Source: Fodinibius sediminis (GTDB lineage: Bacteria; Bacteroidota; Rhodothermia; Balneolales; Balneolaceae). From it: 64,000 bases of DNA. The position numbers were made by a program, and so were the translations under genes. The notes under the pieces are model-generated. The model was not told the origin of the DNA and made no database searches. It was given only the letters and a program-made list of their open reading frames with translations. The stretch spans positions 1-64,000 of the forward strand of contig NZ_FXTH01000018.1 in NCBI RefSeq assembly GCF_900182555.1, written 5' to 3'. Shown here one piece after another: positions 1 to 64,000 of the stretch (its first letter is position 1; every line of letters starts with the position of its first letter).

Positions 1-176
1 TCCGACCAGCGAGCGATTTTGTGGCGAAGCCGCCCGTAAATATCAGTGACCGACCGTCGGGAAATACCAGTAAGTTCAGCGGCATCGGTGGCCGTAAAAT
101 CCATCGAAAAATAACGAATCAATTGCCGAAATTTGGCCTCAGAAATTTTTGAACGTTTATAATATTTATTAATCAT
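1..176 (-). CDS. IS1595-like transposase, N-terminal part (runs off window)
   Basis: The minus strand opens an unbroken frame of about 58 codons from the ATG at 174-176 and leaves the window at base 1. Its start (MINKYYKRSKIS) is followed by a helix-turn-helix-like stretch with the string DAAELTGISRRSV and then IYGRLRHKIARW. That order, a short lead and then ELTGxSRxSV with a following RLRxKIA segment, is typical of the N-terminus of IS1595/ISSpo8-type transposases, which precedes the zinc finger and the DDE-like domain. The catalytic part is outside the window, so whether the element is intact cannot be judged. The family call rests on one short segment. Confidence 0.6.
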   Translation of the reverse strand, partial: MINKYYKRSKISEAKFRQLIRYFSMDFTATDAAELTGISRRSVTDIYGRLRHKIARWS

Positions 177-177
177 T

Positions 178-216
178 GCATAGCAATATCTTACAAAGTT
201 TTATAACATGCTATGC
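178..216. repeat. 8-bp inverted repeat upstream of the transposase
   Basis: GCATAGCA at 178-185 is matched by its exact reverse complement TGCTATGC at 209-216, with 23 bases between. It lies directly upstream of the transposase start, so it may be an operator or part of the element end. No target-site duplication can be tested because the other end is missing. Confidence 0.35.
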
Positions 217-297
217 TTCACTAGACCCTTGTTTAAAAGGTGAATTATATAGCAACGACTATTCTGTTATCCTAAGAAACAGTTTTGCTCTCCAATC

Positions 298-311
298 TTG
301 ATAAATATCAA
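298..311 (+). promoter_or_regulatory. FNR-type box upstream of yceI
   Basis: TTGATAAATATCAA fits the FNR/DNR consensus TTGATnnnnATCAA on both half-sites. Nineteen bases after the box comes TCAATG, the same spacing as in the boxes at 3019 and 4806. The box ends 92 bases before the yceI ATG. Anaerobic or nitrosative control by a Crp/Fnr protein, perhaps the one encoded at 1094, is inferred. Confidence 0.7.
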
Positions 312-403
312 GACAATTTCCTGTCATATATCAATGGTTCTTTGACCGGCCAGCAGTATGTTTATAGCACAAACAAAAGTTTAACATAAAACTAAGTGCT
401 ACA

Positions 404-943
404 ATGACAACTGCAACGCAGACTTTATGGAAGATTGACCCAACGCACTCAGAAGTACAATTCAAAGTGAAACACTTAGTAATCTCGACCGTCACAGGAA
501 GTTTTAATTCATACAATGGACAAATTGAGGCTAAAGGCGATGACTTTGAAAATGCTAAAGCAAATTTTACTGCTGATATCAATAGCATTTCCACAAACAA
601 TGAAGATCGCGACCAGCACCTGAAGTCCGATGACTTTTTTAATGCAAAAGAGTATCCACAACTTAAGTTTGAATCCACAGGCTTTGAGAAAGTTGGTGAA
701 GGCGAATACAAAGTTACCGGTGATTTAACCATCCGTGACGTCACCAAAAGAATTGGACTGAATGTCGTCCATGGCGGTACCGTCACCGATCAGTATGGTC
801 AGACCAAGGCTGGGTTTGAAGTGGAGGGCACCATCAACCGAAAAGAATTTGGCCTAACCTGGAGTGCCGTGACCGAAGCCGGAAACGTGGTTGTAGGCGA
901 TAAAATTAAACTACAATTAAACGTTCAGTTTATTAAAAACTAA
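404..943 (+). CDS. YceI family protein, cytoplasmic form
   Basis: A 179-residue YceI-family lipocalin-like barrel. These proteins bind long isoprenoid or amphiphilic ligands in a hydrophobic tube and are often induced by base or redox stress. The usual hallmarks are present: an opening W-x-I-D-P-x-H-S segment, VxGxF near residue 30, then DQHLKSDDFF and the YPxxxFxS strand, and a final GDKIKL strand. There is no signal peptide, unlike the second YceI at 6519, so it probably stays in the cytoplasm. It stands alone behind an FNR-type box and is followed by a hairpin, so it is probably a single-gene unit. The ligand is unknown. Confidence 0.9.
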   Translation: MTTATQTLWKIDPTHSEVQFKVKHLVISTVTGSFNSYNGQIEAKGDDFENAKANFTADINSISTNNEDRDQHLKSDDFFNAKEYPQLKFESTGFEKVGEGEYKVTGDLTIRDVTKRIGLNVVHGGTVTDQYGQTKAGFEVEGTINRKEFGLTWSAVTEAGNVVVGDKIKLQLNVQFIKN

Positions 944-971
944 CTGACGAACAAGATCCCATTTGCCTGTA

Positions 972-1006
972 AGCGGGTATTCTCTTCAGGAGGATATCCG
1001 TTTTTT
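972..1006 (+). terminator. Probable intrinsic terminator after yceI
   Basis: AGCGGGTAT at 972-980 pairs imperfectly with ATATCCGTT at 994-1002, and a run of six T starts at 1001. It sits 30 bases after the yceI stop codon. Confidence 0.5.
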
Positions 1007-1037
1007 AAATCCTGATAATTCCCTGTACATTTTCAGA

Positions 1038-1054
1038 TATCTTTGATAAATCAA
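1038..1054 (+). promoter_or_regulatory. Possible promoter and short-spaced FNR-like palindrome before the Crp/Fnr gene
   Basis: TATCTTTG at 1038-1045 fits the Bacteroidota -7 element TAnnTTTG. Overlapping it, TTGATAAATCAA at 1043-1054 has both FNR half-sites but a spacer of two bases instead of four. It could allow autoregulation of the gene at 1094. No matching -33 TTG is seen at the usual distance. Confidence 0.3.
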
Positions 1055-1093
1055 TTTGTATAAACAAGGCAGCAACCAATAAGCCAACAACGA

Positions 1094-1669
1094 ATGTATC
1101 AGGTACTGAAAGAAAGTTTTCAGGAGCATGTATCGCTAACCGATGAGGAGTGGGAGATGTGCAAAAATAATTTCCGTCCGAAGCGAGTGCTCAAACGACA
1201 ATTTCTGCTTCAGGAAGGTGATGTATGTCGTGAGTTAGCTTTTGTGGAAAAGGGTGCGCTCTATTCTTACACGGTGGATTCAAAAGGTAACCAGCATGTG
1301 ATACGTTTTGCCTTTGAGGGCTGGTGGATGGCAAACCTGCAAAGCTTCTTTTCTGGTAAGCCAACCACCTTAAATATTGAGGTGCTTGAAGATAGTGAAC
1401 TGTTGATGCTTGACCGGAAAAATCACAAAAAGCTTTTGAATGAAATTCCCGCCTACGAGCGATATCATCGTATCATTGTGCAGAATGCCTACGTAGCCCT
1501 CCAGCAACGCGCGGAAAATGGACTTGGGCTTACCGCTGAAGAAAGGTACAACCGTCTGATAGAGCAAAATCCTGAGTTCATGAATCGTGTACCACTGAAC
1601 CTTGTGGCTTCTTACCTGGGGATGAGTCCCGAAACCCTAAGCCGGGTTCGTGGGCAGATGAGTAAGTAA
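1094..1669 (+). CDS. Crp/Fnr family transcription regulator
   Basis: A 191-residue regulator with an N-terminal cyclic-nucleotide-type beta roll (about 25-115), a dimerisation helix (about 118-142) and a C-terminal helix-turn-helix (about 165-190). The recognition helix reads PETLSRVR; Glu180, Ser183 and Arg184 match the E-x-x-S-R set with which FNR reads TTGAT, rather than the CRP set that reads TGTGA. That fits the three TTGATnnnnATCAA boxes nearby. Only two cysteines (23 and 45) are present, so an FNR-type [4Fe-4S] cluster is unlikely; a heme, NO or other ligand as in DNR-type proteins is possible. Many Bacteroidota paralogs of this size have unknown effectors. The family is sure, the signal is not. 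Confidence 0.85.
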   Translation: MYQVLKESFQEHVSLTDEEWEMCKNNFRPKRVLKRQFLLQEGDVCRELAFVEKGALYSYTVDSKGNQHVIRFAFEGWWMANLQSFFSGKPTTLNIEVLEDSELLMLDRKNHKKLLNEIPAYERYHRIIVQNAYVALQQRAENGLGLTAEERYNRLIEQNPEFMNRVPLNLVASYLGMSPETLSRVRGQMSK

Positions 1670-1677
1670 AGAGTTTG

Positions 1678-2611
1678 CTATTTCTCAAGGGCTTCTCTAT
1701 CCCATTTTCCGTTGACGGCAGTAGCTTCATAGGTCGTCTGGAGGAAATCGAGCAGTATTTCATCCGGGTTTGATGCGTTCATCACAGCCTGATAAGGGAG
1801 TAGGTACTCTCCCAGTTCCTCGTTATAGAATGCATCCTGAGGCTTGATAACTGAATCTTGGTATCCTTCCGGCTCTGGATAAGCGTAAGAATAGAACGCA
1901 GCCTCTCCAAAACCGGTGCCCGGCCAAAATCCGGCACTTGACAACTCGTGGGAATAACTTTCTTCCATAACCAAATCAGGGCAGTTTGGAACCCCACCCA
2001 GGTGTTTTGGAGCGGTTCGTCCTGAGAAACGTGATACCGCCAAATCAAATGCTCCCCAGAAAAAGTGAACAGGACTCACTTTACCCATAAAATTTGACCT
2101 GAATTGTGTAAAGATCCTCTGTGCATGAGTCAGAGCTTTCCAGAATTGGTGTACGGCTTCTGCATCATAAGGTGCCTGCTGGTTATTTTCCGGGAATGGC
2201 ATTATGGGATCGGGGATCTCAACAGGCAGGGAATAAATTTCGATTTCAAGATTTAGCTGCTTGACTCTGTCGAATGTTTTACCGTAGAAATCGGCCACAG
2301 ACATCGACTCCAAAGTAAAGGAAGCCTTTTTCCCATCTATCTTTCGAATCTCCAATCGGTGCTCCACAAAATTGAACTCAATTTCGAAACTTCCTGACGC
2401 ATGCGGGATTAATGAAGTGGACAATCCACGGGCAGATACATACAACGGTACATGCCAGCAGTGATTAATCCACGGCATATTTTCAAGACGTATTATTCCC
2501 GATAATTTGCGACCATAGGTGAACCACCTCAAGTGTTTCTTGCCACTCGGCCAGAGCAGGTAGTTCGGGCCACGAATAATTCTTTTGACTTGCTGATGAG
2601 TTTTGTTTCAT
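1678..2611 (-). pseudogene. DUF5996 family gene broken by a one-base frameshift
   Basis: The longest open piece (1678-2532) can start only at TTG and begins inside the family's conserved block. The ATG at 2609-2611 opens another frame carrying the normal start of DUF5996 proteins (WPELPALAEWQ, then VVHLWSQIIGN), which stops soon after. Within 2491-2500 the minus strand reads GGGAATAATACGT; removing one A gives GNIRLENMPWINH and joins both parts into one family-length protein of about 310 residues. So the gene carries a single-base insertion, or the sequence has an error here. The biochemical function of DUF5996 is unknown. The rest, through WHVPLYVSARGLSTS and the C-terminus, looks undamaged. 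Confidence 0.8.
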
Positions 2612-2645
2612 AGTGACAAGTATTGTAAATAGTTAGGTGAACATG

Positions 2646-2927
2646 CTATTTCAGTACATCCTGCAATGACTCATCCCGCTCAATAACCGATTTGGCAAAT
2701 GGACAGAGTGGAATTACCGTCAATTCATTCTCATGAGCATAATTCACCGCATGCTCAACCAATTCATTACCGATATTTTGGCCTCGAAGTTCATCGGATA
2801 CTTCCGTGTGGTCAATAATTATTTTATCTGAACCGGCCTTTGAATAGGTAATTTCAGCTTTTGTTTCACCGTCCTCTTCAATAAAAAATGATCCTTTACT
2901 ATTTCCATCTTTGTGTTGAATAACCAT
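2646..2927 (-). CDS. Small GNAT-fold N-acetyltransferase-like protein
   Basis: A 93-residue protein of the short GCN5-related family (Gcn5-like, YjdJ-like). The acetyl-CoA loop is RGQNIGNELVEHAV near residues 49-62, after a strand with IIDHTEVSDELRG. The C-terminus, VIPLCPFAKSVIERD, is the family's usual ending and contains the Cys-Pro-Phe motif. The substrate is unknown; such proteins are compact single-domain members. It is transcribed toward the DUF5996 gene and divergently from the aldehyde dehydrogenase, whose FNR-type box lies between the two starts, so the box might affect both. Confidence 0.85.
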   Translation of the reverse strand: MVIQHKDGNSKGSFFIEEDGETKAEITYSKAGSDKIIIDHTEVSDELRGQNIGNELVEHAVNYAHENELTVIPLCPFAKSVIERDESLQDVLK

Positions 2928-3018
2928 GATGACCGGGGAATAAGTTTAAAGCGTTATTTGTTCCAACTTATATAAACCGGATCATTGTTGACAGCATAAA
3001 GTATCCTGTAATGCTTTT

Positions 3019-3060
3019 TTGATATATATCAAGAGGTTTTCTTAGCACATGTCAATGACA
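3019..3060 (+). promoter_or_regulatory. FNR-type box and conserved promoter module before the aldehyde dehydrogenase
   Basis: TTGATATATATCAA at 3019-3032 is a perfect FNR-type palindrome. The following stretch with TTTTCTTAGCACAT and TCAATGA is nearly identical to that after the box at 4806. This puts a protected promoter core at a fixed distance from the box. A short frame, ATG at 3109 to TGA at 3141, lies in the leader and has no clear meaning. Confidence 0.72.
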
Positions 3061-3171
3061 ACTGTTCACTGGAAAACTATAATAAAGAAACACAGAAATA
3101 GAGTTGATATGAAAGCAATGATGATTTCGGCATTCATTTGAAAAATAAACTACAACGAAAATATTGTACCC

Positions 3172-4629
3172 ATGGAACCTTATAAAGATTTAGGAAAAAG
3201 CTATATAGATGGAGAATGGAAAGAAGGGAATGGTAATCGGTCTTTCGATGTATTGAATCCTTTTACTCAGAAAAGCATTTTCCCCTTCCAGTCTGCAAGT
3301 GAATTAGATATCGACGAGGCTTACACTGCCGCCGAAGAAGCTCAAAAAGAATGGGCGGAAACCCCACCCTCTCAAAAGAGAAATATTTTTGACGAGGCAA
3401 CTCGTATAATGAAAGAGCGAAAAGATGAGATTATTGATTGGATTACCCGTGAGATGGGAGGAACCCGTACCAAAGCAGCGTTGGAGTGGGGGCTGGTCCT
3501 CGAGAACATCCGCGTTGCCTCGGGCTATCCGTTTACTATGAATGGGGAAATTTATCCTTCAATGATACCCGGCAAAGAAAGTCGCATGTATCGCGAACCT
3601 AAAGGCGTTATTACAGTAATTACTCCTTGGAATTTTGCCATGACACTTTCCATGCGATCGGTGGCCCCGGCACTGGCTACGGGCAATGCCGTTGTGTTAA
3701 AGCCCGCTGAAGATACACCGGTAACCGGTGGCACCTTAATTGCAAAAATATTTGAGGAAGCCGGGCTTCCAAAGGGATTATTAAACGTAGTACTCGGCAA
3801 AGGATCTGATATCGGAAACTACCTTGTTGAGCACCCCGTGAGTGATCTTGTCTCCTTCACTGGATCTACTCCTGTTGGCAAGGGCATTGCCGTACGTGCC
3901 GGTGAACGCATGAAAGACGTCAGCCTGGAGCTGGGTGGCAACAACGCCTTTATAGTACTGGATGATGCAGATGTGGACAAAGCCGTTGATGCTGCCATAT
4001 TCGGCAAGTTTATGCACCAGGGACAAATTTGTATGGCCATTAACCGAATCTTAGTGGATAAGAAATTAGTCGATGAATTCACGAAAAAGTATGTGGAAAA
4101 AGCCAACGCTATTAACGTCGGTGATCCCAAGGATCCGGAAACGGAACTGGGACCGGTTATTAACAGAAGCCAGGCTGAAAAAATAAATAGTATGATTGAT
4201 AAAGCCATTGAAGAGGGCGCTGAGCTGCTAACAGAGCGAAAGACTGAAGGCAATCTTATTCATCCGGTTGTCCTGACCAATGTAACCAACGATATGGAGA
4301 TTGCTCAAAATGAGATTTTCGGTCCTGTGGCTACGATTATTTCTTTTGACGGGGATGAAGAAGCTGCAGCCTTAGCCAACGATACTGACCTTGGATTAAG
4401 CGGTGCCGTACATTCTGGAGATACCGAACGTGCCCTGAACGTAGCTAATCATATTAAGACGGGTATGATTCACATCAACGATCAGCCGGTCAACGACGAT
4501 GCCAATGCCGTATTCGGCGGAGAAAAACAGTCTGGAGTCGGACGTTTTAATGGAGACTTTGTGAAGGAAAAATTCACCACTACCAAATGGGTGACTGTAC
4601 AGCATAAAGACCGAGAGTATGCCCTGTAA
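3172..4629 (+). CDS. NAD(P)-dependent aldehyde dehydrogenase
   Basis: A 485-residue class-3-like aldehyde dehydrogenase oxidising an aldehyde to its acid with NAD(P)+. Landmarks in order: PWNFAM near 160, VLKPAEDTPVTGG for cofactor binding, the Rossmann turn FTGSTPVGKGIA, the general-base Glu in LELGGNNAF, the catalytic Cys in GQICMAINR, and EIFGPVATI near the end. The overall pattern resembles benzaldehyde/vanillin or succinate-semialdehyde-type enzymes; the natural substrate cannot be read from sequence. It stands behind an FNR-type box and ends before a strong hairpin, so it is a single transcription unit next to the electrophile-response operon. Confidence 0.93.
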   Translation: MEPYKDLGKSYIDGEWKEGNGNRSFDVLNPFTQKSIFPFQSASELDIDEAYTAAEEAQKEWAETPPSQKRNIFDEATRIMKERKDEIIDWITREMGGTRTKAALEWGLVLENIRVASGYPFTMNGEIYPSMIPGKESRMYREPKGVITVITPWNFAMTLSMRSVAPALATGNAVVLKPAEDTPVTGGTLIAKIFEEAGLPKGLLNVVLGKGSDIGNYLVEHPVSDLVSFTGSTPVGKGIAVRAGERMKDVSLELGGNNAFIVLDDADVDKAVDAAIFGKFMHQGQICMAINRILVDKKLVDEFTKKYVEKANAINVGDPKDPETELGPVINRSQAEKINSMIDKAIEEGAELLTERKTEGNLIHPVVLTNVTNDMEIAQNEIFGPVATIISFDGDEEAAALANDTDLGLSGAVHSGDTERALNVANHIKTGMIHINDQPVNDDANAVFGGEKQSGVGRFNGDFVKEKFTTTKWVTVQHKDREYAL

Positions 4630-4743
4630 AAACCGTTGCACCTGCGGTAGCGTTGATTTTCTTTGCGGATACGACAATACCTCTGGTTAAAGCATTTGGG
4701 AAACTATTATATCCCTAAGTAATAATCCCTATACCAAACTATA

Positions 4744-4774
4744 AAGCGGATGCCTTGACAGGTATCCGCTTTTT
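4744..4774 (+). terminator. Intrinsic terminator after the aldehyde dehydrogenase
   Basis: AAGCGGAT at 4744-4751 pairs with ATCCGCTT at 4764-4771 and is followed by T residues. The hairpin is 115 bases past the stop codon and before the next FNR-type box. Confidence 0.75.
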
Positions 4775-4805
4775 AAATGTGTACTGAAAGGCCTCTTCAC
4801 AATCC

Positions 4806-4872
4806 TTGATATATATCAAGGATTTTTCTTAGCACATATCAATGAGAAGGGAGTATAGGCAGGTTACCTTTG
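4806..4872 (+). promoter_or_regulatory. FNR-type box and -7 element before the reductase operon
   Basis: TTGATATATATCAA at 4806-4819 is a perfect FNR-type palindrome, followed by the TTTTTCTTAGCACAT block and TCAATGA shared with 3019. TACCTTTG at 4865-4872 is a good Bacteroidota -7 element close to the gene. The operon from 4913 probably uses one of these starts. Confidence 0.7.
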
Positions 4873-4912
4873 TAGTATCAAATTGAGAAAACCTAAAGAT
4901 CGATTAAGCAGT

Positions 4913-5578
4913 ATGCCTATTACGAAACAAACAATAGCAATTATTGGAGCTGGCGGGAGTATGGGATCCGCCATTGCAAAACATGTTGCCGGCGGTAACT
5001 ATCGTCTGCTCCTGTTCGATCAGGATTACAGTAAACTACCTAAGCTTACAGAAGAAATAGATCAGGAATATTCAAACGCCGATGTGAAGACGATGGATTG
5101 TGCTCACGACTGTAGCTGGGAAGCCGATATTATTATCATGGCCGTTCCACATGAGCAGGAACAAGAAATTGCTGAAAAGATACGGGACGTAGCGACACAA
5201 AAGACGGTGGTCAGCATTGCTAATCCCATAGATGAAAATTTCGATGACTTAACTATAAAATCTGATATTAGCGCAGCGGAAAAGCTACAACAGTGGTTAC
5301 CACATTCCAAAGTGGTAAAAGCATTTAACACTACTTTTGCTGCTGATTTTGACCAGCCAGTAATTGAAGGCCAAAAGTTTGATTCTTTTATCGCAGGTAA
5401 TGATGCTCAAGCCATTGAAACGGTTACCGAATTGATTGAGACGGTGGGGTTCAACCCTATCAAAATTGATGACCTTGTCTTCAGTCGTACCCTGGAATGC
5501 ATGCAGGTTCTGCTTATGCAGATAATTCACAGAAATAACTACAATAGACTGGCCGGATGGAAAGTACTACACAATTAA
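4913..5578 (+). CDS. F420-dependent NADP reductase-like Rossmann protein
   Basis: About 221 residues from the ATG at 4913; a TTG start 30 bases upstream is possible but less likely. It begins with the dinucleotide-binding motif IAIIGAGGSMGSAIAKHV, continues with AVPHEQEQEI and SIANPIDE, and has the segment VVKAFNTTFAADF typical of the NADPH:F420 oxidoreductase/ProC-like group. Bacteria of this type are not expected to make F420, so it more likely reduces another hydride acceptor or acts on a small carbonyl compound. It is the first gene of a run (4913-9538) of short-chain, flavin and glyoxalase-type genes, and it follows an FNR-type box. Confidence 0.78.
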   Translation: MPITKQTIAIIGAGGSMGSAIAKHVAGGNYRLLLFDQDYSKLPKLTEEIDQEYSNADVKTMDCAHDCSWEADIIIMAVPHEQEQEIAEKIRDVATQKTVVSIANPIDENFDDLTIKSDISAAEKLQQWLPHSKVVKAFNTTFAADFDQPVIEGQKFDSFIAGNDAQAIETVTELIETVGFNPIKIDDLVFSRTLECMQVLLMQIIHRNNYNRLAGWKVLHN

Positions 5579-5612
5579 ATCACACTTTAAGACCAAGAAA
5601 CAATTTAACATT

Positions 5613-6470
5613 ATGATACTTATAACAGGAGCAAACGGGCATTTAGGATCGCAAACCATTGACTTTTTAATAGAGAATAATCCCGATGCGGATATCGCCG
5701 GACTTGTCCGAAGCGAGAAAAAAGGCGCCGAACTTAAAGAGAAAGGCGTAGAGTTAAGAATCGGTGATTATACTGATTACCCATCGATCGAGAAAGCCGT
5801 TGAGGGCATTGATACCCTGCTATTGATTTCCTCAAGCACTCTGAAAGGACGAATTGGTCAACACAATAATGTGATTCAAGCAGCTAAAGAAGCCGGCGCC
5901 GAGCAGATTTTCTACACCAGCATTGTAGAGGCCGATAAAGAGCTAAGCCCACTTTCGCCGGATCATGCTGCAACAGAGAAGCTCATTAAAGAATCCGGCA
6001 TCCCCTACACTTTATACCGAAATGCGTTTTATATGGAATATCTACCGCTCTTTTTGGGCGATGCTCTAGAGACAGGTCGGTGGACTTTTCCATCCGGAGG
6101 TAATCCCATCAATCTGGCACTGCGCTCGGAGATGGCGGAAGCCTTGGCAAACGGACTTGCCAATGCTGAACAACACAAAAACAGCATCTACGAAATTACT
6201 TCAGACCAGGCCTATACCCTCGATGAAATTGCCGGGATGCTGAGTGAAGTATCTGGCACCGACATTACTTACAAAGATACTTCGGTCTCAGATTTTGAAC
6301 AAGCATTGACCGAAGCCGGCTTGCCCGAAGAACAAGTTGATATGAGCGTGATGACGGCCCAAACGTTCGTCAATGGAGCGCTTGATTTTATTTTTGATGA
6401 TATGGAAAAGCTGATTGGGCGCAAGCCTACAGGACTCGATACCTTCATCAAACAGTTTGTAAACCAGTAG
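5613..6470 (+). CDS. NmrA-like/quinone oxidoreductase 2-type NAD(P)-binding protein
   Basis: A 285-residue atypical short-chain dehydrogenase. The N-terminus MILITGANGHLGSQTIDFL is the NAD(P)-binding loop, and GIDTLLLISSS plus YTSIVEADKELSPL follow. The length and the C-terminal half resemble QorB/YtfG, NADPH-dependent quinone reductases, rather than fungal NmrA regulators. It starts 34 bases after the previous gene and so probably shares its mRNA. With a flavin reductase, VOC protein, DoxX and pirin downstream, a role in quinone or electrophile removal is a fair inference. Confidence 0.85.
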   Translation: MILITGANGHLGSQTIDFLIENNPDADIAGLVRSEKKGAELKEKGVELRIGDYTDYPSIEKAVEGIDTLLLISSSTLKGRIGQHNNVIQAAKEAGAEQIFYTSIVEADKELSPLSPDHAATEKLIKESGIPYTLYRNAFYMEYLPLFLGDALETGRWTFPSGGNPINLALRSEMAEALANGLANAEQHKNSIYEITSDQAYTLDEIAGMLSEVSGTDITYKDTSVSDFEQALTEAGLPEEQVDMSVMTAQTFVNGALDFIFDDMEKLIGRKPTGLDTFIKQFVNQ

Positions 6471-6518
6471 TTTAATCACAACCAATTAACTTTAAAACAT
6501 AACCCAACAAATAACACA

Positions 6519-7094
6519 ATGAAAAAACTAACCTTTATTTTAACACTTTTAATTCTTCCTGTCAGCGTCTTTGCACAAGATACCTGGGTGGAAGATCCTG
6601 CGCACTCGAAGCTCGGATTTACCGTCACCCACTTGGGTATTGCAGATGTACCGGGATATTTTGGCGACTATGATGTCACCATTGAAGCCTCTAAAGAGGA
6701 TTTTAGCGACGCGCAGGTTGAACTGACCGTACAAACGGCTTCTATCGATACGCGCGTCGAAAAGCGCAATAATCACCTCAAAAGCCCCGACTTTTTTAAC
6801 GTTGAAAAGTATCCAACGATGACTTTTAAGAGCATGGATATTAAAGAAGTGGGCGATGATAAATATGAGCTGACCGGCGACCTGACCCTGCACGGGGTAA
6901 CCAAACCCGTTACTGTGACGATGATTTACCGCGGGAACATCCAGAATGAGATGACCCAGGGGAACCTTAAGGCCGGAATTCAAATTACCGGTATCATTGA
7001 TCGCTCGGAGTTTGATCTCGGCAACGGATTTCCACCACCCATGATCAGCAACGAGGTGCGTATTAAAGCGGACGGAGAGTTTATGCAGCAATGA
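6519..7094 (+). CDS. YceI family protein, exported form
   Basis: A 191-residue YceI barrel with a clear Sec signal peptide (KK, hydrophobic stretch, cleavage near VFAQ at about residue 20). The mature part has DPAHSKLGFTVTHLG, VPGYFGDYD, NNHLKSPDFFNVEKYP and a closing NEVRIKADGEF, as in periplasmic E. coli YceI. It therefore differs from the signal-less paralog at 404, giving one cytoplasmic and one periplasmic copy in the same neighbourhood. Ligands are probably isoprenoid quinones or similar lipids, by family analogy. It lies 48 bases after the NmrA-like gene. Confidence 0.92.
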   Translation: MKKLTFILTLLILPVSVFAQDTWVEDPAHSKLGFTVTHLGIADVPGYFGDYDVTIEASKEDFSDAQVELTVQTASIDTRVEKRNNHLKSPDFFNVEKYPTMTFKSMDIKEVGDDKYELTGDLTLHGVTKPVTVTMIYRGNIQNEMTQGNLKAGIQITGIIDRSEFDLGNGFPPPMISNEVRIKADGEFMQQ

Positions 7095-7108
7095 GGCATT
7101 GACGATTG

Positions 7109-7138
7109 GATCCGCAAAGTTTTAATCCTTTGCGGATC
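7109..7138. terminator. Strong hairpin between yceI and the FMN reductase gene
   Basis: GATCCGCAAAG at 7109-7119 pairs perfectly with CTTTGCGGATC at 7128-7138. No T run follows, so it may be an mRNA-stabilising or partial-termination hairpin within the operon. Confidence 0.55.
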
Positions 7139-7188
7139 ACTTAACCTGAAAACCCAAACAAAACAATACGAAAACAAGTTTAGAACAG

Positions 7189-7770
7189 ATGTACAACTTA
7201 AAAGTTATCTCCTCAACCACGCGCCCTGGTAGAAACGGGCCCATTATAGCACGATGGATTTCTAAAGTCGCTGGTCAAAACGACCGTTTTGATGTGGAAA
7301 TGATCGATCTCGGAGAAATTGATCTGCCGATGATGAATGAACCTCATCATCCGAGAATGAAAAAATACAAGCATGAACATACCAAACGGTGGAGTGCCAA
7401 AATTGAGGAGGCAGACACCTTCATCTTTGTAACTGCAGAATACAATCACACCTATCCGGCATCCCTACAGAATGCCCTGCAGTACTTGTCACAGGAATGG
7501 AATTACAAAGCAGCCGGAATTGTGAGTTATGGAGGCGTATCGGCGGGAACGAGAGCGTATATCGATCTGAAACGAGATCTGTTGACGTTTAAGATGGCGC
7601 CTTTGGTAGAAGCGGTGAATATTCCGTTTTTTCCTCAATTTATAAATGATGAAAACGAGCTTATACCCAATGAAGAAATGGAGAAAGCGGCCAGCACAAT
7701 GCTGGATGAATTGGCACGGTGGAGTGCTGGAATGAAAGTGATAAAAGAAAATGAGGCTGTAGTTGTTTGA
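7189..7770 (+). CDS. NADPH-dependent FMN reductase family protein
   Basis: A 193-residue flavodoxin-fold protein of the azoreductase/chromate-reductase (ChrR/YieF-like) group, which reduces quinones, azo dyes or metals through bound FMN. The phosphate-binding turn is STTRPGRNGP at residues 9-18. The flavin-ring loop reads TAEYNHTYPASLQNALQYL near 85-103, followed by IVSYGGVSAGTRA, the family's second FMN-binding loop. Two-electron reduction of quinones would fit with its neighbours. The ATG at 7189 is the only sensible start. Confidence 0.9.
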   Translation: MYNLKVISSTTRPGRNGPIIARWISKVAGQNDRFDVEMIDLGEIDLPMMNEPHHPRMKKYKHEHTKRWSAKIEEADTFIFVTAEYNHTYPASLQNALQYLSQEWNYKAAGIVSYGGVSAGTRAYIDLKRDLLTFKMAPLVEAVNIPFFPQFINDENELIPNEEMEKAASTMLDELARWSAGMKVIKENEAVVV

Positions 7771-7827
7771 GTGATCGAATGTGTTGGAAGACATGTGAAG
7801 ACTACGAATTCAAAAGATTAATTAACT

Positions 7828-8331
7828 ATGGATACTAATTATACCACACCGTCCCAGACCCATATCGGGCACGTGCATTTGAAAGTATCTGATTTGGATC
7901 GGGCTCTTGAATTTTATCGTGATCTGCTCGGCTTTGAGCTAACCACCATGTATGGTGAGAATGCGGCCTTTCTGTCAGCCGGAGGATATCACCATCACAT
8001 CGGCCTCAATACCTGGCACAGTAAAGGAGGTTCGCCTGCGCCACGCAATAGCGCAGGACTCTATCACACCGCTTTTCTCTATCCCACGCGCAAAGATCTG
8101 GCTGAAATTCTACAGCGCCTCATTGATGAGGAATACCCCATCGATGGGGCCAGCGATCACGGCGTTTCGGAAGCAATTTACTTAAGGGATCCCGATGGCA
8201 ATGGCGTGGAGCTGTACTGTGACCGTCCCCGCGAGGAATGGGAATGCACCGAGGACGGCTCGGTCAAGATGGTTACTCAACCGCTTGACGTGCAGGATTT
8301 ACTGAAAGAATTGAACAAAAAAACACATTGA
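7828..8331 (+). CDS. VOC (glyoxalase/ring-cleavage dioxygenase) family protein
   Basis: A 167-residue single-module vicinal-oxygen-chelate protein. Metal ligands expected by the family are visible: His in IGHVHLKVSDL (about residue 14), His in LYHTAFLYP, and Glu in NGVELYCDRP; the segment DLLGFELTTMYG is characteristic. It resembles the CatE type (catechol-2,3-dioxygenase, mhq regulon of Firmicutes), though a single VOC half is shorter than full CatE, so it may dimerise. It lies between a flavin reductase and DoxX, the arrangement of quinone/catechol detoxification operons, which supports that role. Confidence 0.88.
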   Translation: MDTNYTTPSQTHIGHVHLKVSDLDRALEFYRDLLGFELTTMYGENAAFLSAGGYHHHIGLNTWHSKGGSPAPRNSAGLYHTAFLYPTRKDLAEILQRLIDEEYPIDGASDHGVSEAIYLRDPDGNGVELYCDRPREEWECTEDGSVKMVTQPLDVQDLLKELNKKTH

Positions 8332-8379
8332 ATCTGAATTTAACGACAACGAATTATAACAGAAATATCTTTTATCACA

Positions 8380-8784
8380 ATGAATAAATTGAAAATAACA
8401 TATTGGATTACCACGGGAATATTCAGTGCTATGATGCTATTTAGTGCTACGATGTACTTCACTAGTCCTGATATGGCCCAAACCTTTGAACACCTTGGAT
8501 TCCCGGATTACTTTCGAATAGAACTGGGCATAGCTAAAATAATTGGTGTCCTGCTGTTGCTTGCTCCCTTTACAGGACGTCTTAAAGAATGGGTTTATGC
8601 TGGATTTACCATCAACATGATCTCTGGCGGTATTGCTCATGCAGCAGCTGGCGATCCCATATCAGCTATTCTCACTCCACTTATATTTTTGGGGGTTTTA
8701 GTGGTCTCTTACGTAACGCTCCAGAAGTTGGATGATGAGATCGAGCCAGCTTTTGTAACACAGCTTATTGGTTCAACTTCATAG
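8380..8784 (+). CDS. DoxX-like integral membrane protein
   Basis: A 134-residue protein with four predicted membrane helices: about residues 8-28, 45-65, 72-92 and 96-115. The string ELGIAKIIGVLLLLAPF is the usual DoxX-like second helix. DoxX/MhqP-type proteins are found in operons responding to quinones, thiol-reactive agents or thiosulfate; the molecular activity of this subgroup is not established. It sits between the VOC protein and pirin and ends 13 bases before the pirin ATG. Confidence 0.88.
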   Translation: MNKLKITYWITTGIFSAMMLFSATMYFTSPDMAQTFEHLGFPDYFRIELGIAKIIGVLLLLAPFTGRLKEWVYAGFTINMISGGIAHAAAGDPISAILTPLIFLGVLVVSYVTLQKLDDEIEPAFVTQLIGSTS

Positions 8785-8797
8785 GCGGAAAGTACTA

Positions 8798-9538
8798 ATG
8801 ATACACATCGCCAATTCAAACGAACGACACAAGGTAAGCCGGGGACCATTTACTTCTCGGTTTCTTCCCTTGGGCCGGACCATACCGGACGCCAACGATC
8901 ATGGTATTGCCCAGATAGGGCGGCTGGAACACGCCATACTCGAAGGCGGCGCACTGGTTCCGATGCACCTGCATCAGAATGAGGAGATTCTTTCCTACAT
9001 TCGCAAAGGCACAATGCATCACAAAGACAGTGACGGCAATGATATACCCATTCTCAATAAGCATCTGATGCTGATGAATGCTGGCAGCGGCATTCAGCAT
9101 GAAGAGGGAGTTCGTGAAGGCGATGAGACCGTGGAGATGCTACAGATTTTTATCCGTCCCAAAGCGGATAACCTGAAACCAAAGGTGCAGTTTTATGAGC
9201 CCGATGTAATAAATAGCCGAAATAAATGGCGGCTGCTTGCTGGGCACGAGCAATCCGAAGCCCCGATGTTATTCAGAAGCGAGGTGTTGTTTTATGACCT
9301 GCATCTGCAAGAAGGAAACATCATTCAAAGTCCCAAACTGCAAGGGCTTACCGGCTTTATGTATCTGTTCAGCGGAAGTGTAACCATTGAGGATCACACC
9401 GAAATGGTTGGGGAAGGCGATCAAGTAATTATCAAAGATGAACAGTTGATCCTAAAAGCTAATGAAGATTCGAATATCGTCTTTTTTGTATTGGATGAAT
9501 CTGCACCCTATAGCCGGAATGGGCTTTATACAAAATGA
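8798..9538 (+). CDS. Pirin family protein
   Basis: About 246 residues from the ATG at 8798; a TTG start at 8768 would overlap doxX. It is a bicupin of the pirin/YhhW quercetinase-like family. The metal site of the N-terminal cupin is visible as PMHLHQNEEILSYIRKG with a later GSGIQHEEG. The C-terminal cupin contains VLFYDLHLQEG and GFMYLFSGSVTIEDH. Family members bind iron, cleave flavonols or act as redox-sensitive partners. It is the last gene of the electrophile/quinone block; no convincing terminator follows at once. Confidence 0.9.
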   Translation: MIHIANSNERHKVSRGPFTSRFLPLGRTIPDANDHGIAQIGRLEHAILEGGALVPMHLHQNEEILSYIRKGTMHHKDSDGNDIPILNKHLMLMNAGSGIQHEEGVREGDETVEMLQIFIRPKADNLKPKVQFYEPDVINSRNKWRLLAGHEQSEAPMLFRSEVLFYDLHLQEGNIIQSPKLQGLTGFMYLFSGSVTIEDHTEMVGEGDQVIIKDEQLILKANEDSNIVFFVLDESAPYSRNGLYTK

Positions 9539-9634
9539 AAAAAAGAAAGTTGCATCTATATAATGAAAATTGCGAAGAAAAGCGGAAATATTTGAATAAT
9601 GTCATTCGACTCTTCATATTACTGATGGAGTAAG

Positions 9635-9868
9635 TTACATTGCTTGAAATATGCTTTCTTTATTTGCATAGTACTCATCTATTTGATCGAAGATAGATTC
9701 TAGCACACCCTCAATAAATAGTCCAGTGGAATATATTTCCTTTTTTCCATTTGAAAACTTCATAAAGGTTCTGCCTGCTAGCCGCATCTGGTGTTCAGTG
9801 ACCTTATAGAATCCTCTGTAATTACCTGTAGTGTAATATACTCTTAGCCTTTGGTGAAAATCACGCAT
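9635..9868 (-). CDS. Hypothetical protein, 77 residues
   Basis: A short minus-strand frame whose product looks protein-like: basic and aromatic at the N-terminus (DFHQRLRVYYTTGNYR), then MRLAGRTFMKFSNGKKEIYSTG, and an acidic amphipathic C-terminal helix (LFIEGVLESIFDQIDEYY). I do not recognise a family. It stands alone in about 1.2 kb without other intact genes, next to the IS3-family remnant. No good Shine-Dalgarno sequence is visible before the ATG, which lowers confidence. Confidence 0.4.
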   Translation of the reverse strand: MRDFHQRLRVYYTTGNYRGFYKVTEHQMRLAGRTFMKFSNGKKEIYSTGLFIEGVLESIFDQIDEYYANKESIFQAM

Positions 9869-10033
9869 ATCAGTAATTAGCTTATAATCACATATTTAAG
9901 TAAGTGTAAAGTTTATCCTTTAAAATAATTGTAGTGGAGGGGACCGTTTACATATAGTGTACTTACCTATACAAAAATCAGTATGAAAAAATAAATCTGC
10001 TATTTATGTTGTATTTCTCTTGATGAAAAGCAG

Positions 10034-10067
10034 GTCTTGCACTGTGAAAAGGTGCAGGGCTTTTTTT
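10034..10067 (+). terminator. Intrinsic terminator-like hairpin
   Basis: GTCTTGCAC at 10034-10042 pairs (with two G-U pairs) with GTGCAGGGC at 10052-10060, followed by seven T. It faces the plus direction although no intact plus-strand gene lies just upstream, so a gene may have been lost here. The rest of 9869-10115 holds nothing I can identify. Confidence 0.5.
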
Positions 10068-10115
10068 AGCTTATCCTAATGATCTCCTCCTGATTTATGT
10101 ACCAGTTATAAGAAT

Positions 10116-10740
10116 AGAATCGGACGTTATATTATGTTTTTGAAAGTACCCATTCGGATGCATATCTCCGAGCGAGCTGAGTAAGGCCGGAAAGAGTTAT
10201 ATTCGATCCACCAGATCTCAATCTTCCCGAGAGCATCATCCAGGGATAAAATCCAATGCAGGTTCAAACATTCATCACGAAATCTCTCGTTGAAAGACTA
10301 TATATTGGGGTTGTCGGTGGTTTTTATAAGTCGGAAGAAGTCCAACGTAACCCCGTTATCGTGGCCACTGGTCTAAGATTTTGGAGGTGAAATCACTGCT
10401 ATTGTTGACTTGAATCCGAATAGGCAGTTGGCCGATTTGACAGTAAATCCGCTCCATGATCCCGGTTACATCCATACCTTTGATAGAGGAATCAGCATGT
10501 ATGCCCAGACATATGCGACTAAAATTCTCCACTATGGTTAAGGCACGGGGCCGACGCCTGTGGAAGAGCTGATCGGCCACAAAATCCATACTCCAAAGTT
10601 GGATGGCCCGCTGAGGGAGAGGCCATCCAGACGGTGTTCAATCGCCCGGCTCCGGTGTGGACGTTTTAACAATAAGTTTAGCCTCCTCGGCTTATAAAGT
10701 CGATATACATGTTTGTGGTTTGTCTGTAGCAGCCTTTCAT
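10116..10740 (-). mobile_element. IS3-family transposase (orfB) remnant, left copy
   Basis: Read on the minus strand, this is the C-terminal two thirds of an IS3-family orfB split over several frames. HKHVYRLYKPRRLNL is followed after a frameshift by WSMDFVADQLFHRRRPRALTIVENFSR, the integrase-core start with the first catalytic Asp. Then come QVNNSSDF, where the family has DNGSEF, so the second Asp is lost, and LSLDDALGKIEIW with EYNSFRP at the end. Stop codons and frameshifts make it inactive. The 3' end is homologous to the fragment at 30666. It abuts the 3' end of the channel gene at 10737. Confidence 0.85.
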
Positions 10741-11387
10741 GGAGATGATTTTATATCATCAGATCTGTAGTTGAATTGAGGCAATCCAATCTGATAATGA
10801 TAGGAAATGAATCTAAGTGCAATTGTACTGAAAATAGCTATGGCCTGTATTGCAATGCTACTTCCAAAACGCTTCAAGAGAACTATATATATCAAGCCTC
10901 CAATAATTGAAGCGGTGGCATAAATTTCCTTTCGAAAAATAAGGGGACGGGATCCTGACAGAACATCCCTGACCACACCGCCAAAACATCCTGTAATAGT
11001 TCCAAGTGCAATTGCAATCCCATTACTCATATCGGCCCTAAGGCCAACCTGCACTCCCATCACTGTAAATAGGCCCAACCCAACAGCATCAAAAAAGAAT
11101 ATCCAGCTTTGCACTTTCCGCATGCGACTTCGAAGAGTTACCGTAAGTATAAAACCAGCAATAACAGACCAGATTGCAAGTGAATTTGTCAGCCAACTCA
11201 CCGGTAAATTTCCAACCATTAAATCTCGTATTGTACCTCCCCCAATTGCTGTGACAAAAGCTAAAACAAGAATCCCAAATAAGTCATATCTGTGTTGAAT
11301 AGCCGCAGTAGCTCCTGATACGGCAAAAGCAAAGGTTCCTAGTATTTCAGCTATAGTAATAAATTGGCTGCCAGAAAATTCAATCAT
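10737..11387 (-). CDS. TRIC-like/UPF0126 cation channel family protein
   Basis: A 216-residue membrane protein with seven predicted helices. It has two repeats of the family's glycine motif: AVSGATAAIQHRYDLFGILVL with GGGTIRDL, and later GCFGGVVRDVL. These define the YadS/UPF0126 family, prokaryotic relatives of trimeric intracellular cation (TRIC) channels that pass K+ and other monovalent cations. The length is normal for the family. Its stop codon lies a few bases from the IS3 remnant. It has no operon partner; the sequence upstream to 12057 is empty. Confidence 0.9.
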   Translation of the reverse strand: MIEFSGSQFITIAEILGTFAFAVSGATAAIQHRYDLFGILVLAFVTAIGGGTIRDLMVGNLPVSWLTNSLAIWSVIAGFILTVTLRSRMRKVQSWIFFFDAVGLGLFTVMGVQVGLRADMSNGIAIALGTITGCFGGVVRDVLSGSRPLIFRKEIYATASIIGGLIYIVLLKRFGSSIAIQAIAIFSTIALRFISYHYQIGLPQFNYRSDDIKSSP

Positions 11388-12056
11388 ATTAATCTTGCTG
11401 TCTTGCCATTATTAACAAAGTTTACACTTCCGATGGAGATATATAAAACCGGTAATTTTATTCAGTTGCACAAATAGTATATTATTTCTGTAAGCTTCCA
11501 CATTAGTTCTGAATTGCAACTAGACTTAGGAAGAAGGTTCACATTAGGAAAGCTCCCCCATCTGATTTGAACTATAAAGTAAGCCTCATCCAGTACATAA
11601 AATGGCATATATGATTCTCTGTCCTCCACTTTGAAACCAATAAACATCTGAAACATCTTTCATGCCAGCATACACTTGACTCAGCGTTGAATATATGCAT
11701 TTGAAGTAAATATTATCGGCATCTTATTTATTGATACGAAACAGATCCTTAATCATATTTATCGGCAAATCATAATCAGCCAAGCGAGAATAAAATTCCT
11801 GATCTGAATATATCAGAGATAAAGTTAGGATTGATATATACACCTCATGATAAAGTTTATTTCATCCAAACATAAAATAGGAGGGCGATATGGTTGAACA
11901 CTAATTGATGGTGGTTTTACATACAGATGTAAAATACTAAAACTCATATCATGCTACCATGACCTTTTTGCTCTGGGATATCGGAAGATAGTTTTTAAAA
12001 AATTGCTACGTTACGTTTGCATTAAATGGTTGAGAATTTAGTTAGAGAAGAAAAAT
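11388..12056. other. Gene-free stretch
   Basis: About 670 bases with stops in all frames, apart from a 64-codon minus frame (11462-11656) with no RBS or recognisable content. It is AT-rich and may be decayed sequence, since it runs into the oxidoreductase fragment at 12057. Confidence 0.5.
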
Positions 12057-12149
12057 CTTGAGGATAAACAGATTATCATTATCGGTGGTGGTTTTGCCGG
12101 TATGAACCTAGCATAAAAACTGTCCGATAAAGAAGGTATCGATATATCA
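12057..12149 (+). pseudogene. Remnant of an Ndh-type FAD/NAD oxidoreductase N-terminus
   Basis: Translation gives EDKQIIIIGGGFAGMNLA, a stop codon, then KLSDKEGIDIS. This is the FAD-binding GxGxxG start of a type II NADH dehydrogenase (compare VGGGFGGITAAKQL in the intact gene at 44006), with a TAA where Lys is expected. Nothing recognisable follows, because the AraC gene's 3' end begins at 12150. The fragment shows that a larger gene was lost here. Confidence 0.7.
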
Positions 12150-13013
12150 TTAGAAGCTGGGCTGATTATCAAATCTTTCTCTGTACATAGAAGGATTTGT
12201 ATTCAAAATATCTTTAAACTGCTTATTAAAGTTTGAAATGGAGTTATATCCACATTTGTAGCTGATTTCAGTCACATTTAAATTCGTTTCCATTAACAAA
12301 CGACAAGCTTGTCCAATCCGATATTCTTTGATATAAGTGAAAAAAGTTTTTCCCGTTACTTTTTTAAAATGTCTGCAGAAAGCGGCTTTAGTGAGTCCAA
12401 TAATACTGACGATATCATCTAGAGAAATGTCCTCCTTATAATGCTCCATAACATACTTACAGGCTTTGTTGATTCTCTGATAATCCTCTTTACTAAAAGA
12501 AGTGGTATAGCCAGAGCTTGCTAAAGACTTCGAATCGAAGTTAGTTGATAGAGTATTTAAAACGGAAAGAATTTCCAGCATACAATCTGTTCTATCCAGT
12601 GTAAACATTTTTTGGATACGATCTGCAATGACTTTCGTTTCTCCAAAAAATTCTATGCCTGATTTTGACTGCTTAACCAACTTTCGAATTGAATTAAATT
12701 CCGGGCATTTAAGAAGATCATTGTTAAAAAAAATGTTATTTAAATGTATAACTAAGGAACCAGCTCTATCCTTCTTGGTAAATTCTTGACCACAGTTGAA
12801 TAAATGAGGTAGCTCTGAACCCAGAAACAATAAATCCCCCTTATTTAAGACAGAGACATTATCTCCAATAACCTTTTCCCCTTTGCCCCCCCAAATATAG
12901 ATCAGCTCATATTCTTCATGAAAATGCCAAAGACCATCAAATGATTGCCCTATAGTATTCTTGAGTTTGAATGAGTGGCGGGCGTCTACATTCTTTTTAT
13001 ATATAGGATCCAT
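12150..13013 (-). CDS. AraC family transcription regulator
   Basis: A 287-residue AraC/XylS regulator. The N-terminal cupin (about 1-140) has the metal/sugar-pocket strings WHFHEEYELIYIWGG and GDLLFLGSELPHLF. The C-terminal double helix-turn-helix (about 185-283) has ISLDDIVSIIGLTKAAFCRHFKK and VTEISYKCGYNSISNFNKQFK. Many such proteins sense a carbohydrate and control the adjacent catabolic cluster. It is the nearest regulator to the sialic-acid genes and points away from them, so control of that cluster is likely but not shown. It may equally have come in with the flanking rearranged DNA. Confidence 0.9.
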   Translation of the reverse strand: MDPIYKKNVDARHSFKLKNTIGQSFDGLWHFHEEYELIYIWGGKGEKVIGDNVSVLNKGDLLFLGSELPHLFNCGQEFTKKDRAGSLVIHLNNIFFNNDLLKCPEFNSIRKLVKQSKSGIEFFGETKVIADRIQKMFTLDRTDCMLEILSVLNTLSTNFDSKSLASSGYTTSFSKEDYQRINKACKYVMEHYKEDISLDDIVSIIGLTKAAFCRHFKKVTGKTFFTYIKEYRIGQACRLLMETNLNVTEISYKCGYNSISNFNKQFKDILNTNPSMYRERFDNQPSF

Positions 13014-13471
13014 GAGATGCTATAATTTTGATCTATTTAATATCTTAAAAAAACATATATCAATATAATACAACGATCTCAATGAAACAGTCAATCGATT
13101 TCAGGTTTATCTAAACAAGAGGCCCGGTCAGCCCCTAAAAGGGCTTCAAAAATATCGGTCTTGCATTAGGAAGGAAAGGTTAAAATATTTCTGATCTCAT
13201 TATTTTATATGGGGATATCACAACCTGCATCATAACACATAATATGAGTAATATTTGTGCAGTTGATCTTTGGTAGTAATTCCTCTTTAATAACTCGGTT
13301 AAAACTTTCAGTAGAATGGTAATAGGGATAGTCCCTCAGTTTTTTACTATTTGACAGAACTATTTGATATAAGTGCCCAGTCGGTTTTTGTGGAATCACT
13401 ATCTGCTATTAACAAGCTCCTTATTTTGTATTTATTTCATAATTTATCATAAATATTTAATCAACTGTAAT
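13014..13471. other. Intergenic region between AraC regulator and epimerase
   Basis: It holds the upstream region of the AraC gene (AT-rich, with AAACATATATCAATATAAT) and the 3' flank of the epimerase. A 64-codon GTG-started minus frame at 13205-13399 has reasonable composition but no recognisable match and is not called. Confidence 0.5.
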
Positions 13472-14653
13472 TCATTCTTTCTGGGCTAACTCTTCGAACG
13501 TTTGCCAGCATTCGTACATAGCTCGTGGTACGTGGAAGCAGCCTTTCCATTTGCTCCCTTTGAGGGTGGTATAGCGTTCACCCTGGCGGTTGAGGTAACC
13601 AAACCACTCACCGTAATCGGAATCGTTAAATCGTTTCCAGCTGTAGTCGTGTACTTTTTGGTACCATTTGGCACTTTCGCTGCGTTCTGTAAGCAAATAA
13701 CCTTTGGAAAGGGCAATAAGAGTTTCCAGGTGTACCCACCAGAGTTTTTGTGTCCATTCCAACTGCAGGGGCGGGTGTCCCTCGGCATCAAGAAAGTAGT
13801 AGATACCGCCATATTCAGAATCCCAGCCGAACTCGATCAGGTTGAGGGTAATATCAGTGGCCTTTTCTATGAGCTTCTGATCACTGCGCCGTCGTCCAAT
13901 CTCCATCAAAAACCACATCGCCTCAATGCCATGGCCTGGATTAACCAGCCGTCCTTCGTAACTGTCTGAATACGAACCGTTTTTCAGTACGTATTCATGC
14001 ATTACTTTCTGTTTGTCATCCCAGAATATTTCTGTTACTTCGTGAATGCACCGGTCAAGTGATTGCTCTACCTTTTTCTGATCCAGTATATTTTCCATTT
14101 CTAAGTTGAGTACGCTTAACATCATAGGAAGGGCAAAGCCTTTAAGGGGACGTGTACCGCGAACAGATTTTTCGTACTGTCCTTTAGGATTATCACGTCG
14201 ATCTAGAATATTCTCGTAAGTTCTGATGGCAATAGTTCGGGCTTCTTCCTCCCCGGTAGCTTGGTAGTACTCATGAAAGGCAAGGGCTGCAAAGCAATCT
14301 GAGAAGATATTATAGGGCTGAATTAGGGGCTCTCCCCGGCGGTTCATAGAGAAGTACCAATTGCCTGAAGCATCCATACCGTGTTCTTTCAGAAACTGAT
14401 AACCCTTTTCTGCTATACTGAGCCATTTATCTTTTGAATCTACGCGGTTATATAGCATGGAGAATGTCCATACCTGCCTTGCCTGCAGCCAAATGAACTT
14501 GTCGGTATCATAGGCTGTACCATCCCGGTCTAGACAGCTAAAGTACCCTCCGTATTTTTCATCGACAGAATGCTTTTCCCAAAAAGGGATAACATCTGAT
14601 AGAAGTGCTTCTTTATACTTCTTAGCAAGTGCTTTTGGCTTTTCATTGAACAT
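13472..14653 (-). CDS. N-acylglucosamine 2-epimerase (AGE family)
   Basis: About 393 residues of an (alpha/alpha)6-barrel epimerase interconverting N-acetylmannosamine and N-acetylglucosamine. Family landmarks include [55 protein letters not shown] with one catalytic His, and [16 protein letters not shown] near the end with another. The ATG at 14653 is preferred; a TTG at 14665 would overlap the upstream stop. It follows the NanM-symporter gene almost without gap, so the two are co-transcribed. In Bacteroidota-type sialic-acid use (NanL/NanE) this step replaces the ManNAc kinase/NanE route, leaving GlcNAc for a kinase not present here. Confidence 0.93.
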
Positions 14654-14661
14654 GGGGGATA

Positions 14662-17394
14662 TCAATTTTCGTCTCTTTTAGTTACGAGTGTGCGATATGT
14701 AAGCCCTTCCAACTTCTTTCCGTGGTCGGGGAACAGATAACTGATAAAATATCCGGAAAAAACGCATACGGGAATACCAATAAGTGGATAAATATAAAAG
14801 TGAATAGGTGTATGGAATTTAACGATGTAAAGGACTATTAAGCTTATAATAGCTCCAATGAGAGCACCTGTGCCATGTGTGCGCTTGGTAAAAATGCCAA
14901 GAATAAAGATGCCGGCTAAGGCACTGCTTAGTAATCCGATGATTTCCTGGAAGAAGAAATACAGGGATTGAATAGGAAAGCTGGCCAATAAACAAGCAAT
15001 AAGAGTTCCTAATACACCAGTAAGTACAGTAACCCAGCGTGCTAGGTTCAATCGGGCATTTTCAGTTGAAGCAGGAACAAAACGTTCATAAAAATCCACT
15101 GTTGCAACAGTGGAAATACTGTGCATGCTGCTGTCCAAACTCGACATGGAAGCGGAAAAAATTCCGGCAATTAAAAGTCCGGCATATCCCATAGGTAGCT
15201 GTTGCCCAATAAAAAGCGGGAACACCTGGTCATTTTGCATGCCTACAGATAAAAAATCCGGATTTAGTTTGTAAAAAACGTAGAGGCAAGTTCCCAGGGC
15301 AAAAAAGAGAAATCCGGTGGGAATGGAGATGATCCCATTGGTCCAGATACTGTCAGCAGCTGATTTTTCATCGCGGGTGGTTAGATAGCGTTGAATGACA
15401 GCTTGATCAGTGGTGTAAGGGCCAAATTGAAGTGCAAATGAGCCCAGGAAAATCGACCAGGTTGCCAGGGATGTAAAGCTAAAACTGAAATCAAAAAGCT
15501 GCAGTTTATCGTGTTCCAGCGCTGTAGTATAGACTATCTCCAATCCACCTACATAATTAATAATGAAATAGAGGCTATATATAATACCGCTGACAAGAAT
15601 AAATACCTGTAATACATCACTCCATATTACGGCTTCAATACCACCGAGAGTGGTGTATATAATTGCAAGGACTCCCATTAAGATAATGGCAGCATAAATG
15701 TTCATATCTAGTATGGCAGTGAGGGTCAGAGCGGGCAGAAATACCACTACACTCATGCGACCTAGTTGAAAAAGAATAAACGAAACGCTACCAAAGAGCC
15801 TGACCGCAAGGTGGAACCGTTTTTCAAGGTATTCATAGGCTGAAGTAACGTTTAATCGCCGGAAAAAGGGTAGATAGAAGTAAATGACAACCGGTGCCAT
15901 TAGAAAGATGGTAAAATAGGCGATAAAAACGATCCAATTATCGGCATAGGCCAGAACCGGAGTAGAAATAAAAGTAATGGCGCTGAGCTGCGTGGCATAA
16001 ATACTAATGCCGGCAGCCCACCAGGGAATGCGGTTGCCAGCTAGAAAGTAATCATCGGTGGCATCTTCCCTGTGTGAAAAATAGAATCCCATACCAATTA
16101 AAATGATTGCATAGAGCCCCAGTGCACTATAATTGACCCAACCAAATTGAGGGGTCCGGGAATCAATTGTGCCCTGCCAAACTTCCGGGGTACGCACGCC
16201 GGGCCTCGTTTCTCCGCTGGGAAGAATAATTTGATCATTCCATTTCACTGCTGTTGTTGTTACCGGCGGAGGATTGGGCAGCTGTCCTACGTTGTCCCAG
16301 CTATCTGTGATTGTGTGGTAAGAAAGTACATTCTTTGAAAAAGGATTTTCTTGGGTTAAATTATCTGTGAGTTTTAGTTCAAACGCTTCGATTTGTTGCT
16401 TTATATCCTGCTGTCTGGAAGATGGCAGTACTTGCATCTGATTTCGGAGACTGTCCATTTGAGTAATAAGTTCAAGTCGTTCCATTAGTGCATCACCGGA
16501 ATCACCTCCAAAAACGAGGATATGCGAGTCACCGGAGGGTAGAGCAGAGGCGCCCATAACCGAACGACTACTATCCGGGAGATTATGTCCTACATCTCCC
16601 AGTACATTCCATTTCTGCTCCTTGATATTATAGCGGTATGCATCGTTAAGGATATTCATTGATCCATCGGCGTTAAGGTTGCGGCCACTGAACAGAAAGA
16701 AATAGGGGGTGTCTCCTTTGTATTGGGCAGCAGCTATTGGCAATATGCGTGAGGGACCTGGCCATGGGTGCAGTTCTTCCCATTGTAAGTCCTCCTCTTT
16801 AGAGATATCCAGCTTCCAGAATATTTTGGTCGCTTCGGGGTCATTCATCGAGTGTTGCCCACCGGCTACATAGATAGTATTATCGATAAAACCCACATCC
16901 ATAAATGCAAGTGGTTTGGGAAGCGAAGGAAGATTTTCTATATCGATGGATTTGGAATCGGGCTCCCATTGCAGTCGATAAACCTTTGATGAAACCGTTT
17001 TGCCATCAGTTCCGCCGATAAGAATAATTCCGTTTTCAGTTGAGACAGTAGCTCCATAGGCCAGCGAATCAGGGAGCGTCAGTCCCGGACTGGTATGCCA
17101 ATTATAGGATGCACTATCCTGTTGCAGGATATGGATTGTATTATAAAATACTTTCTCTCCGCCTTTCCCAGGCATAGCTGACGGAAAATTAGCACCTCCA
17201 CCCATTAGAAGAACATTATTATGAGTGCCGACAAAAGCACCAGCTACCCCGTTACTGTCGGGATAGTCGGAAAGACTATGCCAATGTATAATATTTTTAC
17301 TCGTATCTGCGGAGGAATCCTGAGCTATGGCGTTGTAATATAATGCCATAGTTACTACTAGCAACAGGATTACATATTGTATTAGATTTTTCAT
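14662..17394 (-). CDS. Fused NanM-type mutarotase and Na+/solute symporter
   Basis: About 910 residues from the ATG at 17394. It has a signal peptide ending near AIAQ, then a Kelch-type six-bladed propeller (about 35-400) of the sialic-acid mutarotase family ([45 protein letters not shown]). An extra coiled-coil-like insert ([18 protein letters not shown]) breaks the propeller near residue 320. From about 425 a Na+:solute symporter follows with some 13 helices ([39 protein letters not shown]). The two parts would convert alpha- to beta-sialic acid in the periplasm and carry it across the inner membrane. A TTG start at 17421 is possible. It is divergent from susC. Confidence 0.9.
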
Positions 17395-18116
17395 CAGCAG
17401 AAGCCCTTTCTTATAATTCAAAAATGATTGGCTGATAAAACAATTAAGCCAAAGTTAATTATGATAGAGATAATGATAGGAATGAGTCCATAAAATAGGT
17501 TCTCATTTTTTATCCTTTGGCTTGGAGGGCTTAAGGGTAAATAATAAAAGAAATAATAAGTTCAAAAATCTTTTGCTTGATTTTGTGTCATCAGTACTCC
17601 GAGGGGATGGAATCAATTTTTGGGGTTTAAGCCATTTAAACAAGGAACCTGGTTTAATACGGTAGCTAAGAAACACATGGCTCAATAACGGCACCATAAG
17701 TTTAACAAAGCTTACTTTTAAGTATTAAATCTAACTGCTCAACGTGTTTACTATTATTATTGACGTTAAAAGGAAGATGGAATAATTAACCATCTTTTTT
17801 TCTTACAAATTGTTGCTTGCTCCTTAAACCATTCGAAAATAGTGTATTGGTAATATCCTTCCCTTAATTACCACGTAATTGATTATTTATTTAATAAATA
17901 TTTAATAAATATCAATATAGTAGCAGTATGAATCAATTTTTGAGTAGACATCCCTTTTTGAGTTCTGCATAATGCTTTTGAAATAGGCTTGGAGGCTTAT
18001 AAATAATAACGAAAATCTATAAATAATAAGGAAAGGTAACCTAGTTAGGGGAAATATAGTAAGGAAATGTATGTAAATAATGTATGTAAAGGTTTAACTT
18101 AAAAACACTCAATACT
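17395..18116. promoter_or_regulatory. Divergent control region between symporter and susC
   Basis: About 720 AT-rich bases without a convincing gene. Tandem 11-bp repeats TTAATAAATAT lie at 17891-17901 and 17902-17912. A second direct repeat, TATAAATAATAA followed by (C/G)GAAA, occurs at 17998 and 18018, one 20-bp step apart. These could be regulator sites for both operons; the 5' leader of susC also holds two copies of ATGTATGTAAA-like sequence near 18068-18090. Confidence 0.4.
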
Positions 18117-21100
18117 ATGAATATTAAGTTACGCTCAATTCAACTTCTAATAGTGTTTTTTGTGCTACTATGGCAGTGTCAGGAAGTTTTGGCTCAGGAT
18201 CAAGTTACGGTAACAGGAACCGTAACAGTACAGGAAACAGGTGCAACCTTACCGGGTGTAAATATAACTGTTGAAGGGACTACAACAGGGACATCTACCG
18301 ATGCAAACGGTATGTATGAAATTTCAGTATCACCTGAAGCGACCCTGGTATTTAGTTCTATAGGCTTTGCTACCCGCGAGATTTCGGTTGAAGGACGATC
18401 AACCATTGATGTAGTAATGGTTGAAGATGTAGAAGAACTGGATGAAATGGTGGTAATCGGTTATGGGGAGCAGGCCCGCCGAACATTGACCACTTCCGTT
18501 TCCAAACTGGATACTTCTACCCTGAACAATGTGCCTTTTACAAATATTGGATCTGCACTGCAGGGTAATGTTTCGGGTTTGCGTGTTCAGAACACTACCG
18601 GACAACCGGGAACTGCTCCACGAATTATTCTTCGTGGTGGTACCTCTATTAGTAATCCAGAAGGAGCGCAGCCACTTTATATAGTAGATGGGGTTAAGCG
18701 AAATAACCTTAATGATATTAGTTCTAATAATATTGAGAGTATTCAAGTGCTTAAAGATGCGGCTTCTACCGCTATATATGGTGCTCGGGCTTCTAATGGG
18801 GTTGTTATCGTAGAAACCAAGTCAGGACAGGCTGGAAGCACACAGATAAACTATCGCAGCAGCGTACAGTTTTCACAGTTAGGAGATAAGTATGATCTGG
18901 GATCGGCTCGGGAATACATTAAATACGGCCGGATGGGAATGGCAGCAACTGGTGAAAAACATCCACAATACCTTGGACGTCTTGATTGGGCCAATGGTTT
19001 TGGTACGGGTAATGATCTAACCAAGAATACCGCTTTTACTCCCCAGTATTTGACTCCCGAAAATGAACACAAGCTGAATGAAGGGTGGGAAAGTATGCCA
19101 GACCCGCTGGATCCTTCTAAAACGATTATATTCAATAGTACTAACTGGCAGGATAAGCTATTCCGGACGGCTGTGACAACCAATCATTATCTGTCAGCTT
19201 CGGGGGGTTCTGAAACAGCTACTTACCGGGTTGGTCTGGGGTGGCTAAATAGTGAAGGAGCGGCTATCGAAACTGGCTATGAGCGTCTAAATTTTGATGC
19301 AAGTGGAAATGTTCAGGTGCGCGACAACATTAGCGTAAGTGCAGATGTAAATTTTAGCAACTCAAGTGATAGTCAGGTATTTAGTATTAACCAGATTTTT
19401 CAGCGTGCTTTAGCTTTACCACAAACAGCTAAATTCCGATATGAGGATGGGACCTTGGCTCCCGGACAAAATAGATCCATGGGGAATCCGGTATATCATT
19501 TAAACCGAAGTCTGGCTGAAAATAATCTGAACCGGCTGACGCTCGGATTGAGTGGTATCTGGGATATAACAGATAATATTAGTTTTGAGCCCTCTGCTTC
19601 ACTCTATACAGTTCAGGGTATTGATAACTCATTCCAGAAATCGTATTACAATACCGCTACCCAGTTTATTAATTCAAGAAATGCTTCGGCGTCCCATAGC
19701 CTTTATTGGCAACGCGAGGTTGATGGGGTGTTTACTTATGCAAATTCCTTTAGCCAGGATCATAATTTCTCAGCTAAAGCCGGATTTTCCTACTATGATC
19801 GCAAGAACTATAACTTGTATGCGGCCGGCAGGGGAGCTGCAACGGATAATATTCCAACCTTGAATGCGGCATCTGAAGAGACAGCGGTTTCAAGTAGTAC
19901 TTCCCACCAGGTTATAGCTGGTTATTTCAGTCGTGTCAGTTATGATTTTGACCAGAAATACTTACTTTCTGCATCAGCGCGCTATGATGGGGCTTCGAAT
20001 TTAGGCGATAATAGTAAATGGGGTTTATTTCCTGGAGTTTCTGCAGGATGGAATATGCATGAAGAAGGCTTTTGGTCAGCAGTTCCGGAAGAAATTTCTT
20101 CGTTTAAATTACGAGCAAGCTATGGCATAAACGGAAATATCAGCGGCTTGTCTGACTTCCATGCACAAGGGCAATACAGTGTAGGATCCGAGTATAACGG
20201 CCAACCAATAGTGGCGAGTAGCCGTTTGCCTAATCAGGATCTTAAATGGGAGCGCTCACGCACGGTGGATGTCGGAATTGATGTCGGTTTGTTTGATGAT
20301 CGCCTCACCTTCCTTGCGGATTATTATCGTAGAGTTACCGACGATCTCCTACAGAGTCTTGAACTTCCGCACTATACGGGCTTTCTAAGCATACTTACAA
20401 ATTTGGGATCTTTGGAAAACAAAGGAGTAGAGTTTGAAGTAGAAGCAGATATTCTTCGAAATCAATCCGGATTAAATTGGTCTTTGGGAGCCAATGCTTC
20501 TTACAACCAGAATACAATTCTGGAGCTTCCTGAGAATGATAATGAAAATAATCGTATAGGTGGTATCCTGGTCTATGATCGGGCATCTGGTGAATACGTT
20601 TACAAAGGGGGCCTCCAGGAAGGTGGACGTCTTGGCGATATGTTTGCTTATCAGCAGGAGGGCATATATGCTACCGATGAGGAAGCGGCTAATGGTCCCG
20701 TAGATGAACTTGTAACTGGAACTGACAAGACCAAGTTCGGCGGTGATGTAAAATGGCTGGATAAAGATGATAATGGTGTTATTGACAACCGCGATCGAGT
20801 ATATGCGGGTAATCGTTTTCCAAACTGGACGGGCGGTATTTCCAGTACCTTTAATTATAAAAATCTTGATATTTTTGTCCGTACAGATTTTGCACTTGGT
20901 CATACCATTTACCATGAAAGCTTAGCCCGGTTTAATGGACAGTTTCAAGGAGATATCAATATATCTCAGGAAGTTGTGGAAGAGTCCTGGAAAGAGCAGG
21001 GAGATCAGACAGACGTTCCGCGTTATTACTGGGCAGATCAGCTTGCTCAGAACAATCTCTTTAGAGGAAATACCCGTTATTATGAAAAAGGTGATTATCT

Positions 21101-21308
21101 CGCAATACGAGAGATTACCCTTAGCTACACATTTCCGGCACGGTGGTTAAATAAAGCTGGGTTTAAAAATATCCGGGCCTACGCCACTGGTAATAATCTC
21201 CATTACATAACCAATTACAAAGGATTGTTGCCGGAGGAAGGTGGACAAGACAGCGGCCGTTATCCCAATCCACAGAGCTTTATTCTGGGAGTTGAAATCG
21301 GTTTGTAA
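18117..21308 (+). CDS. SusC/RagA family TonB-dependent outer membrane transporter
   Basis: A 1063-residue outer-membrane transporter. It has a signal peptide ending near EVLAQ, a carboxypeptidase-regulatory-like domain (about 30-105; VTGTVTVQETGATLPGVNI), a TonB-box region (EELDEMVVIGYGEQ) and a plug with the family motif IRGG-like ILRGGTSISNPEGAQPLYIVDG. A 22-strand barrel follows, ending in a hydrophobic strand (FILGVEIGL). It would take sialoglycan fragments or sialic acid into the periplasm, powered by TonB, with the SusD lipoprotein at 21362 as lid. The substrate is inferred from the downstream sialidase, esterase and lyase. Confidence 0.95.
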   Translation: MNIKLRSIQLLIVFFVLLWQCQEVLAQDQVTVTGTVTVQETGATLPGVNITVEGTTTGTSTDANGMYEISVSPEATLVFSSIGFATREISVEGRSTIDVVMVEDVEELDEMVVIGYGEQARRTLTTSVSKLDTSTLNNVPFTNIGSALQGNVSGLRVQNTTGQPGTAPRIILRGGTSISNPEGAQPLYIVDGVKRNNLNDISSNNIESIQVLKDAASTAIYGARASNGVVIVETKSGQAGSTQINYRSSVQFSQLGDKYDLGSAREYIKYGRMGMAATGEKHPQYLGRLDWANGFGTGNDLTKNTAFTPQYLTPENEHKLNEGWESMPDPLDPSKTIIFNSTNWQDKLFRTAVTTNHYLSASGGSETATYRVGLGWLNSEGAAIETGYERLNFDASGNVQVRDNISVSADVNFSNSSDSQVFSINQIFQRALALPQTAKFRYEDGTLAPGQNRSMGNPVYHLNRSLAENNLNRLTLGLSGIWDITDNISFEPSASLYTVQGIDNSFQKSYYNTATQFINSRNASASHSLYWQREVDGVFTYANSFSQDHNFSAKAGFSYYDRKNYNLYAAGRGAATDNIPTLNAASEETAVSSSTSHQVIAGYFSRVSYDFDQKYLLSASARYDGASNLGDNSKWGLFPGVSAGWNMHEEGFWSAVPEEISSFKLRASYGINGNISGLSDFHAQGQYSVGSEYNGQPIVASSRLPNQDLKWERSRTVDVGIDVGLFDDRLTFLADYYRRVTDDLLQSLELPHYTGFLSILTNLGSLENKGVEFEVEADILRNQSGLNWSLGANASYNQNTILELPENDNENNRIGGILVYDRASGEYVYKGGLQEGGRLGDMFAYQQEGIYATDEEAANGPVDELVTGTDKTKFGGDVKWLDKDDNGVIDNRDRVYAGNRFPNWTGGISSTFNYKNLDIFVRTDFALGHTIYHESLARFNGQFQGDINISQEVVEESWKEQGDQTDVPRYYWADQLAQNNLFRGNTRYYEKGDYLAIREITLSYTFPARWLNKAGFKNIRAYATGNNLHYITNYKGLLPEEGGQDSGRYPNPQSFILGVEIGL

Positions 21309-21361
21309 GAGAGATCATGTGTAAGCTTAATACAAAATTTCAAGAAATTCAGAAAAGTGTT

Positions 21362-22831
21362 ATGAATAACTTAACCAAACTAGCGTTTTTGATAGTAGGC
21401 TTTTTTACGGTCGTATCGTGCACTGATAATCTGGAATTATCCCCCACCAGTTCAATTACTGCTAATTCCTTTTGGGAAAATGAACAGGATGTACGGGGTG
21501 GACTTAATGGGATGTATCAATGGTTTCGTCCACAGGCTTCTTCTAACCTTTATATCTGGGGCGCTGGACGTAGTGAGGAGCTCTCCTATGGAATGCAGGC
21601 TTCGGAAGGGTTAGAGCGGTATTTCGAAAATACCATAGATGCAAACTACGCGGGACCCAATTGGCTGCGGCTTTATACGACTATTTATACAGCTAATCTG
21701 GCTATCAGTGAGATTCCGGATGTAACATTTACAAATGAGTCTGAAAAGCAGCGCGCATTAGCCAGGGCTTATACAATGCGGGCTTATGTTTATTTCATTT
21801 TAGCCCGAACCTGGGGTGATGTACCGTTGGTTACAGAACCGATCGAAGGTTTTGATGGAGCCACCGGAGAGCCGCGTGCCGATGTAAGTGAAGTTTTTAA
21901 CCTTATTAAGGAAGATCTGAATCAGGCGCTTAGCCTGTTTCCGGATGATAGTTTCCCCAGCTGCAGATGTACATGGTCCCGACCAGCCGCCAATGCCTTG
22001 AAGGGAAATGTCTATTTATGGACCGCCAAGCGTATGGGGGGTGGGGAGACCGATTTCAGTACTGCTTTGTCAGCGCTACAGGAAGTTCAAAATGCTGATG
22101 TCGGGTTGTTAGAAAACTTTGATGAGATTTTCCGCTATGAGAATAAGGGTAATCGTGAGATTCTAATGGCCATACATTTCGAAGACCTGGAGTCTGGGTG
22201 GATGTATAATAATAATATGTACATTCGAAATGATCAGATCCCGTCGAATGTAGACGAAGAATCTGCAGAACTTATTGGGACCGGAGGCGGCCTCAATCGA
22301 TGGGCGCCCTCCGAAACGCTTAGAGAGCAGTTTAGCGATGATGATAGTCGTAAGGATGGGTCATTTGCTGAAGTTTACACGGTAGAAGAGGGTGATTCTG
22401 CGCTCTTAACTTCTGCTGTAACTAAATTCCGTGGCTTTGTAGAAGACGGAGCACGTAAGTTCTTAGATGATGTGGTACTCTATCGCTATGCAGATGTCTT
22501 ATTGATGATAGCTGAAGCGAAGAATGGATTGGGACAGGATCCCAGTTCAGAAATTAATGAAGTACGTCAACGTGCGTATGGGGATGACTACACTGATCAT
22601 GTTTTCGTAAATGGCACGCAAGAGGCTAACAGCGAGGCAATACTTCAGGAACGGTTGCGTGAGCTGGCATTTGAAGGTAAGCGCTGGTGGGATCTGGTGC
22701 GCTTTGGCAAAGCCTTTGAATTGGTGCCATCGTTGCAGGATCGTCAGGGAGAAGATCACCTCTTGTTATGGCCAATATCCGAGAGTACGTTGAGTCAGAA
22801 TGGAGAGCTCGAACAAAACCCGGGATACTAA
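21362..22831 (+). CDS. SusD/RagB family glycan-binding lipoprotein
   Basis: About 489 residues from the ATG at 21362, which gives a clean lipoprotein signal ending at SC (residue 20); a longer frame to 21317 lacks this. The TPR-like helical fold is shown by FWENEQDVRGGLNGMYQWF, ARAYTMRAYVYFILARTWGDVPLV and the C-terminal block ERLRELAFEGKRWWDLVRFGKA. It covers the SusC barrel at the cell surface and captures glycan. A 53-base gap separates it from susC, and a strong terminator follows, so susCD are expressed more highly than the enzymes downstream. Confidence 0.95.
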   Translation: MNNLTKLAFLIVGFFTVVSCTDNLELSPTSSITANSFWENEQDVRGGLNGMYQWFRPQASSNLYIWGAGRSEELSYGMQASEGLERYFENTIDANYAGPNWLRLYTTIYTANLAISEIPDVTFTNESEKQRALARAYTMRAYVYFILARTWGDVPLVTEPIEGFDGATGEPRADVSEVFNLIKEDLNQALSLFPDDSFPSCRCTWSRPAANALKGNVYLWTAKRMGGGETDFSTALSALQEVQNADVGLLENFDEIFRYENKGNREILMAIHFEDLESGWMYNNNMYIRNDQIPSNVDEESAELIGTGGGLNRWAPSETLREQFSDDDSRKDGSFAEVYTVEEGDSALLTSAVTKFRGFVEDGARKFLDDVVLYRYADVLLMIAEAKNGLGQDPSSEINEVRQRAYGDDYTDHVFVNGTQEANSEAILQERLRELAFEGKRWWDLVRFGKAFELVPSLQDRQGEDHLLLWPISESTLSQNGELEQNPGY

Positions 22832-22876
22832 TTTTATCTTTCTAGACTATAAATATTAGCCGCTATATTTCCCCTT

Positions 22877-22937
22877 CCCGGCCTTAGTTCCTTTGCTCAT
22901 AAGTCTGTGGCAAGGAAGTTAGGGCCGGGTTTTTTTA
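22877..22937 (+). terminator. Strong intrinsic terminator between susD and sialidase
   Basis: CCCGGCC..AGTTCCTTTGC at 22877-22895 pairs with GCAAGGAAGTTAGGGCCGGG ending at 22929, then T residues to 22936. It lies between cotranscribed genes, so it probably sets a step-down in expression from susCD to the enzymes. Confidence 0.88.
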
Positions 22938-22958
22938 AATAATTGAAAGGTTTCGAAT

Positions 22959-24566
22959 ATGAAAACATTTAAAACGCTTTTACTGGCATCAGTCGCAGCT
23001 TTGTTTGTTTTTGCAGCATGCAAGAATTCAGGGACTTCTGTAAATAAGGTAGCACAAGAGAAACTAACTACTCATCAAAAAGTGACACCGGTGCTCATCG
23101 GTAAAGAAAGAAATCCGGTATTGAGAGTACAGCTGTCTGTCGATGAGAATAATACTCCAAAGACGGTTAAAAGTCTGAAAATTACGACAGAAGGAACAAC
23201 TGAGATTGAAAATCTAAAATCAGTAGAAGTCCTGTATGCTCCGGCGGATACAGGTTTTGAAGAAGCCATACATTTTGGAGGAATAAAAAATATTCAGGAA
23301 GAAATGATCATAGAGGGTAATCAACTGCTGGGAACTGGTCTGAATAATTTTTGGGTATCCTATGAACTCAATGATGATACGGATCTGTTAAATGTCGTTG
23401 ATGCCGGTCTCGAAGAAATTACATTTAATAATGGAACTCGTTGGTCACCTGAAGAAGCTTCCCCTGGAATTACTAAGAAGGTTGGAATTGCGTTGCGACA
23501 GGGAGGAGATAATGGAGTAGACACCTATCGAATCCCAGGATTGGTTACCACCAATGAGCGAACACTTATTGCTGCTTATGACATACGTTATGATAATTCC
23601 AGCGATCTTCAGGGGGATATTGACGTGGGCATTAATAGAAGTATCGACGGAGGAGAAAGCTGGGAGCCTATGCAAATTATTATGGATATGAAAGAATGGG
23701 GAGGGTTGCCAGAAGAACAGAATGGTATTGGCGATCCGTCCATTTTAGTGGATCGGGAGACTGGTACGATTTGGGTAGCTGCTCTGTGGACACACGGGAT
23801 GCCTGGTAAACGGGCCTGGAATGCATCTGGTCCCGGGCTGGAACCCAAAGAAACCGGACAATTTATGTTGACAAAAAGTGAGGATGATGGTAAAACCTGG
23901 TCCGATCCCATTAATATTACCAAACAAATTAAGGATCCTGCCTGGACATTGCTTCTGCAGGGACCGGGAAAAGGTATTAGTATGACGGACGGCACACTTG
24001 TTTTTCCTGCTCAGTTTAAAAATGAAGAGGGTATGCCCTATGCAACGATAATATACAGCCAAGATCATGGAGAAACATGGCAAATTGGAACGGGCGCAAA
24101 ATCCAATACTACGGAAGCTCAGGTTGTTGAATTAAGCGACGGTTCCTTAATGCTCAATATGCGGGATAACAGGGGCGGAGTCCGTTCTGTATATACCACC
24201 AATAATTTAGGTGAAAGCTGGGAAAAGCATCCAACATCCCGTTCAGCACTAGTTGAGCCTGTATGCATGGCAAGCTTAATCGAATTTCCGTATTTGGAAG
24301 GGGAGTCGGGCAAACATTGTTTATTATTCTCCAATCCGAATAGTACGGAAGCCCGGGAAAAGATGACTATAAAGATGAGTAAGGATGATGGTATGAGCTG
24401 GCCGGATGATAAGCAGCTGTTGTTGAATGAAAATCAGGGATTTGGCTACTCCTGTATGACCGCGGTAGATGAGCAAACAGTGGGAATATTATATGAAGGA
24501 GTGCGCGATCTGTATTTCCAAAAGGTAACGTTGGATGAACTGCAGGCAGAAGGTCTTAAAAACTAA
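22959..24566 (+). CDS. nanH: Exo-alpha-sialidase, lipoprotein (GH33)
   Basis: A 535-residue sialidase releasing terminal sialic acid from glycans. It has a lipoprotein signal ending FAAC near residue 20, then a beta-sandwich domain of about 150 residues, which in Bacteroides NanH-type enzymes aids binding. The six-bladed catalytic propeller begins at TYRIPGLVTTNE, the RIP motif carrying the first triad Arg. Asp boxes include SIDGGESWEP, SEDDGKTWSD, SQDHGETWQI, TNNLGESWEK and SKDDGMSWPD. Later VYTTNN, EPVCMASL and LYEGV segments match the catalytic core. It probably sits on the outer membrane, next to SusCD. Confidence 0.94.
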   Translation: MKTFKTLLLASVAALFVFAACKNSGTSVNKVAQEKLTTHQKVTPVLIGKERNPVLRVQLSVDENNTPKTVKSLKITTEGTTEIENLKSVEVLYAPADTGFEEAIHFGGIKNIQEEMIIEGNQLLGTGLNNFWVSYELNDDTDLLNVVDAGLEEITFNNGTRWSPEEASPGITKKVGIALRQGGDNGVDTYRIPGLVTTNERTLIAAYDIRYDNSSDLQGDIDVGINRSIDGGESWEPMQIIMDMKEWGGLPEEQNGIGDPSILVDRETGTIWVAALWTHGMPGKRAWNASGPGLEPKETGQFMLTKSEDDGKTWSDPINITKQIKDPAWTLLLQGPGKGISMTDGTLVFPAQFKNEEGMPYATIIYSQDHGETWQIGTGAKSNTTEAQVVELSDGSLMLNMRDNRGGVRSVYTTNNLGESWEKHPTSRSALVEPVCMASLIEFPYLEGESGKHCLLFSNPNSTEAREKMTIKMSKDDGMSWPDDKQLLLNENQGFGYSCMTAVDEQTVGILYEGVRDLYFQKVTLDELQAEGLKN

Positions 24567-24570
24567 ACTA

Positions 24571-26142
24571 ATGACATACTATCAGACCTGGTTTGGATTA
24601 ATCTCCGGTTCGTTAATATTCTTTTTTCTGCTTCTATTGGAAGCTTCTCCATTACTTGGACAGCTCAGGTTGCCTAAGGTTTTCAGTGATCATATGGTGG
24701 TGCAGCGAGAATCCCCCATCCCTATTTGGGGCAGTGGGGCAGAACCCGGCCAAACCGTAGCTGTTGAATTAAAGAACAGTTCAAGGGAAACACTTGCTGA
24801 TAGCATAGGTTCGTGGAGTGTTAAGCTTCCTGCAATCTCGGCTGGAGGTCCCTACGACCTGCAGGTTGCCACTGAAACTGATACTATTAATTTTACAGAT
24901 GTATTGGTAGGAGAGGTTTGGGTGGCTTCCGGGCAGTCGAATATGGCTTGGCCGCTACGACAATCTGAAGTTTTCGACAGCGTTAAATCTAATCTAAAAC
25001 ACCCAGACATAAGATTATTCAAAATGGAGCAGGGCGTGCACCTCAGCCCCGAACCCTATACCGAAGAGGAACTCCGGAAAATAGTACATGGATCTTTTTA
25101 TCAGTCGGCTTCCTGGGAGCACAGTAGTTCGGATACAGCACCGGAATTCTCGGCAGTGGCCTATTACTTTGCACAAAATCTTCAGGATAGTTTGAATGTA
25201 CCGGTAGGTATTATCCAAAATGCTATCGGGGGTTCACCAACCCAGGCCTGGCTTAGCAAGAAGGCCTTGCGGAATAATCCAAAATTGAAAAAATATATAC
25301 CCGGTGGTGAAGATAACTGGTTCTCAGTAAAGGAGCTGCACCCGTTTATCGCTTCACGTGTCAAGGAGAACCTTGGAGAGGCACTAAAATCGGGCCAAGT
25401 GAATGCCTATCAGCATCCGTTTGCCCCTTTCTATTTATATGACCACGGTGTTACTCCCCTCATTCCCTATGGCATACGGGGAGTTTTATGGTACCAGGGA
25501 GAATCTAATGCGAATTATCCTGATGAGCATACCCGGCTGTTCAAAACTCTGATTCAAGATTGGCGGAAGGCCTGGAAACAGGGCAGTTTTCCTTTTTTAT
25601 ATGTTCAGCTCCCGGCTATACAGGGACGAAACCGTTGGCCGGAGTTTCGGAAAGGGCAACAGGATGTGCTAAAGCTTCCTAATACCAGTATGACCGTGAC
25701 AGTAGATCTGGGAGACCCAAGGCGTCCTTCAAATGTGCATCCTCCGAAGAAACGACCAATAGGCCGGCGCCTAAGTCGCATAGCCCTTGGCAAAGTTTAT
25801 GGGGAATCCATCCCTTTTTCAGGTCCGAAGTTCGAAAATTATCAGCTGCGAGACAGTATCCTGTCCATTACTTTTGACCATGCCGAAAAGCTTGCTACCA
25901 CAAACGGCAATTCGCCCAATGGGTTGGTACTGCAGGGTTATAATAGGTCGGGGACCAGGGAACAGATCATTACACCAGATACCATGACCGTTAGTGGAAA
26001 TAGCTTGCGAATACAAATACCAGAAGAGATTTCGGTGACAAAAATTAAATATGGTTGGGCCCCTTATCCGGAAGTGAACCTTATAAATGAAGCAGGATTA
26101 CCTGCCTGGCCTTTTAAAATAGAATTACCGGGGAACTTTTAG
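24571..26142 (+). CDS. Sialate O-acetylesterase, SGNH type
   Basis: About 523 residues; the ATG at 24571, 5 bases past the sialidase stop, gives a Sec signal peptide ending near LLGQ. An overlapping longer frame is not needed. After an Ig-like N-terminal part (FSDHMVVQRESPIPIWG) the SGNH block I is ASGQSNMAWPL with the nucleophile Ser. Then come NAIGGSPTQAWLSKKAL, VLWYQGESNA and FPFLYVQLPAI. The last block reads SNVHPPKKRPIGRRL: the His is kept but the usual Asp two residues before is Asn. It removes O-acetyl groups that block sialidases. The Asn may be compensated or may weaken activity. Confidence 0.9.
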   Translation: MTYYQTWFGLISGSLIFFFLLLLEASPLLGQLRLPKVFSDHMVVQRESPIPIWGSGAEPGQTVAVELKNSSRETLADSIGSWSVKLPAISAGGPYDLQVATETDTINFTDVLVGEVWVASGQSNMAWPLRQSEVFDSVKSNLKHPDIRLFKMEQGVHLSPEPYTEEELRKIVHGSFYQSASWEHSSSDTAPEFSAVAYYFAQNLQDSLNVPVGIIQNAIGGSPTQAWLSKKALRNNPKLKKYIPGGEDNWFSVKELHPFIASRVKENLGEALKSGQVNAYQHPFAPFYLYDHGVTPLIPYGIRGVLWYQGESNANYPDEHTRLFKTLIQDWRKAWKQGSFPFLYVQLPAIQGRNRWPEFRKGQQDVLKLPNTSMTVTVDLGDPRRPSNVHPPKKRPIGRRLSRIALGKVYGESIPFSGPKFENYQLRDSILSITFDHAEKLATTNGNSPNGLVLQGYNRSGTREQIITPDTMTVSGNSLRIQIPEEISVTKIKYGWAPYPEVNLINEAGLPAWPFKIELPGNF

Positions 26143-26176
26143 GATAGTGGAACTAACAAAAAGTATTGGATTCAAA

Positions 26177-28252
26177 ATGAATAGCCTCGGTATTGTAAAG
26201 CGATGCTTATTTCTTTTAGCTGTTGTATTATTACCGATGATTGCAGCAAGTCAATCCAGTAAAGTTAAATCTCCAGCTCTTATACCAGCGCCTCAAATAA
26301 TAGAGTGTGAGTCTGATGATATAATGATTAATGATTACTGGGTGGATTCAGCGGGGGATTTTTCAGGTGAAATAAAGCATCTCCAAAAAATATTGAAAGC
26401 AAAAGGTCTAAGTGAAGTAAAGAGTAGGTCAAAGGCCGATTTTATTATATCAATTCGTAAAGGAAACGTTCAAAATCCCAGGAGCTATGAAGGTGCTTAT
26501 CAGCTGAAGACGGATAAGAATTCCCAAATAGTAGCCGAAAACAGAGCGGGTGTATATTATGCAACTCAAACATTGCGGCAGTTAATCTCCCAAAGAGAGA
26601 GGAAAAATTTTTTAGCAAGTTGTACCATTCAGGACTGGCCGGCCTTTAAATACCGAGGGTATATGGTTGATCTGGGTCGGAATTACCAGTCAATTGAGCA
26701 GTTGAAAGAGCAGATAAGGGTCATGGCTAACTACAAGATGAACAGACTGCATTTACACCTTACCGATGACCCGGGATGGCGTCTGGAAAGTAAAAAATAC
26801 CCGGAACTGCAGTCTGAAAATGCGACCAGTCGAAAACCGGGTCATTTTTACACCCAGCAGGAGTTTATAGAGCTGGTCGATTTTAGCGCCCGGCATCATA
26901 TTGCTGTTATACCTGAGCTTGATATTCCGGGTCATACGGAAGCCTTCCGCAAAGCGTTGGATATCGATTCAATGAATACACCACGGGTTCAGCAAATTAT
27001 TTTAGACGTGATTGAAGAACTGGTCGGTTTAGTGCCCGCAGTGAAGATGCCTTATATCCATTTGGGTACTGACGAAGCCCGTCGTGAATCGGAACAGGTA
27101 GATCCGGATTTTTTAAAGCCTATATTTCAGCGTGTTCACAGTCATGATAGGCAGGTTATTCACTGGAAGCCGGGCATCAAGGTTCCGGAGGACAGCAGTT
27201 CTATAGACCAGCTCTGGATGGGAAACACCGAACCCCGAAAGGGACATCCGTTTGTTGATTCGCGTGCCAATTATCTTAATCATCTTGATCCGCTGGCCGG
27301 AATGTACCGCTTATTTTTCCAGCAGCCTACTCGGGCAGCGTTTGGAAATGAAAAGCGCTTGGGTGGAGAGCTTTGTCTGTGGCATGATAATCGCGTTGAG
27401 CACGAAATTAATCTATTGCGTCAAAATCCGGTTTATCCCGGCATGGTTACCTACAGTGAAGCCGTATGGACCGGAAAGAAAAAAAGTTATGGCCGAAAAT
27501 ATTGGAGTAATCTTCCACCCGACTCTACGGAAGCATATCTGGAGTTCCGGGAATTTGAATCACGGCTGCTTATCCATCGCGAACGTTACTTTCGGGATAA
27601 GCCTTTTCCATACTTAAAAAATGCACATATCCCATGGCGAATTATCGGTCCATTTGATCACAATGGTGATATGAGTAGATCTTTTCCTGTGGAGACGCAG
27701 ATTAAGGATCAATATTTCGTTGATGGGGAATCTCATGAGTGGCACGATGAAGTACTTTATGGAGGCACTATCCACTTGAAGCATTTCTTCGGTTTTCCTT
27801 CACCTGTAGAGCAGGATTCCGGGACGGTTTATGCACTTACCTATGTTTATTCGCATAAAAAGCAGCGTGTGGGAGCTTGGATCGGATTTAATAACTGGAG
27901 CCGATCAGGGGGACGTCGAGGAGGACCAACGCCTGTGCAGGGGGAGTGGGATCAAACGAAACCTAAAGTATGGATAAATGATGAGGAGGTGGTTCCGCCC
28001 CAGTGGAATAATCCAGGAGTGTCTGTAAAATCCAGCGAAATACCTTTTTCCAACGAAGACTATTACTACCGGGTTCCTACCAGAATCGTCTTACAAAAAG
28101 GATGGAATAAAGTACTTTTAAAGGTTCCCCATGGCGGCAGCGCCTGGAAGTGGATGTTTACATTCGTTCCGGTAAATCAAGATAAGGGGACAACCCGGAT
28201 CGCCAGAGATATAAAGTTTTCAGTACAAAATGAACAGAAGGCAGCGAAGTGA
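26177..28252 (+). CDS. Family 20 beta-N-acetylhexosaminidase
   Basis: About 691 residues from the ATG at 26177, which starts a Sec signal peptide (cleavage near AASQ). A GTG 30 bases upstream is a less likely start. The GH20 non-catalytic domain (about 30-150) is followed by the TIM barrel with YRGYMVDLGRNYQS, NRLHLHLTDDPGWRLESKKYPEL and HLGTDEARRE, the catalytic Asp-Glu pair. The C-terminal 200 residues form an extra beta-rich region with IPWRIIGPFDHNGD. It removes terminal GlcNAc or GalNAc from glycans after sialidase action. It is co-oriented with the esterase, 34 bases away. Confidence 0.92.
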   Translation: MNSLGIVKRCLFLLAVVLLPMIAASQSSKVKSPALIPAPQIIECESDDIMINDYWVDSAGDFSGEIKHLQKILKAKGLSEVKSRSKADFIISIRKGNVQNPRSYEGAYQLKTDKNSQIVAENRAGVYYATQTLRQLISQRERKNFLASCTIQDWPAFKYRGYMVDLGRNYQSIEQLKEQIRVMANYKMNRLHLHLTDDPGWRLESKKYPELQSENATSRKPGHFYTQQEFIELVDFSARHHIAVIPELDIPGHTEAFRKALDIDSMNTPRVQQIILDVIEELVGLVPAVKMPYIHLGTDEARRESEQVDPDFLKPIFQRVHSHDRQVIHWKPGIKVPEDSSSIDQLWMGNTEPRKGHPFVDSRANYLNHLDPLAGMYRLFFQQPTRAAFGNEKRLGGELCLWHDNRVEHEINLLRQNPVYPGMVTYSEAVWTGKKKSYGRKYWSNLPPDSTEAYLEFREFESRLLIHRERYFRDKPFPYLKNAHIPWRIIGPFDHNGDMSRSFPVETQIKDQYFVDGESHEWHDEVLYGGTIHLKHFFGFPSPVEQDSGTVYALTYVYSHKKQRVGAWIGFNNWSRSGGRRGGPTPVQGEWDQTKPKVWINDEEVVPPQWNNPGVSVKSSEIPFSNEDYYYRVPTRIVLQKGWNKVLLKVPHGGSAWKWMFTFVPVNQDKGTTRIARDIKFSVQNEQKAAK

Positions 28253-28485
28253 TGCAAAAGAATGGATAAGTTCAGGTTATTATGCCGGATACTGTAATAA
28301 TGTATATTAGGAATTAATTGAACAAGTACCAGAAGGATTTAAGTGAAAAATGAACTATGGTCGAACATCCTATTTATAAGTAACCTATTACAGATGAACA
28401 GGGTTGCCTGTTTGGCCATTGAGAATCGAAAACTCGGGCCACTTCAAAAGAAATTGATAATAGAAAGAATAAACCACTATAGCTT

Positions 28486-29646
28486 ATGAAGCGATTTGAC
28501 TTTTTACAGCTAACGACTTTATTGGCAGGTTCAACTGTATTGTCCAGTCTCAACATTGGGAGTGGAAACACTCTGTTGACTGGTTATGATCAGCCACGAG
28601 GATATAACATACCACTGATTGATTTAGCAGATGAAACCGACCGCCAGATTGTAGTAGATCGAGAGAAAGGACAGTATTTGGGACATCCAACCACGGTATT
28701 ATTGGACGATCAAAAAACGATGTACACGGTATATCCCAAAGGACACGGGGGTGGGCAAATTGTGATGAAGAAAAGTACTAACGCCGGACTAACCTGGAGC
28801 GACCGGTTGCCGGTGCCTGATAATTGGTCAACTTCCAGGGAAGTTCCTACGATTTATCCAGTTGTAGGTCCAGACGGGACCAAGCGGTTGATTATGTTTT
28901 CCGGTTTATATCCTATCAGGATGGGATTTTCAGAAGACAATGGACAAACGTGGTCCTCCTTGGAACCGATTGGAGATTTCGGAGGTATTGTTGCCATGTC
29001 GGATCTGTTACGGCTTAAAGACGGTTCCTATATGGCCTTTTTCCATGATGATGGTCGATTTATTGATGACGGAGGTGAGGCCGGACAATTTTATGTTTAT
29101 AAGACGCGATCCACTGATGGAGGGCTCAGCTGGACCGATCCGGTGGTTGTTGCTACTCATCGGGAAGCCGATCTCTGTGAGCCTGGAGTACTGCGATCTC
29201 CCGATGGTAGCCAGATAGCCATGCTCTTACGTGAAAATAGCCGCCAGTTTAACTCATTTGTGACTTTTTCAGATGATGAAGGAACGACCTGGAGTGAGCC
29301 GGTAGAATTACCCGGAGCTTTAACCGGCGATCGTCACCAAGCTATTTATACCCACGACGGACGGTTATTTATTTCTTTCCGGGATACGACTCACATTTCA
29401 CCAACTAAGGGTGATTGGGTAGCTTGGGTTGGAACTTATGATGATATCCTCAATCCCCAGCGGGAAGGGCAGTATCGCGTGCGGCTTATGGACAATAAGC
29501 ATGAGTGGGACTGCGCGTATCCAGCCATGGAGCTATTACCAGACGGTACAATTGTTACTACCACCTACGGGCACTGGATCGAAGGGGAGGAGCCTTATAT
29601 CGTGAGTGTTCGTCTTACCATGGACGAGTTAGATCAAAGAGCATAA
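28486..29646 (+). CDS. Sialidase-superfamily BNR/Asp-box protein
   Basis: A 386-residue six-bladed propeller with four Asp boxes (STNAGLTWSD, SEDNGQTWSS, STDGGLSWTD, SDDEGTTWSE). The N-terminus MKRFDFLQLTTLLAG resembles a Bacteroidota Tat signal although the pair is Lys-Arg. The canonical RIP motif is not seen; instead the first blade has GHPTTVLLDDQKTMYTVYPKGHGGG. The protein is therefore a sialidase relative that may act on another sialic-acid linkage or lack hydrolase activity. It is 233 bases downstream of GH20 and 38 bases before nanA. Hydrolase or trans-sialidase type cannot be decided by eye. Confidence 0.82.
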   Translation: MKRFDFLQLTTLLAGSTVLSSLNIGSGNTLLTGYDQPRGYNIPLIDLADETDRQIVVDREKGQYLGHPTTVLLDDQKTMYTVYPKGHGGGQIVMKKSTNAGLTWSDRLPVPDNWSTSREVPTIYPVVGPDGTKRLIMFSGLYPIRMGFSEDNGQTWSSLEPIGDFGGIVAMSDLLRLKDGSYMAFFHDDGRFIDDGGEAGQFYVYKTRSTDGGLSWTDPVVVATHREADLCEPGVLRSPDGSQIAMLLRENSRQFNSFVTFSDDEGTTWSEPVELPGALTGDRHQAIYTHDGRLFISFRDTTHISPTKGDWVAWVGTYDDILNPQREGQYRVRLMDNKHEWDCAYPAMELLPDGTIVTTTYGHWIEGEEPYIVSVRLTMDELDQRA

Positions 29647-29684
29647 AATTTATAATTTAATTTTTATTAAACAGTATTTCTAAG

Positions 29685-30617
29685 ATGGATAGTCAAAAAA
29701 TTAAAGGATTAGTTGCAGCACCGTTTACTCCAATGAATCAAGATCGGAGTATTAACCTCAAGTTAATTCCAAAATTATATAAGCGATTTCGCCAGCTTGG
29801 CATTACAGGAGTTTTTATTAATGGATCAACCAGCGAGGGGCTATCACTCACGACAGCCGAACGAAAGGATCTTGCGGAGGCCTGGAGTGATACAGTGGAC
29901 GATGAATTTAAGCTTTTGATTCATGTGGGCCATGCTGGCATTGATGATGCTAAAGGCCTTGCATCTCATGCAGCCCAATGTACTTCGGTTGCAGGAATAT
30001 CTATGGTAGGTCCATTTTACAGAAAGCCCGGGACTGTAAGTGAACTCGTTTCTTTTTGTAGGGAAGTAGTTAGGGAAGCACCCGACCTGCCGTTCTATTA
30101 TTATCATATTCCCGCCCTATCGGGCGTGGATTTTACGATGTACGATTTTCTGGCCGAAGCATCAACCCGGATTCCCACATTGAGAGGGATTAAATTTACC
30201 AATAGTGACTTAATAGATTTTAGCCGGTGTTTAGAATACAATGATGGCGAATATGATATTATGTTTGGCAATGATGAGCTAATGAGTTGTGGACTTATGC
30301 TGGGAGCACGCGGTTTTGTTGGTAGTACCTATAACTTATTTCCTCACCTCTATCATGAAATAATCAATGCTTTTGATCATGGAGAACTGTCGAGAGTTCG
30401 CATACTTCAGCGAAAATCGATGGAATTTGTACGCTTGATAGATCAGTATGGTTATGGCGGTGCAGCGAAAGGAGTAATGAAATTATTAGCCTTGGATTGT
30501 GGGCCTGCCCGACTTCCATTAAGAACTATCAAATCGGATGAGCTAAAATCACTGGAAGAGGATCTTAAGCAAGCTGACTTCTTTAAATATACTATTCACA
30601 AACAGGCAGTTAGCTAA
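29685..30617 (+). CDS. nanA: N-acetylneuraminate lyase (NanA, DapA superfamily)
   Basis: A 310-residue TIM-barrel class I aldolase splitting N-acetylneuraminate into N-acetylmannosamine and pyruvate. The pyruvate-carboxylate loop is NGSTSEG (about residues 48-54), the family Tyr is in LPFYYYHIPALSG, and the Schiff-base Lys is in LRGIKFTNSDL. The YYYHIP and FTN strings favour NanA over dihydrodipicolinate synthase. Its products feed the epimerase at 13472. It is the last gene of the plus-strand operon and a hairpin follows at 30620. Confidence 0.93.
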   Translation: MDSQKIKGLVAAPFTPMNQDRSINLKLIPKLYKRFRQLGITGVFINGSTSEGLSLTTAERKDLAEAWSDTVDDEFKLLIHVGHAGIDDAKGLASHAAQCTSVAGISMVGPFYRKPGTVSELVSFCREVVREAPDLPFYYYHIPALSGVDFTMYDFLAEASTRIPTLRGIKFTNSDLIDFSRCLEYNDGEYDIMFGNDELMSCGLMLGARGFVGSTYNLFPHLYHEIINAFDHGELSRVRILQRKSMEFVRLIDQYGYGGAAKGVMKLLALDCGPARLPLRTIKSDELKSLEEDLKQADFFKYTIHKQAVS

Positions 30618-30619
30618 AT

Positions 30620-30654
30620 AGTGGGTGAGCCCCCCTCTTCATAATTCACCCACT
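30620..30654 (+). terminator. Hairpin after nanA
   Basis: AGTGGGTGA at 30620-30628 pairs perfectly with TCACCCACT at 30646-30654, 3 bases after the nanA stop. It lacks a T run, so it may be a bidirectional or Rho-independent-like end of low strength. Confidence 0.6.
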
Positions 30655-30665
30655 CATAAATGTAG

Positions 30666-30814
30666 AGAATCGGGCAATATATGATGTTTATGAATGTACT
30701 CATTCGGCGTTAAATCTCCTAGTGAGCTGTGAGGCCGAAAGGAGTTATAGTCGCTCCTCCAAGCCTCAATCTTTTGGCGGGCATCATTGAGGGAAAGGAA
30801 CCAATTGTAAGTTC
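30666..30814 (-). mobile_element. IS3-family transposase 3' remnant, right copy
   Basis: Read on the minus strand it gives [20 protein letters not shown] then [16 protein letters not shown], the C-terminus of IS3-family orfB, and a stop. The homologous end in the left remnant (10116) is diverged at about a third of positions by eye. The rest of the element is missing. Together the two pieces bracket the sialic-acid island. Confidence 0.85.
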
Positions 30815-31244
30815 AAAAAAACCGGTTTTGAAGATTCCCCTAATTAAGCGAAGATTACCCCTACTCTTAAGGACTTTCAATGGTTATATAGGTAAGTACG
30901 TTTCAGAACCGAATCCTACAGATTTTTAATTTTTCAGATCTTGTATAGAAGCCGATCTGAACATTCATCAATGTCTAAGCCTCTTTCCTAAAAGTCTGAA
31001 TAAATAACTCATCACTGGTCGTTCTTTTGAGAAGTTAGTTCAAGGATCATTTGCATGACGGCTGGTACTTTTGACTGGTACATAAATGGGGAGGGGCTCA
31101 ATAAGTAAATTTTATCTACTTTCATACGGTCAACTTTTAGGGGAGCCTACACAGGAGTTAATTTTAAAATGATGCAGGAGGAATCCTTGTCCCAGCCTTG
31201 TCCCGAAACAATAATTAACGTTAAATACTATAACTTAAGGATGA
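30815..31244. other. Gene-free stretch right of the island
   Basis: No frame with convincing coding content, apart from the ORF at 30729-30929 that is a shadow of the IS remnant. It may hold decayed integrase-type sequence, since it adjoins the tRNA-fragment repeat at 31245. Confidence 0.4.
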
Positions 31245-31281
31245 ATAAAAAAGCCCATAACTCATTGCGAGTCATGGGCTT
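31245..31281 (-). terminator. Terminator downstream of tRNA fragment, copy A
   Basis: AAGCCCAT at 31251-31258 pairs with ATGGGCTT at 31274-31281; on the minus strand six T residues follow. It is placed as a tRNA gene terminator would be. Confidence 0.78.
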
Positions 31282-31288
31282 ATAGAGA

Positions 31289-31330
31289 GTACGCCCGAAA
31301 GGATTCGAACCCTTAACCTTCTGATCCGAA
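31289..31330 (-). tRNA. tRNA-Arg(TCG)-like 3' fragment, copy A (not functional)
   Basis: The minus strand reads from the anticodon loop (TTCGGATCAGAAGG) through the T arm (GGGTTCGAATCC) to the acceptor end (TTTCGGGCGTAC). The anticodon would be TCG. The 5' half is absent: beyond the anticodon the sequence is unrelated and there is no D arm. Such fragments are typical att sites of integrases that use the anticodon-to-3' end. Confidence 0.7.
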
Positions 31331-31522
31331 GACAGTCTGTAATATGGTATTATGCTCTATAGAGAGCGATTTTGAGATTTTATGTAACATCATTTGTAAC
31401 AACTAATAGGAAAGCTGGGAAAGCAATTCATTGGAGAAATATGCCTCTAGATCCGTAATCTAAACGAGATATTTCTGTGCGTGAAATAGACCGTAATGAG
31501 GTAGAGCTGTTAAAAAGAACCT

Positions 31523-33181
31523 CTAACTTGTTTGCTTTTGTTCAACTGCTTGAAACGACCAGTTCCCGTACTGCTCAGCAGTAATATCCTCAAGCTGACG
31601 CTGTTGAGTTTCAACCCCAAACATTGCCAGAGCTATCGCAGCAAGCCCCATGGGCACAGCACCAATAAGAGATGTTCCGAGAATAGAAGGTGAAGCCACT
31701 GACAGTACAACTAATCCGATTACTATTACACCTCCTGCTTTGCTTATACCAGCTCCCAAACCACTGCCACGAGATCGCAGGCGGGTAGGATAAATCTCTA
31801 CACAATATGCAGAAAGTACTGCTACTACTGAGCTGATTCCCCATATGGGCATAACCAGCAGGGCGTAGAGCAGAGGCTGGTTATCGGCTACAGCACTTCC
31901 CGCAAAGGCAAAGCCGAGCAGCGATAAAGCAGTAAATCCGCTTAAAAGTATCAGGGTGTTCTTGCTGCTCCATCTACCGTACATCCAGGCTATGAGAAAA
32001 TTAAGCGGGAATCCAATAAGTGCAGAATCGCGAAGCATGTAGTTAGCTTCGGCTTCCGTGAAACCCATATTTTGCAGGTTGGATGGGATCCAAAGCTGGA
32101 ATCCAAAAGAGACGAACCCAACCCCGAGTGCCAACAGAATGACCGCTGAAGTGATCTTATGAAACGGCGGTTGAAATAACTGGATGAGACGATCCTGCAC
32201 GTTTTCTTCAACATTAAGTTTGGTCGATTCATCCTCGATAATTTTGGCACCGTATCGTTGCATTACTTTTTTTGCCTCTTCATGGCGTCCGCGGGTAAGC
32301 AGGTAGCGAGGCGATTCCGGAATCCAGTTGTTGAGCAGAATAAGAAATACGCCGGTAGGCAGGCCTATCAGCCAGAGAATTCGCCAACTGTATATGGGTA
32401 CTAGCTCGGCGGCAAGCCAGCTAGTCAAAATGTAGGCTCCAATAACGTCTCCGCCTATAAGTACCATAATCCAGCCCCGATGGCGTGCGGGTATGGTTTC
32501 GGCCATTATTGTATACATGATCGGGAGCATCCCTCCGACTCCAAGTCCCATAATGAAACACATAAAAACATTCATCGAATAGGTAGGCATTGAGCCACAG
32601 ATACTGGTGCCAATGAAAGTTACAGCAGCCAGCAGTATTGAAGCGCGTCGTCCGATAGTATCTCCCAGCCATCCCCACACAAAAGAACCAATGACGGTAC
32701 CTAGAATTCCTGCAAAGGGAACCAATGCGGCGGGAACAGTTCCATCGGGATTTAAGGGGGATTTAAGTCCGTATTCTTCGGTCATACCGGGAAGCACAAA
32801 GGACAGGGTAGTGGGTTTCATCACATCGATGGTTACAGCAGCGGCCATAACCAGAAGCAATGCGACGTGTGATGAACGAATAGGAGCATCATCCAAAGCA
32901 CGCACCTTCAGGTTCATTATTTCAGAGCGTTGAGATTCAGACTTTGGGATTAATCCGTAGAGGGTGAGCAGAAGTCCGGCAACAATCAGAACCATTCCGA
33001 TCATCATAGGTATATCCATCGGCATACCTACCAGCCGGTAGCCTGTTTCACTAGCCTTGAGATACATCGGAAGATGGAGGATTACACCAACTGTTACAGC
33101 CAATATCCCAGCCCAAAAAGCTGCTTTATGGGCATAAATGATGCCGCCGATAGAATTTGAAGATGAATCCAATGTTGGCAA
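31523..33181 (-). CDS. MFS transporter, sugar/aromatic-acid porter type
   Basis: A 552-residue membrane protein. The first 85 residues hold two extra helices (HKAAFWAGILAVTVGVI and MIGMVLIVAGLLLTLYG), then a standard 12-helix major facilitator domain begins. Family signatures are visible: GWLGDTIGRRASILL between helices 2 and 3, the PESPRYLLTRGRHEEA motif after helix 6, and a PTRLRSRGSGLG loop near the end. The sugar-porter/aromatic-acid:H+ symporter group is the best fit; substrate unknown. It stands alone between two tRNA-fragment repeats, so it may be cargo of an integrated element. Confidence 0.87.
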   Translation of the reverse strand: MPTLDSSSNSIGGIIYAHKAAFWAGILAVTVGVILHLPMYLKASETGYRLVGMPMDIPMMIGMVLIVAGLLLTLYGLIPKSESQRSEIMNLKVRALDDAPIRSSHVALLLVMAAAVTIDVMKPTTLSFVLPGMTEEYGLKSPLNPDGTVPAALVPFAGILGTVIGSFVWGWLGDTIGRRASILLAAVTFIGTSICGSMPTYSMNVFMCFIMGLGVGGMLPIMYTIMAETIPARHRGWIMVLIGGDVIGAYILTSWLAAELVPIYSWRILWLIGLPTGVFLILLNNWIPESPRYLLTRGRHEEAKKVMQRYGAKIIEDESTKLNVEENVQDRLIQLFQPPFHKITSAVILLALGVGFVSFGFQLWIPSNLQNMGFTEAEANYMLRDSALIGFPLNFLIAWMYGRWSSKNTLILLSGFTALSLLGFAFAGSAVADNQPLLYALLVMPIWGISSVVAVLSAYCVEIYPTRLRSRGSGLGAGISKAGGVIVIGLVVLSVASPSILGTSLIGAVPMGLAAIALAMFGVETQQRQLEDITAEQYGNWSFQAVEQKQTS

Positions 33182-33814
33182 TTACCTATTATTCTGATTG
33201 TTGATGATTAATAAGGAGAAACAAGTTTTTTGGTATATAACTGAGTTTTGTAAAAAAGGCAAAAGCTTAGGTTTTATAGCTGAAGAAAATTATTTATCCG
33301 ATTGGTGACAAAGCTGCGAATAATAGCCACACCTAGCTCTTCTGAATGAATACTTCCGTGGATACATCCAGTAAATTGGCAGCAGTCTGCAGGTTATGTA
33401 GGTGCGGCTCCTTGGGGGGTAATCTGGCTATCGAAGATGGTATTTTATAAAAACTCTGCACCCAGCGGTTGAGGAATCCACCGTATGGCCAATACAACGG
33501 ATTTTTGTGCCAATTCCCTGGTAAAGCCCCGAATATAGAAGCCTTCATACGAGAGTCTAGTAGTATAATAGCACAAAATTGCCCGAAAACTCTAGGTTAG
33601 AATGGTATAGTTTCCAGGGAAGCCTGCATTTCAAACAGAGTTCGAATTTTCCAAATCCTTAAGGTACGGGTCATAATTGGTCTATCAGTGTAATGGTCGC
33701 AAAAAGATAAACACCAGGTAAAACTGACATTCCATGTACCATCATTTGTTACATCAGGATGGAGAAAAGATGAGCTTTCCCGTGTTTTCCAGTTAGGATA
33801 AAATGAAACTAAAA
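33182..33814. other. Decayed stretch between MFS gene and repeat B
   Basis: No intact gene. A minus-strand frame at 33333-33548 ends with LQTAANLLDVSTEVFIQ, which resembles the helix-turn-helix of excisionase-type antitoxins (TAANLLxVS). At 33728-33760 the sequence with ACATCATTTGTTACATCA echoes the TAACATCAT.TGTAACAAC element of the flanking repeats in inverted sense. Both suggest remains of an integrative element. Confidence 0.35.
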
Positions 33815-33848
33815 TAAAAAGTGCCCGCCAAAAAATGACGGGCACTTT
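33815..33848 (-). terminator. Terminator downstream of tRNA fragment, copy B
   Basis: AAGTGCCCG at 33819-33827 pairs perfectly with CGGGCACTT at 33839-33847. The run of A before it gives a T run on the minus strand. Confidence 0.82.
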
Positions 33849-33854
33849 ACTTAA

Positions 33855-33897
33855 GTACGCCCGGTAGGACTCGAACCCACAACTTTCAGATCCGAAA
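33855..33897 (-). tRNA. tRNA-Arg(TCG)-like 3' fragment, copy B (not functional)
   Basis: The minus strand reads TTTCGGATCTGAAAG, the T arm GGGTTCGAGTCC and the acceptor end TACCGGGCGTAC. As in copy A, the sequence stops matching tRNA at the anticodon. The two fragments differ at several positions, so they are not a recent duplication. Confidence 0.68.
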
Positions 33898-34060
33898 CCA
33901 AACTGATATATGGCTTTATGATTCATAGAGGTTGATTTTGAGGTGTCATGTTACATCATGTGTAACAACGAGTAGGAAAGCTGTGAAAACTATTCATTGG
34001 ATATAGTTGCCCCCTGATCCGTAATCTATGCGATATATTCCTGTGCGCGAAATGGGCTGC

Positions 34061-34337
34061 GATTTTGGGATTTCATGTAGTACTATTTGTAGTACCGAAC
34101 AGGAATAAGGGGAAACGGTTTCCCGAAATTTATTATCACATCCTAAAGAAACTTAGAATGAGTATCAGTGGTCTATCCTGATAAATTTGTTGAGGGTGAT
34201 CTATATCATTCAATATTATAGTCATCTCAATAGCATACCTCTAAGTATTACCAGTATAATAGATAGTTTCTACTTAATAAGTACAGTCATTAATAAATTG
34301 CATTCAGAGTTAATAAGAATATGTAAGAAAAATTTCT
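34061..34337. other. AT-rich upstream region of the Rrf2-type gene
   Basis: No coding content is seen. It contains the perfect palindrome TACTTAATAAGTA at 34271-34283 and an imperfect FNR-like sequence around 34190-34220 (TTGTTGAGGGTGATC). Either could be an extra regulator site. Confidence 0.35.
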
Positions 34338-34365
34338 ATATTTGAGACAAGATAGTCTTAAATAT
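34338..34365 (+). promoter_or_regulatory. 28-bp palindromic operator overlapping the Rrf2 gene promoter
   Basis: ATATTT-G-AGAC-AAGATA-GTCT-T-AAATAT is a dyad with 11-base arms and a single mismatch (44 against 59). It overlaps TATATTTG at 34337-34344, a good -7 element, and ends 11 bases before the ATG. Size and place fit an Rrf2-family operator for autoregulation. Confidence 0.72.
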
Positions 34366-34376
34366 GTAATAACGCT

Positions 34377-34841
34377 ATGCTCTTATCAAAATCGTGTATA
34401 TATGGAATGCGTGGGGCTCTATATCTGGCATCCAGCTCTAACAGTAAATATATCTCTATCAAGCAGATAAGTAACGACTTGGATATTTCTCCCCACTTTT
34501 TAACGAAGATAATGCAGGAACTAACGAAAGCTGGTCTTTTGGAATCACAAAAGGGGCCTAAGGGTGGAGTTCGACTTAAAAAGGATGGTAATGAGGTTGC
34601 CTTGGTTGAAATAGTCGCCGCGATTGATGGTATGGACTTACTTACCGAATGTGCTTTGGGATTGCCGGGATGTGGCACAGCCAAACCCTGTCCGCTACAT
34701 GAACAGTGGGCCGATACCAGAGATGAAATCAGAGTGATGCTGGAGGAAACCACCTTGACTGATTTGGCACGCAAAGGAAAGGAGGGTAATTTGCGTATCA
34801 CAGCAGACGGTACTTTCGATTGGCTCCCAAAAGATAATTGA
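34377..34841 (+). CDS. Rrf2 family regulator, NsrR/IscR-like
   Basis: A 154-residue winged-helix regulator. The helix-turn-helix (SIKQISNDLDISPHFLTKIMQEL, about 27-49) and the wing RGGVRL-like PKGGVRLKKDG are typical Rrf2. Three cysteines, 92, 99 and 105 (ECALGLPGCGTAKPCPLH), have the spacing C-X6-C-X5-C expected for the Fe-S ligands of NsrR-type proteins. The cluster would be lost on NO or oxidative damage and relieve repression. It has its own operator just upstream, and a membrane protein gene follows 23 bases after its stop. Confidence 0.9.
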   Translation: MLLSKSCIYGMRGALYLASSSNSKYISIKQISNDLDISPHFLTKIMQELTKAGLLESQKGPKGGVRLKKDGNEVALVEIVAAIDGMDLLTECALGLPGCGTAKPCPLHEQWADTRDEIRVMLEETTLTDLARKGKEGNLRITADGTFDWLPKDN

Positions 34842-34864
34842 CAGCTATTATTAGAAGTAGTTTT

Positions 34865-35356
34865 ATGTATTATATCTCAGTCTATATTCATATCCTTTCG
34901 GCTATTTTTTGGATTGGTGGCATGATGTTTACCGTTGCTGTGTTAGTACCAGCTTCAAGGAATAAATTACTGGTTCAAAATCGGGGTACCTTTTTCAAGA
35001 TTATAGGCGAAAAGTTTAGTAAAATTTCGTGGTTCCTTTTTCTGATTTTACTGGTTACAGGAGTTACGAATTTAGTAGGCCGAGGTATTCCCTTGGGAAG
35101 TTTGCTAAACGCTTCTTTTTGGGACAGTGGATTCGGATCGCATTTGTTTATAAAGCTTCATTTGTTTGCAGGTGTGCTTATCTTAAGTGGGATTCATGAT
35201 TTTTATGCTGGTCCCAAGGCTGCCCGGCTAATGAATGAAGATGAAGAAGCAATACAAACACAGAGGTTTCGGAAAATATCTTCCTGGATTGGCCGCATAA
35301 ATTTTCTCCTTGGATTGGCAATTCTATACTATGCGATTCGGCTTACACGGGGATAA
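34865..35356 (+). CDS. CopD-like four-helix membrane protein
   Basis: About 163 residues from the ATG at 34865; a TTG at 34838 would overlap the Rrf2 stop. Four helices are seen. The first has YIHILSAIFWIGGMMFTVAVLVP, with the His that in CopD/YeaQ-type (DUF4149, cytochrome-b-like) proteins may bind heme or copper. LHLFAGVLILSGIHDFYAGP gives a further pair of His. It shares the promoter and operator of the regulator and so is likely the direct target of its NO/Fe-S response. Its molecular role is not established. Confidence 0.8.
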   Translation: MYYISVYIHILSAIFWIGGMMFTVAVLVPASRNKLLVQNRGTFFKIIGEKFSKISWFLFLILLVTGVTNLVGRGIPLGSLLNASFWDSGFGSHLFIKLHLFAGVLILSGIHDFYAGPKAARLMNEDEEAIQTQRFRKISSWIGRINFLLGLAILYYAIRLTRG

Positions 35357-35365
35357 TACCTAAAT

Positions 35366-36181
35366 CTATTTTGGATGATGTGATAAGGAAAAATTTATAG
35401 GACCTTGACCTTTTCCCAGGCCAGGCGCACTTTTAATGGCATGAATAATAAATTGCTTGGCTTGCTCAGCCGCCTGACGCAGCGATTTCCCTTTTGCCAG
35501 TAAGGCACTAATTGCAGCTGAAAAAGCATCACCTGCTCCATGGGTATGCTGGGTTGGGTATCGTTTTGATGTCAACCAGATCATCTCATTCCCATCAAAG
35601 AAAAGGTCATTTGAGTTCTTGCTTTCTTTTTGGTGTCCTCCTTTAATGACCACAGACTTAGAACCCATTTCTAACAAACGTTTTGCAGCTTGTTCCATAT
35701 CGTCGCTGTTGTTTATTTGCTCTTTAGTCAAAAGTTCGGCTTCTGGAATATTGGGAGTTAAAACATCGGAGAGTTGCAACAGATGCTCGATATAATAGTT
35801 CTGAGCATTCTTTGATAGCAAGATATCCCCGCGCTTGGTAACCATAACGGGATCAACCACAATGGGGCAGGAGATAGTTGCTAAATCATCAGCTACGGCC
35901 ACGATGGTTTCTTTACTAAAAAGCATACCCGTTTTTGTGACGGATGGTTTTATATCCTGGATTACGCTTTGACATTGTTGTCTGATAAAGGAGGGATCTA
36001 TAGGGTTCACCTCTGATACTCCCTGAGTGTTACCGGCCGTTAGACAGGTGATGGCAGTCATCCCATAGATACCATAATGAGAAAATGTCTTAAGATCAGC
36101 TTGCAAGCCAGCACCTCCACTGGGATCACTCCCGGCGATGGTTAAGGCAGTTGGGACCGTGTTCTCAGAAACTGAATTCAT
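35366..36181 (-). CDS. ThiD/PdxK-type hydroxymethylpyrimidine or pyridoxal kinase
   Basis: A 271-residue ribokinase-fold kinase. ALTIAGSDPSGGAGLQADLKTF at the start and AITCLTAGNTQGV are ThiD hallmarks for binding HMP or HMP phosphate. PNIPEAELL and the ATP/catalytic loop HTHGAGDAFSAAI follow. Classic ThiD has Cys in that loop (GTGCT); here it is Asp, as in pyridoxal kinases and ribokinases. With yggS, the PLP-homeostasis gene, 8 bases upstream, pyridoxal phosphorylation is a real alternative to thiamine synthesis. The two genes form one minus-strand unit. Confidence 0.88.
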   Translation of the reverse strand: MNSVSENTVPTALTIAGSDPSGGAGLQADLKTFSHYGIYGMTAITCLTAGNTQGVSEVNPIDPSFIRQQCQSVIQDIKPSVTKTGMLFSKETIVAVADDLATISCPIVVDPVMVTKRGDILLSKNAQNYYIEHLLQLSDVLTPNIPEAELLTKEQINNSDDMEQAAKRLLEMGSKSVVIKGGHQKESKNSNDLFFDGNEMIWLTSKRYPTQHTHGAGDAFSAAISALLAKGKSLRQAAEQAKQFIIHAIKSAPGLGKGQGPINFSLSHHPK

Positions 36182-36189
36182 TAGTACAG

Positions 36190-36966
36190 CTAATTATTTC
36201 TCGTATTCTGGTGATGACTTTTTGCCTCATTGATGCCTGGCCAGTAATAGGAATCGGGATGCATTCGTTCCCCAAATATACCGCGACCTATACGTATCAT
36301 ATTTGCGCCCTCTTCGATAGCGATTTCAAAATCATTTGTCATGCCCATGGACAAGTATTGCATCTGTACGTGATCAATCTGTAGTGCGGTGATCTTACCT
36401 TGTAATCTACGAAGTTCCCGAAAACCCTGACGTACTTTGGGCCAGTCATCAGAGAATAGTCCTATAGTCATCAGTCCTTTAATATTGAGATGATCGAGTT
36501 TGGCGCACTCTTCTATAAATGCTAAAGTATTGTCTGGTGCAAGTCCATATTTACTTTCTTCACCGGAAACGTTGACCTGTATCAGCACATCCATCTGTTT
36601 GCCTACTTTATTCAACCGACGGTTCATTTTTTCGGCAATTTTCATGCGGTCAATAGACTGCACCATCGAAGCAAAGCGTACCACTTTGTTAACTTTATTG
36701 CTTTGGAGGTGACCCACAAAGTGCCATTCCAGTTGTTCAGCTGTCTGTCCCATTTGTTTGATCTTTCGCCGTGCTTCCTGCACCCGATTTTCGGCGATAG
36801 CGGGATATCCCATGCGTACCACTTGTAGAATTCTGTCAGTTTCGACTGTTTTGGTTACCGGGATAAGCTGAATATTATTGGGGTTACGGTCTACCTTTAG
36901 ACAAGCATTTTCAATTCGATTCTTTATACTATTGATATTTTTTTGAAGGGAATCGAACTCGGACAT
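36190..36966 (-). CDS. YggS-type pyridoxal phosphate homeostasis protein
   Basis: A 258-residue TIM-barrel protein of the YggS/PROSC family, which binds PLP through a Lys (the K in LIPVTKTVETDRIL, about residue 38) and controls free PLP and amino-acid pools without catalysis. Other family blocks are ENRVQEARRKI, WHFVGHLQSNKVNKVV, LIQVNVSGEESKYGL, GLMTIG and the end strings LSMGMTNDFEIAIEEGANMIRIGRGIFG. The length is typical. It is immediately upstream of the kinase. Confidence 0.94.
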   Translation of the reverse strand: MSEFDSLQKNINSIKNRIENACLKVDRNPNNIQLIPVTKTVETDRILQVVRMGYPAIAENRVQEARRKIKQMGQTAEQLEWHFVGHLQSNKVNKVVRFASMVQSIDRMKIAEKMNRRLNKVGKQMDVLIQVNVSGEESKYGLAPDNTLAFIEECAKLDHLNIKGLMTIGLFSDDWPKVRQGFRELRRLQGKITALQIDHVQMQYLSMGMTNDFEIAIEEGANMIRIGRGIFGERMHPDSYYWPGINEAKSHHQNTRNN

Positions 36967-37265
36967 AAAGAATATAGCTTATTGAAAAGAGGTTTTCTTT
37001 GTGTAATAGGGTACCACTTTTAATATACTTTTTCTATATAGATAAGAGAAAAGGGGGAGGTGGTCTATGAACGATTCCTTTTATTACTTTAGTTATTATT
37101 TAGAAGACAAACCGATAGGTTTTTTAATAATGAGCGAATATAGGTATAACTACCAGGATCTTTGGGCACAATAAAGGTCAATTAAATAGTTGCACTTCCA
37201 CCCGTTAAGTCTATTGCAGCAATGATCTGATTTTCTATCTCTGGTGCTATGTAATCGAAATATAA
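36967..37265. other. Gene-free stretch
   Basis: About 300 AT-rich bases carrying the upstream region of yggS and the 3' flank of the deaminase. I see no gene, RNA or repeat here. Confidence 0.5.
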
Positions 37266-37721
37266 TTATTTCTCACTATCTGCCCATTGTTTAATAGGGT
37301 TGACTTCTATTGTGGAAGAAAACTGCCTCAGCGGTAGCTTTTGCTGATCCAAATTTTTCCTTAGCTCTTCATAGATGTGGGAAACTCCCAATCCTACTTT
37401 CTCAGCTTCATCGAGCGTACTGTCGTAGTAGATTTCTTCTATACCTGCCAGATAACTGGCTGCTAAGCACATCGGGCAGGGATGGCCGCTAGCATACAAA
37501 GTAGCTCCTTTAAGCTGATTACTTTTCCCTTCTATTCCTGCTTTTCGGATGGCTTCCGTTTCGGCATGTGAAGTGGTGTCCCCGGTTTGTACGGCTTTAT
37601 TGATGCCGGTGGCAATAACCGTATCATCTTTTACAATTACGGCACCAAAAGGTTTGCCTCCATTTTGGACATTGTCTTGAGCTAATTTAACAGCTTTGTT
37701 TATATAAGTTTGATGATTCAT
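37266..37721 (-). CDS. Nucleoside/guanine deaminase (CDA superfamily)
   Basis: A 151-residue zinc deaminase. SHAETEAIRKAG carries the metal His and the catalytic Glu (HAE); GHPCPMCLAASYLAGI carries the two Cys (PCxxC). KPFGAVIVKDDTVIATGINKA at the start and the C-terminal ENPIKQWA-like tail are as in bacterial guanine deaminase (GuaD), which makes xanthine and ammonia. TadA (tRNA A34) is similar but has different end motifs. The call as guanine deaminase is the better of the two. Alone on the minus strand. Confidence 0.85.
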   Translation of the reverse strand: MNHQTYINKAVKLAQDNVQNGGKPFGAVIVKDDTVIATGINKAVQTGDTTSHAETEAIRKAGIEGKSNQLKGATLYASGHPCPMCLAASYLAGIEEIYYDSTLDEAEKVGLGVSHIYEELRKNLDQQKLPLRQFSSTIEVNPIKQWADSEK

Positions 37722-37873
37722 TGTTCAAGTATTGTATTAAGAGGAATCTTATGAAAATGAGCTAAATGATAATTTTTGTAACCTATCTGACCATTTTTAT
37801 ATCTAACAACTTGCCCTTCAATTTGATGATGATTGAAAAAGTCACCGTTTTTGGAATTATTAGATAAACTTTT

Positions 37874-39277
37874 ATGCCTGATCGTTACAAAGAAACTAGT
37901 TCACATATACAATCGAATGTATCCAGTATATCAAAAAAATGGTTTAAACTAAGCCTGGGTTCATTAATTTTAGCAGGTTTATTATCCGGAGCTTTTTTAA
38001 TTGGACGTGCGCCATTCATTAGTGAATTGATTTCTAACACAGAGTGGATAAGAAGGCTCTTAGTTGTTCATGTTAATTTAGCTTTACTGGTATGGGTTTA
38101 TGCGTTTATTTGCAGCCTGTTTGTTCTTATTCCATCAACGTGGGAAAACGATACATCCTTTGACGTTGCATTCCTAATCTCGCTTTTTGGCAGTGGCTTA
38201 TTGGTTTCAATGATATTTGTGCCAGGAGCAAAACCAATAATGACGGACTATATCCCACTTTTAGATCATGCTTTTTTCATTTTTAGTTTACTGTTAATAG
38301 CCTTTGGAGTTATCCTTACGGTATTTAGTCCAAAACTTTTATCTACTTCTGCTATTGGTAATCGTTCGCCTTTAGGTAAAGCATCTGTGGCTGGTTTACA
38401 AGCTACAGGTATTCTGCTTTTTCTAAGTTTGCTTACATTTTTAATGTCCTGGTGGATGACACCTGCAATGGATGATTCTAAGCGATACTACGAATTGGTG
38501 GTTTGGGGAGGTGGGCACCTGTTGCAGTTTGTCAATATGGCTGCTCTGTCTTCAATATGGCTTATGCTGGGAAAAAAAGTATTGGGGGAAACGATACTTT
38601 CTTATAAATGGGCTATTATTTTATTTGGGGCATTTATCTTACCAACCTTGTTTGCCCCAATGTTGTTGGCAAATGGAACAACGGATCCAATGTATACCAG
38701 GGGTTTTACCTTTTATATGGAGTGGGGAATTTTTCCTGTAATTACTATTTTTATTCTGATCATAACTGTTAAGTTCTTTAGGAAAATAAATAGAGGGAAT
38801 TTCTCCAAGAGCCAATTAAGTAATCCATATTTTACCGGACTATCGGTTAGCATATCTTTTATCGTAATTGGATTTATAATGGGTGGGTTTATAGATGGGG
38901 CGAATGTTTTAATTCCTGCCCACTATCATGCAGCACTGGGCGGAATAACGATTGGTTTTATGAGTATGGCTTATCTATTGATGGAATTCTACGGATACGA
39001 GTACAGTATTAGGTTGAAGAAGTATGCTGCCATACAACCAATGTTGTTTGGGGCCGGACAATTTATTTTTGTAGTGGGATTTGCTTATGCAGGAAGCTAT
39101 GGGCTTGCCAGAAAAACGTTTGGTGCCGATCAAAACATAGATTCCATTGAGATATACATGGGATTGATTGTCGCTGCTTTGGGAGGGCTAGCAGCAATCT
39201 TCGGCGGACTCTTTTTCTTTTGGATAATTTTTAAAATATGGACTATGAAAAGGAATAATAAGTCAATTCTGACATGA
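37874..39277 (+). CDS. Heme-copper oxidase subunit I-like protein without the HisHis pair
   Basis: A 467-residue, about 12-helix protein related to subunit I of heme-copper oxidases and nitric-oxide reductases. His66 (VVHVNLALLVW) matches the helix-II heme ligand, His215 (WGGGHLLQF) the helix-VI CuB ligand, and His350/His352 (AHYHAALGG) the helix-X pair. But helix VII, near 255-285, where the CuB HisHis should be, reads LFAPMLLANGTTDPMY with none. So heme may bind while a normal CuB is unlikely. A cbb3 subunit at 55297 shows the standard ligands for comparison. It has no cytochrome partner nearby. Role unknown; NO or quinol chemistry is only a guess. Confidence 0.75.
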   Translation: MPDRYKETSSHIQSNVSSISKKWFKLSLGSLILAGLLSGAFLIGRAPFISELISNTEWIRRLLVVHVNLALLVWVYAFICSLFVLIPSTWENDTSFDVAFLISLFGSGLLVSMIFVPGAKPIMTDYIPLLDHAFFIFSLLLIAFGVILTVFSPKLLSTSAIGNRSPLGKASVAGLQATGILLFLSLLTFLMSWWMTPAMDDSKRYYELVVWGGGHLLQFVNMAALSSIWLMLGKKVLGETILSYKWAIILFGAFILPTLFAPMLLANGTTDPMYTRGFTFYMEWGIFPVITIFILIITVKFFRKINRGNFSKSQLSNPYFTGLSVSISFIVIGFIMGGFIDGANVLIPAHYHAALGGITIGFMSMAYLLMEFYGYEYSIRLKKYAAIQPMLFGAGQFIFVVGFAYAGSYGLARKTFGADQNIDSIEIYMGLIVAALGGLAAIFGGLFFFWIIFKIWTMKRNNKSILT

Positions 39278-39360
39278 CAAGATGTATGCCTTTAATTGAT
39301 CGAAATTCAGTATGTTTAAAATAAAACAAGTTGCTTTGTAATCTTTGAAAAAGGACGACC

Positions 39361-39771
39361 ATGAATAGAATTATATTAAGCTCATTAGATTACGAACGTA
39401 TATATGACAGTATCAGAAAAGCCCAGGACAAGGGAGCTATTTCTGATAATGAGGCAGAGAGTTTGGCCGCAGAACTGGAACAGGCTAAGATTCTTGAACC
39501 ACAAGAGATGCCACATAATGTGGTTACTATGAATTCAAAAGTTAAAATATCATTTGTTGAAAGTGGTAAACGGGTTGAACTTAAGATTGTATACCCAGAG
39601 GATGCTAACATTGAAAAAAATCTTATTTCAATTTTCTCACCTATTGCGGCTGCACTTATCGGATATAGTGAGGGGGAGACCATCGATTGGATTGTTCCTT
39701 CAGGCCCAACACGTATAAAAGTAGATGAGATTGTATATCAGCCCGAAGCAGCTGGTCACTATGATTTATAA
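39361..39771 (+). CDS. Rnk/GreA C-terminal domain transcription factor
   Basis: A 136-residue protein with a short N-terminal coiled coil (YERIYDSIRKAQDKGAISD, then ESLAAELEQA) and a C-terminal FKBP-like GreA/GreB domain (VKISFVESGKRVELKIVYPE, SIFSPIAAALIGYSEGE, IDWIVPSG). This is the plan of Rnk, the RNA-polymerase-binding anti-Gre type factor, formerly annotated as regulator of nucleoside diphosphate kinase. The length is as usual. It follows the oxidase-like gene by 83 bases and may share its transcript. Confidence 0.85.
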   Translation: MNRIILSSLDYERIYDSIRKAQDKGAISDNEAESLAAELEQAKILEPQEMPHNVVTMNSKVKISFVESGKRVELKIVYPEDANIEKNLISIFSPIAAALIGYSEGETIDWIVPSGPTRIKVDEIVYQPEAAGHYDL

Positions 39772-39816
39772 GGAAATCCAGAAATTACATTAGAGGGCGC
39801 TTTGAAATACCACCTA

Positions 39817-39916
39817 TGTCATGCTGAACTTGTTTTCAGCATCTTCTGCTATGTCGTTTTAAAAGCTATTAATTAAGAATTCTGCTTACAGACCCTGAAA
39901 TAAATTCAGGGTGACA
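39817..39916. repeat. MITE-like element with TGTCA/TGACA ends
   Basis: A 100-bp unit begins TGTCATGCTGAAC and ends TTCAGGGTGACA, the ends being inverted repeats. Each half forms its own hairpin: GCTGAA..TTCAGC at 39823-39840 and CCCTGAA-ATAAA-TTCAGGG at 39893-39911. Similar dispersed pairs are common in Bacteroidota genomes, where they often act as bidirectional terminators. Here it sits between convergent genes. Confidence 0.68.
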
Positions 39917-39960
39917 CGGTTTTCTAAAGCGATCTTAGAATCTTGGGAGTGTAACTGAGC

Positions 39961-40965
39961 TCACGTTGAAAGCCGTGCGATATTTTCCCACACTGACTCA
40001 CTGACCGGAATTCCATTTTCCAGGTGATCCTTTCGAGTTGCAAGCGTGCGTTCTCCGGGATAGTAGGTACGGTCTCCTTCGTGCATGGGAGGAACATCAT
40101 GTACATGATTAATGATCTCATCTAATAGTTGACCTTTCAAATCAGGATTCGAAAACGTCGAAGGATCGATACAGATGAAAACCTGAGAAATGCCGATTTC
40201 CTTATCTTCTTCAATTTTATGGGTTGGTTTTCCATCAGAAAGCAGAGCGGCTAACATATCCAGAACGATTGTCAATGCCGACCCCTTCCAGTAGCCGGTT
40301 GGCAGGGCATGGCCTGTGGCAAGTATTTTTTCCGGATCTTTCGTTAGATTTCCCTCTTTGTCCCAGCCCCCAGCAAATGGAAGTGGCTCATTATTTAGCT
40401 TATAAGTATTCATTTTTCCCAGTGAAAATTGAGAGGTAGCCATATCTAATACAACATGGCCTTCTTCTCTTGGAATAGCTACAATGAAAGGATTGTTTCC
40501 AATCCGATTTTCTCGGCCACCCCAGGGCGGCATATTGGGTTTTGTATTAGTAAAGCATAAAGCAATTTTTCCGGCATCAGCGGCCTGCCATCCGTAAGTA
40601 CCACCGCGCATCCAGTGATTGGTATTGCGTAGGGCCACACAGCCCAGCGTATGTTTTTGTGCAAGCTCCATCGCACGATCCATACAGTAATGAGCATTGG
40701 AGACGCCGGGCGCTAGCTTTCCATCCCAACGCTCTATGACCCCAAAAGAGCCCACTTTTTCTGGATCGGTAGCTACGTCGATTAATCCTCGCTCTACATA
40801 ATCTATAAAAAGCGGAAAGCGATTGAGTCCATGCGAATAGACGCCGTCACAGCTCGATTGGGTATGTGTTTGGGCAATTAAGCGGGCCCGGTCCTCAGGA
40901 AAGTTATACTTTTTAAGAATATGAAACAGCTTGTCATAAATTTCTTTAAAGCTTCGCCTCATCAT
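39961..40965 (-). CDS. Malate/L-lactate dehydrogenase family (YiaK-like 2,3-diketo-L-gulonate reductase)
   Basis: A 334-residue NAD(P)-dependent dehydrogenase of the type 2 malate/lactate family, different in fold from classic LDH. SSCDGVYSHGLNRFP holds the catalytic His; NTNHWMRGGTYGWQAADAG, NMPPWGG and NPFIVAIPREEGHVVLDMATSQFS bind the cofactor. These are closest to E. coli YiaK/DlgD. The family also includes YlbC and ComC (sulfolactate dehydrogenase), so an alternative substrate is possible. It is transcribed with the SDR gene at 41007. Confidence 0.85.
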   Translation of the reverse strand: MMRRSFKEIYDKLFHILKKYNFPEDRARLIAQTHTQSSCDGVYSHGLNRFPLFIDYVERGLIDVATDPEKVGSFGVIERWDGKLAPGVSNAHYCMDRAMELAQKHTLGCVALRNTNHWMRGGTYGWQAADAGKIALCFTNTKPNMPPWGGRENRIGNNPFIVAIPREEGHVVLDMATSQFSLGKMNTYKLNNEPLPFAGGWDKEGNLTKDPEKILATGHALPTGYWKGSALTIVLDMLAALLSDGKPTHKIEEDKEIGISQVFICIDPSTFSNPDLKGQLLDEIINHVHDVPPMHEGDRTYYPGERTLATRKDHLENGIPVSESVWENIARLST

Positions 40966-41006
40966 ATACCGCTGAATTTAAAATTGTATAATTGGTAATG
41001 CTACTG

Positions 41007-41723
41007 CTATTCTCCCGGCGCATTGGGATTAAGCGGTCGCATGGTAACCTCGTTAATCAACATATTAGCTGGTGTTTCCAGAATATGAATGACGGTATCT
41101 GCGATATCTTCTGGTTGAAGCATGTGTTCATGTGGAGTAACTCCTGCATCTTCAAAAAAATTTGTTTCTATAGAGCCGGGATTAATGCAGGTAACCTTGA
41201 TATTATCATACCTAAGCTCCTTGAAGAGTGCTTCACTAAAGCCTCGGATCGCAAATTTCGTAGCACAGTAGCCTGACATTTCCGGGTTACCTAATGTTCC
41301 CAGGATAGAGCCAATATTTATAATGTGTGAACTTTTGGGCGCCTGCTTCAATAGAGGTACAATTCGGGATGTCAATTCGAAAATTCCGTTGATATTGGTA
41401 TCAACCATACTATACCATTTCTCCTGCTGCATCTCATCAACTTTCCCGAAATGTCCACTCCCAGCATTGTTGATAAGAATATCGGGGAAGTGCTTTGTAG
41501 AAAAAGTATCATCTACCCAATTCTGAATCGATGTTGCATTGGTTATATCTATGCGGACAGGTGTAAAGCCGTCACCAATTTGTTGTTGAATTTTATTCAG
41601 CTTGGTTAAACTTCTTGCTAAGCCGTAGACTTTTGCTCCCTTTTGGACTAAGGCCCTGGAGCATGCTTCTCCGAGCCCTCTACTTGCACCGGTAATGATC
41701 GCCGTTTTAGATTTTAGATTCAT
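41007..41723 (-). CDS. Short-chain dehydrogenase/reductase
   Basis: A 238-residue classical SDR. The cofactor loop is TGASRGLGEACSRAL (residues 12-26), then LINNAGSGHFG, and the catalytic Tyr-Lys pair in SGYCATKFAIRGFSEAL (YxxxK). The Ser of the triad lies in HIINIGSILGTLGNPE. NADP preference is suggested by Arg after the glycine loop. Substrate unknown. It starts 7 bases after the DUF488 stop, so these genes are co-transcribed. Confidence 0.92.
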   Translation of the reverse strand: MNLKSKTAIITGASRGLGEACSRALVQKGAKVYGLARSLTKLNKIQQQIGDGFTPVRIDITNATSIQNWVDDTFSTKHFPDILINNAGSGHFGKVDEMQQEKWYSMVDTNINGIFELTSRIVPLLKQAPKSSHIINIGSILGTLGNPEMSGYCATKFAIRGFSEALFKELRYDNIKVTCINPGSIETNFFEDAGVTPHEHMLQPEDIADTVIHILETPANMLINEVTMRPLNPNAPGE

Positions 41724-41730
41724 AGCATGC

Positions 41731-42099
41731 TTAGGTTTGTCGTTTATTTTCGAGAACTTTTTTTAAAACTACTGCTTGATTATGCTCTTGGTCTTTTGCG
41801 CCGTACAGCAGTGTTACCTTTTTCTTAGTTGACTTTCTCACCAGCTTGTCAAGTTTACTTTTGTGATCTTCAAGCTCTTTTTTATAGCGTTTTTTAAATT
41901 CATTGAACTTGTCAGGATCGTGGTCGAACCATTTGCGTAGCTCGTCAGAAGGGGCAATTTCTTTGGCCCAATCATCAAGCTGGGCCTCCTCTTTGGAGAT
42001 GCCCCTGGGCCAAAGGCGGTCCACCAGTACGCGGTAGCCGTCATTTTTAGATAGACTTTTATATATTCGTTTGATTACAATGGGTTGTTTATCCATCAA
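41731..42099 (-). CDS. DUF488 family protein
   Basis: A 122-residue DUF488 protein. Signature strings are RVLVDRLWPRGISKEEAQLDDWAKEIAPSDELRKWF and the C-terminal LLYGAKDQEHNQAVVLK. Function is not established. In many bacteria it occurs near DUF2249 and hemerythrin-like genes, as here, which suggests a link to nitrosative or oxidative stress; that is inference. It lies 5 bases downstream of the double DUF2249 gene. Confidence 0.9.
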   Translation of the reverse strand: MMDKQPIVIKRIYKSLSKNDGYRVLVDRLWPRGISKEEAQLDDWAKEIAPSDELRKWFDHDPDKFNEFKKRYKKELEDHKSKLDKLVRKSTKKKVTLLYGAKDQEHNQAVVLKKVLENKRQT

Positions 42100-42104
42100 T
42101 AAAA

Positions 42105-42863
42105 TTATTGAGACTTCTTAGTAATTTTTACCTTCCATTCCTCGGGCATAGCCAGCAGATATTCCCACTCAAAGGACTCCTCGCTTTCGGCCTCCATCTG
42201 ATAATACAGCGGCTTGGGATCGTGGTCGTTGGTAAACACGAACGCCTGGCCGGGCTCCAGCTCGTCAAAAGCGTCAAAGATCATATCGTGCCGTTTGGCC
42301 GGGGGATGGGGGCGCACATCAAATTTATTTACAACGCTTGCATCATCTGCAGCAATACCGTCACCGGTTTCTTTTTTGGTGATATGGGCGACATATTCAC
42401 CCGGCTCTTCCTTTTTATTTTCCCATTTATATTCGTTGGTGAACTTCTTACTAAAAATGTTCTGGATCTCTTCGAGATTTTCTTCAGCGATCAGTTCCAT
42501 CGTATCTCCTTTCATCATCATGCCGTAGCGGTGGAAAACAATATGCTTCCAGTCGCTTTTATCGGCTTCGCGGAGATCCATCAGGGTTGAAATATCCTCA
42601 AATTCGCGACCCTTAGACTCCTCGGTTCGGGTTACTTTTACCTTCCATTCCTGGCCGCCACGCTGCAGGTATTCCCAGCCCACTACATTCCCGTATATCG
42701 ACCGAAACTCATAATACAGTGGTTTGGGGTCGTGGTCGTTGATGAAAATAAAGCTTTCACCAACAGGCAGATCTTTAAAAAGCTTTAACAGCTTTTCATG
42801 TCTTTTGATGGGGATAAGGTTACGTACGTCCAGTTCCTGAGTTGTGTTAGTTGTATTGCTCAT
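42105..42863 (-). CDS. Protein with two DUF2249 domains
   Basis: A 252-residue protein with two DUF2249 units. The first is DVRNLIPIKRHEKLLKLF through INDHDPKPLYYEF and EWKVKVTR (about 11-80); the second is FDVRPHPPAKRHDMIFDAF through TNDHDPKPLYYQ and EWKVKITKK (about 178-250). The middle (GDTMELIAEENLEEIQ) is less conserved. Single DUF2249 domains are often fused to hemerythrin/RIC-type proteins; another single copy is at 53233. The His of HDPKPL may bind a ligand, but no function is proven. Confidence 0.88.
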   Translation of the reverse strand: MSNTTNTTQELDVRNLIPIKRHEKLLKLFKDLPVGESFIFINDHDPKPLYYEFRSIYGNVVGWEYLQRGGQEWKVKVTRTEESKGREFEDISTLMDLREADKSDWKHIVFHRYGMMMKGDTMELIAEENLEEIQNIFSKKFTNEYKWENKKEEPGEYVAHITKKETGDGIAADDASVVNKFDVRPHPPAKRHDMIFDAFDELEPGQAFVFTNDHDPKPLYYQMEAESEESFEWEYLLAMPEEWKVKITKKSQ

Positions 42864-42947
42864 AATTGTATTCTTAGCTTTGAAACTATCAAGTCTTCTT
42901 ATCTAATTCGTTTGTATGTCTGTTTTATAGAAAAATTGATCGATAAC

Positions 42948-43649
42948 TCAGTAAGAAATCAGTGTGCCGTGGCCGCCGGTCAAGTAGATATATAGTGGAA
43001 TAAACAAGAAGCCGATGGCCATCAGGATGGCAAATATGATGCTGACTACATAGAAAATATCTGAGAATCGACGGCGTTTCATCCCCAGCGAAGTAACGGC
43101 ACTCCAGAATCCATCAGCCAAGTGAAAGCCAAGAGCTATCATCACAAAGGTATAGCCAAAAGCATACCACGGATTTTGGAAAGTATCGATTACCAGCGTT
43201 TTTAAGTCTCGCATCTGCTGCCCATCCACAATGATAGTTTGGGTGTCCCCAAACTTGAAATTCTCAAGATGGATAACCAGAAATATAAGCAGTACGATAC
43301 CAGTAAAAATAGCCGAACGTGACGACCAATTGATATGGCTGGGTCCTCCCTTGCTCTGAAAATTTTTGTATCCAACCGGCTTTCTCTTGCGACGTTTGCG
43401 CCATATTGATATACCGATTGCCGCATGTAAGATAAACGCCAAGGCCAAAAATCCCTCCAGGATATATAAAATCCAGCCAAGGCTTTCCAGATTAAAAGTA
43501 TATCGATTAAATGCTTCTGCACCGCCAAAGAGCGTCAGATTACCTGCTAAATGGACTACAATAAAAACAATGAGTCCCAGGCCCGTTGCGCCGGTCAAGA
43601 TCTTACGACCGACCTGAGACTTCAAAGCATCAAAAAGAGAGCTTGTCAT
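42948..43649 (-). CDS. Succinate dehydrogenase/fumarate reductase cytochrome b subunit (SdhC type), orphan
   Basis: A 233-residue, five-helix diheme cytochrome b558-like subunit of Bacteroidota-type (type B) succinate:quinone oxidoreductases. Candidate heme His lie in FIVVHLAGNLTLFGG, LAFILHAAIGISIW, FLVIHLENFKFGD and LGFHLADGFWSAV. No flavoprotein or iron-sulfur subunit is in the window, so it is separated from its usual partners or is a spare copy. It lies in a minus-strand group with Ndh, which also reduces quinone. The function as anchor for an SdhAB elsewhere is inferred. Confidence 0.88.
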   Translation of the reverse strand: MTSSLFDALKSQVGRKILTGATGLGLIVFIVVHLAGNLTLFGGAEAFNRYTFNLESLGWILYILEGFLALAFILHAAIGISIWRKRRKRKPVGYKNFQSKGGPSHINWSSRSAIFTGIVLLIFLVIHLENFKFGDTQTIIVDGQQMRDLKTLVIDTFQNPWYAFGYTFVMIALGFHLADGFWSAVTSLGMKRRRFSDIFYVVSIIFAILMAIGFLFIPLYIYLTGGHGTLISY

Positions 43650-43668
43650 AGCAGCACCTTTCTCTTTT

Positions 43669-43992
43669 TTATTCGTGCCAGTAATTGTTGGCTGCCGCTA
43701 CTGTTTGGTAGTGTACGGCAACAACGTGGGAGCTGGCAATAAGCGCGTCCGGGTCTTTAGAGTATACATCTCGCAGCATAAAAAGTACCTTTTTATTGGG
43801 CTGCGTTGTTGTTACTCCTTTTCTGGCCAGCTGAACCGCTACTTCGAATCCTTCCTCGGGCGTTTCGGTAATAAGCGATAACTCATCCTGCTTTGATGTG
43901 CCGGTTGTATCACTATCCTGGGCAGATATGAACGTCGTGCCAGCTACAAGCAGCATTATTCCTAGTACGAGTGCAGATATATATTTTATCAT
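43669..43992 (-). CDS. Small exported protein of unknown function
   Basis: About 107 residues from the ATG at 43992 (the longer frame to 44034 overlaps Ndh and lacks a better start). It has a Sec signal peptide, MIKYISALVLGIMLLVAG with cleavage near ISAQ. The mature 85 residues contain EEGFEVAVQLARKGVTTTQPN and HVVAVHYQTVAAANNYW. I do not recognise a family. It sits 14 bases after Ndh and 20 bases before SdhC, so it probably belongs to that transcription unit. Confidence 0.65.
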   Translation of the reverse strand: MIKYISALVLGIMLLVAGTTFISAQDSDTTGTSKQDELSLITETPEEGFEVAVQLARKGVTTTQPNKKVLFMLRDVYSKDPDALIASSHVVAVHYQTVAAANNYWHE

Positions 43993-44005
43993 GATCCAGA
44001 TATTT

Positions 44006-45349
44006 TTAGTTATGGTTGTTTTTTGAGAGGTCATACTCTGGATGGTCGGTTTTTAGTTTTGATAAAATTTCATTTTCGCTACAATGTTTACATTCAAGGC
44101 GATCAGTAATCAGGCGAACCCCGCGTTTAAATGTGAAATAGTACCATATCCACTCAAGGAAAACGCGCGTTTTATTATGGAAGCACATTAATTGCAGAAT
44201 GTGAACAAACGACCACATAAACCAGGCAAAAAAACCACTAAATTTAAATCCTTTAATATCAGCTACAGCTTTAGCTCGTCCGATGGTTGCCATAGTTCCT
44301 TTATCCTTATAATGGAATGCAGGAGAATCATTTATTTTGGAAGGTTCCTTTTTAAGAAGTTGGCCGAGAAATTTACCTTGCTGCATAGCTACCGGTGCCA
44401 GGGCGGGCAGTGGACTTCCGTCTTCACCTTTAACATGGGCCGCATCGCCGATGACAAATATATTTGGATATTCGGGCACGCTTAGATTGTCATTTACTTT
44501 TACCCGGTCGGTACGATCTTGCTCCACATTTAACGTATCTAACAATGGTGATGCTACAACGCCTGCAGCCCAAATGATGTTAGGTGTATTAATGGTTCCT
44601 TCGCTAAACTGAACAGCATTCTCTTCTATATTAGTAACTGGTGTGTTGAGTAGCACGCGAACCCCCATATCTTCCAGCATTTGACGAGCACGCTTGGAGA
44701 GCTCCTCTGGATAACCGTTCAGGATCCTGGGACCCGCCTCGACCAAGAAGATGCGCGTTTCGTTTTTGCTGATATTCTTGTAGTCACGCATCATATTGCG
44801 TTTGGCGATCTCGGCAATTGCCCCGGCCATTTCCACGCCGGTAGGCCCACCGCCGATGATCACGTAGGTCAGATAAGGTTCACGCAATTTGGGATCATCA
44901 ATCTGCTCAGCCTCCTCAAGTGAAAGAAGGATGCGTTCGCGAGTATCCAGGGCATCAGCAATGGATTTTAGTCCTGTGGCGTGCTCCTTCCATTTATTAT
45001 TGCCAAAGTAATTGTACTGGGCGCCTGGAGCCATGATAAGCTGATCATACGAGACAGTGCGCCCGTCGGCCAGCTCAAGACTCTTTTTCTCGGGATGAAC
45101 ATCTGTCACCTCTCCCAGCAATATGTGCATGCCCGGTTGCTCACCGATAATGGCTCGGATAGGGGCTGCAATATCACCCGGCGAAAGAGCCGCAGTGGCC
45201 ACTTGGTACAACAGTGGTTGGAACAGATGGTGATTCGACTTGTCTATAAGCGTAACATCCACATTGGCTTTTTTAAGCTGTTTGGCCGCTGTGATACCGC
45301 CAAAGCCGCCGCCTACAATAACGATATGTCGATGATTTTGTTTAACCAT
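44006..45349 (-). CDS. ndh: Type II NADH dehydrogenase
   Basis: A 447-residue NADH:quinone oxidoreductase without proton pumping. The FAD loop is IVGGGFGGITAAKQL (residues 10-24) and the NADH loop is VIIGGGPTGVEMAG (about 166-179), followed by RIFLVEAGPRIL. The Ala-Pro-Gly motif MAPGAQYNYFG and the segment IFVIGDAAHVKG bind FAD. The C-terminal tail (LMCFHNKTRVFLEWIWYYFTF) is amphipathic and should attach to the membrane. It donates to the quinone pool used by respiratory genes in this window. A decayed relative lies at 12057. Confidence 0.94.
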   Translation of the reverse strand: MVKQNHRHIVIVGGGFGGITAAKQLKKANVDVTLIDKSNHHLFQPLLYQVATAALSPGDIAAPIRAIIGEQPGMHILLGEVTDVHPEKKSLELADGRTVSYDQLIMAPGAQYNYFGNNKWKEHATGLKSIADALDTRERILLSLEEAEQIDDPKLREPYLTYVIIGGGPTGVEMAGAIAEIAKRNMMRDYKNISKNETRIFLVEAGPRILNGYPEELSKRARQMLEDMGVRVLLNTPVTNIEENAVQFSEGTINTPNIIWAAGVVASPLLDTLNVEQDRTDRVKVNDNLSVPEYPNIFVIGDAAHVKGEDGSPLPALAPVAMQQGKFLGQLLKKEPSKINDSPAFHYKDKGTMATIGRAKAVADIKGFKFSGFFAWFMWSFVHILQLMCFHNKTRVFLEWIWYYFTFKRGVRLITDRLECKHCSENEILSKLKTDHPEYDLSKNNHN

Positions 45350-45385
45350 GATTGTACATTATTGATGGTATTTGAATATAGTTTA

Positions 45386-45574
45386 TCAATGGGTCGTCCT
45401 TTCGGCACATTCTATTTCCACTTTAAAAGTTAGTTTCTCTTCGGTTGAGTTCACATTTGGTGAGTTGAGATCTTTAACCGTGTACAGGTAGTTTTCACCA
45501 TTATATTCATCAATTGATCTTTTTATCAGGTGTTCTAACTGATTAGCAGAAAGGTTCTTTAGTTTGTGGCACAT
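45386..45574 (-). CDS. Hypothetical 62-residue protein
   Basis: A short, acidic protein with a good composition: KNLSANQLEHLIKRSIDEYNGE, then YTVKDLNSPNVN and EKLTFKVEIECAERTTH. It lies just upstream of ndh in the same direction (gap 37). No recognised family. It is too small and isolated for a sure call, but a shadow frame is unlikely since no other gene overlaps it. Confidence 0.5.
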   Translation of the reverse strand: MCHKLKNLSANQLEHLIKRSIDEYNGENYLYTVKDLNSPNVNSTEEKLTFKVEIECAERTTH

Positions 45575-45619
45575 AACAGATGATGTGTTTTATGATCATT
45601 GAAATAAAGTGTTGTCATT

Positions 45620-46081
45620 TTATTTGGATAGCTCTGGCTTGTAACTGCCTGGAATATTGCGGAAACTAATGGCCAGCCGGTTCCAGCCGTTAATGGCAAT
45701 GATGGCCATAGTTAGGGCCGTTAGCTCGGTCTCGGCAAAGTGTTTACGAACCGACTCATACAGTTCATCTGAAACGTCATTCTCTGAAATCTTGGTAAGT
45801 GCTTCGGTCCATCGTAAGGCAGCGCGTTCTTTATCGGTATAAAATGGTGATTCTTGCCATACGCTGAGGGTATACAATCGCTGTTCGCTTTCCCCTGCCT
45901 GTCGCGCGTCTTTGGTATGCATGTCAATACAATATGCGCAACCGTTAATCTGAGAAGCTCGCAATTTTACTAATTGAACTAGTGATTCTTCCAATTGCGA
46001 ATTTGCGACATACTTTTCAATCTCATACATACCTTTTAATGATTTTGGTGCTATTTCCTGATAGTTAATTCGTTGTTCCAT
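45620..46081 (-). CDS. AhpD-like carboxymuconolactone decarboxylase family protein
   Basis: A 153-residue all-helical protein. CAYCIDMHTKDARQAGE (about 52-68) holds the redox CxxC and the following His of the AhpD core; WTEALTKISENDVSDELYE follows. It is of the alkylhydroperoxidase D-like group that reduces peroxides through a thiol relay, and belongs to the large subgroup annotated as carboxymuconolactone decarboxylase by domain only. It is 12 bases downstream of another member. Confidence 0.87.
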   Translation of the reverse strand: MEQRINYQEIAPKSLKGMYEIEKYVANSQLEESLVQLVKLRASQINGCAYCIDMHTKDARQAGESEQRLYTLSVWQESPFYTDKERAALRWTEALTKISENDVSDELYESVRKHFAETELTALTMAIIAINGWNRLAISFRNIPGSYKPELSK

Positions 46082-46092
46082 AATCGTGTATA

Positions 46093-46440
46093 TTATAAAC
46101 CGTCTATTTTTTCGATTTCATCTATAGCCAGAGCTGCATGCGCATATGAACCACCGGCTCTCATTTCTGCAGCAACCCAAATAGCTTCCATAATCTCCTC
46201 ATTAGTCGCGCCCTTTTGCTTAGCCTGCTTGGTATGTCCCTTAATGCAGTAAGGACACTGAGTGATGTGAGCCGAAGCCACGGCGATCAGCTGTTTTGTT
46301 TTTTCATCGAGAGCGCCTTCCTTGAAAACCTCGCTGCTGAAATTTCGGAAGGCCTCCACCTGATCGGGGGCCAGGTCGGCTCGCTTTTTTGACATCGTTG
46401 GTGTTGCGGGTGGAAAAATGCTTTCGTTATTAGAACTCAT
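46093..46440 (-). CDS. Carboxymuconolactone decarboxylase/AhpD family protein, short form
   Basis: A 115-residue AhpD-fold protein with CPYCIKGHTKQAKQKGATNEEIMEAIWVAAEM. The CxxC-x3-H core is as in its neighbour at 45620 but the protein is shorter and close to the Pfam single-domain size. It is 11 bases upstream of that neighbour, so they are an operon, and both may be linked to MetE, which lies 74 bases upstream. A peroxide- or thiol-related role is inferred. Confidence 0.87.
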   Translation of the reverse strand: MSSNNESIFPPATPTMSKKRADLAPDQVEAFRNFSSEVFKEGALDEKTKQLIAVASAHITQCPYCIKGHTKQAKQKGATNEEIMEAIWVAAEMRAGGSYAHAALAIDEIEKIDGL

Positions 46441-46513
46441 AATCCTATTTTTTTTATTTATGATTTGGTAAGTGTAAGATGGAACCCATTTTAAAGCTGG
46501 GCTTCATCTGAGG

Positions 46514-48853
46514 TTAAATTGTTTCTAAAATGTTATCACGCATATGTCGAGCTGCAGCTACCATGTTTTTAAGAGACGGTAGCGTCTCTTCCCAGCCGCG
46601 AGTTTTAAGTCCACAGTCAGGATTAACCCACAGTTGGTCGGGCGGAAGAACGTCAACGGCCTTCTCAAGCAGCTCTGTCATTTCGGCTGTAGAAGGTACG
46701 CGCGGCGAATGGATATCATAAACACCGGGACCAATTTCATTGGGATAGTTGAACTCTACAAAGGCGTCCAGAAGCTCCATCTGAGAACGGGATGTTTCCA
46801 TAGAAATGACGTCTGCATCCAGACGGGCGATATGTTCAATAATATCATTAAACTCCGAGTAGCACATGTGAGTATGGATCTGCGTTTTATCCTCCACCAC
46901 GGTTGAAGCCATCCGGAACGCATCTACCGCCCAGTCGAGGTAGTGCTCCCGGTTACCACGCCGCAGCGGAAGTCCTTCCCGGAAAGCCGGCTCATCAATC
47001 TGGATAGCCTGAATGCCGGCTTCTTCCAGATCGGCGACTTCATCTCGGATCGCCAGTGCAATCTGTTTGACTGTTTCGGAACGGGGCTGATCATCCCGTG
47101 GAAACGACCACTGCAGAATAGTTACCGGACCGGTAAGCATTCCCTTCACCGGCTTATTCGTTTGCGACTGTGCATATGACGACCATCGAACAGTAATGGG
47201 ATCAGGGCGATGGACATCACCGTAAATAATGGGCGGTTTTACGCCCCGGGTCCCGTAGCTCTGAACCCAGCCATGTCGAGTAAAGGCAAAACCCGCAAAC
47301 TGTTCGCCAAAGTATTCCACCATATCATTGCGCTCGAACTCTCCGTGTACCAGCAAATCGAGGCCAATTTCTTCCTGTTTCCGGATAAGTTCCTCAATGG
47401 CTTCTTTAATATTTTGCTCGTATTCCTCTTTTGAGAGCTTACCTTTGCGATAATCAGCCCTCCACTGGCGAACCTCTTTCGTCTGAGGAAAAGATCCAAT
47501 GGTCGTCGATGGGAATAGGTCAGGAAGATCCACATATTCCTGCTGGGCTTTTTTACGTATAGAATAGGGATTATTGCGATGTAGAATATCATCGTCCAGG
47601 TTCTCCAAGCGCTCTTGTACATCGGAATTATGCACCAGCGCCGATTCCCGCTTATCAGCCAGGGCGGCTTGTTGCGCCTTTACTTTTATGCGTTCTGTTT
47701 TTGAAAGGTCATCCCCGACTAATTTTTTCAACAGAGACAGCTCCTCCAGTTTTTGATTTGAAAAAGCCATCCAGCGTTTTATATCTGTCGGAAGCGCTTT
47801 CACGTCAGTCTCCTGATTCAGATCTACGGGGCAGTGCAGCAACGAACTTGAAGGGGCGATCATCAGCCGATCGTGTCCAATTGCTTCCGCAGCTTTTCGG
47901 ACAATATCTGCTGTTTTCTCAAAATCAACCTTCCAGATGTTACGACCATCAATGAGCCCGAGGGATAGCTTACTGGAATCATCAAGTTTATTCAGGACGC
48001 TATCCAGCTGATCGGGCGCTTCGACTAAATCAATATGCAGCCCATCGACCGGCAGCCCACAGGCCAACTCGGTATTTTCACCCAACCCTTCAAAATAGGT
48101 CGTCAGCATCAACTTCAGCTCGCTGCGGTCTTCTGCCAGCTGCTGATAGGCCGTTTGAAAAGCGACCTGGGCATGCTCTTCCAGTTCAAGTGCAAGAAAT
48201 GGCTCTTCAATTTGTATCCATTCCGCGCCCTGCTGCTCGAGCCGGTTCAGAATTTCCTGATATACCGGCAGTAGTTCATCCAGCAAATCCAGGCGATGGA
48301 AATCCTCGGAACCGTCCTTTTCTTTTCCCAGAAGCAAGAAGCTAACCGGGCCAATCAGCGTTGGCTTTGTTTTGATACCTGCGGATTTTGCCTCCTTAAA
48401 TTCATCAAAAATCTTTGTTGAACGAAACTGAAATTGTTGATCGACCGAAAATTCGGGCACAATGTAGTGATAATTTGTATTAAACCATTTGGTCATCTCC
48501 ATTGCGGCGATATCGTGATCATCATCCTGCAGCCCGCGTGCCATTGCAAAATACGTATCGATCGGATAGCTTTGATTTTTTTCATTCTCTTCGTGGAGCA
48601 GATGCCTATATCTCTCTGGGATAGCGCCGACCAGCAGGGTGGTATCGAGCACCTGATCATAGAGCGAAAAATCGTTCGACGGCACCAGGTCTATGTCGGC
48701 TTCCTTCTGTGTCGCCCAGTGTTTCACCCGAAGTTCCTTCGTGGTTTCCAACAGGTTTGCTTTATCAATATCCCCCGCCCAATATGATTCAATAATTTTT
48801 TTTAGTTCTCGTTCAGCTCCGATTCGCGGATATCCAATATTATGAGTTAGCAT
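46514..48853 (-). CDS. metE: Cobalamin-independent methionine synthase
   Basis: A 779-residue MetE transferring methyl from 5-methyltetrahydrofolate-polyglutamate to homocysteine. Two homologous barrels are present. The C-terminal barrel has [14 protein letters not shown]-like [12 protein letters not shown], the zinc ligands HTHMCYSEF (His and Cys) and [11 protein letters not shown] (Cys), plus [15 protein letters not shown] for homocysteine. The N-terminal substrate-binding part has [14 protein letters not shown]. The length matches E. coli MetE. No cobalamin riboswitch or MET box is seen. It follows the ComA-like gene. Confidence 0.96.
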
Positions 48854-48887
48854 AAACGGTTATTTATTTCTTGGTTAGTAAGAAAGA

Positions 48888-48914
48888 TGCAGTACCTCTT
48901 TCAAAAGTACTGCA
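48888..48914. terminator. Hairpin between comA-like gene and metE
   Basis: TGCAGTAC at 48888-48895 pairs perfectly with GTACTGCA at 48907-48914, in the 72-base gap between the two minus-strand genes. No T run follows on the minus strand; a transcription pause or partial stop is possible. Confidence 0.5.
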
Positions 48915-48925
48915 CCAGATGGGTC

Positions 48926-49750
48926 CTAATTTTTATAGGTTAACACGCGTCCCCAAAGGCTTTTGGTTCCCCAGATACCACGTCTGAGTGTTTCTAGCTG
49001 TACGATCTGGCTATGATCAACAAACATGTTGACTTCGGGACCGTAATTCTTAATGTACCAAGCAAACACCTCCGGATCGGCCGCTTCGAACATCAGTTTT
49101 TCAAGACCGATTTCGTTGATAAATTCTGCGGGCACGTCCGTTCGCCAGGGATCGGCATTTTCGGTGATACCTTCCGACTCAATCATGATCATGTAGGCTC
49201 CGGCCTCGATAAAGCGCTTGGCTTGCTTCACCGCATAACTGGTATCAAGCGTACCTTCCGACTCAAGTTCTCCTTTTGCCGTATCACCACCAGCACCAAA
49301 CTGAATGCCGATTTCGGGTTTCGCTTTGAGTCCAGCTTTCTGGACTTTTTCAATCAGCCGTAGCCAGTCGTCGGTAGGCAGGGTAATAAATCCGGCCGAC
49401 AGTTCGATGATATCAAAGCCGTAATCTTTGCAGGTGTCGATATATTGATCTACGGCGTCTTTACCTTGCGTTAGCACGTATTCCATAAAACCACCGGTAG
49501 ATACCAGCGAATTATGGTCGTGGGCGATATCAATCAGCTCAGTCACAGCCTCTTTGGGCATGATCGAGAAGGATCCGCCGGAAAACTTCAGCGAATCCAC
49601 ATGTTCGCCCATCGTTTCCATAATATCCTGCAGGTATCGTTTACCCATTACAGCATAGTAGGGGCCGCGAATTTCTGTTACGCCTGTAGTTCGGGGTTTT
49701 GATTCTCGCTCGTTCTTGTTGAGGAAATCGAATGTTTTTTCTTCACTCAT
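48926..49750 (-). CDS. Phosphosulfolactate synthase-like protein (ComA family)
   Basis: A 274-residue TIM-barrel protein of the ComA/Hsa32 family. GKRYLQDIMETMGEHVDSLKF, GGSFSIM, VSTGGFMEYVL, FDIIELSAGFITLP and GIQFGAGGD are the conserved blocks, with an acidic IMIESEGITENAD segment near 190 and VDHSQIVQLETLRRGIWG at the end. ComA adds sulfite to phosphoenolpyruvate to give phosphosulfolactate, the start of coenzyme M and sulfolactate pathways. In non-methanogens the true reaction is uncertain. It is flanked by an MmgE/PrpD gene (13 bases upstream) and metE. Confidence 0.88.
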   Translation of the reverse strand: MSEEKTFDFLNKNERESKPRTTGVTEIRGPYYAVMGKRYLQDIMETMGEHVDSLKFSGGSFSIMPKEAVTELIDIAHDHNSLVSTGGFMEYVLTQGKDAVDQYIDTCKDYGFDIIELSAGFITLPTDDWLRLIEKVQKAGLKAKPEIGIQFGAGGDTAKGELESEGTLDTSYAVKQAKRFIEAGAYMIMIESEGITENADPWRTDVPAEFINEIGLEKLMFEAADPEVFAWYIKNYGPEVNMFVDHSQIVQLETLRRGIWGTKSLWGRVLTYKN

Positions 49751-49763
49751 AATATAACTTCCT

Positions 49764-51161
49764 TTAATTATTCATCGTGGGGATTGTGGTTAGAGAGACA
49801 AGCTCGACATCTTTTAGCAAGCCCATCAAATCTGTTACTTTGTAATTCTCAAAATTGGTTACGTGATCAATTATTTGTTCTCGAAGCTCTTGCGAGGTAT
49901 AAGGTTCAGCCAATCCTTCAAACTTTTGAATAACAGTGTCCCAGCTCATAGGTCGGGTATGGAAACCTTCATAATCATGTTTTTCAATCTCGTGTGTTAC
50001 TCCATTCTTAAGATGCACCGTTAGCTTTGTCGGCATTTCATCAGGGAAGCGGTCACTGTATTCCTCCTTGGGAGATACGTGTACCTTTTGGAGCAGTGAC
50101 TGGATATCATCGGCCTCAATGCGTTTTTTTCGATACTGCTTGGGCATCACTTCTCCATCCAATAGGGCAGCAGCAACCATATATTGAAGACTATGGTCAG
50201 CCTCTTCTTTCGTTCGCACAATGGTTTTGTCACCCTCTTCACCGCCGCCAATAATATGGTAGGCTACGTCGAAAATTTCGATTTCTATCTTTTCTACCTG
50301 ATCAGCCGAAAAACCGTGGTTATCCTTCAGTTCAATCATTCCTTCAATAGAGGATTGCGAATGAATCTCGGCGTTGTACTTTTTGATAATGGTATTAGTC
50401 ACGCGCTCAAGGTTTTCGGCGGACCAGTCAATAGAAAACTCTCCGGCTATAGAATCCATAAATCCTTTATTACCTTCAAAAACAGCAGGTGGGCCAGTGA
50501 TTCCGTGCTTTGCCAGAAGTGCCGCGTGGGTTCCGCCAAAGGCTGTATGGGGATAAGCCAGTCCTTTCCAGTTAGAAAGGGCTCCAGTTCGGGTTACACG
50601 CAGGGCGTTCAGTGAGGTACCGGCAATGGCGATTGCGTTGGCTGTTTTCTCTTCATCGAGTCCAAATGCTTTCGATACGCCTGCTGCTACGGCATAGGAA
50701 CCTTGGGTAGTATGGTCAAATCCCTTGTCTCGGACCGGGGCCTCATCGCTCAATCGACATTGAATCTGGTAGGCAACAGCCAAAGTCGTTAGAAAATCTT
50801 TTCCGCTAAGATCAGTTGTTTCTCCGGCCGCCAGGATTGAGCCAATATTATCGCTGGGGTGACAGGTTTCTCCCTTTGCCAAATAGCTGTCATTAAAATC
50901 GAGATATCGTACCAGGGCGCTATTGTAAAGAGCGGCGCGCTCCGGGGTCGTTTTCTCTCCTCCTATCAACGTACATAATTGCGATCCACCCAGGTAATCG
51001 TCAATCATTTTTCGAATGGACTGAACTGGCAGTCCCTCGATGGCCCCAATAGCTGTTCCTAAAGAGTCCAGCAGCCTTATTTTAAGCTGCTTAACCGCCT
51101 CATCAGATAAATCATTATACGTTGCACTGGTTACAAATTTTGCTAGGTCATGTACAATCAT
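49764..51161 (-). CDS. MmgE/PrpD family protein
   Basis: About 465 residues from the ATG at 51161 (GTG at 51170 possible). It belongs to the 2-methylcitrate dehydratase/PrpD/iminodisuccinate epimerase superfamily. Conserved blocks: LDSLGTAIGAIEG, NSALVRYLDFNDSY, GETCHPSDNIGSIL, LRVTRTGALSNWKGLAYPHTAFGG, KKYNAEIHSQSSIEGMIEL. The subgroup is unassigned: 2-methylcitrate or itaconate-type substrates are possible. The gene lies 13 bases upstream of the ComA-like gene, so they probably act in one pathway. No methylcitrate synthase is nearby. Confidence 0.88.
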   Translation of the reverse strand: MIVHDLAKFVTSATYNDLSDEAVKQLKIRLLDSLGTAIGAIEGLPVQSIRKMIDDYLGGSQLCTLIGGEKTTPERAALYNSALVRYLDFNDSYLAKGETCHPSDNIGSILAAGETTDLSGKDFLTTLAVAYQIQCRLSDEAPVRDKGFDHTTQGSYAVAAGVSKAFGLDEEKTANAIAIAGTSLNALRVTRTGALSNWKGLAYPHTAFGGTHAALLAKHGITGPPAVFEGNKGFMDSIAGEFSIDWSAENLERVTNTIIKKYNAEIHSQSSIEGMIELKDNHGFSADQVEKIEIEIFDVAYHIIGGGEEGDKTIVRTKEEADHSLQYMVAAALLDGEVMPKQYRKKRIEADDIQSLLQKVHVSPKEEYSDRFPDEMPTKLTVHLKNGVTHEIEKHDYEGFHTRPMSWDTVIQKFEGLAEPYTSQELREQIIDHVTNFENYKVTDLMGLLKDVELVSLTTIPTMNN

Positions 51162-51214
51162 GGGTATCACCTTTACAGGGTTATGGAAATATTAAGGATA
51201 TGATGTAATAAAAT

Positions 51215-51847
51215 TCAGTCATTGGTTGGAATACTATAAGTGCAAGAGAAATCTCCTTCAGCAATATGAGTGGTTCGCTCAGCCTTATCATTAAATAGCT
51301 TCTTGTAAAACATGGCTTCAAGTTTGCAGGGAAGCCTGGTTTCTTTGACTACTTCACTGAATGGACAATTGCACTCTTTAATGGTGAGTGTTTCACTTTC
51401 TTCATCCATATTAATTTCAGGCATGAACCCTTCTTCTTCCAACATATGTTCTAAAGCCTCAATCCTTGTATCGAAGTCCGTTTCTGAGGATTGATCCATA
51501 CGATGTTGGGCTTTTTCAATTCGATTCTCCCAAAAAGTTTTGAAGAATTCTTTTATCGTTTCATCATCATCTTTTGATTTTAAAAAACTAAGTAATTCTT
51601 TGATGAGAGCTGATTCATAGGAGGGGAATAGGTTATTTCCCTTTTGTGTTAGTTGGTATTCAAGGCTTGGCCGGCCTGGGCCGGATCGTACATAATCGCG
51701 TTCTATATATCCGTCTCGTTCCAGCTGCAGAAAGTGTTCTCGTAATGTGGTTTTTGCTAAATCAGTATTTTCAACCGCTTCATCAATCGAGATGGTACCT
51801 TTTCTCTTAATAAGTTCTAGTAGTTTTTCTTTTGATCCTGTAAACAT
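51215..51847 (-). CDS. SufR-like iron-sulfur transcription regulator
   Basis: A 210-residue regulator. The N-terminal winged helix (about 1-75; TTLREHFLQLERDGYIERDYVRSGPGRPSLEY) is DeoR/ArsR-like. The C-terminal part has ECNCPFSEVVKETRLPC, then a last Cys in DFSCTYSI. SufR family cysteines are C-X12-C-X13-C-X14-C; here C-X12-C is kept, but the next 27 residues hold no Cys before the last, so one ligand seems replaced. The cluster may thus have another ligand or a three-Cys form. It is transcribed with the degenerate RIC gene and may control the divergent ferredoxin operon. Confidence 0.78.
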   Translation of the reverse strand: MFTGSKEKLLELIKRKGTISIDEAVENTDLAKTTLREHFLQLERDGYIERDYVRSGPGRPSLEYQLTQKGNNLFPSYESALIKELLSFLKSKDDDETIKEFFKTFWENRIEKAQHRMDQSSETDFDTRIEALEHMLEEEGFMPEINMDEESETLTIKECNCPFSEVVKETRLPCKLEAMFYKKLFNDKAERTTHIAEGDFSCTYSIPTND

Positions 51848-51876
51848 AACAGTAGGATTTAATATGAATGGTCAGA

Positions 51877-52629
51877 TTATCCCGATTCTAATTTTTGTTT
51901 TACCAATGGAATGAGGTGTTCCCGTTCTATTTCTATCTGTTTTCTCAGCGAAGAAAATAGTGTTTTAACATTGTAATTAAGAATACGAAGTGTTGAACAT
52001 GCATCTTCTGGATTTTTTAATCCCTGTCCTTTTTCTTCAATAGCATCAATTAACTCTAAAATTGTATTTTGGTCGTCCTCGATAATTTCAATTCCACTAT
52101 TCACCTTTTTGATGGTACCATGTAATACTTTCTTTTTTGGGTCTTTTAGGCTTTCAAGAAGAGGAAATAGTTTTTGGCGCTGGAAGTAAAAGTAGTAGTT
52201 TAGCTTCTCTTCCAGTTTATCAAGGTACCACTGCATATTTTTTAGCCACTCGTATTGATTGCCATGTATTTTGTGGACTCGGGGAAAATCGCGGTTAATG
52301 TCATCAAGTAGCTCAGTATTTCTTGTCAGAAAATGTTGTTCCAGATACTTGCACCACTTCTGTAAGTTTTTTCCAAAGTCTGGTGGTTCTTCCTTATCCT
52401 TTGCATTTTTTTGTGCACCATTATGCTGCTGGTTCTTCTTTAGCCATTTTAAGACTTCTACTTCACTCCATTTCTTTTGTTGGCATACCGATCGCAGAGT
52501 TTCGGATTGGTGATTTTTAGGTGATAACCCAATAGAGGAAAGCAATTCTCCAGCGTTTTTTTCAGCACTTACGATTTGCCCTATTGTGGCATCGGGTGTC
52601 ATACCTTTTAGTGAGTGATTATTGCTCAT
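51877..52629 (-). CDS. RIC/ScdA-like protein with most metal ligands lost
   Basis: About 250 residues from the ATG at 52629. A DUF542-like N-terminal domain (TIGQIVSAEKNAGELLSSIGLSP) lacks the CC pair seen in the intact RIC at 60006. The hemerythrin-like part aligns with that protein, but NHH has become QHF, HLQKEE is YFYFQR, EHEHDQS is IEDDQN, and the HVHLEN end is IEIERE; only the His in RVHKIHGNQY is kept. The fold is retained, so a structural, partner-binding or sensing role is more likely than di-iron repair. It starts divergently from the ferredoxin operon. Confidence 0.75.
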   Translation of the reverse strand: MSNNHSLKGMTPDATIGQIVSAEKNAGELLSSIGLSPKNHQSETLRSVCQQKKWSEVEVLKWLKKNQQHNGAQKNAKDKEEPPDFGKNLQKWCKYLEQHFLTRNTELLDDINRDFPRVHKIHGNQYEWLKNMQWYLDKLEEKLNYYFYFQRQKLFPLLESLKDPKKKVLHGTIKKVNSGIEIIEDDQNTILELIDAIEEKGQGLKNPEDACSTLRILNYNVKTLFSSLRKQIEIEREHLIPLVKQKLESG

Positions 52630-52719
52630 GGTTATATGTTTTTTTATCAGATCGACCAATAGGAAAATAGTCATCTGTAACTATTTAATCAATTAAATTG
52701 GTAAAAACCGATTTTATAG

Positions 52720-52750
52720 TTGAAATTAATTTTTCCTACTCCTACCTTTG
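52720..52750 (+). promoter_or_regulatory. Bacteroidota-type promoter of the ferredoxin/cbb3 block
   Basis: TTG at 52720-52722 and TACCTTTG at 52743-52750 with 20 bases between fit the TTG-N17-23-TAnnTTTG promoter consensus. The start codon is 37 bases past the -7 element. This promoter could drive a long operon to about 59.9 kb. Confidence 0.65.
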
Positions 52751-52786
52751 GACTGAAACAAAGAATAACGACCGACGATAGGAGCA

Positions 52787-53143
52787 ATGGCTTACGTAGT
52801 AACTGACCCATGTATCCAGTGCAAGCACACAAACTGTGCTGCTGTTTGTCCCGTAGATGCCTTTCGGGAAGGGCCCAACTTTTTAGTGATTGATCCCTTT
52901 GAATGCATTGATTGTGATGCGTGTGTAGCCGAATGTCCCGAGGAAGCTATTTATCCTGACGATGAAGTGCCTATGGAGTGGGTAGATTATATCGAACTAA
53001 ACGAGCGGTTGTCCGAAGAATGGATGGATCACGTAATAAATGAAGCAAAGGATGCCCTTCCGGAGGTAGATAAATGGAGCGGTCGCGAAAACAAGCGTGA
53101 GCACTTGATTGAAAGTTGGGAAGAAGCAAAAGCAGTAAAATAG
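52787..53143 (+). CDS. fdxA: FdxA-type 7Fe/8Fe ferredoxin
   Basis: A 118-residue ferredoxin. The N-terminal half has DPCIQCKHTNCAAVCPVDAF with Cys at 9, 12, 17 and 21; the second cluster is CIDCDACVAECPEEAIYPDDEVP with Cys at 40, 43, 46 and 50. This arrangement and the long acidic C-terminal tail (DKWSGRENKREHLIESW) identify the FdxA type with a [3Fe-4S] and a [4Fe-4S] cluster. It is a low-potential electron carrier, often linked to Fe-S assembly or nitrogen-oxide metabolism. It is the first gene of the plus-strand respiration block. Confidence 0.93.
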   Translation: MAYVVTDPCIQCKHTNCAAVCPVDAFREGPNFLVIDPFECIDCDACVAECPEEAIYPDDEVPMEWVDYIELNERLSEEWMDHVINEAKDALPEVDKWSGRENKREHLIESWEEAKAVK

Positions 53144-53232
53144 TTATTTGTTAATGGTTATTCAATGGTTATTCACAAGTAGCAAAACCTGATAACTATC
53201 AACCAATAGCTAATAACAAAAAAGTCGAAGAA

Positions 53233-53475
53233 ATGCCTGATACCGTAGAAGAAATCGATGTTCGTAAAATTCCTCCTCATAAAAAGCACGCAACAATTTT
53301 TGATACCTATGACGGGCTTGATGAGGGAGAGGCTTTTATCATCATTAATGACCATGATCCGAAACCTCTGCGTTACCAAATGTCTGCAATGCATGGACAG
53401 GATAGCTTCAGTTGGGATTATCTGGAAGAAGGTCCCGAAGTCTGGAAGGTACATATCGGTAAAAATGCTGAGTAA
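53233..53475 (+). CDS. Single DUF2249 domain protein
   Basis: An 80-residue DUF2249 domain: IDVRKIPPHKKHATIFDTYDGL, then IINDHDPKPLRYQMSAMHGQ and WKVHIGKNAE. It is similar to the two units of the protein at 42105. A second, unrelated frame within it is a shadow. The gene is 3 bases from the MIP18-like gene. The function is not known; co-occurrence with RIC and Fe-S genes suggests a part in Fe-S or NO stress. Confidence 0.87.
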   Translation: MPDTVEEIDVRKIPPHKKHATIFDTYDGLDEGEAFIIINDHDPKPLRYQMSAMHGQDSFSWDYLEEGPEVWKVHIGKNAE

Positions 53476-53478
53476 CAA

Positions 53479-53811
53479 ATGATGGATTATACTTCCATAG
53501 ATCGGCGCAAGATAGCCCGGAAGCTTCGAGAAGTGATTGACCCCGAACTCGGAGTAAACATCGTAGACCTTGGTTTGGTCTACAACATTCTGTATGACGA
53601 TGGCAGAGTGATTGTAGAATTTACGGCTACGACTCCGGGCTGTCCTATGCGTCGTTTTTTGCAACAACAAGTCGAAGAAAAGCTGGCATCCATTGATGAA
53701 ATCAATGAGTATGAAGCCCGCATGGTTTGGGAGCCCGAATGGACCGTAGATATGATCAAAGAGGACGTGGATTTTTTTGCACATCCACCACCTCAGCAAC
53801 GTGTGCAATAA
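53479..53811 (+). CDS. MIP18/SufT family iron-sulfur assembly protein
   Basis: A 110-residue DUF59 (MIP18-like) protein. The conserved strings are VIDPELGVNIVDLGLVYNI, the Cys-containing TTPGCPMRRFLQQQVEEKL and MVWEPEWTVDMIKEDVD. Members such as SufT, PaaD and the eukaryotic CIAO2 help to deliver Fe-S clusters. Its Cys in GCP is the likely functional residue. With ferredoxin upstream and the membrane oxidase genes downstream, a role in maturation is likely. Confidence 0.9.
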   Translation: MMDYTSIDRRKIARKLREVIDPELGVNIVDLGLVYNILYDDGRVIVEFTATTPGCPMRRFLQQQVEEKLASIDEINEYEARMVWEPEWTVDMIKEDVDFFAHPPPQQRVQ

Positions 53812-53828
53812 AAAATGTGTAGGCGACG

Positions 53829-54950
53829 ATGAATAGTAAGGTAAACGTACCGACATATATTTTGGTAGGATTGTTGTTTCTGGCTGCCATCGGTTTATTG
53901 ACGGGATTATATGCTGGTTTAGTCCGATTGGGATTCCTGTCGGAAGTTGATCATGCCGTATCTCCTTTAGCCCATGGGCCACTTATGATTAACGGTTTTT
54001 TAGGTACGCTCATTGGACTGGAACGAGCGGCCGCACTTGACAAGAAATGGGCATTCATCGGTCCCGTTTTTATGGCCGTTTCAACGGTTTTTCTGTTAAC
54101 CGGCTTGCAAGTACTGGGGGAGTGGAGCCTCATATTAGGTTCGGTTGGCCTTGCCGTTGTCATGGGTTTTCTATACTACTTGCAGCCTAAAATTTACCAC
54201 CTGATCATGGCGTTGGGAGCTGGCGCTTTACTGGTTGGTAATCTGTTTTATGTATCTGGGTATCCGATTTATATGCTGGTTGGCTGGTGGGCGGCCTTTC
54301 CCATGCTTACCATTTTTGGCGAACGGCTAGAGCTCAATCGTATCATGCGTCCGCCCAAGCAGGCGCAACAAATATTTGCCGGACTCATTTTAGGGTGGAT
54401 TATAGCATTAATTGTTACACACGTTGATCGTGCCATTGGATGGAGTATAGCTTCGCTGCTGTTAATCGGAGTAGCTGGCTGGTTGATACAATACGATGTA
54501 GCCCGGCGCACGATCAAATCGGTCGAGTGGACCCGCTACAGTGCCATCTGCCTGCTCACGGGCTATGGTTGGCTGATATTGGCAGGACTATTCGGGCTCT
54601 GGTACGGCTTCCCAACCGCGGGTCCAATGTATGACGGACTGCTCCACATAATTTTTGTAGGATTTGTTTTCAGCATGATATTTGCTCACGCTTCGGTCAT
54701 TATTCCTTCATTGTCAGGAAAAATGGTGCCCTGGCACGGGTATTTCTACCTACCCTTGATTTTGCTGCACAGCTTTTTAGCAGTCAGAATTTTTGGTGAC
54801 CTGGTGTTATCCCCGCTTGTCAGAATAATAGGTAGTCACGGTAATGTATTAGCCATTATTCTTTTTCTGGCAGGGGTATTGTATCAGTTGTTATCCAAGG
54901 CATTTGAGAAGAAGAAGTTCAAAATGAAACAGGTTGAAAAATCACACTGA
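53829..54950 (+). CDS. NnrS-like heme-copper membrane protein
   Basis: A 373-residue protein with about 11-12 helices. HGPLMINGFLGTLIGLERAAAL in helix 2-3 and WWAAFPMLTIFGERLELNR are NnrS-related signatures; GLLHIIFVGFVFSMIFAHASVIIP carries more His. NnrS binds heme and copper, and protects cells from NO-derived damage and dinitrosyl iron complexes. It lies 18 bases after the MIP18-like gene and leads to ccoN. The exact role in this subgroup is inferred. Confidence 0.88.
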   Translation: MNSKVNVPTYILVGLLFLAAIGLLTGLYAGLVRLGFLSEVDHAVSPLAHGPLMINGFLGTLIGLERAAALDKKWAFIGPVFMAVSTVFLLTGLQVLGEWSLILGSVGLAVVMGFLYYLQPKIYHLIMALGAGALLVGNLFYVSGYPIYMLVGWWAAFPMLTIFGERLELNRIMRPPKQAQQIFAGLILGWIIALIVTHVDRAIGWSIASLLLIGVAGWLIQYDVARRTIKSVEWTRYSAICLLTGYGWLILAGLFGLWYGFPTAGPMYDGLLHIIFVGFVFSMIFAHASVIIPSLSGKMVPWHGYFYLPLILLHSFLAVRIFGDLVLSPLVRIIGSHGNVLAIILFLAGVLYQLLSKAFEKKKFKMKQVEKSH

Positions 54951-54959
54951 TAAAAATTG

Positions 54960-55262
54960 ATGGCACATCCAATCCAAGAAATAGTGAATGCTCGAAAGAG
55001 TACGGTAATGGATAAGCTTAAAAAAACTATACCTGGATTAGATTTGAAACTTGTTGGATGTAAAAGCGATATGGGGCTAATGAGTATAAAATCGGCTTCA
55101 GAGGTGATGCTGTATGTTCACCTAATGCAACTCAGTGAAGAAAAGACAAAAATTGAAATTGCACCGGGGTTTTCAAACTTAAAAGAACGTGATCAGTCTG
55201 AAGTGCCGGAACCAACAATTGCCAAAGTATTAAAAAGGTTGCAGGTTGAATTGGAGAATTAA
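54960..55262 (+). CDS. Hypothetical protein of about 100 residues inside the cbb3 cluster
   Basis: From the ATG at 54960 (a TTG three bases before is possible) this protein reads MAHPIQEIVNARKSTVMDKL, then IPGLDLKLVGCKSDMGLMSI and IEIAPGFSNLKERDQ. No domain is recognised. It is conserved in position between nnrS and ccoN, 10 bases from the former and 34 from the latter, so a role in assembly or regulation of that module is likely. One Cys (near residue 34) is present. Confidence 0.75.
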   Translation: MAHPIQEIVNARKSTVMDKLKKTIPGLDLKLVGCKSDMGLMSIKSASEVMLYVHLMQLSEEKTKIEIAPGFSNLKERDQSEVPEPTIAKVLKRLQVELEN

Positions 55263-55296
55263 TTTTAAGAAATACGTCAAAAAATAGAAATCAACA

Positions 55297-56727
55297 ATGA
55301 ATAAACCTTCTGCTGTACTTTCTGTGGAGCGGCCGCTAACGGTCGAAAAAGCAAAAGCCGAGGAGCGCATAGATACATCCCCAGAGTCTGTCAGGCTGAT
55401 ATTTTCCTTTATTGCCTGTTCGGCTTTTTGGCTGGTGTTTGGAACTCTCGTCGGTGAATATCTTGGGCTTAAATTTGTGTGGCCGGAACTCGATACCATC
55501 TCCTGGCTGTCTTTTGGGCGCCTGCGTCCCGTTCATACCAACGTCGTATTCTGGGGATTTTTGTCCCAAGGGATGCTAGCGCTTGCTTTATACGTGGTAC
55601 CGCGCACAAGTCAACGCGAACTGTTTAGCTATCGGTTAGGATGGAGCAGTTTAGGTCTGATGAATCTTTCTGTTGTATTAGGTGTCATTGCTCTAATGGC
55701 TGGTATAAACAATGGCGCGCAGGAATATCGCGAGTTTATCTGGCCGATCTTCGCCCTTTTTGCGTTGGGACTCATACTGGTTGCCTACAATCTGTATAAA
55801 ACCATTGCAGATCGGAATGTGAAAGAAATTTATATCTCCAATTGGTATATCCTTGCGGCCTGCCTTTGGACTATTATTCTTGTATTGGTGGCTTATCTGC
55901 CGGGCTACCAGCAGGATGGAATAAGCCAAACGGTGATTCAGGGCTATTACATGCACCAAGGCGTGGGACAGTGGTTTACGCCTATGGTATTAGGTCTTAC
56001 CTACTACTTCTTGCCCAAATTGTTAAACAGACCTATTTATTCGTACTCACTGGGGGTGCTGGCCTTCTGGACGCAAATGGTGTTTTACACTATGATCGGA
56101 TCGCACCACTTTGTATTTAGTCCTATCCCATGGTGGATTCAAACCGTTGCTATCGTCTTCAGTGTGGGTATGATCGTACCAGTAACAGCCGGTACCGGAA
56201 ACTTCCTGCTGACGATGCGTGGCAAGTGGCGATCCATTGCCCGTAGTTACTCACTGCCGTTTATTCTGGTTGGCGTCATTTTCTATGCCATTGTTTCATA
56301 TCAGGGCACGTTGGAAGCTTTCCGATCTCTTAATAAGGTGTGGCACTTTACCAACTTTACTATTGCCCACTCGCATATGAGCTTGTATGGTTTTGTTGCC
56401 TTCCTGATTTGGGGCGGCGTTTACGGACTTATTCCGCGAATGACCGGCAACGAGCCGCCACAATTTGCCGTCGGAGCTCACTTCTGGTTGGCGCTGATTG
56501 GCGTGTTGGTGTACAGTATTCCATTGATGGTTGGCGGTACGCTGCAGGGACTAAGCTGGATAGCTGGTGAGTCTTTTATCGAGTCCGTCACCTTGATGCA
56601 ACCTTACTGGGTGTGGAGAGCCGTAGGCGGCACGATGATGTTTATCTCACATCTGATATTCGCCTATAACGTCTGGAAGATGCGGCCCGGAAATCGTATT
56701 GAGACAGCTGAATCTACCAATTCATAA
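55297..56727 (+). CDS. ccoN: cbb3-type cytochrome c oxidase subunit I
   Basis: A 476-residue, about 12-helix catalytic subunit. His80 (RPVHTNVVF) binds the low-spin heme with His358; His220 (YMHQGVGQW), His270 and His271 (GSHHFVF) are CuB ligands; His360 (IAHSHMS) binds the high-spin heme. Tyr264, six before the HisHis pair, is at the place of the cross-linked Tyr of C-family oxidases, so this is an O2 reductase rather than a nitric-oxide reductase. The helix-VI string HQGVGQW differs from the common HNAVGF. It is followed by ccoO at 16 bases. Confidence 0.94.
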   Translation: MNKPSAVLSVERPLTVEKAKAEERIDTSPESVRLIFSFIACSAFWLVFGTLVGEYLGLKFVWPELDTISWLSFGRLRPVHTNVVFWGFLSQGMLALALYVVPRTSQRELFSYRLGWSSLGLMNLSVVLGVIALMAGINNGAQEYREFIWPIFALFALGLILVAYNLYKTIADRNVKEIYISNWYILAACLWTIILVLVAYLPGYQQDGISQTVIQGYYMHQGVGQWFTPMVLGLTYYFLPKLLNRPIYSYSLGVLAFWTQMVFYTMIGSHHFVFSPIPWWIQTVAIVFSVGMIVPVTAGTGNFLLTMRGKWRSIARSYSLPFILVGVIFYAIVSYQGTLEAFRSLNKVWHFTNFTIAHSHMSLYGFVAFLIWGGVYGLIPRMTGNEPPQFAVGAHFWLALIGVLVYSIPLMVGGTLQGLSWIAGESFIESVTLMQPYWVWRAVGGTMMFISHLIFAYNVWKMRPGNRIETAESTNS

Positions 56728-56742
56728 ATTATTTAACCTGTC

Positions 56743-57756
56743 ATGAAGCTTAATTTTCACAAAAATCACAAATTACTATTCGGCGTGGTCTTCTGGGGAT
56801 TTGTGTTCCTCAGCTTAATAATAGCGGTATTTCCAGCCCTTTGGGTGCAACAGGAAAATGAACCACTGCCTGCCAGTGAACCGATAACTGAGCTAGAACG
56901 CAAAGGGATGAAAGTATTCATCAATGAAGGTTGTGTGTACTGTCATACCCAGCAGGTTCGTCCGATTGCTATGGATGAAAACTGGGGTCGGCCATCGGCG
57001 CCTGGTGATTATGCACGTATCAACCGTCCCAGCGTTTGGCGACAGACACCGGCCGTTCTGGGCAGTGCTCGAACCGGACCGGATTTAACAAGTATTGGCA
57101 AGCGACAGCCCAGTGCGGTGTGGCATTACATGCACCTGTATAATCCCCGTTCGGTGGTGAAAGAATCTATCATGCCTTCCTACCCGTGGCTATTTAAGAT
57201 TGTTGAAAATCCTTCCAAAGATGCTACCGTCGTTTCTATGCCCGGGGAATATGGCCCATCCAACGGTAAAATTATTGCTACTGAGAAGGCCGAAGCGCTG
57301 GTGGCCTACCTGCAATCGTTAAAGCAGGTATCCATGGATGCTGAAGCATCGGCTGCCCAGAAAGCAAAGGCTGATTCCATTGCAGCTCAGGCTGCCAAAA
57401 AGAAAATAGATGGTGCCACAATTTATGCGAACAACTGTGCCTCTTGTCATCAAAGTGATGGGCAGGGCGTAGAAGGAGTGTTCCCACCCATGGCAGGGGA
57501 TCCGGTAGTGACAGCCGAGGATCCTACGGATCATATTCGAATTGTGCTTTACGGATTACAGGGAGTACCTATCGAAGGAACCGAGTACCAGGGTATCATG
57601 CAGCCGTTCGGCGAAATGATGTCCGACGAAGAAGTGGCTGCGGTTATCAATCACGAACGGACCAGCTGGGGCAATGACGCGCCCACAGTGACAGCCGAAG
57701 ACGTGGCAAAAGTGCGCAATAATGATGAGTTAAATAAAATCCAAGCCGAGGAATAA
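56743..57756 (+). CDS. ccoO: CcoO fused to a second cytochrome c domain
   Basis: A 337-residue protein. One N-terminal membrane anchor (about 12-34) is followed by the monoheme CcoO domain with CVYCHTQQVRP (Cys64, Cys67, His68). An alanine/lysine-rich linker (about 195-222) leads to a second cytochrome c with CASCHQSDGQGVEG (232-240) and ligand Met in the QPFGEMM region. Normal CcoO ends after the first domain, so CcoO has gained a CcoP-like heme domain. This domain is closely similar to that of the protein at 57995, sharing EVAA(V/I)INHERTSWGND near its end. Confidence 0.93.
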   Translation: MKLNFHKNHKLLFGVVFWGFVFLSLIIAVFPALWVQQENEPLPASEPITELERKGMKVFINEGCVYCHTQQVRPIAMDENWGRPSAPGDYARINRPSVWRQTPAVLGSARTGPDLTSIGKRQPSAVWHYMHLYNPRSVVKESIMPSYPWLFKIVENPSKDATVVSMPGEYGPSNGKIIATEKAEALVAYLQSLKQVSMDAEASAAQKAKADSIAAQAAKKKIDGATIYANNCASCHQSDGQGVEGVFPPMAGDPVVTAEDPTDHIRIVLYGLQGVPIEGTEYQGIMQPFGEMMSDEEVAAVINHERTSWGNDAPTVTAEDVAKVRNNDELNKIQAEE

Positions 57757-57758
57757 TC

Positions 57759-57983
57759 ATGTTATCACTGTTTTTGACATTCATTCAACAGATCTCGGAA
57801 TTCTCCACTTCCAGCGAAGGACGAGAATATGCCCCGCCTGATGGTCCCCTTTATTACCTGGTGCTTATAGGGTCATCGATCATTGTTTTGGGGGTGGTAT
57901 TTTTTACGATTAAGTGGTTCATCTGGCCGGGCGAACAATCCGAAGATCATATTAAACGAACGATTTTAAAAGACGAATCTTAA
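57759..57983 (+). CDS. Small membrane subunit (CcoQ-like position)
   Basis: A 74-residue protein with one membrane helix (about 29-50, YYLVLIGSSIIVLGVVFFTIKWF) and a charged C-terminus. The position between ccoO and a cytochrome c protein is that of CcoQ/CcoS or of an auxiliary oxidase subunit, but the sequence itself shows no clear family. The ATG is 2 bases after the ccoO stop, so translation is coupled. Confidence 0.8.
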   Translation: MLSLFLTFIQQISEFSTSSEGREYAPPDGPLYYLVLIGSSIIVLGVVFFTIKWFIWPGEQSEDHIKRTILKDES

Positions 57984-57994
57984 CAACGAGCATA

Positions 57995-58822
57995 ATGTCT
58001 GAAGACAATAGTAACTTGATTCATGTGTACCTCGATGATGGGGATGAACCCATCGTTTCTTATCGACCTCCGGTGCGGTTTGAGCTGGATACGACCCAAC
58101 TGGAGGATGGCCCACATAAGCTGAAAGTAGTGGCTACCGATGCCAGCGGTCACAAAGGAGTTCGCACGATCCCCTTTGAGGTAAGAAATGGGCCCGGGAT
58201 TGATGTGGAAGGTCTGCAAGACAATGACATGCTCGAAGGGAAAGTCCCCATACTGCTGAATGCGTATGGTGGGGCCAAAGAACCCTTTTGGGAGCCATCC
58301 CGGGCCGAAACCCCAGCGCCGGTCCCAACCTGGGCATGGGTGTTACTTCTGGTCGTGGTAGCCTGGAGCGCATTTTATATTGCCCAGCAGTGGAATGTGC
58401 CGGACGAATATGCAAGTTCACCTACATACAGCTTCTTTACCGGTAAGGGTGATAATGCACAATCTACCGGACAGGCACCACCACCCTCCAAAGCAAATAT
58501 TGGAGCAACCTTGTACCGCACGAGCTGTGCAAGTTGTCATCAGGGGAATGGGGAAGGTGTTCCTGGGGCATTTCCGCCACTATCGGATGACCCTGTGGTA
58601 ACAGCGGAGGATCCGACCCGGCATATTGAAATTATTTTGTTTGGGATGCAGGGAAAATCTATAGACGGCGTAGAGTATTCTGCCGCGATGCCGCCTTTTT
58701 CCGAGCAACTCTCTGATGAGGAAGTGGCGGCTATTATCAATCACGAACGTACAAGCTGGGGTAATGATGCCCCGACTGTTACGGCTGAGCAGGTGCAAAA
58801 AGTGCGAGCACAGAGAAATTAG
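57995..58822 (+). CDS. Ig-like/TM/cytochrome c protein (CcoP analogue)
   Basis: A 275-residue protein. Residues 1-100 form a beta-sandwich (VRFELDTTQLEDGPHKLKVV) resembling Ig-like or cytochrome-associated FixH-type domains and are predicted cytoplasmic. One helix (about 113-130) is next, then a periplasmic cytochrome c domain with TSCASCHQGNGEG (Cys178, Cys181, His182) and a Met in AAMPPFSEQ. No diheme CcoP is found in this cluster, so it may substitute. Its heme domain is a close paralog of the extra domain of CcoO. The gene begins 11 bases after the small membrane protein. Confidence 0.88.
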   Translation: MSEDNSNLIHVYLDDGDEPIVSYRPPVRFELDTTQLEDGPHKLKVVATDASGHKGVRTIPFEVRNGPGIDVEGLQDNDMLEGKVPILLNAYGGAKEPFWEPSRAETPAPVPTWAWVLLLVVVAWSAFYIAQQWNVPDEYASSPTYSFFTGKGDNAQSTGQAPPPSKANIGATLYRTSCASCHQGNGEGVPGAFPPLSDDPVVTAEDPTRHIEIILFGMQGKSIDGVEYSAAMPPFSEQLSDEEVAAIINHERTSWGNDAPTVTAEQVQKVRAQRN

Positions 58823-58875
58823 AAGAATATCAAAATTCAAAAATCATAATTCTATAATTCATAAATCACAAAATT

Positions 58876-59301
58876 ATGCCAACAACGAAAGCAAGTGCAA
58901 TCTGGAATGGAGATTTAAAAAATGGAAATGGAACAATGAAAATGGATAGCGGCTCTTATGAAGGTCCTTATACCTTTGCTTCAAGGTTCGAGGATGGGGA
59001 AGGCACCAATCCCGAAGAGCTCATCGGAGCAGCACATGCTGGTTGCTTCTCCATGGCATTATCACTGGAATTATCCGAGGCGGGGTACGAACCTGAATCT
59101 ATCGATACTAGTGCAGAGGTAACCTTTGAAGTCGTTGACGGTGGTCCGGCGATTACTGGGATAAAGCTGATTACCGAAGCAAACGTGCCTGACATCGATA
59201 ACGATACGTTTCAGCAATTTGCTGAGGGCGCGAAAGAGGGATGCCCGGTTTCTAAAGCATTAGCGGGGACCGACATCACGCTCGATGCTACCCTATTATA
59301 A
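58876..59301 (+). CDS. OsmC family peroxiredoxin
   Basis: A 141-residue OsmC-type peroxide reductase. The first reactive Cys lies in AAHAGCFSMALSLEL (about residue 56), the second in AKEGCPVSKAL (about 126). YTFASRFEDGEGTNPEELIGA is the usual N-terminal substrate stretch. Thus both Cys of the OsmC mechanism are present. It reduces organic hydroperoxides, with lipoyl-type thiols as reductant in some cases; lplA is 2 kb downstream. A short gap (53 bases) separates it from the cytochrome gene. Confidence 0.93.
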   Translation: MPTTKASAIWNGDLKNGNGTMKMDSGSYEGPYTFASRFEDGEGTNPEELIGAAHAGCFSMALSLELSEAGYEPESIDTSAEVTFEVVDGGPAITGIKLITEANVPDIDNDTFQQFAEGAKEGCPVSKALAGTDITLDATLL

Positions 59302-59342
59302 TACTGTCACTGAATTATTAATCGAATAAATCTCATCACAAT

Positions 59343-59918
59343 ATGCGTTATTTAACTTATATATTTCCTCTTGTATTCTTGTTTTTTACTGCTTGTGGAG
59401 GCGGTTCTGATAACCAGAACCAAGCCCAAAGTAGTGCTGATACGCAAGCAACGAAAAGTCAATCATCCGATGTACGTACGATCAATATTATCGGTGTTGA
59501 CCAGATGAAGTATGTTGTCGAAGACGAAAACCAGCAGGGTATCACAACGGGTGCCAAAGTTGGCAACGACGGTATGCTTAAGCTGGAAACGATATCAGCT
59601 GATCCCGGCGATAAAATTCGTATTCAGCTGACGACCCAAAGTCAGCTGCCGGCTTCAGCCATGGCCCACAATTTTATTCTGCTAATGCTCTCGGCAGATG
59701 TGGATGCGTTCAACAGTGCAGCAATTAAAGCCAAAGACAACAATTATATTCCATCCGATATGACTGATCAGATTATAGCTCATACTAATTTGGCAGCCGG
59801 TGGGGAAACCGTTGAGGTCACCTTCACAGTCCCCGAGAAAACGGGTGATTACCCTTTTCTCTGTTCGTTCCCCGGACACTATGCAGCGGGCATGGAAGGG
59901 ACACTAAATGTTGAATAG
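59343..59918 (+). CDS. Azurin-type blue copper lipoprotein
   Basis: A 191-residue azurin with a lipoprotein signal (LFFTAC, Cys18) and a low-complexity spacer (25-42). Type I copper ligands are visible: His109 (SAMAHNF), Cys174, His179 and Met184 (FLCSFPGHYAAGMEG, the C-X4-H-X4-M motif). The inner disulfide pair of classic azurin is not apparent. It would pass electrons in the periplasm, as a membrane-tethered donor to the cbb3 oxidase, and a strong terminator follows. Confidence 0.94.
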   Translation: MRYLTYIFPLVFLFFTACGGGSDNQNQAQSSADTQATKSQSSDVRTINIIGVDQMKYVVEDENQQGITTGAKVGNDGMLKLETISADPGDKIRIQLTTQSQLPASAMAHNFILLMLSADVDAFNSAAIKAKDNNYIPSDMTDQIIAHTNLAAGGETVEVTFTVPEKTGDYPFLCSFPGHYAAGMEGTLNVE

Positions 59919-59926
59919 CAACGAAA

Positions 59927-59973
59927 AACCACGGTCACAGGCAATCATTATGCGGTTGCCTGGCCGTGGCTTC
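59927..59973 (+). terminator. Strong intrinsic terminator after azurin
   Basis: CCACGGTCACAGGCAA at 59929-59944 pairs (with one bulge) with TTGCCTGGCCGTGG at 59956-59969. It separates the cbb3 module from the RIC module. Confidence 0.75.
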
Positions 59974-60005
59974 TATTAATAATCAAAATTTGAATTAGTG
60001 AAGCT

Positions 60006-60728
60006 ATGCAAAAAGAAAAAGCTCGTACCATTGGTCAGATAGTAGCGGATAATTATCAGGCAGCGGAGGTATTTAATGCATTTGATATGGATTTTTGCTG
60101 TGGTGGAGATCGTACCGTAGATGAAGCATGTCAAGAAGTCAATATCAATCCCAATGAAGTGTGGCAAGCCTTGAAGGAATTAGAAACAGATGGTGCAAGA
60201 CAGGAAAACTATACCGAATGGTCTCTGGATTTTCTTATTGATTATATTATTAACAACCACCACAAGTTTTCGCGGGAAAAGTTACCTGAAATAGGTCAGT
60301 ATGCAAAGAAGGTTGCCAGCGTGCATGGCGACCGATATCCTGAATTGCAGAAAATATACTACGAATTCACAAAGTTGCACGGGGATATAATCAACCATCT
60401 TCAAAAAGAAGAAGAGCTTTTGTTTCCCTACGTGAAACGGCTTGTTGAAGCGGAGAAAAAAGGTAAACAGCCGAAAACGCCCGACTTTGGCAAGGCAGCC
60501 AATCCCATTTCTATGATGGAGCATGAGCATGATCAATCTGGGGCAGCTATGGAAAAGATTCGAGAGCTAAGTGATGATTTTACGCCCCCGGACGATGCCT
60601 GCACTACGTATCGACTATTGTTTGAAAATCTGGAAGCTTTTGAAAAAGATCTGCACAAGCATGTGCACTTGGAAAATAACATCCTGTTTCCCAAAGCAAT
60701 TGAATTAGAGCAATCCTTGAATCGGTAA
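60006..60728 (+). CDS. RIC family iron-sulfur repair protein (ScdA/YtfE/DnrN)
   Basis: A 240-residue di-iron protein that repairs Fe-S clusters damaged by NO or peroxide. The ScdA N-terminal domain has FDMDFCCGGDRTVDEAC (Cys31, Cys32). The hemerythrin-like four-helix part has NHHKFSREKL (85-86), VHGDRYPEL (107), HLQKEEELLFP (131-136), MEHEHDQSG (173-175) and HKHVHLENNILFP (219-223), so the di-iron ligands are complete. The degenerate paralog at 51877 aligns along the whole length. The gene starts after a terminator, 32 bases past it. Confidence 0.95.
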   Translation: MQKEKARTIGQIVADNYQAAEVFNAFDMDFCCGGDRTVDEACQEVNINPNEVWQALKELETDGARQENYTEWSLDFLIDYIINNHHKFSREKLPEIGQYAKKVASVHGDRYPELQKIYYEFTKLHGDIINHLQKEEELLFPYVKRLVEAEKKGKQPKTPDFGKAANPISMMEHEHDQSGAAMEKIRELSDDFTPPDDACTTYRLLFENLEAFEKDLHKHVHLENNILFPKAIELEQSLNR

Positions 60729-60747
60729 TACGACAGTAACGGTTTTT

Positions 60748-61125
60748 ATGGGGGATATACGGAACGATCAGGACGTGAAAGTCTTAGTTCACAATTTCTA
60801 TGAAAAGGTCCAGAACGACGATCGGCTTGGTTATATTTTCAATGATGTAGCCGAAGTAGCTTGGGATGAGCATCTGCCCAAAATGGTTGACTTCTGGTCG
60901 AATCTGCTTTTTCAAACGGGTCGGTACAAGGGGCGTCCTTTTCGGCAACACATGCCGCTTCCCATTAAAGAGGGTGATTTTGATCGATGGTACCGGTTGT
61001 TTGAGGAAACGGTGGATGAACTTTACAGGGGCGACAAGGCAAATTTTGCAAAACAGTTGGCTCGAAATATTGCTTCCTCGTTTGAACTTCGAATGGAAAA
61101 AGATGGATTACTAAAAAAAGAGTAA
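60748..61125 (+). CDS. Group III truncated haemoglobin
   Basis: A 125-residue 2-over-2 globin. The proximal His68 (PFRQHMPLPI) and Trp81 (FDRWY) are 13 apart, as for HisF8 and TrpG8 of truncated haemoglobins. The N-terminal VLVHNFYEKVQNDDRLGYIF and the middle WDEHLPKMVDFWSNLLF have the group III pattern. Such proteins bind O2 and NO and act in nitrosative-stress defence. It is 19 bases after ric and 2 bases before the next gene, so translation is linked. Confidence 0.92.
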   Translation: MGDIRNDQDVKVLVHNFYEKVQNDDRLGYIFNDVAEVAWDEHLPKMVDFWSNLLFQTGRYKGRPFRQHMPLPIKEGDFDRWYRLFEETVDELYRGDKANFAKQLARNIASSFELRMEKDGLLKKE

Positions 61126-61127
61126 TT

Positions 61128-61316
61128 ATGGATGAGGCAAAAATAAAAAAAGAAGTGGCCCAAAAGGTACAAAACGCATGCATTCAGGCAGCGCGGGAAG
61201 GCTTTCAAGAGGCTTCAATGAGCGGTCTTTGCACAGAAGGGGCTGCAGAAGCAGCCATAAGTGCGATTCAAAGGTTGGACCTGGATGATTTGCTCGACGA
61301 CACAACATCAAAATAA
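61128..61316 (+). CDS. Conserved small protein, 62 residues
   Basis: A small, mostly helical, amphipathic protein with KIKKEVAQKVQNACIQAAREGFQEA, then a GLCTEGAAEAAISAIQRLDL motif. Two Cys are present (18 and 35). No membrane segment. The ATG is 2 bases after the haemoglobin stop, so it is tightly linked. I do not recognise a named family; the GLCxEGAxEAAI string looks like a conserved signature in small proteins of unknown function. Confidence 0.75.
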   Translation: MDEAKIKKEVAQKVQNACIQAAREGFQEASMSGLCTEGAAEAAISAIQRLDLDDLLDDTTSK

Positions 61317-61344
61317 TATTAAATGAATCCGTACAGAAGCTGGT

Positions 61345-62346
61345 ATGATTTTTATTGAGAATGAGGGTATTACCGATCCCCGAATTAATTTAGCACTTGA
61401 AGAGTATGCCCTACGAAATTTTGGAAAAAATGAAGATTATCTGCTGTTCTATATCAACGAACCCTCTATTATCATTGGTAGAAATCAAAATACACTTGAA
61501 GAAATCAACGACGAGTATGTGAGGGAAAACGATATCAATGTTGTTCGTCGGGCTTCTGGCGGCGGGGCAGTGTATCACGATCAGGGTAACCTGAACTTCA
61601 GTTTTATAACAAACTACAAGAAAGAGAACCTCAATAACTTTAAGAAATTTACGAGGCCGGTTATCCATGTCTTGCAAAAAATGGGGGTTGATGCTGAAAT
61701 GAGTGGGCGAAATGATCTGCTTGTTGGCGATCGCAAGATATCGGGGAACGCCCAGTTTTCTACCGGAAAGCGGATGTTCAGTCACGGCACCCTGCTTTTT
61801 GACACCGATCTGGATGAGGTGACCCATGCTCTGAATGTGAAGATGAGCAAGATTGAATCAAAAGGACACAAATCCGTGCGCAGCCGGGTAGCGAATATTT
61901 CAGAATTTATTGATGATAATATTGATGTGTATGAATTTAGATCACGACTGCTGCATGGCCTTTTTGAGGAGCGAGAAACCTTCGATCGGTATCGCCTGAC
62001 GGATGAAGAGTGGGAAAAAGTCCATGAGCTGAAGGATGAGAAATACGGCAACTGGGATTGGAACTATGGAAACTCACCAAAATTTAATATCCAGCGTTCT
62101 CGACGATTTTCCGCAGGTGAAATAGATCTGCGGTTAGATGTGGAGGACGGCTATATCGATAACATGAAAATTTACGGGGATTTCTTTGGAGTAGAACCTG
62201 TGGAAGTTGTTGAAGAGCGCCTGCAGGGTATTCGATACGAACCGTATGTGTTGGAGCAGGTAATCAGCGATATTGATCTGGAACAGTATTTTGGGAAGAT
62301 CCATGAAGATGATTTCCTGGAGCTGATCTACGGCTCAGATAAATAA
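61345..62346 (+). CDS. lplA: Lipoate-protein ligase A
   Basis: A 333-residue LplA that activates lipoate with ATP and joins it to lysines of E2 and GcvH proteins. Landmarks are NEPSIIIGRNQNTLEEIN, the lipoyl loop RRASGGGAVYHDQGNLNFSF, the catalytic Lys in RKISGNAQ and GTLLFDTDLDEV. The C-terminal accessory domain is complete (GEIDLRLDVEDGYI). It sits among stress genes; lipoylated enzymes are sensitive to NO, so repair could be its role here. That is inference. Confidence 0.94.
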   Translation: MIFIENEGITDPRINLALEEYALRNFGKNEDYLLFYINEPSIIIGRNQNTLEEINDEYVRENDINVVRRASGGGAVYHDQGNLNFSFITNYKKENLNNFKKFTRPVIHVLQKMGVDAEMSGRNDLLVGDRKISGNAQFSTGKRMFSHGTLLFDTDLDEVTHALNVKMSKIESKGHKSVRSRVANISEFIDDNIDVYEFRSRLLHGLFEERETFDRYRLTDEEWEKVHELKDEKYGNWDWNYGNSPKFNIQRSRRFSAGEIDLRLDVEDGYIDNMKIYGDFFGVEPVEVVEERLQGIRYEPYVLEQVISDIDLEQYFGKIHEDDFLELIYGSDK

Positions 62347-62369
62347 TCTTGTCATGTTTACTATTGTAA

Positions 62370-62585
62370 ATGCTAATGAAGCAACCTATTACGGGCTTTC
62401 ACAAAGATGAAGAAGGCGACTGGGTGGCCGAGCTGGAATGCGGCCATAATCAGCATGTACGACATGACCCGCCCTGGCAGCTTCGCCCTTGGGTAACAAC
62501 AAAAAAGCGACGGGAAAGTCGCATTGGTCATCAGCTGGATTGTAAAAAGTGTGATCGCGGAGAACCCAAAGACAACATGGTATAA
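62370..62585 (+). CDS. DUF3565 family protein
   Basis: A 71-residue DUF3565 protein. The conserved core is GDWVAELECGHNQHVRHDPPWQLRPWV, with the end IGHQLDCKKCD. Cys and His in ECGHNQHVRH and DCKKCD could bind a metal such as zinc. The function is unknown. The stop (TAA) overlaps the next gene's ATG region by one base, so they are coupled. A second in-frame ATG follows two codons in. Confidence 0.9.
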   Translation: MLMKQPITGFHKDEEGDWVAELECGHNQHVRHDPPWQLRPWVTTKKRRESRIGHQLDCKKCDRGEPKDNMV

Positions 62586-63031
62586 TGCCAAGAATTGCGC
62601 GGACATTTATCAAAACAGGAATGGTCTTTTTTCTGATATCTCTCTTGTTGGGGATAGCAGTAGAAATTGAATCACTGAGTCTGCCAGTTTTAATGCCTCT
62701 GTTCTGGCATACGCTAATGGTTGGCTGGATTACCCAAATTATCTTCGGGGTTTCCATGTGGATGTTTCCGGGCCGAACCAAAGAAGAAGGATTCAAGGCC
62801 CAACTCTGGGGCTGGCTCACCTATATATTTTTGAATACTGGACTGGTGCTTCGCCTTGTCGCCGAACCGATGCTGTCGTACTCCGAATTAACTATTTGGA
62901 ATCTTTTGGTGCTAGGCTCTGCAGTATTACAAGTATCCGGCGGATTTACCTATCTCACTGAAATGTGGCCACGTATTATGTCGAAAGAACAACGTCGCCA
63001 AAAACGCAAGAAAAAGCGAAGAAAACAGTAG
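62585..63031 (+). CDS. Four-helix membrane protein, HCO/NnrS-like module 1
   Basis: A 148-residue protein with four helices (about 9-28, 36-60, 72-90, 100-125) and a basic C-terminal tail (KEQRRQKRKKKRRK). Helix 2 has LFWHTLMVGWITQIIFGVSMWMFPG, resembling the helix-II region of cbb3 subunit I (PVHTNVVFWGFLSQG). It thus has one His that may bind heme. It is overlapped by the preceding gene and is followed by a paralog 1 base after its stop. Known family uncertain; possibly a half-size NnrS relative. Confidence 0.7.
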   Translation: MPRIARTFIKTGMVFFLISLLLGIAVEIESLSLPVLMPLFWHTLMVGWITQIIFGVSMWMFPGRTKEEGFKAQLWGWLTYIFLNTGLVLRLVAEPMLSYSELTIWNLLVLGSAVLQVSGGFTYLTEMWPRIMSKEQRRQKRKKKRRKQ

Positions 63032-63032
63032 T

Positions 63033-63440
63033 ATGCCTGCTCCAAGCCGCTGGTTAATTCGTTCTGCCTACACCTGTCTTCTTGTTGGGATGATCGTCGG
63101 AGCTGTTATGTTAGTGCATAAAGCATATCCTTTGCACCCGGCCATTTGGTCGCTTTTGCCTGTTCATATAGAGCTGTTGGTTGTTGGATGGATAGTACAG
63201 TTTACCATGGGAACAGCATACTGGATTTTACCACGCTATTTAAAGGATTCATCCCGCGGTAACGCCCGATTGGCCCGATTGATGTTCCTGCTATTGAATA
63301 TTGGGATTGTTGTAGTAATTGCTGATCGGCTTATAGTTTCGACCTTACCTTTAGCGATAATGGGAAGGCTTTGTGAAGTAGCTGCCGTGGTACTGTTTAT
63401 TAGTCTGCATTGGCAACGGATTGTTACATATAATAATTAA
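63033..63440 (+). CDS. Four-helix membrane protein, HCO/NnrS-like module 2
   Basis: A 135-residue paralog of the preceding protein. Helix 2 reads LLPVHIELLVVGWIVQFTMGTAYWILPRYL, where PVH...GW..Q...G....PR is shared with module 1 and with CcoN (PVHTNVVFWGFLSQG...YVVPR). The remaining helices are at about 8-28, 72-92 and 102-122. The tandem may form a hetero-oligomer around a heme. No partner subunit or signal sequence is seen. Function unknown. Confidence 0.72.
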   Translation: MPAPSRWLIRSAYTCLLVGMIVGAVMLVHKAYPLHPAIWSLLPVHIELLVVGWIVQFTMGTAYWILPRYLKDSSRGNARLARLMFLLLNIGIVVVIADRLIVSTLPLAIMGRLCEVAAVVLFISLHWQRIVTYNN

Positions 63441-63474
63441 GTATTGAGAGGCTAAAATAGTTTGTAACCTAATT

Positions 63475-63482
63475 TACCTTTG
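63475..63482 (+). promoter_or_regulatory. -7 promoter element before the ECF sigma gene
   Basis: TACCTTTG matches the Bacteroidota -7 consensus TAnnTTTG and lies 40 bases before the probable ATG. No good -33 TTG is seen at the usual distance; a TTG at 63444 is too far. Confidence 0.45.
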
Positions 63483-63522
63483 CGGTATCTAATAAGGTGG
63501 GATTATTCTATAAATGAAATGA

Positions 63523-64000
63523 ATGAGGAAACGTATGCTAAGATCTGTAGATAATACATCTGAAATAAAGAAATATAACTTTGTTTCAGTCGAGAAATAT
63601 AGTGATGTATCAGATAGTGAGATAATTCACAAAATTCTGAAGGGTTCTACCCAGCTTTTTGAGGTATTAATGCGCAGATATAACCAGCGATTATTTCGTA
63701 TTCAGCGATCGTATATATCGGATGAGGAGGCGATCAAGGATACGCTCCAGATAACATATATGAAAGCGTTTGAAAACCTAGATTCGTTTCGCGGTGATGC
63801 CAAATTTTCGACTTGGATCACGCGTATTGCCATAAATGAAGCACTAAAATATCTGAATGGAAAAAAACGAGATGCTGAACTTCAACTGGTTGAAGGAGAT
63901 ACTCCTATGAATGAGCATACGATAAATAGAGATAATACGCCTGAGGATAAGACTATTCAACATGATTTTCGGCAACTGCTGGAACAGGTTGTAGCTACCT
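63523..64000 (+). CDS. ECF RNA polymerase sigma factor (cut by window end)
   Basis: From the ATG at 63523 (another at 63535) a frame of 159 codons runs to the end of the window. Sigma region 2 is clear: LFEVLMRRYNQRLFRI, DEEAIKDTLQITYMKAFENLDSF and KFSTWITRIAINEALKYL, as in ECF sigma-70 factors of the SigW/RpoE type. After a linker (EGDTPMNEHTINRDNTP), region 4 begins at QHDFRQLLEQV and is cut. The target regulon and any anti-sigma gene are outside. Confidence 0.9.
   Translation, partial: MRKRMLRSVDNTSEIKKYNFVSVEKYSDVSDSEIIHKILKGSTQLFEVLMRRYNQRLFRIQRSYISDEEAIKDTLQITYMKAFENLDSFRGDAKFSTWITRIAINEALKYLNGKKRDAELQLVEGDTPMNEHTINRDNTPEDKTIQHDFRQLLEQVVAT

Follow-up and report, generated by a model that had tools for sequence, protein, structure and literature searches.

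A RIC paralog stripped of most di-iron ligands and paired with a SufR-like regulator in Balneolaceae: a candidate metal-independent accessory of a putative Fe-S repressor

In the genome of Fodinibius sediminis, a second RIC copy without most of its iron-holding parts (here RICd) lies directly beside the gene of a SufR-like regulator (SufRl), and nearly all of its relatives occupy the same position. On these grounds we read RICd as a dedicated helper, a RIC paralog that came to assist a SufR-like Fe-S repressor without the use of metal; this is our leading interpretation, held tentatively and at slightly less than even probability. On this reading, a repair enzyme of the salt-loving Balneolaceae would have become the helper of a gene switch. 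The window, meaning the whole analysed stretch of 64,000 nucleotides of contig NZ_FXTH01000018.1, contains the following features:

51215..51847, minus strand: SufRl, SufR-like winged-helix regulator, directly downstream of RICd
51877-52629, minus strand: RICd, within an ORF of 51877-52674, starting at the ATG at 52629
52690..52716: likely SufRl operator, an imperfect AAAACGGT-N4-ACCGTTTT palindrome between the RICd-sufRl and the divergent fdxA operons
52720..52750, plus strand: possible fdxA promoter, TTG at 52720 and TACCTTTG at 52743-52750
52787..53143, plus strand: FdxA-type ferredoxin, whose gene opens the divergent operon (128.9 bits for NF045490, slightly under the cut-off of 135)
53233..53475, plus strand: DUF2249 protein (PF10006, 95.8 bits)
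53479..53811, plus strand: SufT/MIP18-like Fe-S assembly protein (PF01883, 66.9 bits; TIGR02945, 82 bits, below cut-off)
53829..54950, plus strand: TM373, a 373-aa membrane protein (matching no Pfam or NCBIfam entry)
60006..60728, plus strand: intact RIC with CysCys and six di-iron ligands, used for comparison (252.9 bits for TIGR03652, above its cut-off)

The start at 52629 matches the starts of the orthologues (MSNNHSL), the closest of which (88%) is from Fodinibius roseus DSM 21986. That RICd is a RIC homologue, as the initial annotation proposed, was confirmed by BLASTP, by a match to TIGR03652 and by its best PDB matches, YtfE and ScdA. BLASTP aligned it to the intact RIC with 53/230 identities (23%, E=1e-15), the N-domain lying within the aligned 230 residues. 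Its TIGR03652 score of 63 bits is below the curated cut-off of 204.7, as is its Pfam Hemerythrin score (21 bits, cut-off 25.3), and ScdA_N (PF04405) gave no match at E up to 1 in RICd and 75.3 bits in the intact RIC. An AlphaFold2 model from an alignment of 12 sequences (pLDDT 86, pTM 0.85) retrieved only YtfE/ScdA structures from the PDB at E up to 0.001 in Foldseek (12/12 matches), the first seven aligning 237-241 columns of the model to YtfE. VIA-align superposed the bundle on ScdA 9r7j (Z 20.7, rmsd 1.9, 158 residues), a comparison that barely tested the N-domain, and the best chain other than YtfE or ScdA was a designed protein (Z 14.4). As modelled, RICd thus has the RIC fold, with an ScdA_N-type domain and a hemerythrin-like bundle of RIC topology.

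In YtfE, H84 and H204 are ligands of Fe1 and H129 and H160 of Fe2, E133 and E208 are bridging, and H105 is listed as conserved (PMC9268430). At H84, H129, E133, H160, H204 and E208 the RICd of the window has L, Y, Q, Q, Q and E, the placement of H84 being the same by BLASTP, MAFFT and profile alignment to YtfE. Hence five of the six di-iron ligands and all four iron-binding His are gone, the pair C30 C31 is replaced by K N, and E208 and H105 remain; the earlier statement that nearly all metal ligands and the CysCys pair are replaced holds, and "all" would be wrong. Orthologues that share these losses were found in a MAFFT alignment, which, together with the low dN/dS given below, makes chance a very unlikely source of these losses. 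Among 28 full-length RICd rows, the numbers retaining each residue were C30 0, C31 0, H84 12, H129 6, E133 15, H160 4, H204 6, E208 23 and H105 26 (ORFs under 200 aa and identical duplicates were removed, namely the pieces of the G024 gene, the G164 remnant and a contig-end RIC piece). All six ligands together occur in 0/28 RICd rows, which hold between 0 and 5, versus 24/25 RIC rows, and CysCys, present in 25/25 RIC rows, is absent from 28/28 RICd rows. The third conserved N-domain Cys is present in 28/28 RICd rows and the ACtt Cys in 24/28. The sole RIC row without all six ligands is a second, tandem RIC after sufRl in a genome of another family (L123:13179-15357, genome G052, family f3), where H204 is Ile, which may mark a separate beginning of such a loss. 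Elsewhere in other families, RIC-like matches (E 1e-15 to 1e-24) had their ligands checked near sufRl, and there 13/14 RICs from outside Balneolaceae have all six, against 0/28 for RICd.

The RICd family comprises 30 genes in 24 genomes of Balneolaceae (Balneolota), these being 11 of the 12 searched genomes of the window's genus and 13 others of Balneolaceae. Across 395 genomes drawn from the phylum, profile matches at E up to 1e-30 fell in Balneolaceae only, and a single scan of viral contigs with the window's RICd found no relative. TIGR03652 scores in 25 genomes were bimodal, with 27 RICs at 229-262 bits and 28 RICd at 28-112 bits, plus one contig-end fragment of 28.8 bits in genome G018; at E 1e-5 the profile left 2/30 RICd unmatched (G003 C29 and the G164 remnant). 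A RIC over the cut-off accompanies RICd in 23/24 genomes. In the tree, RICd is set apart by a branch that has 100/100 support and recurs in 100% of 200 bootstrap trees; since two long branches meet there, the tree cannot tell which RIC gave rise to RICd. In 6/6 computable pairs dN/dS was 0.136-0.172 (dS exceeding 1 in some of them, a seventh pair being saturated in dS), so that, judged by substitution patterns, the family is under purifying selection, and the "decoy" role that the initial annotation had considered is not favoured. For the same pairs, SufRl gave 0.030-0.075, the RICd values being ~2-6 times higher.

In 28/30 cases RICd immediately precedes sufRl, both being on one strand, with a 29-nt gap in the window. 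The two departures are the RICd of G018, a 71% complete MAG in which other genes adjoin it, and one of three copies in genome G318; in G318 a RICd-like gene lies ~7 kb from a RICd-sufRl pair, with no recognisable operator (L096:17678-18430). Conversely, one sufRl of genome G022 has no RICd on its contig; this sufRl carries an operator of its own, and a DUF3565-like gene lies on the opposite side (L127:4415-5526, contig C97). Intact RIC also occurs near sufRl: in family f3, which belongs to the same order, intact RIC follows sufRl in 6/6 loci, and in the more distant families f6 and f12 RIC was found in 7/12 fetched sufRl loci, intact in 7/7.

On the other side of RICd, fdxA is divergent in 18 loci among the first 21; in 3/8 later loci it is found on that side at a greater distance. 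Its possible promoter is presumably the Bacteroidota-type -33/-7 motif, and similar stretches are visible in upstream regions of other loci. DUF2249 proteins and the TM373 family, which we take to be NnrS-like by resemblance only, each occur in 19/29 RICd loci, and a nirK-like cluster, whose representative matches TIGR02376 below the cut-off, in 14/29. By gene content, the nirK-like genes, together with azurin-like, globin-like and perhaps NnrS-like genes nearby, point to NO physiology. The window also encodes a protein with three DUF2249 stretches (42105-42863) and a cbb3-like oxidase set (55297-58822; subunit I at 282 bits versus a ccoN cut-off of 583), the latter closely following fdxA in five loci, the window included. 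Two small proteins of 148 and 135 aa, membrane-like by eye, are encoded at 62585-63440 and are also found near the sufRl/fdxA clusters of families f6 and f12. The window's genome holds a second RICd-sufRl/fdxA divergon (G000:C3:218022-219529, locus L047), with OsmC, azurin-like, globin-like and intact RIC genes as neighbours; erosion of this second RICd has gone further, to the loss of H105 and the ACtt Cys, while the SufRl beside it has an intact Cys motif and the operator has 0 mismatches.

The upstream regions of RICd genes have in common a 27-bp element around TAAAAACGGTnnnnACCGTTTTTATTG, of which the window carries an imperfect copy, TAAAATCGGTTTTTACCAATTTAATTG, at 52690-52716; we infer that SufRl binds there. 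A matrix built from 26/28 RICd upstream regions (two with weak matches omitted) was scanned over 50 loci and 927 kb, with one plain shuffle of each locus as control (maximum 5.4 bits). A site of 24-44 bits lay at RICd, sufRl or fdxA in 36/50 loci, ten of which had contributed nothing to the matrix, including 6/6 f3 loci (28-36 bits), where the palindrome precedes sufRl and RIC is intact. Stray matches of 8-11 bits occurred in four of these 36 loci (L037, L045, L047, L048), and no site of at least 8 bits was found in the other 14 (L101-L112, L128, L129), twelve of which, L101-L112, surround intact RIC genes away from sufRl. In the window the operator scores 36.8, versus -0.4 for the best position elsewhere and a maximum of 12.5 over 20 Markov windows. 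RICd and fdxA are no longer on one site in 3/3 g4 loci, fdxA having its own of 18.9, 26.3 and 27.4 bits. In the distant families f6 and f12 the matrix gave only partial sites, of 7-23 bits, in 6/12 loci and nothing of 5 bits or more in the other six.

At the level of genomes, in a tally made by hand over 58, sites with at most two mismatches were present in 23/23 that have sufRl (E up to 1e-50) and in 2/35 others, namely G018, at its RICd, and G025; two of these 35 have a weak sufRl match of 26-29%. A reversed-pattern control in the same scan gave 16 matches at up to three mismatches, so sites with three mismatches are background, and a phylum-wide pattern scan was noisy, with 58/395 genomes at up to two mismatches and scattered control matches. 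A broad SufRl regulon in the window's genome was considered and rejected: sites with at most two mismatches lie only at the two RICd/fdxA regions, which makes the regulon look local. One further site there has three mismatches and lies near a gene that we take to be EnvC-like.

SufRl itself scores 76.5 bits against TIGR02702 (SufR), below the cut-off of 178.8, and matches Pfam HTH families over their cut-offs. Its Cys residues, C159-x-C161-x12-C174-x27-C202, form a motif found in 35/35 homologues over 40% identity, the set to which the count was confined. The structural model is weak overall (pLDDT 65, pTM 0.39), with residues 11-50 at 81-87 and residues 159-174 below 50. None of the neighbours labelled in the window is a suf operon. 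SufR of M. tuberculosis is said, in a paper's title, to respond to NO. Ser variants of its C203, C216 and C244 fail to complement (PMC6034842). SufRl has the same spacings, 13 and 28. With a winged helix and three Cys so spaced, SufRl looks on sequence grounds like a SufR-like Fe-S regulator; it would carry a cluster, sense NO and act as a repressor, and is probably an NO-sensing Fe-S switch. Its predicted palindrome, conserved upstream as ACGGT-N4-ACCGT, differs from the cyanobacterial SufR site, CAAC-N6-GTTG (PMC8593673).

Mean identity in the N-domain and Hr-domain was 0.43 and 0.35 across the 28 RICd, versus 0.48 and 0.57 across 25 RIC, and 0.55 and 0.42 in the 20 RICd rows that remain without the early or aberrant L093-L099; in these alignments, the constraint on RICd is shifted from the iron bundle to the ScdA_N-type domain. 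Three N-domain residues, Gly 49, Cys 64 and Glu 71 (265-aa ORF numbering), are invariant in 28/28. We then compared evolutionary distances among five genes in 14 of the first 21 loci, dropping seven that miss one of the five, with L093-L100 outside the set. RICd distances covaried most strongly with those of SufRl (partial r 0.68, permutation p 0.001), followed by FdxA (0.46, p 0.001), TM373 (0.26, p 0.020) and SufT (0.09, p 0.258); of the other gene pairs only TM373-SufT was notable (0.55). Pairs of loci are not independent, so the covariation is support and not proof.

Combined, these results lead us to the following model. SufRl with a [4Fe-4S] cluster would bind 52690-52716 and repress both RICd-sufRl and fdxA-DUF2249-sufT-(NnrS-like), and NO or iron loss would destroy the cluster, such that both operons are switched on. 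Working chiefly by way of its ScdA_N-type domain, RICd would then act on SufRl, holding the apo form or passing it to FdxA/SufT, and would thereby set the speed at which SufRl repression returns. Di-iron chemistry would be left to the intact RIC present in nearly every such genome, with RICd holding or re-arming SufRl and the chemistry falling to intact RIC, FdxA and SufT. The suggestion of a regulator partner in the initial annotation thus gains from the pairing, the common operator, the N-domain shift and the rate covariation; direct RICd-SufRl contact and the direction of its effect are predictions of the model. Several observations weigh against the partner model: RICd evolves ~2-6 times faster than SufRl, two RICd lie away from sufRl and one sufRl of G022 is without RICd on its contig, some copies are broken or eroded, 6/28 RICd rows retain three of the four His and may bind metal, and genes of one operon could covary without contact, the more so as RICd also covaries with FdxA. 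A bolder form, in which a di-iron protein within a conserved gene cluster for NO response became stepwise a metal-free "pseudo-RIC" that binds a [4Fe-4S] repressor and sets recovery after NO, is possible, and we hold it with somewhat more reserve; relatives of RICd retain 5, 4, 3, 2, 1 and 0 of the six ligands.

The covariation and the shared operator also bear on the possibility that RICd is an ordinary target of the regulon, an iron-less chaperone or scaffold that serves damaged Fe-S proteins in general and makes no particular contact with SufRl. The operator region is common with fdxA-DUF2249-sufT, whose products have plausible Fe-S repair functions, and the covariation with FdxA is clear, yet it is SufRl, and neither SufT nor TM373, that RICd nearly always adjoins and covaries with most strongly, and we consider this account rather unlikely.

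It is less likely still that RICd is a DNA-binding or co-repressor protein acting at the operator with SufRl, by analogy with RIC2 of Trichomonas vaginalis (PMC9268430). The window's RICd is basic (pI 8.9 on the 265-aa ORF, versus 5.1 for the intact RIC), and the family median is 7.4 versus 5.3 for RIC; however, pI spans 5.0-9.7 across the family, for which reason we rejected a conserved basic charge, Pfam finds no extra domain in RICd, and the twelve Foldseek matches are all YtfE/ScdA.

A retained metal function is improbable to a similar degree. RICd might bind metal at a mononuclear or remodelled site formed by H105, D159, E208 and nearby residues, with a function in iron or NO; H105 and E208 are kept in 26/28 and 23/28 rows, Asp stands at position 159 in 28/28 RICd versus 8/25 RIC, and the acidic residues common to RICd are this Asp (in the place of E159), E208 and two N-domain Glu. 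Moreover, 7/28 rows, from the g4, g18, G018 and G022 lines, retain 4-5 of the six ligands, so that loss is incomplete in these lines and some members may bind metal. Against this, 14/28 rows, the window's copy among them, have none of the four iron-binding His (three are retained in 6/28), and among the 28 rows no additional His or Cys reaches 75% conservation. The refuting case envisaged in the initial annotation, ligands kept at other sites, thus finds no new conserved His or Cys in its favour.

Decay towards a functionless pseudogene, to which the frameshifts that break the G024 gene (which could be MAG errors), the 104-aa G164 remnant without N-domain and the second copy in the window's genome that is also minus H105 and the ACtt Cys would point, is very improbable given dN/dS of 0.136-0.172 in 6/6 computable pairs and 28 full-length genes with an invariant N-domain Gly, Cys and Glu.

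The dedicated-accessory reading bears on a question that is unsettled for RIC as a whole, which has been seen as an iron donor (PMC9268430) and as a nitrite reductase (PMC12412097), and whose mechanism has been called "unknown" (PMC8593673). RICd separates a scaffold role from the iron role, and its near-constant neighbour SufRl, a probable Fe-S NO sensor, is the first candidate for its target. If the pseudo-RIC model is true, dedicated partners of Fe-S transcription factors would gain a new class in RICd. SufRl, with its defined palindrome, is in turn a candidate NO/Fe-S regulator of Balneolota; a limited literature search returned no paper on such a regulator there.

Set beside known systems, RICd shares its fold and the third N-domain Cys with RIC/YtfE/ScdA/DnrN (TIGR03652), and differs in having no CysCys, never six ligands and TIGR03652 scores of 28-112 bits. 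The initial annotation knew of no described function; a limited literature search likewise returned no account of a bacterial RIC without metal or of RIC paired with a SufR-like regulator, but two precedents qualify that statement. The first, T. vaginalis RIC2, is a RIC paralog beside an intact RIC that was isolated without a di-iron centre, and in this it resembles RICd, so far as its published description allows comparison (PMC9268430); it differs in being eukaryotic, with a signal peptide, a leucine zipper and reported DNA binding (PMC9268430). By analogy, a RIC without a di-iron centre can take a DNA-related role (PMC9268430).

The second is nsrR-nsrS-nsrT of Thermus thermophilus. RIC genes often neighbour NsrR-type regulators (PMC5748679), which means that the mere proximity of RIC to an Fe-S regulator is already known. 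In Thermus, the gene of an ScdA-domain protein, NsrS, adjoins that of NsrR, an Fe-S regulator of NO genes, and one palindrome type stands upstream of each (PMC5748679). The Thermus regulator is of Rrf2 type and NsrS is a 65-aa protein with DfCCgG (PMC5748679), whereas the window has a SufR-like regulator and a full-length RICd without CysCys. According to the same source, addition of NsrS or NsrT left DNA binding by NsrR unchanged, a result that weighs against our partner model, although its authors propose that the ScdA-domain protein repairs the NsrR cluster (PMC5748679). On the regulator side, SufR and ArnR resemble SufRl in combining a winged helix with a C-terminal three-Cys cluster site, and ArnR, a [4Fe-4S] regulator with three Cys, loses DNA binding upon exposure to NO (PMC12343034), the behaviour that our model would assign to SufRl.
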